Origin: Xiphias gladius
Lineage: Eukaryota > Chordata > Actinopteri > Istiophoriformes > Xiphiidae
Direction of reading: 5' to 3'
DNA length: 64,000 nucleotides
Assembly: GCF_016859285.1 (NCBI RefSeq)
Contig: NC_053410.1
Span: 22,647,558 to 22,711,557 of the forward strand
Below the pieces are notes generated by a model. The model had not been told where the DNA came from. It made no database searches and saw only the letters and a list, made by a program, of their open reading frames with translations. The position numbers were made by a program, and so were the translations under genes. This document shows, in pieces, positions 1 through 64,000 of the stretch (positions are counted from its first letter, which is position 1; each line of letters opens with the position of its first letter).

Positions 1-39
1 CGGTGACCGAGCATATGTCGATCTTCTGTCTGTTCTCAG

Positions 40-2519
40 ATCTCGTGGGGCATTCGCTTGGTGTGAACACCTTCCAGCTGGCAAAGAAACTAGTCGATAA
101 AGTCATCTCTGTCAGGTACTGCTTCATCACAGCACCTTTACGCTCTTGGGTTTCACTTCATGGGTTTTACTCAGAAATGAGACATTCATTGTGTGAAAAA
201 ACATGCCCTCTGCGCTAAATTAAAGAATTTGGTTCACTGCTATGATCTTCGCATGTTACCTTTTGAGGTAGGGACTGCTGAATGTTTGGCATTTTATTTG
301 AGAAACTGACTTGATTATTTTGGACTCAAATCAACTGCTGAACAGTGAAATTCTGGAACTTCTTTTTCTTTTGCTTCTTCTCTTTCTGCCTCACAGTGAG
401 GAGGACGCTCTGGTGGCGATGCTGCGGTTTCAGGAGTTTGAACGCTCCACCGTGGACACAGAGGGTGCCATGGGACTGGCTGCCATCCTGGCCGGACAGC
501 TGCCGGAGCTGAGAGGCAAAAAGTGGGTCAGACTTGTTAATATTATGGTACCTGTCTGGACCTCATATGAAAATTCACTTCACTCACGTCTGTATAAAGA
601 GGTCAGAGATGAGGGACAGAGAGCAGCATTGGCTAAGCTCTCCTGCTCATGTTCACAGGAGGACCAAAAGTTGTCTTCTGTGTCTGAGGCATAGTTTTTT
701 TAAACCCCTTGTATCATTTTAAATATAGCTCTAACACCGAGGGCTGAGATGTTTTTCATAAGGCCTGAAAAGCTGACATTTTGGCAATGCAGCGATGTCA
801 GCAGTGCTAATCCGTTTGGCTGCAGATAAAACGGGACCCGCTCTCTCTGTGTTTCTGCTGCAGGGTCGCTGTAGTGGTGAGCAGCGCTAACATGGAGCTG
901 GAGCTGGTGAGGCAGTGTGTTGACCGAGCCCTGGTGCTGGACGACCGGGTCAGTAAGTTCTCTGTGCAGCTGGGAGAATGGCCGGGGGACATGGCCAAGC
1001 TGCTGGACGTCCTGTCCAGAGAGGACGTCAGGTGGGGTCAACATCCATCCATTTAAAGATCTTTTGTTCTGTTAGTCATGCAGCTAAAGTCCAGGCTGTT
1101 TTATGTTTCATTCCCCTTGATGCTACCTTTAAATCTTTGCTCTCTGTTTTTTGCCTCCTAGGTTGTTGGACATCTGCCATCGGAGACACAGTGGCAAGTC
1201 AGACCTCTTCAAGGCAAAGGTAGGTGACTAATCTCTCCTCTTTTTTCCGTCATTGACATGGAAGTCCTGGCTTGGAGTTGGCAGTGAGTTGGTGGGACGC
1301 AGAGGGCCAAATATACAAATAAAGTAAAACCAAGTGTTATTTATGCTGTTTTTTTATAGACTGTGTATCCACAAAGAACCTTGCTCACATTGCAAGAAAT
1401 ATTCCTACCACTTTCTAATAAGGCACACTTCATGAGGTCGTAATTAATGGTTTGATTATTATTTTAAAATTATTTACTAATTCCCCATAGATCTGTTATA
1501 ATCCATTAAAAAGACTCATTTTCGGTTGCCAGATTGTGAAAAATATCTTGACTAAAATCCATTTAGCAACAACTCTAAATTTGATGGTTTAAAACCCTTG
1601 ATTAATGACTTATTAACACTTATAACTGCAGACAAGATGGTCTTTTAGGAAATGATAACCCCATGAGTATTTACCGATGGATTGCCCATATTATAACTGC
1701 ATTATTACTAAATAGAAAATATAAATACCATTAATAAATGAATTATTAACCATTATTAAAATACATTTTATAAACTTTTATAAAGGATGTCATATTACAG
1801 AGTGTTACTTAAATATTTATAGTATCAAAACATTGAAATCATTGAGTCTGGTCTGAGGATTTAAAGCAAAACTATGTAACCGTCCACGCTCTGTTATGAC
1901 CAGTAGGTTGAGGCAAGGTGACTAATGTGAGCTATGAGTTTCTCTACTTGTGCTACTGTAAAGCTACATGTTAGCGTTTACCATTATCTTGGCAATGTGA
2001 GTTGCAGCCAAAGTGGCCGCAAGAGTTACACAGTCTCGCTTTAAAATCGCAATTTCCTTGAAACAAAAAAAAAAACAAACAAACAAAAAGAGCTGCCGGT
2101 GGAGACAGAGGAACTGCAAAGAAACTTGATCCATTAGTCTTCTTGAACCAATTGTTTTCTCTTGATAATAGAATGGCCTTCTTCTACCTTGTTTGAAAAA
2201 CTTAATAAAACTGATAAATTGCATCAGAAAACAAATAGAATTGTCTCATTATCTCCAGGCTCTGCATTATTACCTCTGCAATCTCCACCGACAAACTGAC
2301 TCCCCACTGTTCATTCGCCAGTTGGCGCCACGTAATTAACGGGCAGCACACTTACCACCCTAATTGTGGTGTGTGTGTGTGTGATATCAGAGGGCTAACT
2401 GGATGTGTGTGTCTTCGCAGGTGGAGTGTGCGGTGGAAACCAGGGATAAGACTCAGAGCGCTCAGCTGCGCAAGACGCTGAGTGAGCGCTACCCTTCTAT
2501 ACGCTGGCTGGACCGGTGA
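40..2519 (+). CDS. Threonine/serine dehydratase-like PLP enzyme with ACT-like C-terminus (3' part)
   Basis: Only the last five coding exons are inside the window: 40-115, 397-522, 864-1031, 1162-1219 and 2421-2519 (TGA at 2517). All have GT-AG boundaries and the phases join without a break. The first piece reads LVGHSLGVNTFQLAKKLVDK and continues into VSEEDALVAMLRFQ, the end of the fold-type-II PLP catalytic domain as in threonine ammonia-lyases. The next piece, KVAVVVSSANMELELV, is the equivalent of the conserved VISGGN-type segment. The remainder (FSVQLGEWPGDMAKLLDVL, then VECAVETRDKTQ to WLDR) is an ACT-like regulatory domain as in catabolic L-threonine dehydratases. Such enzymes deaminate threonine to 2-oxobutyrate or serine to pyruvate. 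Human SDS and SDSL lack this ACT tail, so this is the longer, TdcB-like form kept in fish. The lysine that binds PLP lies upstream of the window. Family assignment is firm; the exact orthologue name is not. Confidence 0.85.
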
Positions 2520-3044
2520 TCACAACTACAACTGAAACACAATCTACATTTATGATAGAAAAAAGAAAGAGGAAATGACTTACTCACTACATGTGAGGTC
2601 GCTCGCAAACACATCCTGTCTCATATACTACTATCATTAATGAACTGTGTTAACTAAAACTCATTAAGAAAAGAGCTGTTCAGCAAACTTGATACAAAAA
2701 GCCTTGAGATTATAGAGCAAATATTAATCACATTACTTCCAGTACTTCCATGCTGCTGTTTTTCTTTAATCATGACACCCTGTAATTTGGTTAAAGTGGT
2801 TAGACTGCACTCAGAAGATGAATATAGTTCTTAGAGTTCACCATTAATCACAGAGCATGAATCACACACTGAAAATGCAGGCTCAGTTCCTGTAGTGCTC
2901 TCATTCTCTGTACAGCTCCCTAAAACAACAGCACAAAAGATCTATTTTTCCAATCCTTATTGTTTTTAAACTCTTGTATATATTTCTGAATTTATACTGT
3001 CTTGAGGTGGTAGTGTCAATCCAAGTAAATCTGTTAAAAATAAA
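2520..3044 (+). terminator. Probable 3' UTR and poly(A) signal of the dehydratase gene
   Basis: About 520 bases of AT-rich non-coding sequence follow the stop codon. They end at a canonical AATAAA at 3039-3044. No other coding signal was seen here. The cleavage site itself is inferred. Confidence 0.5.
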
Positions 3045-3589
3045 CATAACTGGACAAACTCTGTGACCTGCCCTGATTCTTTTGTGATGGTTGGATGATA
3101 GCAGAGGGCAAACCCTGGAACAATGTTTTGACCCCCCCCTCCCCCGTTTACATGCGGTTCAAATAACTCATTGGCCTTAGTACAGAGAAACTAAAGTAGG
3201 TAAAAGTGACACAGCCACCCATCCCCGATTAGTGGCTGGAAATACACTCTGGTGGACACTGGGCTGTTTAAGACGGGCTAATGCTCTTAAGTTCATAAGA
3301 AGAGGACATCGTGACCCCATGCTGCTGCTTCAGCCTCATTCAGACGACGTCACACTGTTTACCTGCGTGACACACCTTTCTCTGCTGGAAGTGTTTGATT
3401 GAAGCTACATCCAAATCTGCGATTTATAAAACCACGTCAAAGTAACATCAAATCCTTCTAGCTTTTTTTTTGGAATTGCTTAAAGCTGCACTTACAAAAT
3501 ATTTGTATCTAAACAGTGGATCAGATTATTAACGTGTAATGTAAAAGTGGTTGCTGGTAGTGATGAACCCAGAGAGAATTTATTCTCGA
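3045..3589. other. Intergenic DNA between convergent genes
   Basis: The stretch lies between the 3' ends of the dehydratase gene (+) and tmem254 (-). It has short homopolymer runs (C-rich near 3133, T-rich near 3463) and no gene that I recognise. Confidence 0.5.
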
Positions 3590-3912
3590 CATTCACCCAC
3601 CAATTCCGTCCTGATTGAAATATCTCAACAGCTCTTGGTTGAATTGCCATGAAATTTTGTACAGAGGATCAAAGCATAAGACTTTGATGATCCTGACTTG
3701 TCCCTCTAACACCACCATCAGGTCACCACCTCAGCTGCACACTCTGTTTAGTGCTGACTATCAAATGTTAACAGGCCGATACGCCAAACTAAGATGGCGC
3801 ACATGGCGTCCACATCAGCGCTTTAGCTTTGTCATTGTGAGCACGGTTGCATGCTGACGCTAGTGTTTAGCTAGCGCTGCTGCTAGTATGGCTGTAGACT
3901 CTGAGTGTTCTT
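3590..3912 (-). repeat. Percomorph dispersed repeat, family A (copy 1)
   Basis: The sequence contains the landmark phrases of a very common percomorph repeat: ATATCTCAACAGCTCTTGG, TTGCCATGAAATTTTGTACA and GCTAGTATGGCTGTAGACTC. It runs in the opposite direction to the copies near 18.1-18.5 kb and 20.9-21.3 kb. It is non-coding. Family identity is by recognition and by cross-match within the window. Confidence 0.6.
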
Positions 3913-4033
3913 ATGTTTTGAGTGAATTATTTGGTAAAACTCTATAAAATATGGAGAAGTATGTGGAGCATTGTTTAGAGGAATAAAAATTATTCAGCAA
4001 AAAACACATTTCATGCAGTTTGTCAGTCACTTT

Positions 4034-4039
4034 TTTATT
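4034..4039 (-). terminator. Possible tmem254 poly(A) signal
   Basis: TTTATT on the plus strand reads AATAAA on the minus strand, about 700 bases downstream of the tmem254 stop. It is the nearest canonical hexamer I found on that strand, so the 3' UTR would be about 0.7 kb. This is inference only. Confidence 0.3.
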
Positions 4040-4739
4040 TTGCAGTGTTATTATTAAGAACCATCAGTCTGTGGTTTAAGAACTCAAAGCACCTCAGTAT
4101 AAGGAAGGCAAACGTGAGTTTAAGACATGCATACAGCAGCGCTCTTTATCCTGGAGGATTTCTGGGGCAGGTGGCAGCTCATCATCTGCAGCCAACCTGT
4201 GTGATATTATGCTCCTCACAGCAGCTGAAAAAATATCCCTCCTGCCACCATCCAGGCTGAATGTAAACATCGTGAGAGTTCAAATCAATTGCAGAAAAGG
4301 TCCCCCCATATTGCACTAAATATTCATACTCAGGGCAGATTCATCAAGAGAGCTATGATGAGTTAATTACTTCTGTTAATACTATTGTCAGTAAAAACCT
4401 TAAGATATTACCTGTAAAGTACTACAGCCCTCTTTCACCTTTGTTTATAGAAAGTCTATGGAATGAAACAGAAATGTCAGTCCATCATAAAATCGTAAGA
4501 AACAGTATAAATCAAGTAAGAGATCATTTCAATGTATCAAAGTTATGTCTCCCATTAAATTCTTTTGTGGTAAAAGAACTGAAAGAAAAGGGGTCAAGGG
4601 TCTTCCTCCATTACTTGCCCCCTCAGCAGGATTTCATATCAACAGAGAAAGACAGTGGAAGAAGAAGAGGCTCAAGGAGGCAATTGATTTTCGAAATTCC
4701 GCTTATGCAGTCTTCTTCTGTAGGCTTCTGCTGCGGGAG

Positions 4740-7700
4740 TCAGTGCTGTTTGGGGCGCTCGGGGTCGTACTTGAGGAGCAGGCCGAGGGAGGCGAAGCCA
4801 AACAGAAAGGTCTGGACAAACCACAGGCAGCGAGTGGCCGTGCTGTTGATACCTTTGTTACTGCAGGGACATAGAGAGGAAACAATGAGCAAAAATCTAG
4901 TTACTGTAGCAGCTGTTTCATTGTGTCCAAGTCCTAACAGTGTTCGCTCACACCCATGGCCCTTCATTTAGCAGAATGTGCTAAAAGCTTGAAAAAAATC
5001 AGTTCCTGTGGACAATTGAGCCAATATGTGATGAGTGAAGAAACATTGTCATTGCTCATCTAATAAGTTTCTAATGTACACTGGCCTCACAGACTTTTTT
5101 GGTTAGTTGTGGTTTATATTTACTCTCCATTTGATAAAATACAAGACCGACATTGGACAAATGTCATTCAAGAACAACGTACTTATTGTTGTCACAAAAT
5201 AATGCTGCCCTAGTAAAAACACATGAGGGAGGCAGCTTTTGGACGTTTGTTTATACTGACATATGGTGTGAATAGTGTGTTTAGGATTAGTTTTGAGGCT
5301 TTAAAGGTTTATGAAACTTTTGACGAGGTCCAATTTTATAACAGAGGTGACTGGGAGCAGGTTTATAAAAATTAGATTACACCACCATCTAGTGGACAAT
5401 AAAGTTCAGGTCATTCTTACCTGCACACCTTCAATGCAGTAAAGGCCTCAAGGACATGAATAGCCAAGGCCGCCCACCACCTGTAACAGACAGAGAAGTG
5501 TTCAAATCCACAGACTTTCTGCAAATTATCAACAATGATAATTTACACATTCTCCTTAAGAATTAATCACAGTCTCGACGTCTAAATTCAGACAGTAGCC
5601 TGGTCTGAGAACAGTGAAACTTCACTCCGGGTTTTTGTTTTTCCTCCTGCAAAGATAAGTAACACCCAGCTGCCACTACACCGCTGAATTAACAGGAGTC
5701 CCATGACAACCTAAAAAAGATCAACCACTTCACGCGTTTCAAACCACAAAAGACTGAGCAACGACTTCCACTTGAAGCCTCTTCTCATCAAGCACTGAGA
5801 CTTGAGGGCTGACCTGTATGTCACATGACTTAACGAACAACAAAACATCGTCCTTTCATTGCAGTCTTATTACTCTGGTGGTGCCGCAAGAGGCAACGTG
5901 ACTGAAACGAGGAATTAGCGCGCAGGGGGAGGGATGGTGACGATCTGCTAACGGTGAAAAACACGAAGGCGCTAGTCGATTAAACTGTGTATTTCAGCCC
6001 TGTGAGTTCACTTCACACATGATTTGATTGCCATTGATGCTGCTCTGGAAAACCTGGGGCAGTGATTGTTTTTGATTCTAATGAGGCAGTACAATACATC
6101 TTTGCACATCAAACTCTTCCACATCAAACTCTTCTGAACAGCAAAGCTGTAACTATGCTTGTCCACAGGGTATAATACATTTCAGTGTATGTCCTGTTTA
6201 CTCTAAGGAAGTAATCAACAGCAGTATTTCTGATTCTAGCAGGAGCCACAATGGTACAATAAAAGCTTAATCTCTTACCCTTTGTACATAAGGTCCGCAT
6301 GATTATCCACAAGGTATCTGCAGAAGCTGCCATATACACCAAGGTTCTCAAATGGGATTTTTTCTGGCGCAAACACGATGCACTGCAATGCAGACACGTT
6401 ATTTCAGCATTAACCCATACAAACAACACACATATGCTGTCTATTTTGAGAGAAAACTTTTACGAATCAAAGAGTGTGTCTTTTTGTAAGCACACTACAA
6501 CCTATACCATACTCTGACACATGACCTTTTCAGAGCTCATTTCCCCCCAAAAAACATGTTGCTCAGAATTTCAGTGATTCCGAAACTGACCTTTTTTAAT
6601 ATAACATTTAAAGTCAAATGACTTTTAGTAGTGATAATGAGTTACTGTTTGAGTTGGGAAAGAAACACGGTGACAATAATGAACTGTGCAATATTAGGTT
6701 TTCTGTTTTTGGGAAACGCTCAATGAATGGCTTTCTTTGCAGCAGTTTGGATCATAACAGTAGCAGCTATATGCACTGCAAGGGGCAGCCTTGTTGTGAG
6801 ATATGCCACTTAAATTTAATTTGTCACAGTTCTGGAGGAAGATCAGTTCTGCAGCATGTTGGGGGTTTTTTTTGCGGGCTGGTATTTAAGTCTTGTCATG
6901 TGAAATCGAATGAGCAGACATGAATTTCAGGCTCTGAATCTGACTCCATATCCTCTCCACCTTTACACAAACTGAAATCAGTTTACATAGCGCTGACCTG
7001 CTGACATCTAATCTAATAATTTCCCCTATTGACTTAATGAAAACAACAGTATCTTACAGTTGAAATGATAACATTATATTTTTCCGTATAATATTTTCTT
7101 TTGAAAATGAATCTGAGTTATTTATATATTTTGTTCCATCTATTCTCTGTGTCGTTTCAAAAGAAAAGTGAAATCAGCGCCTGATTCGTTTCAGGCCACA
7201 CTTGCCAGGTTCATTTCAGCCTGATTACCTGGCTGAATTCATAAATAAATACTTTACTAAGCCAACTAACATACCGTAGTACCAAGAAACATGAGAATCA
7301 AACACACATGGAGACGTTACGACACACCATCTGTCACAGTGAAGTCCACAAGACATAATGTAGCGTGCCATCCTGCTATTGTCCTCTTCTGTCCACCTGC
7401 GACATGTCAGGTATGTGTCCATGTGGACTATGGCTGGTGCACGGAAAACCCGACGGCCTATCGTTGGAAGGGGCCCAGAGACTATCAAACACCATCTAAA
7501 TGCTGAACTATGTCTTTTCTTCAAATGTTGCTGATCACGAAATACCTTATGAACACATAACCTTCTTGCACGTTTGCTTGGTATTGTCTTACTACTGTAA
7601 GGTGCCTGCCTACGTTACTGTACACGTGGCAAGTGGTGGTAAAGGTTTACACGAGCCTGTCCACGTTATGTCAACATTCGCAGGGCAACAACACCGAAAT

Positions 7701-8524
7701 ACGCCGAAAAGCACAGACGTCGTGACTTGTTGCCTTTCCGCCCAGCACAGTAACACATTTCGCACAAGCCTGAAGACATTTTACACGTTCAAAAAAAAAA
7801 ATGTATTAATCATTTTGTTCTATTTTTGTGTCTATTAAGCCAATGAGGCATTTATTTTATTGACCAAGCACTGTTACATTAGCCACAACGAAACCCAAAT
7901 ATCCGCCGACAACCTGTTAGCTTTACAGACCCCGCGGTGTATTTTGTGAGGGAACAGCTTTCCACTGACTTAAATACTCGCCACAGATAAAACTGGCGTT
8001 ACCGTCTTTTTTGAATTCTTATATAAGGCAACGGAAGGTAAGAGGACAAACATTAGCTAGAGTTGGCTAACAACTACAGCGGACTGCAAACTTGTCCTGT
8101 GGACACTGCCCAAAGGTTTATTTGAGTTGAGCTCCTGATAAAAGGACTGAATGAATCCCGATAAGATTCGCTATCAACAGCAGTGACTTGGCAATGACCT
8201 CCGAGGCTGCTTTTGCCGACCCAAGTAGCATTATCACAAAAACATCGAGTGTTGAGTGGAAATACAGAAAAAAAAACTTTAGATACAAACTCACGATATA
8301 GGATTTTAACGAGAGTGACACCGGACCCGGAGGACATTTTACGCAACACAACGAGGGGGCATTTACACAGAGAAATCAAGTCAACCAGGGGTCTTTAACC
8401 TGTCTGACTTGAATTATAGCTGATTGAATGGACTTACAGTAAAATATCCCACCGCGAGTGTCACGGTGACAATCCAAAGCAGGCTGGTTCTTCTAAAGTA
8501 ATCGCGTCCATCACTTTTAGCCAT
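4740..8524 (-). CDS. tmem254: Transmembrane protein 254
   Basis: There are four coding exons on the minus strand: 8438-8524 (ATG at 8522-8524), 6279-6382, 5421-5480 and 4740-4860 (stop at 4740-4742). All have GT-AG sites and compatible phases. They join to 123 residues, the length I recall for the mammalian protein. The protein starts MAKSDGRDYFRRTSLLWIV, continues FAPEKIPFENLGVYG and YLVDNHADLM, then WWAALAIHVLEAFTALKV, and ends KGINSTATRCLWFVQTFLFG to PKQH. These match the TMEM254 pattern, including IPYQNLG, a YLVDHH-type motif, WLIHVGES and KGI..LWFLQTFFFG. Three hydrophobic segments are visible, at about residues 14-33, 63-80 and 94-114, so it is a small multi-pass membrane protein. Its biochemical role is unknown. 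No defects were seen. Confidence 0.93.
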
Positions 8525-8640
8525 AGCTACCGCTGCTCTGCGCTGGTCCCGCCGTCAAATACGACCGTGTAACTGACGCGGCGAGAGAAAAGCGGACGGG
8601 ACAGCAGGGCGGAGTGTTGCATGATGGAAAAGTGAAATGG
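8525..8640 (-). promoter_or_regulatory. tmem254 promoter / 5' UTR region
   Basis: The sequence just upstream of the tmem254 ATG is GC- and CpG-rich in an otherwise AT-rich area. It has a GC-box-like GGGCGG near 8608 and no TATA box, as for a housekeeping promoter. The transcription start cannot be fixed from sequence alone. Confidence 0.45.
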
Positions 8641-11600
8641 AAAAATATTAAATGAAACATCCTTAGACGGTCATTTGCTAGGTATTGCCACTGTAATACC
8701 TATTATTATTATTGTAATTAACGAGTTTACATTATATATTAAACAGTGGAATACAGTATGTTATCACCATTTCGCTTTAATGCCGCCCTCGTGTGGCTCT
8801 TTGCCGGGCTTGTCTCGTGTAGCTGTGTGAACGCGGGGGCTCCTATGTGGCGAAGGAAGAAGAATATGAATGTGTGCATGACACAAATAAAGGAATGTGG
8901 ACAGTCATTTAGAAATACGCGTCGGAGAGAGATGTGAGGGCCATTGGGAAGTTAAGGAAGTGGCACCGTGTGTAACGGGGTTGATTTTGGAAGCCTACTG
9001 TCAGTTTCAAAAGTTTCAAATTTGAATAGAGAACAAAATGTGTCTGTATGTATTGAATTCTTTGTTTTGTTTTCTGAAACATTCCTGGAGCTGTCTCACC
9101 ACAGCGCAAAAATTTGTCTAAATTATCTCCTGCTGTGAGCAGCTCCTCTCTTTCTGTTTTATCAATATCCAAGATGTAAACATGACATCTGAATATACAT
9201 ATTTACATACATGTACATGTTTTTCCTTCCTTTTCCCCAGTTTAAACACAGGATAATCGGAGAATAGTATGTAGCATGGATTCAAGTGTGAAGAGATTCA
9301 TTTAGACACAGACCTCTGTTTGTTAAGACTTTGTCCAATTGCCCCTGTGAAAACCTGCTAGATGTTAGACAGCTTTTGCTTAATACAGGACCTATACTAT
9401 AATTCTCCAAAAACACCCCTGTGGTGTTTTTAGCCCATCTTGTGTTTTGACTCTTCCCGAATACTTCATGACAGAGGTTTATTTTAGATAAGGTGTGGAG
9501 CTGCACCAACAGAAAATCAAGGGATTGGATGCGGAAAGGATGATCTGCCTCATCTTCCTTTTGGGTTTTTGTTAATAAAATTGTATTATTATTATCTTTA
9601 TACCTTTTACTGGTAGCTGATGAATACTAACACTAATTAAATAAAATAATACATTTATTTTCTGTTTTAATCATGCCCCTTGCTAAAGAACAGAATAGGA
9701 CCCAACTGTACCTAGTAAAATTACCATTGTAATTTTGTATGATTTTAAAAAGTAACAAATTATTATTTAACATCTGCATTTCAAATGCATGACAAATTTG
9801 ATCCCCAACAAACAGAAAATATGATAATTGAACTGCATCCAAGGGCCATATAATCCAACCACAGGACTACCTCCAAACTGTGTTGTCTCAGTTGTTTGTC
9901 TCTGCATGCTGCAACTCCCTGACAGCCGTACACGGGCAGCATCACTGACTTCCTGTTTGGAGGATTATGCTATTTACTTTACATGAAGCGATAAGATGAT
10001 CAGCTGGCATTTTGTTTTTTCTAATATACAAATCTCTATAGAATCAAGACAAAAGTAAACAAAGCTCTTTATAGTGATTTTGCATTAGCTGAATAGCCTA
10101 TGGGCTGAACAAGTGTTAGCTTTTATCACTCAATCATTGTATGTAAACTTGGGCACGGCAAGTATTTAATCTGTTGAAATGGTGTTTTGATAAGAGTTTT
10201 TCCCAAATTAATATTTTATCAGACTAATTTTAGATAGTGAAATACACGGTGCAAGTTTTTTTTAATATGAATATCCAGAATGAATTTTCATCATTATTTC
10301 ATGTTGCCGAGTGTGGAAGCTTCCATTTTTGGCGAAATGTTGCACATGATGCCTGATAGGATTTGGATCAAACACAGAGAGAGTTGGGGGACTCTCAGGA
10401 GCCGTCTCCACACATGGAGACATTGATTCTCCTGGTTGTCCAGATAAAGATAAAAAGAAATGGCCTGAGCTTGTTTTGTTGCATTAGATAACTCTGGTAG
10501 ACTTCAAGCTACACAGTGTTCTAATACTAATTGTAATATCTAAAAAAACTGTAACTCTGTACTGTTTCTACACTTTGTCCTTCAGAACTGTTTGACTTTT
10601 GACTCAGTATGTTAGCTTTTACATTGTCAGCGTATTTGACATATAGCTGATATACAAACATCTAGAAATGATTAAATGCAGTTCTTCAAAGCATAAGACT
10701 ACTGTGAATAAGCACAGGAGTGGACATATGCAGCTAATGCAAATACATACATAAAAATTGTTTCATTTAAGTAATCACATGGCTAAATTCTGGCAGCAAG
10801 TCAGACCACAGAAGAAAAATTTGACACACTGAGGTTAAAGGTCATTAGTATTTGCATACAGCTCGGTCATGGCCTGGACATGTTAAACCATTTGACAAGC
10901 TTTCCCCTCACTTTGATGCATTTATTCCCTGTAATGAGGCTGGAGTGTGGGATGGAGTAACTGTCCAATTAATCACTGAATAATTACCCACCTTTGTTTT
11001 TCTTCTTGTGATAGCATGGAGCTTCTCTGCACATGAAAAGAAAACAGGAGCCACTGATAGGCTTCAACTCAGAGTGCTATTCTGTATTTTGCTAATGTCT
11101 GTGGTTAAATATTTCCTTAAGGCTATTGTTGGTTGATTAATGTTCAGCAGTTTGTTAAGCCGCCTATGTTTGCACTTAACACTAATCAGATGACTACCAG
11201 TGGCCAAATTTGAATGAAAGGGAAGCCTTGACATATAATAAGATATGCCTCTAGTCTTTTTTTAAATTAAAAAGTTTAAGTTTTATCCTGCCATTTCATA
11301 TTTCAGAAAATGTTGTCATGAAAAATAGGGGAATAATATATATTTAAATGCATTGTATTAATGACCAACGACTTGTTAACAAACACAAAAACCCACCACA
11401 CAGTTGAACTATTTTTGCCATCATTAAAATAATAGACAAAATTTACAGAAAGGAATTTCTTTGTATGGGCCTTGTCTTGTATGTATACTATTTGATATGT
11501 CACATATTCAGTGGCACAAAAACACAAATAATCACATGCATGTCGTCTTTTAGTAAAGTGGTATCGATGAGGCTAACGACTCCAGAAAGACCCTCTTTTG

Positions 11601-11800
11601 TCTCACCCAAAATCATCCTACACTATTTCATATTTGCCGTTGACCTTGCCACTACATTGATAGGGATTAGGTGATAACAGAGGGTGGAAGGGCCACTCTG
11701 GTCAGAGTACTTCTGTTAACCACCCATCCTCAAAGTAAAACAGCACTCCACACCCCATCACTCTGTTCTGGCTTTACCGTGGCCTTATGGGGTCTCAAGT
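8641..11800. other. Intergenic DNA upstream of the homeobox gene
   Basis: This is AT-rich and carries no open reading frame that resembles a known protein. It presumably includes distal control elements of the homeobox gene, such as the homeobox-type ATTA/TAAT core sites in AATTAATCACTGAATAATTA near 10970-10990. None can be proven by inspection. No repeat family was recognised here. Confidence 0.5.
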
Positions 11801-11806
11801 GTTCAA

Positions 11807-11814
11807 TATAAAAG
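11807..11814 (+). promoter_or_regulatory. TATA box of the homeobox gene
   Basis: TATAAAAG lies 117 bases upstream of the ATG and just before the probable start site around 11835-11840. The proximal sequence also has a CACCC-type element (CCACACCCCATC near 11749-11760) and GGATTAGG near 11662. A sharp TATA promoter suits a gene with tightly timed expression. Confidence 0.65.
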
Positions 11815-11930
11815 GTACCCTGATCCAACCAGGAGACACACTCTGAGACTCTCAGTGAAGGAACACAAGGCCATACTGAACTCTGACCCATCAGAAGTCC
11901 ATTAGAAATCTATTTGAGCCTAGAGCTGCT

Positions 11931-14291
11931 ATGTGGAAGGACTCCAGCAATGGTAAGAGCTGTTTATAGTCTATAAAAGTTAGGAAAACAAGGGATTTTG
12001 CTGGTTGAGATAATCAAAAACATTCTTTTTTAAGTTCGGTTTGCTTCTTTTATTCATAATCCGCAGCCATGTCTTAGATGATGTTAACTTTTTGTATGAT
12101 TTTGTATGAAATAATCGAAATAGTGTTTATTTAACCTGCCTGCTGTACCAGGTGGATGGGTTTTACTGCACCAGGACGACTTAAGACAGGTAGTGTCAGG
12201 CAGCGCGCCAATAACAGAAAATCCCCTTAAAATGAATTTCAGATTCTTCTGTTAGGTTGTGCAAGCATGATGGCACTCATTGCATATACTAGAAGGCAAA
12301 ACACAGCAACCTACTTCCTAGGTGGGCTAAAAACAAACATTTGTTCAAGAATTTGCATTTATTAGAACCAGGTTTGGTACAATGAATAGATTAATACTGG
12401 CAGCAGATTTTTTAAAATAAGCTAGAGTCCTTTGCAGCCTCAGTGTAAAAAGAAACAGGCCTGCTGCACCACTGAGCACTTGGCTGTTAAAGATAATTGG
12501 TTCAAAAGTTACCTTTTTAAAATTTGAATTTCGCAGCATAAACAAATTCAGATATTACAACAACAGAACCATGCAAACAGCAAGGAAGTTAATTATATAG
12601 TATGTGTCAGTGTACATATTCAACATTCTGCAGTGGTGAAGTGTATTGTTTGGTTGCAGCTGCAGCGAGAAGCCTGTACTGACCACACACTCCTTGGTTT
12701 ACAATAAGGACTTTATGCAGAACAGATGGATAATAAGGGAAGAATATTTGTTATGGATCCTGTCTGATATGGAACCTGCTCTCCTCTCTCCCCTCAGATG
12801 ATGCCAGACCTGCAGCCTCCAGCGGCGGCTCCTCTCGCAGCGCTAGCCGCAGGAAGAGAACCAGCTTCTCCAAGGAACATGTGGAGCTCCTACGTGCCAC
12901 CTTCGAAACCGACCCCTACCCTGGCATCAGCCTCAGAGAGAGCCTGTCCCAGACCACAGGCCTGCCGGAGTCACGCATCCAGGTACACAGGCACCTCGTG
13001 CCAACTTATATAGCAGAAAGCCTTATCTGTGGAATAGATATGATGATGAAATAAATAAACTGTCAGTAAAATTGCCAGTTCAAATACATTTAGAATTATA
13101 TTTATCTTTATTTGGAAAATTGGATATCGCTGTTGTTTCAAGAATGAATGGCACATGCATGCTTTACACATAAACATATACAGTAAGTACAAACATACAC
13201 ACGTATAGTTACTGTCGTAAGGGATTTTGCACTGTGGATTCTTATCATAAAAAGCCTTTGTTTTCAAATGCATCCTGCATAGAATTGTAGATACAACTAT
13301 CACTCTATCACTTTATTTCTTTATCTTTAGAGATGACACAAGCTGCTTTTATCAGGATCTTGTTTGACTGGACAGATAGCCTGTACAACAGGCTCTGAAA
13401 GCTGAGAACTACAAGATTTGCTCTGTCCCTACTCCACTGGTGCCCAGAAAATGATTAACAGAACAGAATGTGTTGCTTTATCTGTCCTTGCTTTGAATCT
13501 AAACTCCTTTTTCTCTCATTCCTGTCCAGGTGTGGTTTCAGAACCGTAGAGCTCGCACCCTGAAGTGCAAAGGAGCAAAGAAAGCACTGTGGCACTCTGA
13601 TACCCCAGTCCAGGACACACTCCCTCCACCTCATGTTGTTGCCAACAGGGGATCACGGGTCGTCCCCATCCCCCTGCCACCTCAGGGACCCCCACCAGCC
13701 TACCCAACCCTGGTGAAGGAGGAGATGGAGGAAGCCTGCTACTATCGACAGTGTCCTCCAGCTTACTCCACCATTGAGGAGCATGGACATTACAGCTCCA
13801 TGTATGGGCTCCAGCAGGGCAGACTGCTGGGCAGCAGCTCAAGCCCACCCCTGAGGGGCTACTGGTCCCAGGCAGGCAGCCAAACCTCCCCTGTCCCGCC
13901 GCTGTGGTGCCATTCTCCCCTGGAGATGAGAAACTATAGCTCGAGTTCCAGCCAGACAGCAGCCTTCATGTATCCAGGATCAGCAGAGCAGCAAACATAC
14001 ATGACCTCTTCCACCTCCCAGTCCTCCACCCCAGACACCCCTGATTCTGGATACTGGGATGCCAGTCTGGAGAACAGCCCACCACTAGAAGGTCAGTACT
14101 CGCAGCTGGAAGATTCATGGAGCGGGGTTATTCTGGAAGGCTGCGTGGAGTCCAGACATCAGGGGCTGGTCCAGCACGCCCCCCTGCCTGAGCTCTCCCT
14201 GCATGAGATCTTAGGGGAGTTGGATGAAGACTGGCTGGGAGGAGAAGGACTGGATAGCCATGCCACTGGGGAGAAAATGGCTTTCTGCTGA
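11931..14291 (+). CDS. Mix-type (mxtx-like) paired-class homeobox transcription factor
   Basis: The gene has three exons: 11931-11952 (MWKDSSN plus one base), 12798-12982 and 13530-14291 (TGA). They join in phase to 322 residues. The homeodomain covers about residues 25-84. It starts [19 protein letters not shown], has [14 protein letters not shown] and the third helix [16 protein letters not shown], and carries glutamine at homeodomain position 50. The intron between SRIQ and VWFQ falls at the usual site in helix 3 of paired-class genes. After the homeodomain comes a long Pro/Ser/Tyr-rich region and an acidic C-terminus ([17 protein letters not shown]), a plausible activation domain. There is no paired domain. 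The sequence best fits the fish Mix-type group (mxtx1/mxtx2, yolk-syncytial-layer regulators); sebox/mezzo or mixl1 are less likely. A nuclear DNA-binding role is certain by family; the exact orthologue is inferred. Confidence 0.88.
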
Positions 14292-14565
14292 TGACTCTGT
14301 TATAAGGATTTACAATGGACACTTTACAAATCATTTGTATTATTTTGATTTTAGTCATTTGTGTTTTGCCTCTGAGATATGTACATATAAACAGTCCAAA
14401 GATTCTGCCAAAACATTGGAAAATGGATCCATATTTTCAAAATTCTAAAATCCTACATGATTTTTTTATTTATTTCACACTGACTACAGTTTGTTTTGGT
14501 TAATGTATTTATTCATCAATTCACTATTTATAACATCTATTTATGATTTTCTGCACTTTTATACA

Positions 14566-14571
14566 AATAAA
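14566..14571 (+). terminator. Poly(A) signal of the homeobox gene
   Basis: AATAAA lies 275 bases after the stop codon, and another AATAAA follows within about 15 bases. This gives a short 3' UTR containing several ATTTA-type elements (around 14466-14545), which are often linked to rapid mRNA turnover. Confidence 0.6.
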
Positions 14572-14599
14572 TCAGTAGTAATAAAACATAATACAGTTG

Positions 14600-15460
14600 T
14601 CTGTGTTTTTTTTCATCCAATAATTTAGGTAATTTACAGCCAATAAGATTTGGCTCTGTTTCTTAATGTCAGCAGAGCGAAATCCATTACATGAATTCCT
14701 CTGGTATCCAGATGTGCCAGATTTGCTATCAAGCTGGGAGAAAAAGTAGGTCACACACTACAACCAGTAGATGGTGCCTGTGAGATGGGAGAGGGAGGAG
14801 AAGGCCACTGATTTCTCTCTGACTGAAACCTCTGTCTTGTGGGGGGATTTGAGGCCCAAAACGGAGGCTTTTGTTCCAAATGAAAGATTTCTCATTCGAC
14901 AAATTGGATTATTTTTTGTTGGTTAAAAAGTATGATGAAACAGCTGCCATTTATGTGGACATAATAGTAAAACTTTGGCTTCAAAAGTTGGGCTACTACT
15001 TTTATCTCTTTTCATATAAACAGAAACATTTAAAACATATTTTCTAACAGGAAACTATCATCATTTTAATGCATTGTACTTGAATGTAACCCTAACCTCA
15101 AAAGCAAAACAATTTTATGTATTTCATCTGCTGAAATTGGACATTTATGAAGCTCTAAAAGTGACAAAATGTAGTAAAAGATAATCAGAAGTCAGCGGCA
15201 CAGCTGAATACATAAATTGTTTCCTTAATGAGGACAACAAATTGCACTTGAAGATGCAGATAATGTTATGAACATAGATGCAAGGTTTCTGTGAACTTCC
15301 TCAAAGCGTTAGATACCAACCTTTGATAGCATTAGCAACCCAGCAAAAATGCTTTAGCTACTGTTGCAAAATTTGCACAGTGATGCTACAGCAGTATGCA
15401 GTCAAGTCAGCTTCAGCTAGGCAGCTAGCTAGCTACACAATCTTCACAATTGCTCCTCTA
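14600..15460. other. Intergenic DNA
   Basis: AT-rich non-coding sequence downstream of the homeobox gene. I see no gene, RNA or recognised repeat in it. Confidence 0.5.
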
Positions 15461-15466
15461 ATGTTA

Positions 15467-15569
<103 letters not shown>

Positions 15570-15825
15570 CTTTGTCAGAAACTGAATAGATTATTTGAAG
15601 GAAAGGAAAATTAAGGAGTTGAAAAAGGAAATGAGTTACTGAAAGATGATTGAAAGATAGAAGAGTGACCATTTAAGTTTTAACTTATTTTATTGGTGGA
15701 CGGTGAAAAAAGGAAAAAAAGCTTCTTTTTTGGTATTTTTTGACAACTGATTGAAGATTAAAGGAAAAGTATAAAGGTTTATATTTTGTCTTACACCCCA
15801 TTTTAATTATTTAAACCTCGATTTA

Positions 15826-16406
15826 TTTAAACTGATTTTTTTGGCCACTTGGGGGCAGCAGAAACAAGTTGTGAACACAACATTGACATATCATCATCTT
15901 TTGAGTTGATATGGTGAATGTGTTACCAATTTACACATCCAGCAAAGACAAACCAAGAATAGCATTCATTTGGAGTCATTTGTGTCCCACTGATGAATGT
16001 TTAATATTGAATATTGACTCTCTTTTAGCTCTATTTTTGGTCTCTACCAACTCACGAGGGAAACATCAGGCTCTTTAACTGGTAAATGCTCCCCAAGTTC
16101 ACCAGCCAGTCGTGAACTGTGTCTGTCATGCTGTTTGGTGCTGTGTAGGTTTTGTACAGTGGGTTTTTAGCACTTTTTCCACTGAAAACAGTTGGACATC
16201 CAGACATCCAGACATTTAGCTGAACCTCACTAAAAAACTTTAAAAATAAAAAATAAAACTTTGTAAAGCTGGGGGGAGTTGCAGATTCAGTTGATAATTC
16301 TTTGTAGGTTCATCACTATGAGCAATCCCTTTTACATGGTCATATTGTTTTCATGTCTTCATTTTATATATTTTTATTATAAAAATATCAGATATAGTTG
16401 CTTTAA
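15826..16406 (+). mobile_element. Non-autonomous DNA transposon-like repeat, family B (copy 1)
   Basis: It shares many phrases in the same order with 38587-39199: TTTGGAGTCAT, ATATTGACTC/ATATTCACTC, TTTTTGGTCTC.ACCAACTC, ATCAGGCTCTTTA and TGCT.TTTGGTGCTG-type text. The right end AAATATCAGATATAGTTGC, followed by TTTAA, is an imperfect inverted copy of the left end, suggesting terminal inverted repeats. No transposase remains. Family not identified. Confidence 0.6.
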
Positions 16407-16409
16407 CAA

Positions 16410-17480
16410 GCAATATTATTTATTGGAGCATTTTGCCCGTTTCGAGGCTTCACAAACATTATTCTGTAATGCTTTATTTCAAACACCTAGTTTTTGTTCA
16501 AACGCTGCAGTAATTTTGTAATTTAACACTTTATGGAAAAGGCCACTCTCAGTCGGTTTCAAGAGTCCTTCTTTTTACTTTTCTGGACTGAACCTCAGTT
16601 AGTCCGCCATAATGTACTACGGGTTAAATTGTCAGGTCAAGATGAAAGATATATCCCATGTGTGTATCAGCCCTCTGCTCTCCCCTGATCTGATGACCCC
16701 AACACACATTTTTTTATCAAACATGCAATGGAAAAGTCCAAGACAGTTCACAGGATCTTAGAGTTGTGGCTTCACATTGTATCCCACAACAGTCAAATGT
16801 GCTTGTGTTGTTTATACTGTATTGGCCTCCTGCCTTCATCTTCAAGATGGGAGGAAGGGTGTTGTCCTTTTGTTAGTGTCTGGCGTGGGTTCCTGTCCCC
16901 AGAAAAAACACACAATAGGCAGGAGGAAACGTGGCTCTTCAGCCTGCTGTACTCTCTAAAGATAGCTCAGCAGAGGAAATGTCGCAGACTTTCGGCATCT
17001 GACGTGTGTCAGGCAGGTGTTTACCGACATGATGTTCAATAAAGAGGACAGCTGAGGGAAAAGAAAGCTGGCAATAAACCAAAGCAGGATTTCATCAAGG
17101 ACTTTCTAAAGGCTAATGTTGATACCAGTTGTTTTGGACTACAGCTGTAAATAGACATGTGTTGTATGTCAACAGTATTAGTAGTATTCAATGTTTCTTC
17201 CAAAATATTATTCTAAGGAGAGCCGAAAAGTCTCAGAATTTAGGCCATACATAACGATAAATGATTTATGCATGAACAGTTTATAAAAGAATATGTGAAT
17301 CAAAGTTATCAAAGATGGATGACGCAATAATGCTAAAATGAATTTATCATCCCTTATCAGTATGTCAATATACGGAAAATCTTAATACAAGAGTAATCTT
17401 TACACAACTTAAAGCTCAATATGTTTATATTAACAATATAAATGTGAAAGGTGTCGCTTGTGGAGACAAACCCACAGAGA
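16410..17480. other. Intergenic DNA
   Basis: AT-rich, without a recognisable gene. Short open frames around 16728-17042 have no protein-like features that I recognise. Confidence 0.45.
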
Positions 17481-17544
17481 ATTTTCACTGGATTCTACAG
17501 TTCTCCCCAGCTCTGTAGAAGGTTTTTGCATCATTCAGCTCCTT

Positions 17545-17800
17545 AAATTGTGAATGGACTGCAGTGATAAAGCGCCTTTCTAGTCTTAATTGACCACTCA
17601 AAGAATTTTAAAATACTGGCACTTTAACCCATTCACACACACATTCATACAGTGCTTTTGTATGTATGTATAGCTTTCTATACACACACTACACTGATGA
17701 TACATCTGGGGCAATTTGGGGTTCAGTATCTAGGAGCCGGGGATTGAATCACTGAGCTTCCAGACAGTGGATGACCTGCTCCGCATTCTTCATCATTATT
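17545..17800 (+). repeat. Fish dispersed repeat with AAAGCGCCTTTCTAG motif
   Basis: The text AAAGCGCCTTTCTAGTCTTA, then GACCACTCAAAG, CCCATTCACACACACATTCA, GGAGCCGGGGATTGAATC and GTGGATGACCTGCTC matches, in order, a repeat widely scattered in fish genomes. It is non-coding and identified by recognition. Confidence 0.55.
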
Positions 17801-18116
17801 TTGGCTTTGCGGTCCACAGCTATATTGTTATGGTTAACTCTCACTGCTTTTATCAGCTCCATTTTCAACCACAGCAGGCAGCAGTTTTGATTAAAAAAAA
17901 AGAAAAAAGAAAAACTAAATTGGCAACTAGCTGGTAAATATAGTGGAGCGTTTAGTATTTAAATAGCCAGATATTTCATTATCTGAAATATCAGACATTG
18001 GACTTAACATTCGTCAGATGGACACAACCACAACTTTAAATGAATGTTAATGTTGTATCTGCTGGATGTGTAGGCCCAACAATTAGTGGCCAAAAATGTA
18101 GTTATTGTGCATACTA

Positions 18117-18515
18117 TGGACACGCTAGCGGCTGTGAGGCTGTACTTAAGCACAGTGGGGATTTGAGATAAATGCCAATGTCAGCATGCTAACATGATCA
18201 TAATGAAAACCTTAAGATGATGATGTTTAGCAGATATAATGTTTAACATGTTCACCATCTTAGTTTGGCATTTTACCATGCTAACATTTTGCTAACTGGC
18301 ATTAAACACAAAGGACAGCTGAGGCTGATGGGAGCGTCCTTGGTTTTACAGGTATTTGATCATTAACCAAAGTATTGGACAAATTGAAATTTTGACCTGA
18401 TGGTGCAAGATTTGAAGTCAGGGCATCAATAAAGACATTAGGGAACATGAATATCTTTACCAAATTTCATGACAATCATTTCAAAAGTTAAAAAGTTCAT
18501 AGCCATTCTGTCACT
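18117..18515 (+). repeat. Percomorph dispersed repeat, family A (copy 2)
   Basis: The copy holds the family landmarks GATGTTTAGCAGATATAATG, GTTCACCATCTTAGTTTGGC, ACAGCTGAGGCTGATGGGA, AACCAAAGTATTGGACAAAT and TTTCATGACAATC. This is the middle section of the family, missing from the copy at 20.9 kb. Confidence 0.7.
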
Positions 18516-18627
18516 CTAGAGGTGATCATTTCTAGTACTCATACCGTATGTTTACACATTCAAGCATTTTGGAGTAATTTGAATTAAAGCCTGTGAAAGA
18601 CATGGGTTGATTAACTTGGTAAAAGCC

Positions 18628-18645
18628 ACACACACACACACACAA
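18628..18645. repeat. Short (CA)n tract
   Basis: Nine CA dinucleotides. Confidence 0.9.
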
Positions 18646-18649
18646 ATGA

Positions 18650-19890
18650 TCAAAACTGAAGCAGATGACTGTGAGTATTTGGGGAGAGCTGTGATCTGTT
18701 TTATAATTCCTCTTCAAATTGTCAACAACTTTTGGAATAATGTGGTTGGTGAACAATCTTTCCCAGAATTAGAAATACGTAAAATGGTTGCCATATGTTC
18801 ATTTTGAAATACAAGTGGGAAATACAGAATTGTTGATGTTTGTTTACCTTTATGAGAAAGCTAAGCCAAGAATGACACGATCCTCTGACAGCTCCCATGC
18901 TGAATAAGTGTTTGTTATTCGACCATGAAAACATTATATCCATCAGGCCTTCAAATGTTGGTGTGACCGGGACCTTCCCCATTATACATGCTTGACAGAA
19001 ATATTTATGGTACTAATTATCTATTTCTTTTTGCTGTAAGTGATTTAGCTTGTTTCTTCTCATCTTGGCCTTGTTATGGTCAGCAGTGATTGCATAACAG
19101 AAACATTTCTTCTACAACTACCCTCAGTTACACCGGAATCCAGCATTCAACGTGTAGTGTGCAACATCATGTGGTATATCATGTGTTTCAGTGATACAAA
19201 TGTCCATCTCCTTCAGCTATTAGCCTACTTTCTGACATGTTGCCGTCGATTGGTAATCAGTCAAGCAGCTCATGTGTTGAGGGTTGTGTATGAGTGTGTG
19301 TCTGTGGCTGGAGGTGTCTAGTGACGTTTTGGCATGACCAACATGTCTGACATGACCCACATTCTGCTGCAGACAACGTCTACATACTCCCCCTTTCTGC
19401 CTCTCAGCCTATTTGTGACTGTTACACACACACACACAGGATCCAAAGAATGATTATCAGACTCCTTAGCCAGAACACTGGAGATTAATTATTATCTGTA
19501 ATTACATGCAAGCATAAGCACATACTAAAACACACATGAAGCAATAAAACAATAAACTGTTTTTAAGGAATGGTCTCGTTTTACTCCTGCTCACCAAATA
19601 CACACAGAAATACACAAGTGTTAACAGCTCCGGTGTTGAACAAACTGGGGGCAGACAGGCGTATGAGTGATGGACCTCAGCTGTTGGCAGATACAAGGAT
19701 GAAGCCTAGCCTTCACTAAAAATATGGCCTGTAATTTAACCAAACCCTCCCAGGGAGTCCATGTTGGCCACACAGTCTAATTTAGGAGCTCATCTGAGAG
19801 CTTTGTGATTGCACTGCACCACTCTCTCCTGTCTACCGCCTCGTCCTCAGTTTACAAGACTGTGATTGATGTTGGTCACTGACAGGGAGA
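18650..19890. other. Intergenic DNA
   Basis: No gene recognised. Short open frames on both strands lack homology that I can identify. Confidence 0.45.
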
Positions 19891-19893
19891 AGG

Positions 19894-19895
<2 letters not shown>

Positions 19896-19942
<47 letters not shown>

Positions 19943-19952
19943 TGTGTGTGTG
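19896..19952. repeat. (GT)n microsatellite
   Basis: About 57 bases of GT dinucleotides with one TCTG interruption. Confidence 0.97.
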
Positions 19953-20899
19953 ATCATACATGCATACTATATGATCTAGAAGATAGTATCTAGAAACTGG
20001 ATAGGAGACATGGGAGTGAAGAGCTCTTGCATTTGTTTGCCTTTCCCAAAATAGAACGACTTGCTGGCCCGACTGCAGTCTTCTGCAAATAGACTGATGT
20101 AATACAATACTATCGAATATTTGTATTTACATTCATATTCATTCGATGTTCATAAAATGTAAATAAACACAATTTTCTTTCCATTCAAAAGTCAATGTCT
20201 CTGTTGAGAATACACAAAGTGAATGGGTGAGTCTTGTGTTAACATTTATTGTTTACAGATGAATATGCTGAAATGCACAATGCCGCAAACCAATATATTT
20301 CATTGAAGCCTCCACCTTTAAACTTAGCTCCATACAGAAATAGACAGTTGATATTAAATGTCAGCCACGTGGGAAATAAGGTCAGCAGCTCACTAATGAA
20401 CTCCTGGGCAGCGACATCTCTTGGTACCTGCCAGCGCTAACCTACAGTATAGCAACCTAATAAACCTGACGCACCGCATGAAGGCAATATGTGCCCTTCA
20501 CAAACTGTCCTTAAAAATAATGGAGGTTTTACATGGATAATGCCTCACAGGAATATAATAGGAATGTTCTTGTGATAGCATAGGAAATAAAAACGTGTGG
20601 ATGGGTAAGGTGACAATAGAAACATATGAAGGACTACATATACAGGATATGAGTATCAAAATTAAATGTTCAGCATTAACACAAGGGGATTAAAAAAAAC
20701 ATAAATATAATAGCATCACAAGTATGTCAAAACAGGTTGTTTTTAATGGTCTTCCTGAAAAGAACAGGCTGTGTTTGTTATGTGATTTAGATGAGACTGA
20801 AGACTAAGTACATTTGAGCACCCATAATATGATTAGTTATGGGCACACTTTTTAGTAATATGGCCTTCATTTCCAATATGCTCTTTTGGTTGGATGATT

Positions 20900-21275
20900 A
20901 CAAACAAGACTAAGAGTCTATGGCCATGCAAGCAGGCGTGTGAGGCTGTAGCGCTCGTTGGAAAGAAAACTAAGCTTTTACATAGATAAGCCAAAGTATT
21001 AGACTAAAGGAAATGTTTGACCCAATGATGGTAATAGAGGAAAAGTCAGGGGATCATTAAAGTTTACAAGGACCATGAATGTCTGCACCAAATCCATCCA
21101 ACACCCTGAACCACAAATGCCATCCTCATGCTGGCACCAGAGGAAAAGTCAGCGGATCACCATAGTCATTAGGATTAATCCTCTTGGGGCCATGAATGTC
21201 TGTACCAGAATCAGTGCCAATCCATCTTATTTTACCAAACAGCTGACATTGCCATTTTTTTAGCAGCCATGCCGC
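20900..21275 (+). repeat. Percomorph dispersed repeat, family A (copy 3, internally deleted)
   Basis: It starts with ACAAGACTAAGAGTCTATGG and GTGTGAGGCTGTAG (the family start). It then jumps to the AGAGGAAAAGTCAGGGGATC module, which occurs twice (near 21039 and 21142). Each is followed by a CATGAATGTCTG phrase. It ends CTGACATTGCCAT. The central GCTAAC-rich part seen at 18.2 kb is missing. Confidence 0.65.
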
Positions 21276-21279
21276 CTGC

Positions 21280-23230
21280 TAAAAAAAAATGGAATTGTTT
21301 TGAATTGTAATGTTGCATGTAAAAAAGTTTGCAAATGTATTCTAGGTGTCTCATAAGTCCCTGTTGGCTGGACACTTGTATCTGCATGACACAACAGATA
21401 ACATAACTAATTAGCATAGATACACTAAATCCCTGTAGCAATATAACATAATATGTCAATACTCTGAAATATAATTTAGAGCAGTGATGACATGAAAACC
21501 AAACTAACTCTAGCACAAAAACACAAAAATGTAGATGAAGCCAAATCCACCCTAACTTAATGTATTCTGATTTTAATTAGCATAACTTACCCGCCTTCTA
21601 ATTCCTCTCACAAATAACCTTAAATAGCATCAGAGATATTATTTCTGTTTCAGTTCGACAACACACACTGTGTCTGGTTGGTCAAGCACTCCAGCAACAT
21701 TATATCACGTGAAATATTCACATCCAAGAGATTTTATTTTTTTTTAACGCATTATCACATCAGACGACAAAATCTGGATGTCTTATCATTATAAAAACAT
21801 AATTCCACAGGAATATCAAATGTCCCTACGGAGTTGTTACATAACTTTCAGATCTTCCCTAGAATTTAAAATAAAGCGGTGCGGATTTGCATATGATGCA
21901 CAGCACGAGGACAGTGACAGACGTGCCAGATGTCATATACCAAATATGGTGGTCAATACTGAGACAGATTCATGATGTGCGTTACAGCACAGTAGGAGTA
22001 AACAGTATCAAACATGGGCAGTAAAATAGTACTATATGAAAACATACAGTAGACTGGTGGTTGTTTGCTTTGTAATGAGCGCTGACTGGAGCTCATAGCT
22101 TTCCCATCTTTTCATTTAAGACACACCAATAAGCTATGGGAATGGAGTAATTTAGTGATTGATGTTTAGAGTCTTTGAGGTATCAGTGTAAGGTGCATCC
22201 ATCAGAGATCATCCCAGCAGGCCCACTTTCGTCATTTCAGCTAGGACCCCCCCTGGTTGCTGCCTGCCTGGCCCAGTGTAGGGAGCCATGTCTCCGATGC
22301 AACACCTTCAGCAGGAGTACTACATGCATGAGGTAATTGTTGTTTGGTCACGTGAGCTGCTGCGGCAGCTGTCAAATGTGACGATGGCAGGAGAACCCTC
22401 GACCCCGCCCACCTGTAGCGGATTGGACAGATGGCAGCTGTCTAGGGACCATCGACCAAGAGGGCAACCTATGGAGGGACACGGAGTTTAGTGTCAACCG
22501 AACACGGAGAGTGACAGAGAGAGGCAAAACATTAATGTTGGGAATAGACTGACAAAAAACCAACTTTATTCAAGATAGGAAAGTAAAAGTATATGTTAAT
22601 GGTATTTTTTTTTAACTTTTTACATCTTGGCAGTCAATTGTTATTGTATGCAAGTTGAGCTGCTGTTAGTGAAGCGCCCCACCACCACCACCACATCTCC
22701 ACAGAATCAGATACCAGTAATGGGAAGAGGCTCTGTTTCCTGTCAACTGTGACTCAGTTGATTATGATACAGTTTTTGTTTCGGTGAAGTGTGTAATCTG
22801 ATACAAGTTGCATTGCTGGTATATTTTGCTGCTTTTTCAACTGCACAACTGGAACACGGGCTGATTCACGGCCACAAAATTCTGCCAATATTGAACTTTG
22901 TTAGCTGACTCCCTGATCCCCTGGAGGCTTCGAAGTCCCCAACTCGCACTTTAGGAACATTTGGCCCGGAGAGCAGAGAGATTAAGACGCAGAGAAAAAT
23001 GACAGCCACGTGTACATGTGCATGCTCATTCCTTTCCAGTCGTAGAGAGACATGCTTTATTAAGATGGTTATGAGTGCACTAATTCAAGGAGACAGCCCA
23101 CACCTGGCCAACTGCTCTACAGAGGTCAAATCTCCGTACCTCCCCTCCTTCTTTCATAAACACATACCTCCTCCTGTGGCGTCTCCATCTGCAGCTCCCT
23201 GGTCCCATCTCACATATCCCATCCATCCTA
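21280..23230. other. Intergenic DNA
   Basis: No gene recognised. A run of CAC trinucleotides is near 22678-22693. A short exon-like open frame at 22288 with a following GT is discussed under rejected items. Confidence 0.4.

Positions 23231-23234
<4 letters not shown>

Positions 23235-23288
<54 letters not shown>
23235..23288. repeat. (CA)n microsatellite
   Basis: About 50 bases of CA repeats ending in a CGCACACA variant. Confidence 0.96.
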
Positions 23289-23899
23289 TACTCTTAGTTC
23301 CACTGTTGCAAAGTAAGGATGGATCATCTGTTCAACTCCTCAACCACAAAGTCATGTGAAAAGCCGACAGAGAGTTCCCTAAATTTAGTGCCTGAATGTT
23401 TATGACTTGGAGTTTGACTGAAGTTACAACATACTGCTTTCTAAACAAACAGGTGGGGTATATTCTTATATGTTATGCTAGACTGTATGGTCGGACACAT
23501 GCATGTCTAGCCAAAGTGAAATCAATATGATATCACTACTGTCTTTACTTGGGGACTGAGCGGGACTTGTGGGGGGGCTTATAGCAATGTTACGCGACAG
23601 GGCCATGCCTTTAATACGACACCCTTATAATGTTCCAAGGACATTCCTGTATGGACTTACTATATCTTTAGGTGATTGAACATTGTATCAGTATCAGCAG
23701 GGTACAGGCTAATGGTGCCACATAGCCTTTTAGTCCTATTCGCTGGTAAATGTATTGTCTTATACTTTACATTGTTTTATTTCCTCTGGTATCACATAGT
23801 GCCCTAATATTCCTGTTCGTTCATAGAGGGACTAATAGAATTCCTACGTATGTTTAATATCTTGCTAATATTTATGATGTCATTTCTTACAGTCCTTAG

Positions 23900-24408
23900 T
23901 CCACACATCCCCACCAGGCGGAGTGTACTTTATCCAGAGCCCCTTGGTTTCAAATCCAAGCTCCGCCTCTCCACCAAGCGCACCCACCTTGTCCACCAGC
24001 AGCACAGTGGGCCAGGGAGCGAGAGCACAGGCGTGGGGCACACCGGGGAGCGGACGCGACGGACCGGCAGCAGCACTGGGTGGCAGCGGCGGCACTCCTC
24101 GGTCGTTTCTCGCTTGGGAGAAGCCATATTAAGACCTCCCAGGACTGAGGGGTTCCTGTTCGTTTTTTCGGCTGCCGTGAAAAGGGAACTCATTCACCGC
24201 CGAATCCGGGAGTACAGTAACCGGTGGTGGGGAGGAGCGGGGAGGGATGCGGTTCCAGTCCGACTCCGTGCGCCGCGCAGTCCGCCGCCGACGCTGGTGA
24301 TGCCCGCCGCGCGGGGATCACCGCCCAGCAGCAGCAGCAGCAGCAGGAGGAGGTCGAGACAACAGGGCGTCGGGGGCCGATGATGATGATGATGGTAAGG
24401 TCGGGATC
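23900..24408 (+). promoter_or_regulatory. rhoq CpG-rich promoter and 5' UTR
   Basis: GC content and CpG density rise abruptly from about 23920 to the rhoq ATG, in contrast to both flanks. This is the pattern of a CpG-island promoter. It contains a CAG-type tract (24327-24346), a (GAT)n run just before the ATG, and no TATA box. Apparent long frames here come from the GC bias and show no known domain. Confidence 0.65.
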
Positions 24409-24439
24409 ATGGCCAACGGAACCGGTACTATCATGTTAA
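24380..24439 (+). promoter_or_regulatory. Upstream ORF overlapping the rhoq start
   Basis: Five tandem ATG codons begin a 19-codon frame ([19 protein letters not shown]). It ends 31 bases beyond the rhoq ATG in a different frame. An overlapping upstream frame of this kind can reduce main-frame initiation. The start is longer upstream (24224) if the earlier in-frame ATG is used. Confidence 0.4.
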
Positions 24440-25427
24440 AATGCGTCGTGGTCGGAGACGGTGCAGTGGGCAAAACGTGTCTTCTGATGAGCTATGCCAA
24501 CGACGCCTTTCCCGAGGAGTATGTACCCACGGTCTTTGATCATTATGCAGGTATGAAAACAGTTCCTCTATTATTCTGTCCATTTTGTACGTCTAATAAT
24601 AACATGGTGACATGCCGAACTGCTGCTCTTCTGTTTCACAACGATTCCTCAGTATAAAATCTAACAAGGGGGAGGATAATACGTAGAGAAATGCCTGAGT
24701 GAATTCCCTGTTTCCTCTGCCACTCTTTCTCCAACTGCATTGGCTTGCATCTGTTGCTATAATCAAAACCACTTGTTTGCCTTCTTCATAGCAGAGAGGG
24801 GTTGGGGGACCCTGAGCCCCCTCCCTCCCTCCCTTCTCTCTCGTTCCTCCTCTCAACAGCTCTTTGTCATTTTTCTTGCAGTGAGTGTCAACGTCGGTGG
24901 AAAACAGTACTTGCTGGGACTGTATGACACAGCTGGTCAGGTACAGTTTATTCTTTACTTTGACCAAGTGCCAAGCATGTCAAGGACACACACACACACA
25001 TATTACACACTCTTTCACTCTCTCCGTCTCTCACTCTGTCTCTATCTCGGCCTCCCAATGTGCTCCTGGGACCAGTAACTATCCCACAGTGCCTCCATCA
25101 CGCCCACAGGCTTCATATTCAGGCCAGACACTAAGCTGCAACAGGTGATGGTTTTCGCACACGGGTTTACTGCCAGAGTCTGGTGTGCCACGGACAGTGA
25201 TGGTAGTGAAGGGGTTTCAATAGTTCTATTATGTGGAGAACAGGGCTCCTATGTCCAGTAGTGATGTCACAGGTTTGTTAATAGGGCTGCCTAATGCCTG
25301 GGCTTTTTCTTTACAATGTGCCATTCAGTGGACAAGAGTTATAACTGCACTGAAAATGCGCTGCCCTACACACACACAATAGTGTTTCCACTCAGCAGAG
25401 GAGCTAGTGTTTACAAACACACGCACG

Positions 25428-25501
<74 letters not shown>

Positions 25502-28500
25502 CAAGCATATGGACATACATGACAGACACAAGCTCACTGACTAGTACAGTACAAGATATGTGGAAAGGCTCTGCATCATTTGATGCAGTTTTGATTATTG
25601 ATCAATTAGAAATGGAATTTTTTAGGCAAAAATAACGAAAATCCAGTGGTTCCAGGATTTCAGATGGGAATATTTACTGTTTTTTTTTTAGTTATATATG
25701 ATAAGGAACTGAATAACTTTGGTTTTGGGACTTTTGGTTGCACAAATCAAAAAATTTAAATATATCAACATATATTGATATATGTGTCTTTTCTGACATT
25801 TTATTCACCAAAAATTGATTGAGAGAAAATCATCAGCAGATCAATTGATAATGAAAAGCATTCCTGTATTAGACATATACTTTGATCATTAATACACACA
25901 TTTGCAGAGGGTACATAAGTCCTGAATGCCCATCTTGTATGTCTTACGGAATAAGGATTTTCAAGTACTTTAACATTAAAAGCAGGAAGATTAAAGGCAC
26001 CCTGTGGCCACCATTAGTGCTATAGAGCGGCATTTTTGAAAATGGGCCCCGAGTTGGTTTGTTTTGTGCACAGGCATAAGGACGCAAAAGCACGTGGGGA
26101 ACCAGCTACACTAGATACTATATCGCTAAATGATTGACAGTTGCCAGCGATAACATGCAAAAAAAACTTTGCGGTGCGCCACAACTCCAAGTATTTAAAA
26201 GCGATCGGCTTTGCAAATGTTTTTCTGAGGGAGGAAATAGATTCGGCCCATTTTCTTAAGATCTCAAGTATACACAGTGTTTTTTGGTGAGAAACCGTGA
26301 CTGTAAACCTGACTTTGTTTTCACGTAAACTCCACATAGCACCTTTAGGTTTGGACTCACCTCAGTTATACTGCAAGACTTGTCAGCGGTGGTGCACCCA
26401 TTCTCTGCCCCAAGACCTTTCACCTGTCTTTCCAGCAACCTAAAACTGTATGCGCAATGTTGAATAGTTACCACTTTCGTAAGGTACGGATTTAACTGTG
26501 TGAAGTTCGAATGAGTCACAACCTGAAATGGGAGTCGCTCTTTGGAAAGGCAAAAACTAAGCACTGAAAGGTCAACTGGGGAATATTCAGCCGTTTTCTC
26601 TTTTCTGTTCATTCATGAATGCTAAATGCACAAGTCCATGAATAGCAAATCACAGCCACCCTCCCTCCTCCTTCCCAGCCAAACAGCTACCTGTGGCTGT
26701 GTTGTATTTTTAACTCAAGAACACAGATGCTAGAAGTGTTACTACTGGGTTGTAGAAAGGGGAACACAACCTTATTGTCTATTCTGGCGTGTTTGATAGT
26801 GTGTGTGTGTCAGAGGAGGGTTTGTTTTTAACTGATTCAGAGTGTCTCTGAAATGGAGAAGTTCTCCCAGATGTCTGGTGTGGGTGCTGCTGGCCACCGA
26901 GGGTAGAGTTACTGCTCTTGAAAATGTGGCTCCCCTCCGCCCCCAACTCGACTGACCTCTTTATGTGGAGCACAAGGCCAGCTGGTAATGTTTATAGCTT
27001 CAGCATTTGATCAAAGACCCAGCGCCCCAAGAAGGGGGGGGGGGGGAGGAAGGCAGAAAGAGGAAGAGAGAGAGACAGATGGGGGGAGGCAAATAGAGTG
27101 AGGAAGAAGGAGGAGGGGGGTGGGATTGCTCAGAACTTGGGTAAATTCAGTCCTCTCAGTTTCATTTTCCTTTCCTTTTCTTTCTCTCACTTTCTTAATT
27201 TACACCTCTCCCTCCCTATCTCCACCGCTGGCTTGTCCTACACATGTTCGATTGGCTTTCAGCTCCCTGTAATATTTATATTCCTTGCATGGCTGGAGCT
27301 CCCACAATGCTTTGCTATTCCACAAGGGTATCAGCAGCATTACAGATACATGCCGCCGCCGTGCCCTCATTGGATGCGACTCCATGCTGTCACGTTGGTG
27401 TTACATGTCAGGCCACATAATCATGACTCTGCACTGAGCTGAGTGCCACTGTGCTTTGTCTGCTGTTAATACTGCCTCCCTGCCTGCTATTGTCTGTGGG
27501 CTGCCACGTTGCTCCCCCAGGCGCCACCTATTGAATTATTCCATATGGAAGATCTGCAAAGTCAGTTTTGCTGAATGCGATGAGGGAACAGAGGGGGAAG
27601 TCCTTACTTATTCATTCATTCTCCTACCACTGCTCCTGCTGCATCTCTGCTTGAGGAGGAGCAGGGAGAAAAGGAAGTGGAGCCTAAGTGCTGTGGCACC
27701 TTTGGAAATGCTCTAGGGAGAGGAACTCTGGAGTTGCGACCCAGTGGGATCCATGTGCTGGTGCCCTATTCACCCCCCCACTCAGCCCTTCAAATGCTCT
27801 CACACTCAACTGCACATCCTATAATCACTTTTACCACTTCACGTTACCCATTACCCCCTCTCTCTTCAGTGCTTGGTACAGTCTGATGAGTTTTTCTGTG
27901 ACTCAGCAACCTAAAGTGGCCCAGTGACCCTCAGATGTCCCAGTGGGGATGAGAATGTGGCAGGTGGAGATGGGGGTGAGGGTAGGAGGGTGGGGACTGA
28001 AAATGTTTTTTCCCAGCTGGGAGCCTGTTACACTCAGCTGCTCAGACAGAGAAACCGGAATACTATAGACATGCCTCAGCTCACACTTTCAACTTGAGAT
28101 TTTACACTTTAGAGTAGCTGTCAAACTCCCAGTTCTCTTGTATGGAGAGAACGTTTAAGTGCTGCAAGTAGGGATTGTGATTAATTAATGAGTCAACGGG
28201 GGTTTCAATTAACTGATTCTTCTGTGTGTCTTAAATTAATGTGTCAGGATAGTGAAAAATACCCATCACAATTTCAGAGATGCCGAGGCAAAGCGGCCAA
28301 ATGCCCCGGCGCTCCAGAGCTTCAGCGGAGCCATAGGCTCCAGGTTCATTTTGTGGCACTTAGTTTGACCGAAAACACAATATAAACTGGTCTTAGAGGT
28401 ATAACATGTAACTTCTCCTCATTAAAATGTCTAAAAAAGACTGGACCTGTGTTATATATGTTATTGAGTCCTGTACTTATATTACCCAAAATGTTTACAG

Positions 28501-31500
28501 CAATTTCTAAACCTTGAGAAATCCATCATTTTAATCCAGGCAAGGGTCTGTTTCATTTGGTTGCCTGTCAATGGTGTCATATCCCCTTTGCGCATGTGTC
28601 AGTGTTGTGGCTGTCTGCCAGAAACTGTCAAAATTGACTTTTTATCCAGTTTTAAGCCACATTTTTATGATACACTTTAGATCTTGGTTGTTTTTAACTA
28701 TATATTTTAACTGGATGAAGGATTTTAGTCATCAGATGTCTCAATCATAAGTTATCAGAGAAACAAGCTGAGCAAACATTCCTGGTAGCTCGGCTCACAG
28801 CACCTCCGAGACGCCCTTTGTACGCTGACCACTGATTTTTAGTGCGAAAGTGCTTTATTCACTGTTTTTACCCGTTTTAATAACCTGGTCCATTTGTATT
28901 GGAGAGTGGGAGACCTCTGCCAAAAATTCAGCTCACGGTAAAAACCTCCTGAACGATTAACTCCAAAGGAATCCTAACTGGGAGAAGCTGGCTGCAATGA
29001 CGGCAATGGTGGTGAAGACAATAACTCCCATGATCCCATGCTACTTCACAACGTCACCAATACCCATCTTTTGTTATTGTTTTGATTGAGAGAGCCCTAG
29101 TGGCAGAAAATTACACTTTGTGCATTTAAGGTGGCTTCTGCACTTTGGCCTAATCTTGATTCCATGTCTTGTAAAGGGGCCTTGTGTTAAAATTTGAATA
29201 TCTTTATTATTTAAGTTGATATTATGCTTATATGTTTCGTATTTCTGAATAAAATATGCTGAATTAATGGAACTGATTGACATTTTGGGAACTACACTTA
29301 TTCGCTCACTTGCTGGGAGCTGGATCAGAAGATGTCTGTACGATAAATATAAGACTATAGCCAGCAGCCAGTTAGCTTAGCACAAAGGCTGGAAGTAGAG
29401 GGAAACAGCTAACCTTGCTCTGTACAGCAGTTACAAAATCCTCCTGCGAGTTCCTCTAAAGCTCATCGATTAACACATTATATCTTGTTTGATTAATCTG
29501 TACAAAAACCAAAGTGTACGAAAATCTTTCAATCTTATAAAGGTGGTTATTATATATTATTATTATTATTATTATTATTATTTAGTGTCAGTTTTTAAGA
29601 AAGCCCAAGTAATTTCATAAAACAGCTGGGCACTGTGGTTTTTAACAAATTTAATTCAAATGGAAACTATTTGTTGGAAACTATTTTCAGTGGCAGCTTA
29701 ATACACATTTCGTACTCTAGTTAGTATTTACATCAGCTGGATGGTGAATGTAATATTGAGTCAAAATAAAGTAGTGTTCATGGTAATGTCATGGTAACAT
29801 GTCACAGAGTGCAACAATGTGACTCACTCATGTGTTTTAATAGTTTTTTGACAACATGGGAGCTCTGTGGCACAGAGAAATAAGACATGTCAGGCTTTGG
29901 ATACACAGGCAATACTTGTTAGTAGGATCAATTAATTGTTGTCTCTGGTCTTTCATAAAAGAAATATAATGCATTGCCAGGCTTATCCTTTAACAACTTG
30001 TAGTCTCCAGACTGAAGCTGAGATAAGCCCTAATGACATCATCAGGGACTTGAAAAAGCTCATCCGGAGCCACAGAAGACATTATACAGTTGTTTTCACG
30101 AGCTGAGTTGTACTTATCATGGTGAGTAAACTAATCTTCATAGGGAAAAATAATGGAATTCACCTTGAAATATTTCTCAAAATGGTTTAATCAACTAATA
30201 ATTTCAGCACTACACTCTTTTGAAATCTCCCGGATCATCTCTACACCCTACAGTAGTTTATCTTAAAATTGGAAAGTCTTGGGATATAGAGATGCTCCTA
30301 TGTTAAAAGGATGCGTATAAAATTAGATACTATAGCTGCTTCTAATGAAATTCTTAATTTATGTTCTGTCATGCGTACTGTATATGCCACTGCCATTAAA
30401 GGCAACATTAAACTGTCAGATTTTTGAATGGAGTATGGCAGGATGTTCTCACTATAGTCGTGAATAGACAGAGTGTATCAGTGCTTGAGCTATGATTAAT
30501 GATAATTAATCACCATTAAAGAGCAAGTAAAGTAGATACAAGCATAAATAGACTTTTTTACTCCTGAGGTTAAATCCAGTTCTGCAAAATGTGCAGATTT
30601 CAGATCAGAGACAGAACTTTTCGAATAGATGCGTCTATTTCTGGGCTTGTGTTCCCACCCGGAGGCCATGTTAGAGCAGGCGTCTCTGACTCTGTTGACA
30701 TAGCCAGTTTATAGAGCCCTGAGGAGAAGATAGGCAAGCGGAGAAAGATAGAAAAGAGAGAGCGTTAGAAGGAAAGGGGCGATGGAGGAGGGAATGACTC
30801 ATTGATATCATAGCACTCATATGTCACTAAGTCAACAGAGCACAGTCACACAGCAGAGCACAGTGGCCAAATGAAGACACTGAGTTTAGTCCTGAAGGAA
30901 ATGTATGGACATGTATGGAGAGAGGTTAGTGTTAGACTTCATCGAACACACACTAAGCAACTCTGTGTGTATTTTGTCTATGTAATTTCTTTCTTCACTT
31001 TCCACTGATCATAATATTTACTGTACACTCCTGACTACCTTGGAAAGACTGTTATGCAATGTGTCAGTGATGTACACTTAAACTGTTGAACTGTACTAAT
31101 AAAATATCATGACTTCTGGTGGAAAATTTCATCCAAAGCACTCTAACAGCAGCGTGAGTGTAAACATATCTGGAGTACTAATCAAACTTCAGACTGAGCA
31201 CTGGAGCTATGCAGGAGGATACACACAGTCTGTGCCTCACTATATCCACTCTGAGTTGCTATCGGGCATACTGTCTTTGGTAATGTGTCAGGGGTGTACT
31301 GAGGAAATTGTGTGAGAGGCCGGGCTGGGTCTCAGAGAAGCTCCAGGACTGTTTACAGTAAACTGCTGAGTGGCTTACACTGTGTTCCTTTATCTCTGTG
31401 GCTCACCAAGGGCCAAAGGATTCACTTGTGCAAGCAAAGGTCATGAATACACAGAGACACATAAACACACAGTGTACTTGATCCCATGTGACGGATATAG

Positions 31501-34500
31501 TATATAGTATATACGGGGACAGAGGAAAGCACATTGGTTGTAGATACCCGAATACCTGAAGACATGTCACCTCTCATCCAAGAGGCTTCCTGATTTCTGA
31601 CTGACTGTTGGGGAGTCCCAGGTATTTAACCTGGGGTTGTTATCAAGGCCAAGTTTCAAGTTTATTGTCATATACTTGATAACAATGTAAATGTCATTAC
31701 CAGTAATGAAATTCACCATTGATGTCACTTGGTTCTTTAATGCTCCTGGCTGTTGTAACGACAGTCATCAGAGTCATTGGAGTCACCTGAGGCCATGTGT
31801 GAATAATGGACCAGTTTCTGTCTGAGTGTGTTGCTGAGTTTGAAAAACACAGGACTACGGTGCTTGTTGAAGATCCTCCTGAGTTTCTCAGAAAAAGACA
31901 TGTATGGGATGATGATATTGTTGCATCTATTCGTCATTTCTTCACCGCCCACAGTGTTGGTGTTCTTCCTGGATTTTGTGGCTGTTTTCATAACGGTCCA
32001 GTTAGAATATCCACAAGCTTTAAGTGAATCCTTCGGATGTTTGTACTCCTTCTCTTGGGCTTGGGCTCTTGTTGGCACATTATCAGCTCAGTGGTGCAGG
32101 GTTCTGATAACTCCTAGATTATGTTCCAGTGGGTGGTGAGAGTCAAACAATAAGTATTGGTCTGTATGTGTGGGTTTCCTGTATACTCCAATGTGGAGGC
32201 TCCTGTCTACTTTGATGTGTACGGCACAGTCCAAAAAAGCCAAGCTGTTGTTCCTGACATCCTCTCGCGTGAATTTGATGTTACTGTCCACTGACTTAAT
32301 ATGTTCTGTGAAGGTTTGCACTTCCTGGGTTTTAATTTTGACCCATGTGTTGTCCACATATCTGAATCAGTGGCGTGGCGCTGTTCCTCTGAAGGAGTTC
32401 AGGTCTCTGCTTCCTACTTCTTCCATGTAGAGGTTGGTCACAGTGGGGCATACGGATGAGGCCATGGCATAGCAATGCTTTAATCTGTAAAACCCCCTGT
32501 TGTACTGGAATTAGGTGGTGTTCAGACAGAGGTCCAGCAGTTTGCATGTCTGGTCTGGGCTGAGGTTGGTTCTATTATTAAGTTTATTGTCGTGTAGCCA
32601 TCATTACCTTTGCACGGCCTCCATAGTTGGGATGCATGCAAACAATGAGGTCGCATCATATGACACCATGGTTTCATCAGGGTCCCGTTTCAGTCCTCAA
32701 ACCTTGTTCACAAGGTTTGAATATGGTGAGGTGTTACACCAGCCAAGGGAGCTAAGATGGTAACTATATGTTTGGCAATGTTGTAAGTAGCTGAGTTAAT
32801 GCTGCTAATAGTAGTAATGATACATGTTCTTCCAAAAAGGGTAGAATGAGCTCAATAAAGGTACAGTAGTACCTGATAAGGTTGGGCATTATGATGTTAT
32901 ACTGAGCAAATATACATTTGCTGACTGACCGACATTGTAGCAAATCTATGAGCAGAACAAGCTTTATGGCTTTACTGCATTTATTGGCTCTATTGTTGCA
33001 TCATTGTGATGAGGTACCTGGATTTTTCAGGTATTTCATTTATAAATAAAATAAGTTAATAAGCCAAAATCTGATCAGTAGCCTTTGCTGTGTGATGTAG
33101 CATGAATACTTGCTTTGCTACTTGCTAAAAATATAAAAGACCATCTTGCGATGGGATCGCACCAGCCGTGAAACCCGTCAACATGTTGATGTTCTGACCC
33201 ATGAGTACTCAGTATTCATTTGTACATTATCATATGAGTACTCAGTAGTTATTACTACATTATTACATGAGTACTCAGTACTCATCGGTCTGCCCAGGCC
33301 CATCTTCGAACTCCACCTTCATTTTGATCTCAACTACACACCTATAAAGTTTCGTGAGTGTATCTTGAAAAGTTGGGACGCTATCGTGGTGACAAATCTG
33401 TCCACAGATAGACAAACAGACAGACAGTTTAAACACCTGCCAAAGTACTCTGCCTCTGTGGTAGTTCCCACTACGGTAGGCGTCTCCAGGACCACATTTT
33501 TGCCATGATGACACACACACAAACTCACCAGGTGAGAACAATACCAACACGGCTGTCGTAGCTGGTAAAAATCCCTGAGATATAATAAAAGGTTACTCAC
33601 GCGATTTAGTATTGCACTTTAGTTGGGGCACTCCCAAGAGAGAGAATTTTTTTTTTTTAAAAAGATATCCAGATATCTTGACTTTATTCCGTAGTAAGGG
33701 TGAGGCTCCAGAAAGCATTTCTTTCAAACCCACTCCTCCAATTTGTTAAATTTCAATTCAAATCCAAGATAGCCCTGATGACAGCATTGCGTTTTTTTTT
33801 CTGACTTCCTAAACTTTGGACTTTGGACAGCTCTTTGGGGGCAAAGCAACAGAAGACATTATACAAATGTTTTCACAGGATGAATAGGAGTCCTTATGAC
33901 AAGCAAACTGAACTTCACGTGCAGAATTGGTGGAGTGCCCCTTTACAGGGATAGCTCCCATGGTATATGGTACGGCAAAATCAATGACACTAAAGCTTCA
34001 GCTCGCTTCTAACCATACGACAAAAAAATCAGATGTGTGTAACATAGTATTCACAAAATCTTGTCATTTGAGTCAGGTTGTTTGAAGCACCAGATAGTTG
34101 GCTATCACAATTGATTTATCACTTCAGGAAGTCCAGACAGTGTCAGGTAAGCTGCCAGTTACAGGAAAGTTACTTTGCTGACTGCGTTGTCAACACAATC
34201 AATCGTCCCATATGACATTCCCCAACCCTCTGGCACTCTAAGAAGTTAAAAACAGCCTCTAAGAATTATGTCCTGCATGAGGTAGGTCTGTGAACGCTGT
34301 GAAATACTGTACTCATTTGGAAGGAATGAACAACTCATACATTTTTGAATTATATCCACTTGATCCACTGCAGTGAGGCGTATCTACTATATGAGCACAG
34401 GCGTAAAGATTTGCTGCTTTCATCATCTACTCCAATCTTATATAAAGTCAGTATATCTTAAATTCATTACAAAGGCGTCAGAAGATGACACTCTTGCCTA

Positions 34501-37500
34501 GTTGAGCTAGTGCTGTTTGGAGAATCTTCTGACATTTGCATAACTATTTCCCTTAATCCATTTGTGTGATAAAGCCTGGTTTCTGGGATTATAGCAGTGT
34601 GATCCTATTGGACTGTGGCATGTGTGTTTGGCAGAGACTGGGAGTCGCTGAAGGCATCAGAATGAAAGACTGCCATGCCAGAGCTGGGCTGTCCTGTTGC
34701 AACTATCTCTGGCACAGTGGAACGTTCTATCCACTTTGCTTTGATTTCAGGGATCTGGACGATACATTTCCAAGACATTGATTCTCTTGGTGTGAGTTAT
34801 ATGGTTGAGTCATATCTAAAAAACTTCAGAGCTGCCAGATTTGCTCTTCATTGTTTCATTCCATGCTAATGTGTGAGATGCAAAAAGGATTATCATGGCT
34901 AACTGTAGAGGCTAAATTAAAATCTTGGCTTCTGTTATGCATGCTAAATGTCATTTGAAATAATAAACCACACTTCTTCTGTGAAAAACTAGTATATACA
35001 GGTTTTTGGCGTGGCTATAATACATGTCAAGTGAGCAGCGGTCATCTGGTGGTGCCAAGTCCACGAACAAATTGTATGATGAGAATTGTTCTTTATAGAG
35101 CTTCTTCTGCTTGGAATATGCTCCCCATCAACATCAGACAGACCAAAAGTCGATTTTTCTTTTCAAAAGTCACCAAAACAAAATTTGATGAATCTCATAT
35201 AGATGTTCTTGTGGTTGTTAGTGTTTTTGAACCTTTGATTGTTTTTATTTTCTTTATTTGGTTTTGTTTTCATTGTAGTTTACCATTGTTTATTGTTTCA
35301 TCTGTAGAGTAATTTTACTTATTTTCTGAGGTTTGGTGTGTTTTGTCTGTTTTGCTTTATTGATACAATGGGATTTGTGGAGGCTAATGGGGGTCCAAAT
35401 AAAGAAAGAAATTACTGAAGTCCACTTATTCTCTATGTGTTCAAGCTAGCAGCAGAAAGCCGTGTGCCATCAGAAGAAAAAAGTGAGATGGGTCATGAAT
35501 ATTCATATCTGTGTAAGTCAGTGACTCTGTCAAAAGGGTTTATCTTTGGTGAGGACAAGGCAGCGCTTGATCTGGCGCACAATGGACAGTCTTGCGTCTG
35601 TGAATTAGCCATTCATGCCACACAAATATCAGAGATGGCAGTGTGTCAGGTTTTTGCAGTGTCTTGTGGCGATGCCTTGTGGTCAGCTCGCCTTAAAAGA
35701 CTGCAAATGTACAATAATCCCTAATTGTCTTTGTCAGGATGGGAAAGCCAAAGACAGAGGAACTGTCATGTGAAGGTCATCTTCTTCAAATTCTTTTCTC
35801 TTCATAACTCACTTCCGAGTGCAGTTTTTTTATGCGTAAAACTCTTGTTATAATAGTTCACATCATTTGTATAAAACAGCCAAAGAGCTAGCTAAGCGCA
35901 ATGTAATGATAGCTCTCCTGGCTCCTCTGAGGAGTAAAAGTCTGCGTGTGGAGCTAATTTTTTAATCATTTTAAGAATTCATGAAGAATAATTTCTCAGA
36001 TGTTAAGAAATGGAAATGAGTTATGTCTACTCATTGGTTCCTTTGTCCCCCTAAATTCTGACCTCTCATCCGCTCCTGAACCCAGCTGTCAATGTTAACC
36101 ATTAGTGTCCTGTTCTCTTCCAGGAGGACTATGACCGCCTGAGGCCGTTGTCTTACCCAATGACCGATGTCTTCCTCATCTGCTTCTCTGTGGTTAACCC
36201 TGCCAGTTTCCAGAATGTGAGAGAAGAATGGGTGCCCGAGCTGCAGGAGTATGCACCCAGTGTCCCCTACCTGCTCATTGGCACCCAGGTTAGTCCCTGA
36301 CACATTGTTAACACCACTGGTCTTTTTGATAGCCAGCATAATCACAGGTGCCGGATTCAAAAGAAAGCAGAACCTGGCAATGATGAACACAGTTGAAACA
36401 ATTTGATTAATCGATCATTTGAGGGTCAGAGAATTAATCATCAACTATTTTGATAATTGTTTAATTGTGTCTGTCATTTTTCAAGCAAAAATACCAAACA
36501 TTTGCTGGTACCAGCTTTTAAAATGTGAGGATTTGAATCCTTTGTTATTTTTCTTGACACATATCATTGTAAACTGAATATCTTTGGGTATTGGACTTTT
36601 GGACAAAACAAGGCATTTGAAAAATGTCACATTGCACTCTGGCAAAATATAATGAGCATTTTCCACTATTTTCTGACATTGTACAGACAAAATGATTACT
36701 CGATTAACAGATTGATTAAGAAAATATTGGACAGATTAATTTATAATGAAAATAATCAGTAGCTGCAGCCCTAATGTTGACTCTCCTTAAGTTGAGGTGT
36801 CACTGAGTACATTTGGTAGCTCATGAGAAAACATCTCATAAACACATTAGTGTAGCTGCACATCAAACTGCACCCATTGCCTGTACAACCTGAAGAACAA
36901 GATGACATTGGAAGGAAAAGTGGCATCTGTTATAAGATCTTATGTTTCTCGTGCAATACAACATACACCGAGGAGACAGATTGGCCCTTTGGAGCATGAA
37001 AGACAAACCTGAATATGATTTGTGGAGCATTTACTCGTTCCGTGTCCTGTACTCAGTTATCTCTCATTTGCAGAGAGTGGACATGGAAGAGGGTACAACT
37101 GTCAAATCTAAAAGCACCAAGTACCACTGCTGATTTAAGGAGGCAATAGAAATCTGAAAGAAACAGAAAGGAAATGGCTTACCAACTATCCCACACCTTG
37201 GATGCTGTTGTAAAAATCTGCAAAGCAACATCAGAAGTCGAAGGGCCTCCTGTAAGAACTAGTCATAGGAAAAGATTTGTTCTTACATGGCACATACGAG
37301 TGAGAATTTGTGGCAGTCACCAATTTTTACTTAGAATTTTCTCTTAGGTATGAACAAAATTCACGAGAGCTCCTGACCTGTCATATGAGTCATGAACAGG
37401 TAGACTGCCTTTCTTCACACTCGTTTGATTCAAGAATTATATTGGCATAATCTCAGGGAATTTGGAGTTTAAATAGGATACTGAAATTGATTTAATTAAA

Positions 37501-40500
37501 GAGTTTATATAACGCACTTAATGCACAGCCAATATTCTGCTTACCATATCATCATCATCATGGCTTGCCAATTTACTGAGAGGTTTAGAGATGAATATAA
37601 GATTTCATCACAGCAGTTTATATGTTTCAGTAGTTGGTGGAAATAATCTCTCACTTCCACAGCTGCCTCAGGGTCTAGATGCAGATCGCTGTCCAGTATC
37701 ATCCTCTGTTGCACCTGACAGTGTAACATCACCTACTGTAGGCTGCAATAGTCTAATATCCCTGGGATTGTCGCCCCTTGACCACCTTGCATATTAGTCA
37801 TGTCCCACCTTGCTTTAGAAAGATGTTTTTTTTAGCATTTAACTTCGTGGACCCTAAACCATTCCTTCTTCATATCTGTCACAGTACAGTGCTGCTCTCA
37901 CGTCATTGTTAGATGTACGGTTAATGTTTTCAAATTATTTTGGATCCTACTGACTACGGCTATTGACTCTGTTAAGTTTGTTATGTGTTTGTTTGCTGAT
38001 CTCTGACAGCAGACTTGAGGCTCCACAGAGTGAAATTCTTCTTTTTACTCTTCTATGACATTTTTGTGAATGAAACTTTCCGGCAAACAAAGCAGAACAG
38101 GTAGTGTTTGTTATGCTAATGATCAAATCTCATGACAGGTGGTGCTCATCATCTTGAAAGGAGTTAGCGTAGTTAAGAGAGTTTGGTGAATCCGACATGG
38201 AACACTTGTAAGAAGAAGTCCTCACAGAAAAAAGAAAGAGAATTTTTAGACAAGAATACAAAAATTTTCTTGCATGGGGCCCGAAGTCTTGTCACTTGCA
38301 CCACCTGGTTGTGCTCATCACACCACCACCATTTTTTATGTTAGTGTTTTAGTCTGTAATAGCTAACAAACTGACATTTTAGACTAAATTTAGATTATTA
38401 TTAATTAAGTTATTTATTTATTTTTGCTGAATTTATGCATTGGTTTGGTTTCATTACCCATTGGAAAAATAGTAATGTGATTCACAATTTCTCAAGAAAA
38501 GATACATGGGAGCATTTCTTCATTTTATTGTTCTAAAAAAAAATTAATTTTAAGTTGAACTATAATTACATGTTGGTAATTTGTACTTAAACCTGCAGTA
38601 ATTGATATTTTTGGCTTCTTGGAGGCAGTGGAATATGCGTTAAACACTATTGACATGATCAACTCACAAAGTTATTATGGTTAATGTGTAAGCAAACAGT
38701 ATCCTATTTAAGCATCTAGCATAGAGACACATTACCATTAATTTGGAGTCATCTTTCTGGCCACCTGGAGAATGCAAGACTCAATATTCACTCTTGTTTT
38801 AATTCTTTTTGGTCTCCACCAACTCCTGGGGGTAAAATCAGGCTCTTTAGCTGCTAAATGCTCCAATCTATTCTCCAGCTAGTTGCTAACTTTGTCTGAT
38901 GTTTTGTGCTGAGCAGGGGTAAAGTGGGTTTATTAGTTTTTTGTTGAAAATAGCTGCTTGCTTCTGATGGAAGCAAGGTTGATGAGAGCTCTGAGACTGA
39001 ATCAAATCAGTAAGCTGTGGGCTGTAAACCCAAAGCAATGAGCTGAAAAATGCTGGAATGCTCCATAGAGCTGAGGGGAACTGTAGAGGTGGCCGTTAAT
39101 TTCCTGGGTTCATGACTACATATGACCCTTTAACAAATTACAAACACACAAAAAAATGTTCATCTTTCATTTGATACATATTGATCATTGTCGCTTTAAA
39201 TAAATGAGATTAAAAAAGAGAAATAAAGAGAAAAAACAGATGAAGCCTCATAACCCTAAACCTGAGCCATGGCAAGGAAGAGTTCATATATTAAATCAAA
39301 CAGTTTGTAACAGCCAGTACAAACCTAGCCAGGGACCTCAGGCTGATTGGCTAATATTGCTTTAAAAGGTCTATGGCTTGGTGCTGGAGTCCTCCCTGCT
39401 TTGAATTTAATATTAAATCATATTTTTTTAAACTAGCAGACTTTTGTAATGATTCTAAAGATGGGCTAATGTCTTGTGTTCTTCAATAGGTGCAACACTA
39501 AACTCATATAGATGTTACAGACTTTAATCCTAAATATTAGCTTATTTCTTCTTCACCTTAAAACCCACTGCCAACACCATATGTCCTCTTTAAAATGAGA
39601 GCTGACTTGTGGGTGATTTTTTTGGTTGTTCCCTGGCAACCAAATGCCAGTGCAGACAAGGCCCAGCGGTAATTAGGAGGATATAGTGGTTATCTTATTT
39701 ATTTTGTGTCAGCTGATGTGTACTGCTTTTCTATCAGTTTCCGTCATAACTTCGTCACTGCTCTTTGGGTGGATGCTGTTGTACACATGAGCTTCATAAC
39801 AGTGAGCCATGCGAATGCAACTAACACCAGTTAAGAAACGGGTTAATGAAGATTGCTCCATGTAGGACTGTGCAGGTGGATGCATTTATCATAATTGACC
39901 GAGACAGCGATGAGTTGTTTGCGCGGAGCAATGCAATGAACAAAAAAAGAGTGAAGAAACTTGTGTCTGGCTGTGAAATAGCTTTGCATAAGAGGAGGAA
40001 GTGTGGGCCAACGTGGCTTTGTTTCAAAATCGAACAACACTGTCAGTTATACAGTTCAGCTCTTTGACTCAACTCATGGCTGTGTTTAGAAGCATGGACT
40101 AAGAAAAGTGCAATAATACCTTATTTTATGTTGACAAATCAGACAACATGTCAATAAGAAATTAATAAAATAGTATACCATTAATATGCATATTATAATG
40201 GTAATAGTAATGTTGACTTAGCTCAGAGGAAGACTCCTTTATCTCTTTCAGATCGACCTCCGTGATGACCCCAAGACTATCGCCAAACTGAATGACATGA
40301 AGGAGAAGCCCATAGCTACTGAGCAAGGACAGAAACTGGCAAAGGAGGTTTGTATGTTTGTCTGACTGAGGACGTGAAGTAATACATAGCTGGCGAAAGA
40401 GAGAAGAAGCTTCCACTTTCACTTACAGTGTTGCAGAATAGAGGTGTCAGGTCCACTTAGTTTCTTGTGTGTTGATTTGATCCAGGAATGTCTTTGTAGG

Positions 40501-42775
40501 AATGTAATTTCTTCAGTGAAATGCTTGGGATCAGACCTCTGTACATTCTTTTTCCTCAAAATGAATCCAGGAATACAGTCTGGGTCAACATGAATGTCCA
40601 GCAGAGTTCAAGACAGGAGGATGCAAATACCAAATGTGGTTTGGGATTAATCATTCCTCTCAGGCAGAAACCGAGAATAAAAGTCAGTCCTTCAAAAGTT
40701 ACATTCTAGATTCATTCAGCAGCAGCTTTCCATGCAGTTTTGGCGACAGAATATGATTTAGATGGGATTTTTGTCTCGTGGGGGTCATGAAGTTTACTAA
40801 GAACACAAGGTTCCATTTAAGATAATTTCAAGCTATTTGTAAATTCCTAAAATTAATTTCAATCATTGCAAGCATTATTTTCACCTTGGCTTTATTGTTA
40901 AGAATTAGATCAAAGGATCAATGCACTCTCGCATATCGGTACACTAAATGTACACTGTAGCTGGAGCCACCAGCCAGTTAGCTTGGCTTAGCATAGACTG
41001 GAAACAGGGGGAAACAGCTGGTCTGGCTCTTTCCAAAGAACACAAAGTCCGCCTACAAGCCCCTCTAAAGCTTACTGATTAACACATTATATCTGATTTA
41101 TTTGATCCATACCAAAAATGAAATGCAAAAATGGCTGCCAGACTATTTCCTGCCCCGGAGAGTCCCACTGTTTCCAGTCTTGATGCTGAGCTAAACTAAC
41201 CGGTTTCTGGGGGTAGCTCATGTTTACTGTGCAAATATGAAAGTGGCAAGAAGGCGAATAAACTTATTCCCAAAAATGTTAATCTATCCATTTAAATGAA
41301 TTTCCCAAGTTGTGCCTACATTTTATATCCATGTAGCTGGAAAGGGCATATGCGTTGTGTCTCCTCGCTGCTTTATTACAACACAAGAATTACATTAACA
41401 TGTTATTTAGTATGAAAATATAAAACAGTAGAAAGCAAGATAAATATAGATCAATATAGCTAATATTAATACATTTCAGTTTTGGTGCATGTAGTACAAA
41501 ACTGAGGAAGAATACAATCTGTGTCACTTCCAGCTGCCATCTTTGAGGATCTGGAAGTATCTTTCGTATACTGCTAACTGTTATTCAAAGACCTAGATTT
41601 TTCATAGATTGCTCGCTATTTCTTTTTCAGAGAAAATGATGCTTAGCTCTGTGACTTGAGTGTAAAAAGACTGTAAAGGAGAGGCACACCGGGGGCTAAA
41701 ACGTAAGATGACGGTGCACAGGTGCACTCTTATTTAGCACCTTGGGTTTCTATAAAGACAGGAGAGAGACAACAGGAAATTGTTGGGTATAGGTATTCTG
41801 GTTGGAGGACCCTGATTTGAAGACAGTTTGTATTTTCCTGTTAAAGAAAAAAGTAGTAAGATTGATGTAGTAACTTCTACACAAACGTGACTAGGGTGCA
41901 TTTTTTTCAGACACGGGCTTATGATGCCATTGTGCTTATATAATGAAAGGGACTATACTGTCAGCAGACATAAGATCCGTTATTACTGGCTGCTGAAACG
42001 TAGGGTACCGTTACAACATGCAACAACTTAACAACGGCTAGCTTTTTACGGTTGAGAAGGCTTTGTAAAAACAATGAACCAACCCTATCTTAGCTCTTCT
42101 CACTCACCATTAGCAGCTAAAGTTACCCCATAATATCAACCCTATCCAAAGCAAACAATATTGTATACTGCCAGCCACATACAATCATCGCATTAGCTTA
42201 CAGAAAAATACTCAGTCTTCCTAGCTAACTGTGCTACTGCTGAGCCTCTGTCTCTCTTTTTTGCATTTCCTCAGTTAGGGAGAAGAGTGTTGTATGCTTT
42301 GAACCTGACTGTTAAAAAATGTGAATTCCATAATGCCTTTGAACAAACTACAGTATAGATAATGTAAAGTCATTTTGGCTGCTTGGTCAGTGTAGAAAAT
42401 GAACTGCGGTAAGCTCGCTAATTAACATGTTGTATCACTTCCTGTTGCCTGACTGCTGCTTCCAGTCTAGTCCAGCGCACAACCCTGAATTTCCCAAAAT
42501 GTTGAACTATTTATTTAACTTTGACTTTAATAACATAAACAACTGCTATTTGACCACTGCATCATACTGGATTTTTTTTTTTTTTTACTGATATGTCCTT
42601 TCTTTCTGATTAGATTGGAGCATGTTGCTATGTGGAATGTTCAGCATTGACCCAGAAGGGCCTGAAGACAGTGTTCGATGAGGCCATCATTGCCATTCTG
42701 GCTCCCAAGAGAAAGAAGGGAGCTCTGAAGAGAAGACTGGGACCTCGCTGCATCAACTGCTGTCTGATCACGTGA
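24409..42775 (+). CDS. rhoq: Rho-family GTPase RhoQ (TC10)
   Basis: Five exons were read: 24409-24550, 24882-24940, 36124-36288, 40252-40347 and 42614-42775 (TGA at 42773). They join in phase to 207 residues; human RHOQ has 205. Motifs are the P-loop GDGAVGKT (residues 16-23), switch [13 protein letters not shown], the DTAGQ switch II start (Gln67), TQID for guanine recognition (121-124), CSAL, a basic stretch ([11 protein letters not shown]) and the prenylated C-terminal CLIT box, with a neighbouring cysteine. The N-terminus [12 protein letters not shown] and the C-terminus RCINCCLIT distinguish it from RHOJ and CDC42. RhoQ is a plasma-membrane GTPase that acts in exocyst-linked traffic, including insulin-stimulated GLUT4 delivery, and in actin control. 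Two extra residues lie in the basic tail compared with human. The exons look intact; introns 2 and 3 are full of transposon relics. Confidence 0.97.
24810..24865 (+). repeat. Polypyrimidine tract before rhoq exon 2
   Basis: A long CT-rich stretch (CCCTCCCTCCCTCCCTTCTC near 24817 and onward) lies just upstream of the acceptor at 24881. It is likely part of the splice-site polypyrimidine signal. Confidence 0.5.
25417..25498. repeat. (CA)n microsatellite
   Basis: About 80 bases of CA repeats, starting with a few CGCA units, in rhoq intron 2. Confidence 0.97.
25585..25858 (-). mobile_element. MITE-like repeat, family C (copy 1, degraded)
   Basis: It shares GATTATTGATCAATTA-type ends, AGGCAAAAAT.AC.AAA, GGTT.CAG...TCAGATG-type text, TTTTGGGACTTTTGG and a TTTTCTGACATTTTAT end with the better copy at 36400-36774. 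Non-coding. Confidence 0.5.
25991..26347. mobile_element. MITE with TTAAAGGCACCCTGTGG terminal repeats
   Basis: The left end TTAAAGGCACCCTGTGG is matched in inverse at the right end, CCACATAGCACCTTTAGG. The element is about 357 bases and has no transposase. It resembles a MITE family common in percomorphs. Confidence 0.6.
26350..27025. other. rhoq intron 2, no recognised element
   Basis: Unremarkable intronic sequence; no exon or repeat recognised. Confidence 0.4.
27029..27125 (+). repeat. Purine-rich, G-run tract
   Basis: Nearly 100 bases of almost pure A/G, including a run of 14 G near 27035 and later GGGGGG runs. It lies within rhoq intron 2. Confidence 0.8.
28390..29065 (+). repeat. Percomorph dispersed repeat, family D
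   Basis: The phrases GCCACATTTTTATGATACAC, AAACAAGCTGAGC, CACCTCCGAGACGCCCTTTG, GTGCTTTATTCACTG, GAGAGTGGGAGACCTCTGCC, AATCCTAACTGGGAGAAGCT and CTTCACAACGTCACCAATAC follow, in order, a repeat that I recognise from percomorph genomes. Non-coding; single copy in this window, so support is recognition only. Confidence 0.5.
29281..29540 (+). mobile_element. MITE, family E (copy 1, left half)
   Basis: It begins CATTTTGGGAACTACACTTA, then TTCGCTCACTTGCTGGGAG, GTTAGCTTAGCACAAAGGCT, GGAAACAGCTAACC, TCCTCTAAAGCTCATCGATT and AACACATTATATCTTG. The same order is seen at 40.9 kb. The right half is missing. Confidence 0.65.
29557..29583. repeat. (TTA)n microsatellite
   Basis: Nine or so TTA/ATT units at the broken right edge of the MITE copy. 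Confidence 0.9.
30010..30170 (+). repeat. Dispersed repeat, family F (copy 1)
   Basis: It shares AAGCCCTAATGACATCAT/ATAGCCCTGATGACAGCAT, then CAGAAGACATTATACA, TGTTTTCAC and AAACT.A.CTTCA with 33765-33950. Non-coding and unclassified. Confidence 0.45.
31540..32735 (-). mobile_element. Penelope-like retrotransposon remnant
   Basis: On the minus strand, broken frames give [76 protein letters not shown] and [10 protein letters not shown]. These are the order and wording of fish Penelope-like reverse transcriptases (palm and thumb). It is not functional. The catalytic YVDD is YVDN (Asn codon 32349-32351), a stop replaces the expected Trp at 32367-32369, frames shift repeatedly, and the GIY-YIG endonuclease end is missing. 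The left flank (31560-31640, CACCTCTCATCCAAGAGGCT) looks like the element's terminal non-coding part. It lies antisense in rhoq intron 2. Confidence 0.75.
33201..33285. repeat. Short tandem repeat, 33-base period
   Basis: ATGAGTACTCAGTA occurs at 33201, 33234 and 33267 with diverged spacers of about 19 bases. Confidence 0.75.
33290..33600 (+). repeat. Dispersed fish repeat (non-coding)
   Basis: CATTTTGATCTCAACTACAC, CTATAAAGTTTCGTGA, ACAAATCTGTCCACAGATAG and GTACTCTGCCTCTGTGGTA resemble a known scattered fish repeat. There is no second copy in this window. Confidence 0.35.
33765..33950 (+). repeat. Dispersed repeat, family F (copy 2)
   Basis: Second copy of the sequence at 30010-30170. It ends TGGTGGAGTGCCCCTTTA, a likely terminus of the family. 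Confidence 0.45.
35020..35415 (+). mobile_element. LINE 3' end fragment
   Basis: The frame from 35031 reads [28 protein letters not shown] and KSRFFFSKV. This is the C-terminal tail typical of fish LINE ORF2 proteins (LxVPxxRT ... WNxLPxxIR). It is followed by GGGGGTCCAAATAAAGAAAG, a LINE-like 3' terminus. Only the last ~60 codons remain. It lies in rhoq intron 2. Confidence 0.65.
36400..36774 (-). mobile_element. MITE, family C (copy 2, best preserved)
   Basis: It carries ATTTGATTAATCGATCATTT at the left and AATAATCAGTAGCTGCAGCC with CTAA at the right. The right end is the inverse of AGGGCTACAACTAATGATTA at 59784. These are the ends of an abundant fish MITE. It lies in rhoq intron 3, just after exon 3. 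Confidence 0.65.
37243..38282. mobile_element. PIF/Harbinger-like DNA transposon remnant
   Basis: The left end GGGCCTCCTGTAAGAA and the inverse of the right end, GGGCCCCATGCAAGAA, agree at 13 of 16 bases. GAA flanks both sides as a 3-base target duplication (37240-37242 and 38283-38285). The length is 1040 bases with no intact transposase. GGGCC-type ends and a 3-base duplication fit PIF/Harbinger; the assignment is inferred. In rhoq intron 3. Confidence 0.5.
38587..39199 (+). mobile_element. Non-autonomous DNA transposon-like repeat, family B (copy 2)
   Basis: The left end TTAAACCTGCAGTAATTGAT pairs loosely with the inverse of the right ends of this family (TTAAAGCAACTATATCTGAT in copy 1). 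The internal text runs parallel to 15826-16406 over its whole length. No coding capacity. Confidence 0.6.
40906..41287 (+). mobile_element. MITE, family E (copy 2, near full length)
   Basis: It contains CCAGCCAGTTAGCTTGGCTT, GGAAACAGGGGGAAACAGCT, CCTCTAAAGCTTACTGATTA, GTTTCCAGTCTTGATGCTGA and the end GGCGAATAAACTTATTCCC. The latter is the inverse of the left end seen at 29281. In rhoq intron 4. Confidence 0.7.
42405..42520 (+). mobile_element. MITE, family E (copy 3, deleted)
   Basis: It retains AAGCTCGCTAATTAACATGT, GCTTCCAGTCTAG and the terminal ATTTCCCAAAATGTTGAACT. It lies about 90 bases upstream of rhoq exon 5. Confidence 0.5.
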
Positions 42776-45734
42776 TACATCAACCCAGAGATCATTCAGC
42801 AACCAACCATAAACCAAACCTGGATTGAAGGCAAAAGACAAACAAAAGTAAAATGCACAGACAGCAGAGTGAGACAAAAGAGAGGACTGAAAGGACAAAA
42901 CTAGAGCTACTTTTAAGCTATAGTGCTCTCGAAAGGCCATAAGGTTCCCTCCTGCTGTCCGTCATTGGGGTTGAGGATGCAGTTTACTACCAAAGGAGCA
43001 CAAAACCCAAGTCAGTCTCTTCTTCTTAAAGACTTTTTGGCTCCAAAGTACCTTCTTTTATAACCATTTTTAATCATTTTTCCTGTACAAAATTGTTGTA
43101 TGCTGTCATACAAAATGAAACAAAAAACAACACAAAATGACATTTCAGTTTTAAGAGAAATACTACATTTAATGAGTTCATAAGATTTCTATGGTTTTGA
43201 AAGTTAGATTATTGATTTGTAAATTTGTCAAGATAAGATCAGATCCAAATTAGCAGAAAGCCTACAGCTGATAAATAATGAGAGGCTGATTTAAGTGACA
43301 CTGTGAAGGTGCCCAGGATATATTTCTGGACATAAGGGCCCAGTTTTTTTTCGATTTATAACTTGTTGTTGGCCAACAGTCTGTCTCCAATTATTTGTCA
43401 TTTGAGGACCTGCAGATTAAACCACATGAGAGACTCTGTAATGTGTAGGGGATAACACAAATCAACAAGAGTGAAATGCTGTTCAGACAACAGATGTTGG
43501 GCCTAGAACTGTATTATTTTAATGTTTGAGAGTATTGTGTTTTTGCCTTATGAAAACCCAATCATTTTATAGTATGGCATGCCGAAACATACTGCAAGTT
43601 GAGACTGGGGCTGAGGTCTTCATCAGAAACTGAAGAGATTTATTATCCATTTTTAAAATATATATTATCCAGAGTTTATGATTCTGTATCTCTAAAATAG
43701 AGGTCATCCAGTCTGTGCAAATATTGTTTTATCAACTGATAGCTTACCTTTTTTGTTTTATTTTTTGTTACCTTGCAATAATGTGTTATCCTTTTATTAT
43801 CTTTAAGAACATTTAGAACAGAGAAGAAGAAGAGAGGTCTCATTTTAGAAATGAAACTCAGATTCATATAAAACATCCAAAGAATCAAATGCATACACTT
43901 TCATCAAGATCAGGTGGCTAAGGTGATCCAATACTGTATATCTAATGCACAACATGAAGCACAGTCTGCGCCACTTAATTTCCCAGCACAACAAAGCACA
44001 TTTCTTTGCTTCTGCACACTATCCCTGTCCTAGAAAAGGCTGATTGAAGCACAAAAGATGAACACTGGTCCATCAGGCACAAGTATGAGCATAGCACACC
44101 ATCTTACCATGAACAATCATAGTCCATCACAACTCCAAAATCCTTTCACAAGGTATTGGGTGAAAACCTTGTAACTCCCAAATGTCAGCTTTTCAGGAAA
44201 TACGGGAAAGACACACTTATCCAAACAGTTTGGAAAGGGAACAAGAAGGAGTTGTGTCGGTTGCACCAGCCGTTTCTAAGTTCAAATTTAGCCGTTATAA
44301 AGTAAGTCTTTACTAAGTGGACATTTACACATTGCTAAATTTAAACAGCTAGCACCACAGAACCTGGTACCCACATAAAGAATAGTTGTCACTAAATATT
44401 CACACCCAGTAGTTGCATTAGCTAACTGAACCAGCTGACAAAGCTAATGTCACGTTACTGTTCACTCTATCGAGGGAAGAGTACAAGATCTAATAATGGA
44501 ATATGGTTGACCTTTGGCCTGACTTTTGATTAAAATGCTGTTTAATAATGATATAAACTGGGAAGATTTTAAATTAAACTGCCCTAAAACATCACAATAC
44601 ACAGTCCCACAAAATGTTATGCCAATAATGTTAGCTAGACTAAATGAAGAAAATAATGCAAGTTCGGTTAGTGTAATCAGATATACCCCACTCATTCTAA
44701 AATGTATGAATGCTAGTAACCCTGACACACGTTTTTCCTACCTACGGTTACAAGGATTGGCAGTTAATTGTAATATACCATTCAGCCCCCTAAAACTCTA
44801 GTTTTTGGCAGTTTTGTTACAGCTACAGTGACTTTCTACAAATATAGCCTTGCAACGAATGTACTCAAAAACTAGAAAAAACATTTCTTAAGTTTTAATG
44901 GTGCAACCAGATTTAGTAAATCACTGACTTGAACTACCTAGTAGTTACTAAGAACTTAGCTGGAACTTTCGAACACTTTCAAAGTGATGCATTTATAAAT
45001 AGCTGGTCTGTAGAATTCCAGTCTTTTTGTAGAATTTTGATTCAGATTTTAGGTTATGAGATCCCCACATGAAAGCCATAAGGGATTTATATAATGAATG
45101 GAAATAATTAGTTTGACCAGCACCCATGCACCAATCCCCTCTTTTTAGCAACATTGTAGATACAGGTTACCCCGTAAGATTTCATTGATCTGTGTAATAA
45201 AGTCACATTCTACAACTTTTTGGAACAGAAATGGAGATGATATGTGAAGTTTACCAGAATTTTGAGAATACTTTAAATATCTGTAAACCCCTAAAACAGT
45301 TTTATGCAACAAGGTTTCAGATCTACATGTCCATCATACTGTAGGTAAATAACTTGAGGTTGGGATCGAATTTTCTTTTGCAAGCCAAACATCCAAAATA
45401 TCAGCTCTTTATGCATTACTCGCTGGCTTTTTCAACTTTTTTCTTAAAGATATTAATCAAAGGTGCCAACTTGCTACATGACTTCTGTAAATTTTCTGTT
45501 CAGAGTCAGATATGATTGATTAAAAGCTTTAATGTAAATGGTGCTCCTCTCTGTCCCAGCCTGCGTTGTGTAACTGTATTTTTGAGCAGAACAGTGGACT
45601 CCCGGGTGAACAGCCTTCTCTCACGGACAGTTTTGCTTGCGTACGTCGTGTGAAGGTCCACCCTCAGGATCCAGGACCTAAGTGCCGCAGCCACCGATGC
45701 ATTTTCCCGTTGATGCTCCTCTCTTCTCAATAAA
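42776..45734 (+). other. Probable rhoq 3' UTR
   Basis: AT-rich, non-coding sequence follows the stop. AATAAA hexamers lie at 45196-45201 and 45729-45734; the second is followed by GT/T-rich sequence and is a likely end of a ~3 kb 3' UTR, in keeping with long vertebrate RHOQ 3' UTRs. A 91-codon frame at 44526-44801 shows no known domain and is probably chance. Confidence 0.45.
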
Positions 45735-45739
45735 TGTGT

Positions 45740-46990
45740 TTACTGTGTTAATAAGTCGGCTTGGAGGGTTTAACTTTGAGAACGTCAGATGTGCTGTGAA
45801 ATGCGTTTGTGAAATTAACTTTTGCAGTGTTTATTCCTGGTGCTAAGGGCATTCATGTTCATAATAGGTCAGACATCACTAGGTTGACTTGATAAGCAGG
45901 TCAACAGAATTAAACTCTTAGGCATTTTTGAATGACACACACATCCCCTATGTTGATTTAGATATCCTTTGTTCAGAAAGTTCCCTTTTTATTTTCAACC
46001 TTTTAAAGTTGGCAAAGACATTTGTTCAAATGACTCTTTATACCACTACTCAGTGTGTACAGGGATGAGTTGTGGAGCATTAGCACCACTTGCTGGCTGC
46101 TTTTTTGTATCAAATGTCCCTCAACTTTTGGCTTTTTACTAGAGGACACATTAACATGCACACTACTCTTTTAGGTCAACTGCCCTTGAAGCATTTCTAA
46201 ATTTATATTTAGATTCTGATTTAGATAACATTTTATTTCCAAAAACAAGGCATAAATTGATTTTTTTAAGGCATTTGAAAGTATTTTCTGATTTATGGAG
46301 TGATAAAATCTCCCCTAGAAAAACCTGGCTCTAATATGTCAACAAAATTGAACAAGTTTTAAACCTTTTTTTATCCAGTGTTCAGACTTCTGGTCTGGTA
46401 ATTTATACAAATTATTGAATATTTAATTAGATAACACCTCATTTGCCTATATAAACATAAAAATCTGAAAACTTGAAATACAAAAAATAATTTTCTTAAT
46501 GTAAGTAATTAACTGGGGAAGTTTCTTGTTGAAATCTATTAGTTAATATTTTTTAGCTTGTTCATCTATAGTGTCTGGCCTTAAAGGCAGTAAGAGTATC
46601 ATTTTTATTGATCTCTGAATTTTGACTGTACAAGCAAATAAATATCTCACAACGATGTATCAAAATGTTGTGATACTGCAAGCCATCGTGACCAGATATA
46701 GCAACATATAACATCATATAGCACACAGAATAGGTTCATATTGTTCATCAGCATACAATAAGATTGCATATTCCAGAATACCACAGAAAAATGTGTCAAA
46801 TTATAAATAAGAATAAAGCAAAATAACAACCTTTAATCATCGTTGTAAAAAAAAAAAAAAAACTTTGACATTTTCATTGTAAAATGTACTTGAAGCATCT
46901 TTGAGCCATTACTTTAACATCAATTCATATTAACAGACAAAATATTCCAATGGTTTTTAGATAAATTCCTTGTATCTCATATTTCAATTG
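45740..46990. other. Intergenic DNA between rhoq and the gch relic
   Basis: AT-rich, no gene recognised. The pigf and cript genes that follow RHOQ in mammals were not seen here. Confidence 0.45.
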
Positions 46991-46992
46991 TC

Positions 46993-48057
46993 TTACAGTG
47001 TCAGAGAGAGAAACTCCTGCTGGGTCTTGGGATCTGAATGTTCCCAGCATGACAGTTGTTACAGTCTTGTGCATTCATCTTCTGCACACCTCTCATCACC
47101 ATGCACATGCGTAATTAAAAGTAAGAAATCCAAAGAGACAGTTTAACTTAGCATTAAAGTCCAAAGAACATGATTTACACAGAGGACCTTTGTGTTGCAA
47201 CATGTTTGAAAAAGTGTAGGTGACTAAGAGATCATGGATCTCCACACTATATCCTGTCAGTGGTCATATCACCGTTTGTTTTTTAAATATTTCAATAAGG
47301 CTGTTTTAAGATGCTCAAAATATTCAGGAGGTTTTCATCTGAACTGTCTGGGGTCAACCCATTAATTATATGTCCTCATTTGGTGCATATACTGTACCAC
47401 AAAACCAAAATAACAGGCTTTTGTGAGTTTAACTTCCACAATCAGAATAGCAATGACACATTAAACCCCTGCTCACATATGTCAGATTCAATTTCTGGAG
47501 AATTTTTTTTGAAAATTAATGTGAGTGTGTTAGGATTAAGACAAAGAGTTAAAACTCACACAGCTTCAATTGCCACTGCCCCTCCAGCAGGCTCCAATGC
47601 CTCATTTATGGCTGTTGCTATCTGTTTGGTTAGACGCTCCTGAACTGTGGAGAAAAAAAAAAAAAACACAGTGACTGTAACACAGGGAGGAAAAAACACA
47701 AGAAAGATTATGAAAATAAAAGAATAAAGTCAAACATATTTTTACCTTGAAGCCCCCTGCTCAAGACTTCAACGATTCTGCTAGTTATGCACTCTGTGTT
47801 ACTGGAGAAAATAATGATACAATCAAATATGGCAAATGTGTATTCTTAGATTCCAATATTTTGTAGAACTGCATAGCTTTGGTTGTGCATAAGGGTGTGC
47901 GTAAAAGCCCCTCCTGCTCTGTGTTCTCTCCTAGCTCACTCAGTAAGGTGCTGTAAGCTTTCTCTATGGAACACAACTTGGTCGAATCTTCAGCTTCCTT
48001 TGAGTCTTTGTCCCCTTTGCACAAATCACTATGTTTAGTATAAATGCACTTGCTCAT
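46993..48057 (-). pseudogene. GTP cyclohydrolase I pseudogene (gch1/gch2-like), exons 2-3 missing
   Basis: Four pieces of a GTP cyclohydrolase I gene lie in order on the minus strand. The exon 1 part (47867-48057, from an ATG) reads KAYSTLLSELGENTEQEGLL, then RTPL and KAMQF, where homology stops. Exon 4 (47746-47777, 32 bases) reads IVEVLSRGLQ. Exon 5 (47560-47644) reads QERLTKQIATAINEALEPAG then GAVAIEA, with good splice sites on both sides. The exon 6 part (46993-47111) reads RMCMVMRGVQKMN and then loses frame. One extra base follows that Asn codon, and about two bases are missing before PKTQQEFLSLTL and its stop. The acceptor before exon 6 is also lost. Exons 2 and 3, which carry the zinc- and substrate-binding CEHH region, do not fit in the 89 bases between exons 1 and 4. 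The enzyme makes dihydroneopterin triphosphate for tetrahydrobiopterin and pteridine pigments; this copy cannot. Introns show it is not a retrocopy. Confidence 0.85.
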
Positions 48058-48126
48058 AGTGAAACTCCATTCTGAGTCTTGGCTGCTTTCAAGGAAAGAC
48101 GCTGTATGATACAGTTGAATGCCTCC

Positions 48127-48545
48127 CTGTTGTGAGTTGTTTGATCAGTGGTCTCAGGAGGAAAATCCCGCTTTTTTTAAGCCGATGATTTCCATTTCCA
48201 GTTACTTGAAAATTTCCCGCCTACCTACACACCTGTTCCTCATTTCCCTCATCTGCTTCCCGGTATTTATCACAGCCCTTTTCCCCAGTCAGTTGCCAGA
48301 TGTCTCTGTGTGTTTCCCTTTGTGCTGCTCATGCTGTGGACTCCTCTTCCTGCTAAGTGGTTGTAGTTACCTCAATACGTGCCTGCCTGCCTGCAAGCCT
48401 GGTCCTCATTAATTAATCTATTAAAGTTTCTTCATTTCACCATCCTGCCTGTTTGTCTGCATTTTGGTCCTCCCTGCCTGCTCTCCTACCACCAGCTGTG
48501 GCAGTACGATCTGGTCTAATATGAACCCAGCAGATAAGCTCCTAC
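48127..48545 (+). mobile_element. Ty3/Gypsy LTR with primer-binding site and start of gag
   Basis: The LTR-like end TTTCTTCATTTCACC, CTGTTTGTCTGCATTTTGGTCC and GCTGTGGCA is followed by GTACGATCTGGTC and ATGAACCCAGCAGA. This is the familiar LTR / primer site / gag-start junction of fish Gypsy elements. The gag frame stops within a few codons and no pol was found, so it is a fragment. The left LTR edge (about 48127) is estimated. Confidence 0.55.
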
Positions 48546-48549
48546 TCAG

Positions 48550-50390
48550 CCTGCCATTTACCTGGGAGGATTGTGGAGTGTCTAAAGACACTTCTCTTAG
48601 ACTTCCTAGAGTCACTGGCTACCTTTTGGAAGCTGGACCCTGAATAAACCCAAAAGGTAGCCTTCTACAGATGGAGGCTTATCTTCCGCTCTGATCAGTG
48701 TCCTGTTTCTTGCAAGCCTATCACCTTTACCACCTATACAGCCATGCTGCATGCCTCCAAGGGACCTGCTTCCCAGGCTCCTTCTCCTGCAGCTAGCACC
48801 GGACCTGCTAGCCTCCGGCCTGCACCCTAGTCGGCTAGCCTCCAGCCTGTTTTATGGTCAACTAGCACTTGATGTCCTCGCCACCTGCCTGCCAGCCAGT
48901 GTGCTGAACCCAATCCTACACCACAAATGGTTAGACCCTGGTTTGTTTGCCTGCTGCCAGCTCTGGAGTTGTTGGCCTCTGCCAGCCTCCATTCAGTTTC
49001 TCAGTCAGCTAGCATCAGATCTGATAGCCATCAGGGTTATTCTCATGAAATCCTGGATTCAAAGATTTCAAACATGAACATTTTAAAAAGACATAATGTC
49101 ATTTTCTTTTGAAAAATTAAAAAAACAAGGTCTTAAGTAATCAGGACTGTTAATCTCAAAACATGTTGACAATATATCCCATTTTTATTCACATTTCACC
49201 AAACAAGTCCTTGAAAAATCTTATTACCGCAAAAACACCAAAAACATTAGAAAAAAAAAATAATTATTTGTATTTTTGAAATTGAATTATTAATAGGCCT
49301 GCAGTTAAATTAATTTTTTTTTTTTTTTACAAAACACATTTATTTCATTTTACTGATTTTCTCTCATTACCACAACACCCCCTACAATTTACAACCTGCT
49401 TTTTGTGATATTTCATGGAAACCTGACATACTTTAAAAGTCATGCTGCAAAACTGAAATAACAAAACTTATATATTCTTGACACGCATTGAAAAGCAAAA
49501 TATTATTTGTTAAATAATTAATTACCCTCTCAATTAGCACCTGTTTTGGTAATGACATGCATGTTTTGGAAATTAGGGAGATGATTGCAGTAATGAGAAT
49601 TAGTAAGATTGATTTTTTTTTTTTTTTAATTATTATCATTCTTGCATTCGTAACATGATCTAAGTCAATAACAAAGACAACTGCATAGAAACACCTTAAC
49701 TCCTTAACTCAATAAAATGTGAAATTAAAAAAACATTAGTTGAGCTAAGCTCATAGCTTGTTTCTGGTTAACATATACAAAATGTTAAAAAAAATAAAAA
49801 AAAAAATAAAATAACAGAACACACACAATCACAAATGCCATTAAATTAGCCTGATAAAGGAAAATGTGAAACTGTGAACCCTGCTTAGACCTATAGGAGA
49901 ACTCTGAACACGTGCCCTTACATCCACCCCACTCCTGCATTTCACCTCCAAAGAACTGAATAAAAGTTCAGAATTTAAAGTGTTCAATTAATTTATTAAT
50001 TCTGGTCAGAATCAACCCTTGACCTTAAAATCAAAGTTCTTGGGGATTTTACAAGCAAGTATGTGAGAGAGACATTAGGTTTAATAATCCAGAAGGGCTT
50101 TAGTCTGCCAAACTGAGCCCTGCACAGCTTGTGCCACAGATGCTGACTGAAACACTTTCTGTGGAGTCTCTCCATTGTGTCATTCAATGCCCTCTTTGAG
50201 AATACTGGTCCAGAGTTTTGTGGTTCAGACCTTTGCGACTTCACAGGGTTTTCAAGAGGACACCCCCTTGAAAGAGGTTTGAGTGAATTTGGCTCTCTCC
50301 TTTGCCCATCATCTTCTACCGTTAATTTATGGGTATATTCTAAATTGCAAATTCTGAATCTTAGACAAGGAGTCTACGAAAAGGTTTAGG
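48550..50390. other. Gene-free DNA
   Basis: 48590-49075 is C-rich with repeated GCTAGCCTCC-like phrases, possibly decayed gag-adjacent DNA. A 13-base inverted repeat is at 48617-48662. After 49080 the sequence is very AT-rich with poly(A)/poly(T) runs. No gene seen. Confidence 0.4.
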
Positions 50391-50394
50391 ACTT

Positions 50395-50610
50395 GTCACA
50401 ACTACACAACTGCCAGTTCACTGGGTACACCAATTCAGTCTAATACAACAGTCCTGCAATTAATCCTCCCTTCATGAAGGTGATAATGTTCTGTTTTTTG
50501 CTGAAACTGTTTCAGACAGTTGATTTAATTCTATAGAGGCTGTAGTTTATACTGCTGTTGAAGTGTACTGCATTATACTGAGGTGTTTCTAATATCTAAT
50601 TTGCCCTCAT
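50395..50610 (+). repeat. Dispersed fish repeat
   Basis: ACTGGGTACACCAATTCAGT, CTAATACAACAGTCCTGCAA, GGTGATAATGTTCTG, GTTTCAGACAGTTGATTTAA and TATACTGAGGTGTTTCTAAT follow the order of a common fish repeat. Recognition only. Confidence 0.45.
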
Positions 50611-50619
50611 TCATATAAA

Positions 50620-52205
50620 TAGGGAGGAAAAGTCTTAAAAACCTCTCAGTATAATGTAACATAACTGACTTTTGTTTTCATTTACAAACAAATGAAAGAC
50701 ATTATTCTCAGCTACATGTTAACACCATTGCAATGTTAGTGTTGTGTGTCTGTGTGTCATGCTGAACCAGATGACTACACATATGACTCAAAATGAATCT
50801 GCCCACATCCCATATGACCAGGCCACTGGAAATAGACATGCTGGTCTCCAATAAGCTGGACTGAAATTCTATTCGGCTTTCATCTTCTTAACGAGTGTCA
50901 CATCTTAAGAACTCAAGTTCAGTAGTGTACATCATGGTGAACAAGATGACTTACACACACACGAAGCCTTGCATTAGATTTGATCAGTATCAGCCTACTG
51001 GTACGTAACCAATCATATCAAACAAATCATACGTCACATCCAATGAGGTGGTGTTTCTGTCATTCTGATCATTGTGCTGCTGGTCATGCTATCTGCTCTG
51101 ACTTGCTACATAATGTTGTTGTTTGATGTGTGTCTAGTTTCATATTACCATATAGCATAACATCTCTTCCCTAATGCATTTTGTGTATCTCAATAATATG
51201 TGCCTATTTGGTTATGTAGCCCTGGTGGGCTTATTGTGCTCCTAACTGAATTCTTTAATGCTTATTAGATGTATTGATGAGCAAAAGCGCAAAGCTGTTT
51301 GTTGTGATACGTATTCGTATTTCATTTGATATAGGTGTCTCAAATGGAAACATAGAAAGTTATATCCATGTAATATGCAACATACAGTGGAGTCCAAAAG
51401 TCTGAGACTTTTCCCACTGTAAATGGTGCACATGATTATGTGCAAAACAGATTCTACATAGGGGGAGAGTGACTAATCAATTCCAAGATCAGATCAGATG
51501 ATAATGTCAAGTTATGCCAGAGATTATAAATTATAAGCAAAAAAGAGAAATAACCTGTGCAAGTACAACTACAGCCTGATCTCTGGCCAATGTTGGGGTC
51601 AATGGCCTTTCCCATGGGCACCTCCGTGGTGGTAATGAGGCAGTGGCAAGAGCTGCTCTTTCACTTTTCCAACCCACAATTATATTGCTGTTCCAGCGAA
51701 TCAAATGTGTGACCTTTTGGTCACAAGCCCACTTGTTGGTGTGCATATCATTTTTCACATACCAGGCCTGGATTAATATGGCAAAACACAAAAAATTAGC
51801 CACAGGGGAATAGTTTTGATAGTGTCCACTGAGTCAAAAGTGTGTAAATCCTCTACAGAAAATTTCAAGAGGAATACTTGAAAACCCAAAAACAATTCAA
51901 TTCTGCTATCAAGGGACTGCTTTGTTCATGCTTGAATGTCCTATATATGTATGTAATTTTTTTTCTATACTTGCTGATAAACCACTTTTGCTGAAGACAA
52001 ACGGAGATAAAAATTTTTACTTAATATTGGATTGGAACTTTAAGAGTTTCAACCATAACTGGGAGTTTTCTTCACACTTTCTTTGAACTGGGCTTTTGTC
52101 CTGCACTCTAGATTTGCAGAGTATATTTTAATATGTCAGCTCAACATGTACGATATGTCTATTGGACAGTTAAAACATCACACATTGGCAATTAACATCG
52201 ACAAG
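50620..52205. other. Gene-free DNA
   Basis: ACATACAGTGGAGTCCAAAA followed by GTCTGAGAC at 51381 resembles a Tc1-type terminal sequence. I could not find a convincing partner end. No gene seen. Confidence 0.3.
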
Positions 52206-52210
52206 CATCA

Positions 52211-52269
52211 CACTGGATCATATACTGTGAAACACGTTGCAGTGTTCCACAGTATATGTAACTCCAGTG
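52211..52269. repeat. Long imperfect inverted repeat (hairpin)
   Basis: CACTGGA, CATATACTGTG and AACAC pair with AGTGTT, CACAGTATATG and TCCAGTG across a short loop near 52236-52240. About 23 base pairs form with one asymmetric bulge. Could be a MITE centre or a small-RNA hairpin. Confidence 0.6.
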
Positions 52270-53084
52270 TCCACATGATATCAATTGAAGCATCACTTCA
52301 GATAACTCTTTGTTACACCTTATTGTTGTGGACTAAAACGATTTCATTTACTCATTTTCCACAGCCTACGTGGTTTGTGTCTTGCATGTTCTGTTTGTTT
52401 CTAAAAAGTTTTTCATTTTTCCTTCAATATTTCTGTGTCAGAAATATTTTTTCCCCTTTTGAATTTTATGCCCCTCACTTCTCAGCAATAAAGACTGAAC
52501 TGATTGAACACGAAGATACTTTTATGAGGCCTCATTAACCTGAATAACCCTGTTCAACGGATTGACCAATAAAAACTACTACATGTGTTCCGTACTTATT
52601 TCTAGCATTGGTCAACCTTTTTTGAATTCTTAACTCTAACCCTAATCTTTAACTTTACCCAAAATTGTTTTTACATATATTAGAATGCTCAAAGATGGCT
52701 AAACCAAAAAGGTTTGAAAAAAGTGAAAAAACTTTGACTGTAAAATAATTACAAAGCAATCTACGATCTGCAGGTCGATCAGACATAGTATTTTAAAGAT
52801 ATTTACAGCTCATTTTCTGTAATATTGAGATTTGAAGAAAACACTGGCCTTTGAATTTGCGTTAATTTGTGATGTCGTGACGCTTTATGTTGTTTATACT
52901 TGGTTCAATAACTGTGGCACTGATTTTTTTTATTATTTTGGAATTTCAGACATACAGTGCACACATGAGAGACGTAGTGGACTTCTTAAGTAGCTCACTG
53001 GTTAATAACCCCTGCAGAAATCCTAAATTTGCACATACCATATAGCACTGTTTTCTATATGAAGGGACATGCAGTGCATTGCTG

Positions 53085-53385
53085 TCCAACTAACACATTT
53101 TTGATTCATCAGACCACAGAATCTTTTGCACTTCTGGAGTCTTTTGCGTGGCTTTTTCCTGGCTCCAGGCTGTTGTCATGTCACATGTCTTCCTCTAGTG
53201 ACTTCCCTCTGGTCACTGAGAAGCTCTGCCCAAAATTCATGAGTTGCTGCACTGACTGCGATCTCCTTTCACAGCCACAGAGCTGTGGTTCTTTGGCCTC
53301 CTGCCTGGCTGATGCCTCCAGTTGGAAGAGTCTAGCTGATTTCACATTCTTTCTTTTGCTAATGTTGGAACTTACTGGGTTTTGA
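53085..53385 (+). repeat. Possible degraded fish repeat
   Basis: GATTCATCAGACCACAGAAT and the following text resemble a widespread fish repeat that usually reads TTTCATCAGACCAGAGAAT. Divergence is high. The 118-codon frame across it has no recognised domain. Confidence 0.3.
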
Positions 53386-53399
53386 GATGCTTACCAGGG

Positions 53400-55770
53400 A
53401 TCAGTTAATCTAAATTTGATGTCGATGCTATTTTGTTTCCATACTTTTGCCACAAGATGGCAACCCTGCCTTTGTCACCACATGTACAAACTAACTTTCT
53501 ACTGTAACTCTTTGAATAATATCACCCATATTATTCGGGAGTTATTATCAATAATATCAGAATTTCTGTCCTGAATTTATTTAATTTACCTTTATATAAT
53601 TCTAATTCTTTATGTAATTCTAATTCTCCAAGCAGGGTAATAAAAATGAGTTACGATTACAACACAAGAGCTGCTCCCAGATTAAAAAGAGTGGATACTG
53701 TATATACATGTCCTTTCATAGGCAGGAAAAAACACATTATAATATGAAAATGTCTTATAATATTTTGTGATGAGGTCATATAAAAAAAAACTAGATAAAA
53801 AGATAATGGGAATCAGAATAGTAATTACAAAATCCGACATGGTTATATCTGTCAGTTTTGCAATTATTTTATACCTTCAGTTTTAGTTACTATAAAGACA
53901 GATGCTGGACCAATTAATACCTTTATCCAACTGTAGTCCAACATAACTTGCTACAGGGCAGATGTTCCATCATTTCTTCTGACATACAATACACCACCAG
54001 ACCACAGAGGCCTACACTCAGTTACTATATAAGTGCACTTTGGGGGTACGACTGCTTAGGTTTAATAATGATTTCAACATGAAACATAATCTGCACATCA
54101 CACAAAATAATGCTCATGTACTTTTCTTAGTCACCTTACTAGGGAAAAAATAGAACCTCTAACCATCCTACCAAACCTCTGTACCACTCCATTTATTTAA
54201 TATCACGACTGATCTGTATCTAAATCTATTTCTGTACTAAGTGATTGCTCATGCCAAAACATTGTCCGTCAATACTCATTATTTTTATTAGTTTATTTGG
54301 ATGTCAGACTTGTAGCTTGGTGCAATAAATTAAAGTTTACTACACACTTTAACTACATCATATTCTTCTCTACGATTGACACTGCACCTAAAACATTCAA
54401 AATGATCCTGGTATAATAAGCTCCATTTCCTGCTCCTTCATTAATTTGCAAGTAGTACATGCAAGTAGTCTATTGTATAAAAATGTAAACAGTCAATAGT
54501 ATAAATAGTTAGGTGTGGAGGCTGGGACACTTTTCTCTCTGTAGTTCCTACAGTTTCTCATTTATTGCAGAACTGGTGCGAGAATATGGTAATATCTTCA
54601 GACCCTTCTCTTTCAGATCCAACTGAATCACACTCACTGACCCTGGACACAGTAGGGAGTCACAATATCCTTATTGTGGATTGCTTGCATATGACACAGC
54701 ATAGACCTGGTACGAGAGGTCCTTGTTGACTAAAATAGTGTGAATCACTCCTGGCAGAAGAATCAGTGCTAATGCAATTCTCTTTCATTTCCTTTCATAA
54801 GCACAAATTAGATCAGCATCTCGGAGATGTAAAAGCTAATGTGTTCGGGCTGCTGGTGATTTCCCCTGAACTCAACTTCAGCTCCAGCTAACTACTACAT
54901 TACTCACACCACTTCCACTTCCCATTACGCCTTGTGTCATGTGCACATGAATGATCCGACTCTAGGAGATGACCTCATGTGTGGGTGTGAGTGACTATGA
55001 ATGCTCCTTTCAGACGTTTTAATTGTTCTAATATTTACTTTGGTACAAGCTATGACACATATTCACTGCTCAGGCCTATATAATGCCACGTCTAATTCTA
55101 CAGCACTTGAGGTTTGAGAGAGTGGCTTTAATAAGTGTTTGACTTTATTTCAATTAGGGGGACACTAGTTTATACCATCCTGCTATTTCCACAAATAAAT
55201 TTCTTTATTCCTTGTTTTATTTGTGCATAAATGACCTAGTTCCTTTACTTTAAACTCCTATTGATGTGGCCAGGAGAGTTTACAGGTATGTCCAGATTAC
55301 CCTGCTAAGGGGTCCAGTGCAAAAATGAGCCTCTGGGCTCTTGATAACCCCCTGGTCTTCTCACCGTCTGTGGTTTTTCTATGCTGGGATATTACCTCCC
55401 CCCAGTTTGCTGTGTGGTAATTTGATTGAATACAAAATAATTTAAAAATCTACAACAAGAAAGCACAAAACTGGAATAGTGAAGATCTTTAATCTAGATT
55501 TTAACATGTGCACCCCTCTCTAAAACAGGGAATCAGGTAATAAAGCAAGACCCATCTTAAAGGCTTTATCAGTCAGTTAATAATGTGCTTTATAACACAT
55601 TTCAAATTAAATTACTACAAACCAGTTGACATTAAGCCTTGAGCTTTCCAGGTCCCCAGAACAGTTGCCCGCCTTGCCCAGTTGGTGATCCAGCCTTGAG
55701 TATGATGATGATGATAGGAGGCATATTGGTGGAAGTAATGTGATTATTGTAGTTATTCTTATACATTCTT
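53400..55770. other. Gene-free DNA upstream of socs5
   Basis: AT-rich with no recognised gene or repeat. Confidence 0.4.
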
Positions 55771-55774
55771 TACT

Positions 55775-56170
55775 AACGACTCTTTCTCGTTGTGTGGCTC
55801 GTTACCTCCCAGGGAGCAAAATGAAACTTCTGGTCCAGCATATGCCCGGGTCTTCGGCCCGAGTCTGGTCCATGCACTCCACATCTGGGCTGATTCCGGC
55901 TTTTATCCTCCGGCGTTGGCTGACAGCCAGAAAGATTTTCTGTGTGTGCGCCAGAATTGGTCCAGATGTGGTAACCGGGGTTATTACTGAGCCAGAAGAA
56001 ACGCAATATGTGGCCCAAGTATTCGTCAGAATAATTTTGCTGCCTGGACTGTGGTTTCATTCGCTCCCCAGGCAGAGCCTGTGCTGGCCTTCTTACCTGG
56101 ATGACATCAGTGAGTCAGTAGCCTGGACTGGCCGGGACACCATCAGCATCACTTCACCTCTCCACGTTTC
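55775..56170 (+). repeat. Dispersed fish repeat abutting the socs5 promoter
   Basis: TGCCCGGGTCTTCGGCCCGA, GTCTGGTCCAT, GGCTGACAGCCAGA, GAATTGGTCCAGATGTGGTA, GATGACATCAGTGAGTCAGT and GGCCGGGACACCATCAGCAT resemble a scattered fish repeat that I recognise. The 145-codon open frame across it is probably incidental. Identity is uncertain. Confidence 0.4.
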
Positions 56171-56199
56171 CAAGTAGCTGCCAGCGGAGAGCTTCAGCC

Positions 56200-56682
56200 T
56201 CCTCTGTCCGCTCATTGGTGACACAGCACGCCCATCACTTGGAGCCAGCGCCGGGGCATTCCCTATCCGCGTGCTCCGTCGGAAGTGGCCGCCTTTCCCT
56301 CACCTCAATTGGACCGAGTCGCTGTCAGTCGGATTCACTCACGTTGAACATCGTCCGCCTCTCCGGCTCTCTGTCTGCTGAGACCGCCGTCATATTGGCT
56401 GCTAGAGGCAGCAGCGACCACGGCAGAAAAGAAGACCCCCACCATGATGAAGAACGGGCTTTCGCAGCACTTAAAGAATAATTTAACTTTTTAAACCATT
56501 TTGATTACTATTTAACTAATTAATGTCAAAATATTCGGGATGATACCGTCAAGTGTCCGCGTATCTTCAGTACTTTCATCCGACACCGTGGTCCGCAAAG
56601 GGGATATATGCCTGAATTCTCTTAATAGCCATTTTTTGCAGACAAAGAGAGCTGTTGAATAGGGCTTTCAGAAGGCACAAGG
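56200..56682 (+). promoter_or_regulatory. socs5 CpG-rich promoter and non-coding exon 1
   Basis: GC- and CpG-rich sequence from about 56200 ends in a good donor, AAGG then GTAAGA, at 56683. A non-coding first exon followed by a single coding exon is the known SOCS5 gene structure. The transcription start is not defined here. Confidence 0.55.
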
Positions 56683-59600
56683 GTAAGATATAATTCTAGA
56701 AACAAACCATTACTTGTCAAGCATGTCACATTTGTCTACGCAGCAACTGTAAGCAACACCGCACCACTTGGTTTATTTTTATAATTTTTTGAGTGAATTT
56801 TTCACAAGCTAACATGCTAACCCCCGTTAGCCAAAGCTAACTAAAACGCTAGAAACCCCCATGCTAACAGTTAGCATTTTTGACAGCTCGTAAGCCTGAA
56901 CCGTAAGATAGCCATCTGTTGCCAACTAAAAGAAAGCAGTTTCTAATTACTCCTGAAAATAATTATACGTCTAACAGAAGCCACTCAGCCAGCTTGGCAA
57001 ATATGAGTCTAGCTAACGTTATCTTCGCGGCTGTAGCTACATTAAGCGGTGTATTCGGTCCGGCTATGGATGGTTAACGTGTTAGCAAGTCAGCTAACTT
57101 GGCAGGTACCAGGGAAAAGTGGGGCCTCCAGAAACCTAAAGGCCTTCCAACCTTTTCAGTAGACCAGCTATAATAACGATATAGCTCGATTACTGTGTGT
57201 CTCGCATTGACACACCTGTAAATCTGTCCGTTAGTGTAATAGAACCGTACTGTACACGTTAATCTGTGTGACAAGATCCTGTTCAAACGAAGAAAGTACT
57301 GATATTGTAGGGATAACTTAAGGTAGTTAACGTTAACTCTGAACGGTGTTTGTCTAGAATGCAAGTTATGTTTTTGTTAAACATAATTTGACTTGACGAA
57401 ACACTTTTTTTTTTTTTTTTTTTTAGTCTGACTTGACTGAGTTTTCACTGAGTGAAAACTACTAACAGAGCTACATAAGGGCAGAATAATATTTTACATA
57501 CACTATGTTGATGCGCTCAAAAACAGTGCAATATTGAGTTGGGATATGTTTGCACATATTCTGGCTATTTGAAATTTCTATTTTTAATTAATAATACATT
57601 TCGCCTTTGTTTTGTGGAGGAAAAAACTAGATAGTATTTCGATGTTTTAATATTTGTTGAGATTTAAGTGATAGTAAGAATCAGTGTGTTTTATCAGTCA
57701 TTTGCAGACCCTGTATGGCTATCTGCCATCCCACATTTCTTTAAAAATGCGAGACGCTGCAGATATCTCATTAACTCTGGTCTGGTCTGAGCAGAGAAGG
57801 CGCCCTCCCTTAATCTTATCTTCTCTCTAGCCCTCTCTTAGATCAGTGTGATCCCAGGAGAATGGGTGTGTTGGGCTGCCGGAGAGCAGAAGTAGCCTAG
57901 TTCTGTTTTAGGGCGACTTTAAATGGTTGTGGACTGGATTGCACTATTGTTGTGGCCATTGTTGTCAGTGGCAACTGTCATAGAGTATTATATAGGACGA
58001 CTATAGTTTAAATAATCACTCTTGAATTAGCTGAGCAGAGTTAATTCTAGGCAGAAATCTGCAATGTGACATGCCTTAGCATTGTGGGTCTTGTTGTAGA
58101 CGTAGAATTCACTTTCTCGGTTGTAAAGTTGCATAAATGATTAGAGCAAGAGTTAAAACGTGATTATATCTTAGATTTGTCACTACATGGATTACGATGT
58201 TGCATGTTCTTATTTAGTGCGTTGGTGCAAAATATCTGATACGAGAATTTCGGTCATACAGTGGTTTGTATCGCCATCTTTCCATTAATTAAATGCACTG
58301 ACCTGAAAGGTAGTGATGCTGTGATGTTTGTTGTTGTTTGGTCAGACATGCACAGTAGTATTATTGTTGTCTGTTGTGGATGTCTCCAACAGTTTCTTTG
58401 ATGTCTCATAAAAATTGGAGCCATGCTTACAATGACACAGGGCAGATTAGCTAACTAATATTACATACTGGAAGAGTTTTCAGATCTCAGGGGTCAATCC
58501 CTCAAATTTGTAGTAATTCATACTATTTTTATGGATTAACTCCAGGCATTCTGTCTCTTTGCTTGTCAGGTTGAACATCTGAACCCTTGCGATTTATTAT
58601 TGTTAAATTGTGGTTACAGTCACGGGGTTAAGTTATAGGCATGTTTTACTTATACTTGGTCATAATTAACAAAGTTTTGGAGATCCTGGTCCCTTTTAGC
58701 AAGGTCTCGTGGTCACTGGAACTTTTCATTGTTTGTATTTTTTTAAGCGATTAGGAAGCTGAGGAATAAAACACACCAACCCGGATGGAAAATCCAGTCC
58801 CTCAAGATGTAACTGATATAACATTAACCTCACAATTCCAGTTCATCTTGGAGAGAAAACAGCAGGGTGTGAACATGCAGTTTTAGTTCATAGCTCAGTG
58901 TTTTTATGCTGAGAGCACAATTACAGAATTAAGACAAATGCTGGCAAATTTAGGCTGGTAAGACTGTGCTCCAACAAAAATTTTGACAAATCAGAGGCAG
59001 TTGTTTGCATGTTTTTATTTCTAAAGTTGGATTGGCTGGACAAATAGTTCAAGTACTTTTTGAGCCATGTTGTGTCTTTGAGGAATCCTTTGATCGCCTG
59101 TCTTGATTTAGTTTGAACTCAAATGTTTTTATAAGGAATTGTCAAGATGTATTAGTATGCAATTGAGCCAACGTACTGAAATTACACTTAAACGGCTTAA
59201 GTGACACTCCAGTTAAAATGTAACGTGAAAATGTGTAAGTAGGGATGTACTTCTCCCACTTTCTCTCTCCTGATTTTGATACCTAATTAGCTGATGCCTA
59301 GTAGAGGTCCTATACCCGTGCTCTGTTTTCTCCTTCCTATTTAAATGTATTCTTCAGATCACTGTTAAATCTGTTATACTTCGTGTAGCATGAGGCATGC
59401 CTCTTAATTAAAGGTGGAGACATTATACATCAACATTATTTTTGGTTTTTGCAGATTTGGTTTTATATTGATTCAGATTGTTGGTTAAACCGTTTTGTTA
59501 CAAATTTATAAAAACAATGACTGAGAAACATTATTTAATGCAGCTTAGTCAAGTCTGGCCAATACTTGATCCATTTACAAAAGGTCAAAATAGGTGTCAA

Positions 59601-62580
59601 TACATATCTGGTGTAGCGGATTGGAGCATCACAGAATATAGGAACATTTTCTATAAAAATTTGAATCATTAATCAGTTAGTTGGCTGAGGTAAGACGTTT
59701 TGGGTCAAATAATTAACATAATTTACAACTTGAATGAGTTTGCTAGGAATGGTAGTTATTAACCACTGATCACTGTTAAGAATAGGGCTACAACTAATGA
59801 TTATTTCCACTATTTAGTAATCTGCCAGTTATTTTCTCAAATAATCATTTGGCCCAGAAAAATTAGAAAAAAGTCTACCACAACATCCTACAGCACACAG
59901 GCAATGTCATCAAATGTTTACTTTTTGTACGATCACAGTCCAAAACCCCAAAATATTCAGTATACTATAATGTAAGATCAAGAAGCGCAGTAAATTCTAA
60001 CATTTGAGAACCTGGAACTGTCCAGTGTTTTGCATTTTTGCTTAAAAATGACTTTCAGAGAAAACAGTCCATTATCTAATGGTTTGCAGTTCAAGGTAAA
60101 AATTAACTTAATCAACATGTACTCAGTGGACACAACATTATTTGTGCATCTTCGGGACAGCTGAAGTTCCACACAGTGTGGATACTTGCCATAATGTGAG
60201 GAATTATAATCAGAGCACGTGGTGTGGCACAATGCCAGTGGTCTTCCATACAACAGGAATGGCACAGTTAAAGGTGTTTCTCATCTTGGTGACATGTTGC
60301 AGATTTTAGTAGACTCAAACTGTAGTCAGCTCTTCTTACCTGCAGCACTTTGTCAAACCAGTTCACTGTGACTGCTCTTGTTAATATTGCTCAATATCCC
60401 CTGAGTAATAATGGATCAACGCACAATGGACATGGATAAGCTTGGGGTCAAAGTGTACAACGATTCACATTTCACAACGTAAATATATTCACATTCTTCA
60501 ATCTAAATAAGCAGAAGTGACTGCGTTGTTAGGAGATTAGGACACCCCAATTTATTTATTTATTTTCCCTTAATAGCATTTAAAGGCTATAGTTCTTTCT
60601 CAGTGCAGCACTAATCAGTTGATCCCATGTGCAGAGGCAGAAGAGCAGTCTTGGGCATTATGTGATTCATGTATATGATTGTATGTGATTCAAAGCAAGT
60701 TTAGTGACTGTAATTTATAGCCAACATATTTTAAGTATAATTAGGTTAGTATAATTGAATTGCAGCATACAGATGTTAGTACAATGAAATCCATCAGGGA
60801 AATGATTCTTAACACTTATGCATTTGCTGAATTGGCATTTGGTGGAAAAGCATGTGGGAGCTTTGCTTAGAATGTTGGTTTTTTTTTTTTTAGAAAACAT
60901 GTTTAGTTTATCATTGGAATTCCATCTCAAGCGAATGGCAATCAGATTGGGAGTATATAGCCAGTTCTGGATTTTCGTACTGGTACTACCGCTAAGAGAA
61001 GAAGAGGGAGACATCTGACGGGCCAGGCAATGCACTTTCTCAGGCTTATTATGTGCACATACATTTAAAACAGAATAAGAGACAAACCACAGTGTATGAG
61101 TCATGTCACATTTGGTGATGTAATTTACCTGTTTGAATAAGACATTAGTTTTTCATAGCAACAAATTTATTGCAGGCATGTGTATCACAAAGATCTAACT
61201 ACTGTCAAGTGAAGAGACATTGTCATCTTTTGTAAGTACAAAGCAAGTCAGTATGGGAGATGACCATGGCCAGGTCTGGAGAGATGTCATGAGTTTTAGT
61301 GATAGCCTTAGAACTGCCCTCAGCAAATCAACTTAATCAGTCATGTGCTGAAGACCAGTCTGGTTTCCTGTGCATCACAGAACCCTTGTCTCTCACAGCT
61401 GACTGTGCAAATCCATAATGTCTTTATCAATGTTAGGATAAAGACATTGCATGTAGGTTGACATAATGCTAGGTAGTTGGGATAGCTGCTTTTAGCTCAG
61501 AAGCATATTGAGTTAGCTAATCAAAAAAAGAAAAGAAGTGGGAGGAAGTGAAGTAGACTAGCCACAGAGGGACTAACGTCTTTTGCTGTGTGCCTGTATG
61601 TTAGTGAATAATAATTGCAGTTGATGCTGACATGGTTAGGGATTTAAATTTTCTATGAGAACTCTCATAATTTGAAGTGCATATTCATATAAATACTGTA
61701 TTATGCCAGTTTGCAGTTTCGTACTCATGGAAAAAGTCAATGTTGAATAATGTTATCAGTCACTGTATACTTTAGTTTTCTTCAGAATTTAATGGAATAA
61801 CATTTTTTTCAAGCCGTAAAGGACGAAAACACAGTGCAGTAATTCACTTTTAGGTACAAAGAACTGAAACCCTAGTGTGAGGACTTACAAAAGTGTTTGG
61901 TTTTAGATATTTTTCATATTGGCAAGGGTTTTAAGGTATCAGACCTTTGGCTACAGTTATCTGGATTTACTAACAAAAATGTGTACCCTAATAAATCCAT
62001 GAAGTCCAGAAAATATGTCTGAAACAGGGAAGGAAATGCTGCATTATGGAATCCTTTGAGGTTTTTGTGTTTGGCAGGCCACGTATCTTTGGTGACTTTG
62101 CTCACAGTAAAATTTGAACACAATTTGGCACTACTACTTCCAAATCCCTGTCAAATTCTAGTAGAGTGATAAATCAATGGCATATGTGAGTGTGTATGTG
62201 CATGTACATGTGCCCTGTCTGCTGCTGTTGCAGGGAAATTTTTTGGTCAGGTCTAGACTGGCTCTGTAATACAGTACATACCAGCAGATCAGCTGTGAGC
62301 AGATCCTGGGTTCATTTATAGCTGTGGCCTTGTGTCCCTGCACGTCTGCCTGGCAACTCGTAACTCTGCTGTTCCAACTACTCAAGCTCACCCACCTCTC
62401 AGACACTTTGGCCCCGTTATACTCACACCATGTCTAATTACTAGATACATAGTAGTCTGGGGAATTTAAATGTAGGGCATTCTTTATATAGCTTGTATCT
62501 CAGTGTTAAATGTAGGCACCATTGCTTTAGCAAGATTTCTACACCTGTGACTTAACCAGTTTTGTCTCATTTTACCTCAG
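56683..62580 (+). other. socs5 intron 1
   Basis: Probable intron from donor 56683 to the acceptor TTTTACCTCAG ending at 62580. The first part has repeated GCTAAC/GTTAGC words, and a poly(T) run lies at 57404-57424. A family C MITE is inside. No other exon recognised. Confidence 0.5.
59784..60090 (+). mobile_element. MITE, family C (copy 3)
   Basis: It begins AGGGCTACAACTAATGATTA, the inverse of the right end at 36774. It then has AATCTGCCAGTTATTTTCTC, CAAAACCCCAAAATATTCAG and GCATTTTTGCTTAAAAATGA. The right end is eroded. Confidence 0.6.
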
Positions 62581-62600
62581 GGTCCCAGGGGCTCCTATTG

Positions 62601-64000
62601 ATGAAGAAAGCGGGCAACATGTGGAGCAACCTGAAGAGCAAATGCCAGACACTCTTTCACAACAACAGTTCAGGACCCAGTGAAAGCAGGGTTGAGGCAG
62701 ATGCCGTCCACTGTGTGGTGGATCTTGGCCAAGGAGGCAGCTCAGGTGATGCGCATGCATCAGGAGCCTCCAGCCCATCACGGAGCCTCCTACCAGTGCC
62801 AATGGTAACAGCAGGACGCCGCCATCACAACTGTGTGTCGGACATCCCTCAGATAGTTGAGATCACTATTGACAAGGACACTGAGGATATGCGGGGGGGA
62901 TCAGGGGGTGTTCCCCTGGCCCGGAGAGACTCCTATTCCCGTCATGCTCCATGGGGGGGCAAGAAAAAGCACTCATGTTCCACCAAAACCCAGAGCTCTC
63001 TGGAGGGTGATAGGCGGTCTGGGCGTTTACGGGGGAGTGGCAACCGTAGGGACAGGCGTTATGGAGTCAGCTCCATCCAGGAGATGAGTGACTCTGTATC
63101 TGGAGGACGCAGTCTGAATGCTCGGTCTTTACGCCAGCGGCTAAGTGATACAGTAGGACTATGCTTACCCCTGCCTACTCGTAGACGCTCCCGTTCATCT
63201 AAGAACCCTGTCACCTCCAAACGTAAGATTCACTTGACAGAGCTCATGCTGGAGACGTGCCCCTTCCCACCAGGCTCAGACCTTGCTCACAAGTGGCACT
63301 TGATCAAGCAGCACACAGCACCGGTCAGCCCGCATTCCTCCACTGCCCTGCTCGATGCCTTTGACCCGGCCCACCCCTCTCCTGAGGATGAAGAGGAACG
63401 TCTACGTGAGCGCCGCAGACTTAGCATTGAGGAAGGTGTGGACCCACCACCTAATGCACAGATCCACACCCTGGAGGCCTCAGTGCCGGGGTCCTCTCTC
63501 TACAAACTGGGACCAAAGATGGCTCCTGGCATTGGAGAGGCCTCTGGGGATGGCCGGGCCTCAGGGACCGGCAGCTCTGTTGGTGCTGGATCATCAGGGG
63601 CCTGTGGGCAGGTGTTGGGGGCTACAGCGTCCGCCCACGACTGTGATTCTGAGGAGGATTCAACCACCCTCTGTCTGCAGGCAAGGAGGCCCAAGCAGAG
63701 GCACGCCTCTGGGGATGGTCACATGAGCCGGCAGCAACCTGGGCCCTGGAAGGTTCACACCCAGATAGACTACATCCATTGCCTGGTGCCAGACCTATTG
63801 CAGATCACAGCTCTGCCCTGTTACTGGGGCGTGATGGACCGCTACGAGGCTGAGGCACTGCTGGATGGACGGCCAGAGGGCACCTTCCTGCTGCGTGACT
63901 CCGCCCAGGAGGACTACCTCTTCTCCGTTAGCTTCCGCCGTTACAACCGCTCACTGCATGCCCGCATCGAGCAGTGGAACCACAACTTCAGCTTTGATGC
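62601..64000 (+). CDS. socs5: Suppressor of cytokine signaling 5 (N-terminal part, runs off the window)
   Basis: A single open frame runs 466 codons from ATG 62601 to the window end. Its start [19 protein letters not shown] fits the family start (M..VGKMWNN.K..CQ.LF), just after an acceptor at 62580. The conserved N-terminal blocks are present: [99 protein letters not shown] and [14 protein letters not shown]. The SH2 domain starts at about residue 406 with [15 protein letters not shown]. It includes the phosphotyrosine-binding FLLRDS, and continues to WNHNFSFD where the window ends; the rest of SH2 and the SOCS box are outside. SOCS5 dampens JAK-STAT and EGFR signals as a Cullin-5 E3 adaptor. 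A Gly/Ala/Ser-rich insert (about residues 313-340) is longer than in human. Teleosts may have two copies; a or b is not decided. Confidence 0.96.

Follow-up and report, generated by a model that had tools for sequence, protein, structure and literature searches.

A dead GTP cyclohydrolase I gene flanked by rhoq and socs5 in the swordfish is the sister of gchIc and may mark its parent locus

GTP cyclohydrolase I (GCH) catalyses the first step in the synthesis of yellow pigment and of BH4. Among the GCH genes described in vertebrates, gchIa and socs4 are linked in every vertebrate examined, and gchIb (gch2), which lies on zebrafish chromosome (LG) 12, is linked to socs5 in frog and zebrafish (PMC1890551); because of this second linkage, a gch gene adjoining socs5 occupies the site expected of an ancestral gchIb-type gene. 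A further gene, gchIc, has been described from pufferfishes, stickleback and gilthead seabream, and in medaka pik3r2 and ankrd47 flank the gap where it would sit, an order also kept in pufferfishes and stickleback (PMC1890551). Its origin was reported to be elusive in 2007: that paper gives zebrafish chromosomes 20 or 3 as the expected location of a fish-duplication paralogue of gchIa or gchIb, and because of this expectation no evidence was seen there for a fish-duplication origin of gchIc (PMC1890551). A search by title and start of abstract, with most subscription papers lying outside its scope, returned no later study of the origin of gchIc.

The socs5 genes themselves have been mapped in zebrafish, where socs5a1 lies on chromosome 12 and socs5a2 on chromosome 13, both with calm2b, ppm1, epas1 and prkcea; calm2b and ppm1 also adjoin socs5b on chromosome 15 (PMC3238403). 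The zebrafish 12/13 pair suggests that blocks of the chromosome 13 type are the place to look for the origin of gchIc. This argument is weakened by another account of the family, according to which SOCS5a has lost one of its 3R duplicates and the extra zebrafish and catfish copies arose by chromosome duplication or in a species-specific way (PMC6368001).

Here, we report on a 64 kb window, the whole stretch of DNA analysed (C11:22647558-22711557 of the 691 Mb swordfish genome; C1, C6 and C9 below are other chromosomes), and confirm that the locus at 46996-48070 is a copy of the GTP cyclohydrolase I gene that has introns and is dead. Its closest relative is a gene on C6, C6a, the apparent orthologue of gchIc of pufferfishes, stickleback and gilthead seabream (PMC1890551). 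The two differ: the window copy stands on another chromosome among other neighbours and is dead, whereas C6a is an intact model. Like gchIb of frog and zebrafish (PMC1890551), the window copy adjoins socs5, but it differs from the probable swordfish gchIb on C9 at 97 of 319 shared exon sites, and the C9 gene sits with msh2 and fbxo11. The gch2 pseudogenes of Sinocyclocheilus cavefishes likewise represent mutational loss of fish gch2 copies; there, however, two cave species have neither ohnologue intact (PMC7826195), whereas intact relatives remain in the swordfish genome. We read the pseudogene as the dead sister of gchIc left at the gchIc parent locus, a copy having moved away and the parent having decayed, and give this reading a probability of roughly 0.58.

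The recognizable pieces lie on the minus strand and correspond to exons 1, 4, 5 and 6, with their order kept (Table 1). When the C6a protein was compared with the whole window by tblastn, five minus-strand segments with E below 1e-6 fell in the pseudogene interval: exon 1 (48111-47866, 83.6 bits, E 4e-21), exon 5 (47645-47559, 48.1 bits, E 4e-9) and, for exon 6, three segments in different frames (31.6, 27.7 and 20.0 bits, joint E 9e-7). Two other matches elsewhere in the window, both on the plus strand, are at chance level (22.3 and 21.6 bits; E 0.7 and 1.3). Markov-shuffling the 64 kb 30 times gave best scores of 20.0-26.2 bits per shuffle, and a chance match as the source of the GCH similarity was rejected against the 83.6 and 48.1 bits of exons 1 and 5. 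Exon 4, too short for tblastn, was found by DNA comparison (44 bp at 84% to C6a), so that similarity extends across several ordered exons; exon 5 by itself also matches solved GCH I structures, with a best E of 1.2e-6. A genome search with Pfam PF01227 (15 matches, 19 candidates scored) did not include the pseudogene locus among the matches listed. The first-pass annotation had placed a decayed GCH I gene with introns in the rhoq-socs5 interval, and the tblastn matches, the splice sites and the identities of the neighbours bear this out; tblastn and the DNA comparison agree with its assignment of the blocks to exons 1, 4, 5 and 6 in order. The start codon homologous to that of C6a falls just beyond its interval (46993-48057).

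Table 1. Features of the window (window positions) and of the other GCH loci in the swordfish genome (chromosome positions)
Feature	Position	Strand	Remarks
rhoq (TC10), first two exons	24409-24940	+	TC10 131 bits vs 93 for the next, CDC42
GCH pseudogene, exon 6 core	46996-47108	-	one base added and five bases missing relative to C6a; acceptor AG lost
GCH pseudogene, intron 5 stretch	47199-47367	.	85% match at C11:22626805-22626974; probably an inserted repeat, by assumption
GCH pseudogene, exon 5	47560-47644	-	85 nt; frame open; acceptor and donor retained
GCH pseudogene, exon 4	47746-47777	-	32 nt; AG and GT retained
GCH pseudogene, gap replacing the end of exon 1, exons 2-3 and introns 1-3	47778-47865	-	exon 1 to exon 4 spacing 88 nt, vs 1064 nt in C6a
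GCH pseudogene, exon 1 remnant	47866-48070	-	start codon homologous to that of C6a at 48070; 3' end and donor lost
socs5 coding exon, truncated by the window end	62601-63998	+	Pfam SOCS (PF12610) and SH2
C9 gch	C9:7.6166-7.6197 Mb		six-exon model, AG/GT at all junctions, 234 residues, CEHH site
C6a gch	C6:10.8078-10.8098 Mb		six-exon model, AG/GT at all junctions, 227 residues, CEHH site
C6b, tandem copy of C6a	C6:10.8213-10.8228 Mb		9 of 314 aligned exon sites differ from C6a
gch1-like gene	C1:31.489-31.506 Mb		exons 1, 3, 4, 5 and 6 present

The damage proposed for the locus was also recovered. Exon 4 has the length expected from the annotation, which is equal in C6a and C9, and the splice sites around exons 4 and 5 are intact as claimed. 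Exons 2-3, said to be gone together with the CEHH site, have no credible match within the window (best 19.2 bits, E 0.63), and the two frame breaks reported in exon 6 are its two length changes, beside which the acceptor of this exon has been lost. The reading frame at the 48070 start is broken by further changes, and an ATG at 48057 opens 64 codons through the exon 1 remnant. Because exon 2, which carries the CEHH zinc/substrate site of the enzyme, is missing from the pseudogene, no GCH enzyme is expected as its product. A processed (reverse-transcribed) pseudogene was rejected, as introns 4 and 5 are present. The 169-base stretch in intron 5 has a second copy 68 kb away, and two places carry it among the matches listed, very common words having been skipped.

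Names of neighbouring genes are readings of open reading frames (ORFs), some of them supported by domain or structure searches. In the window, 292 of 435 aligned residues of SOCS5 (67%) are identical to human SOCS5; published identities are about 60-72% for SOCS5a and 42-48% for SOCS5b (PMC6368001), and the window gene is, to judge from its sequence, SOCS5a-like. Upstream of rhoq lies a two-exon homeodomain gene (12821-13592), of the mxtx/mix kind by eye, and a minus-strand ORF at 32091-32366 was judged by eye to resemble part of a retroelement.

The genome holds two intact GCH models, C9 and C6a, whose exons 2-6 have identical lengths of 110, 56, 32, 85 and 130 nt, and the best candidates of the PF01227 search include exon 2 matches on C9 and C6 only. 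The tandem copy C6b is likewise dead: exon 1 carries a frame change and exon 2 a stop, exon 4 is shortened and 6 bases are missing from exon 5; its exon 3 was unmatched at the C6b locus. In the gch1-like gene on C1, exon 2 (CEHH) was not found in the 12.6 kb separating exons 1 and 3 (C1:31.4892-31.5018 Mb), which is either an assembly fault or a genuine loss. Around C6a we identified ORFs with a p85-type SH2 domain and a coiled coil (pik3r2, by eye) at C6:10.7925-10.7961 Mb, PDE4 at 10.772 Mb and a KANK-type ankyrin ORF at 10.8346 Mb, which matches KANK1 and KANK3, ranked below many designed ankyrins. C6a is taken as gchIc because these pik3r2 and KANK-type neighbours match the published gchIc locus, and it is apparently the gchIc orthologue; the pseudogene lacks the pik3r2-ankrd47/kank3 location and sits between rhoq and socs5. 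The neighbours of C9 read by eye and with Pfam as kcng3 (potassium channel), cox7a2l, msh2 (MutS), fbxo11 (F-box, beta-helix) and lhcgr-type (receptor) ORFs, genes that we take to lie on human 2p. The gchIb region has been tied to a block of human chromosome 2 containing SOCS5 (PMC1890551), and from these two observations we infer that C9 is probably gchIb (gch2).

Of the 319 shared exon sites, 56 separate the pseudogene from C6a and 104 separate it from C1, the corresponding figure for C9 having been given above, and all of 200 bootstraps (100%) recover it in a clade with C6a and C6b. A C9-like or gch1-like origin, which would join it to C9 or to C1, was rejected (AU p=0.0003 each), and in the protein test joining it to C9 alone gave an AU value of 0.008. 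Nine residues are exclusive to C6a and the pseudogene among the vertebrate rows, two of which (54 and 72) also occur in the outgroup; a single residue is common to C9 and the pseudogene and absent from C6a. The pseudogene and the C6 (gchIc) gene are sisters, a relation absent from the first-pass annotation; with C6a accepted as gchIc on the evidence of its neighbours, gchIc lies nearer to the pseudogene than gchIa or gchIb does.

The substitutions also bear on when the copy died. C9 and C1 allowed 36 of the 56 differences from C6a to be polarised, and the remaining 20 were dropped. Substitutions at codon positions 1/2/3 number 7/6/8 in the pseudogene alone, 3/1/11 in C6 alone and 11/4/27 in both. 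In the pseudogene, 13 of 21 private changes are at positions 1 and 2, as expected without constraint (p=0.65 against the neutral two-thirds), whereas the shared changes and the C6 changes depart from that proportion (p=5e-5 and p=0.002, respectively). Comparing codon-position patterns directly by Fisher's test, the pseudogene differs from C6 alone with p=0.049 and from the shared stem with p=0.063. From these tests, therefore, the ancestor was constrained, C6 is seemingly still constrained and the window copy has been mostly unconstrained. The best estimate of the constrained share of the pseudogene branch is about a quarter, with an interval of 0-0.8 (0-0.87 with a pooled rate). We favour a loss soon after the split from the C6 lineage; a late loss of function lies within the 0-0.8 interval. 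The fairly recent loss proposed in the first-pass annotation is thus unsupported by the private substitutions, wide as the interval is; the annotation had read it from the mix of near-intact and ruined exons. Beyond the exons, a couple of dozen exon-edge bases are all that still align with C6a.

In the history that we propose as the most economical, a gch gene would already have stood next to socs5 ahead of the fish-specific genome duplication. This event would have yielded two copies, one of which survives as gchIb (C9), while the other would have remained between rhoq and socs5 on C11. An intron-bearing copy of this second gene would then have moved at the DNA level to the pik3r2-kank interval on C6, becoming gchIc, and the C11 parent would have relaxed, lost the end of exon 1 through exon 3 by deletion and collected further damage. 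Homology, exon order, damage, the sister relation to C6 and the neighbours are observed; which way the copy moved, and that its line goes back to the genome duplication, we infer from synteny, and the timing is likewise a proposal. The parent locus may be the genome-duplication partner of gchIb. A socs5 neighbour is seen, and the papers on the socs5 copies point both ways. The protein tree in which gchIc and the pseudogene join gchIb has an AU value of 0.63, vs 0.48 with the two as the oldest branch, values that neither tell these placements apart nor root the clade. The stretches around the C9 gene and on C11 show no shared gene (0 seen, 110 kb around C9 vs the window), the duplicated block being known from papers alone; neither socs5 nor rhoq was matched in the 110 kb around C9, and none of six C9 neighbour pieces was matched in the window. 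The full statement, that the pseudogene is a fossil of the gchIc birthplace and gchIc is the fish-duplication partner of gchIb, relocated by copy-and-loss, is a tentative one, to which we give slightly less than even odds.

The sister relation by itself has no direction, and the move could have been the reverse, with gchIc arising elsewhere and a later DNA copy landing by chance between rhoq and socs5 and dying there. The C6 gene has indeed been copied before, and its tandem copy C6b is also dead. Against this stands the chance landing beside socs5 that it needs, the gene to which gchIb is reported to be linked in frog and zebrafish (PMC1890551); moreover, between positions 40001-64000 of the window and the fetched C6 region, matches at E 1e-4 or better consist only of the exons and scattered, repeat-like short matches. 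We consider a reverse move unlikely. A different objection concerns the age of the lineage. The gchIc gene and the pseudogene may descend from the early vertebrate genome duplications and have been kept near socs5 by chance, an option named in the 2007 paper (PMC1890551), compatible with the protein tree in which gchIc is the oldest branch, and in keeping with the two old lineages, a and b, of SOCS5 itself (PMC6368001). The sites shared across the clade point the other way: by our own reading of the outgroup-polarised sites, gchIc groups with gchIb at five (45, 55, 88, 99 and 146) and with gchIa at one (140). C9 and C6a have 14 sites in common against the gchIa group, vs five common to C6a and the gchIa group against C9, and placing gchIc and the pseudogene with gchIa in the protein tree gives an AU value of 0.047. 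The window SOCS5 is, moreover, SOCS5a-like in its identity to human SOCS5, and well above the range published for SOCS5b. Such an old third lineage appears improbable.

Two further explanations would deny that the gene is simply dead. The locus might still be used, through a spliced non-coding or short-peptide transcript, given that exon 1 is open from the ATG at 48057 and that exons 4 and 5 have kept their splice signals; however, constraint is unseen in the private substitutions, exon 1 has lost its donor and exon 6 its acceptor, and we hold continued use to be very improbable. Alternatively, assembly errors in a working gene might account for the frame breaks and the missing exons, as they might for the gch1-like gene without exon 2 on C1 of the same assembly. 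The damage is, however, of several kinds (a deletion, two length changes and a lost acceptor), substitutions are evenly spread and the window contains 0 unknown bases, which makes this explanation scarcely credible. The reading that we prefer remains that of a gchIc parent locus whose copy moved and which itself decayed.

The first-pass annotation had suggested that loss of a GCH paralogue could bear on pigment biology in this lineage, and cavefishes offer a known case of gch2 loss in connection with pigment (PMC7826195). The pigment-loss reading is weak because the intact models C9 and C6a remain; GCH activity may have moved and not been lost. Dead copies of duplicated genes are ordinary and common. 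The value of this one is that it stands at the expected ancestral gch site and is the sister of gchIc, the gene whose origin has been described as elusive (PMC1890551). The origin of gchIc thereby receives a concrete answer that can be checked in the rhoq-socs5 interval of other teleosts, and relocation, if true, would answer the question raised in 2007.
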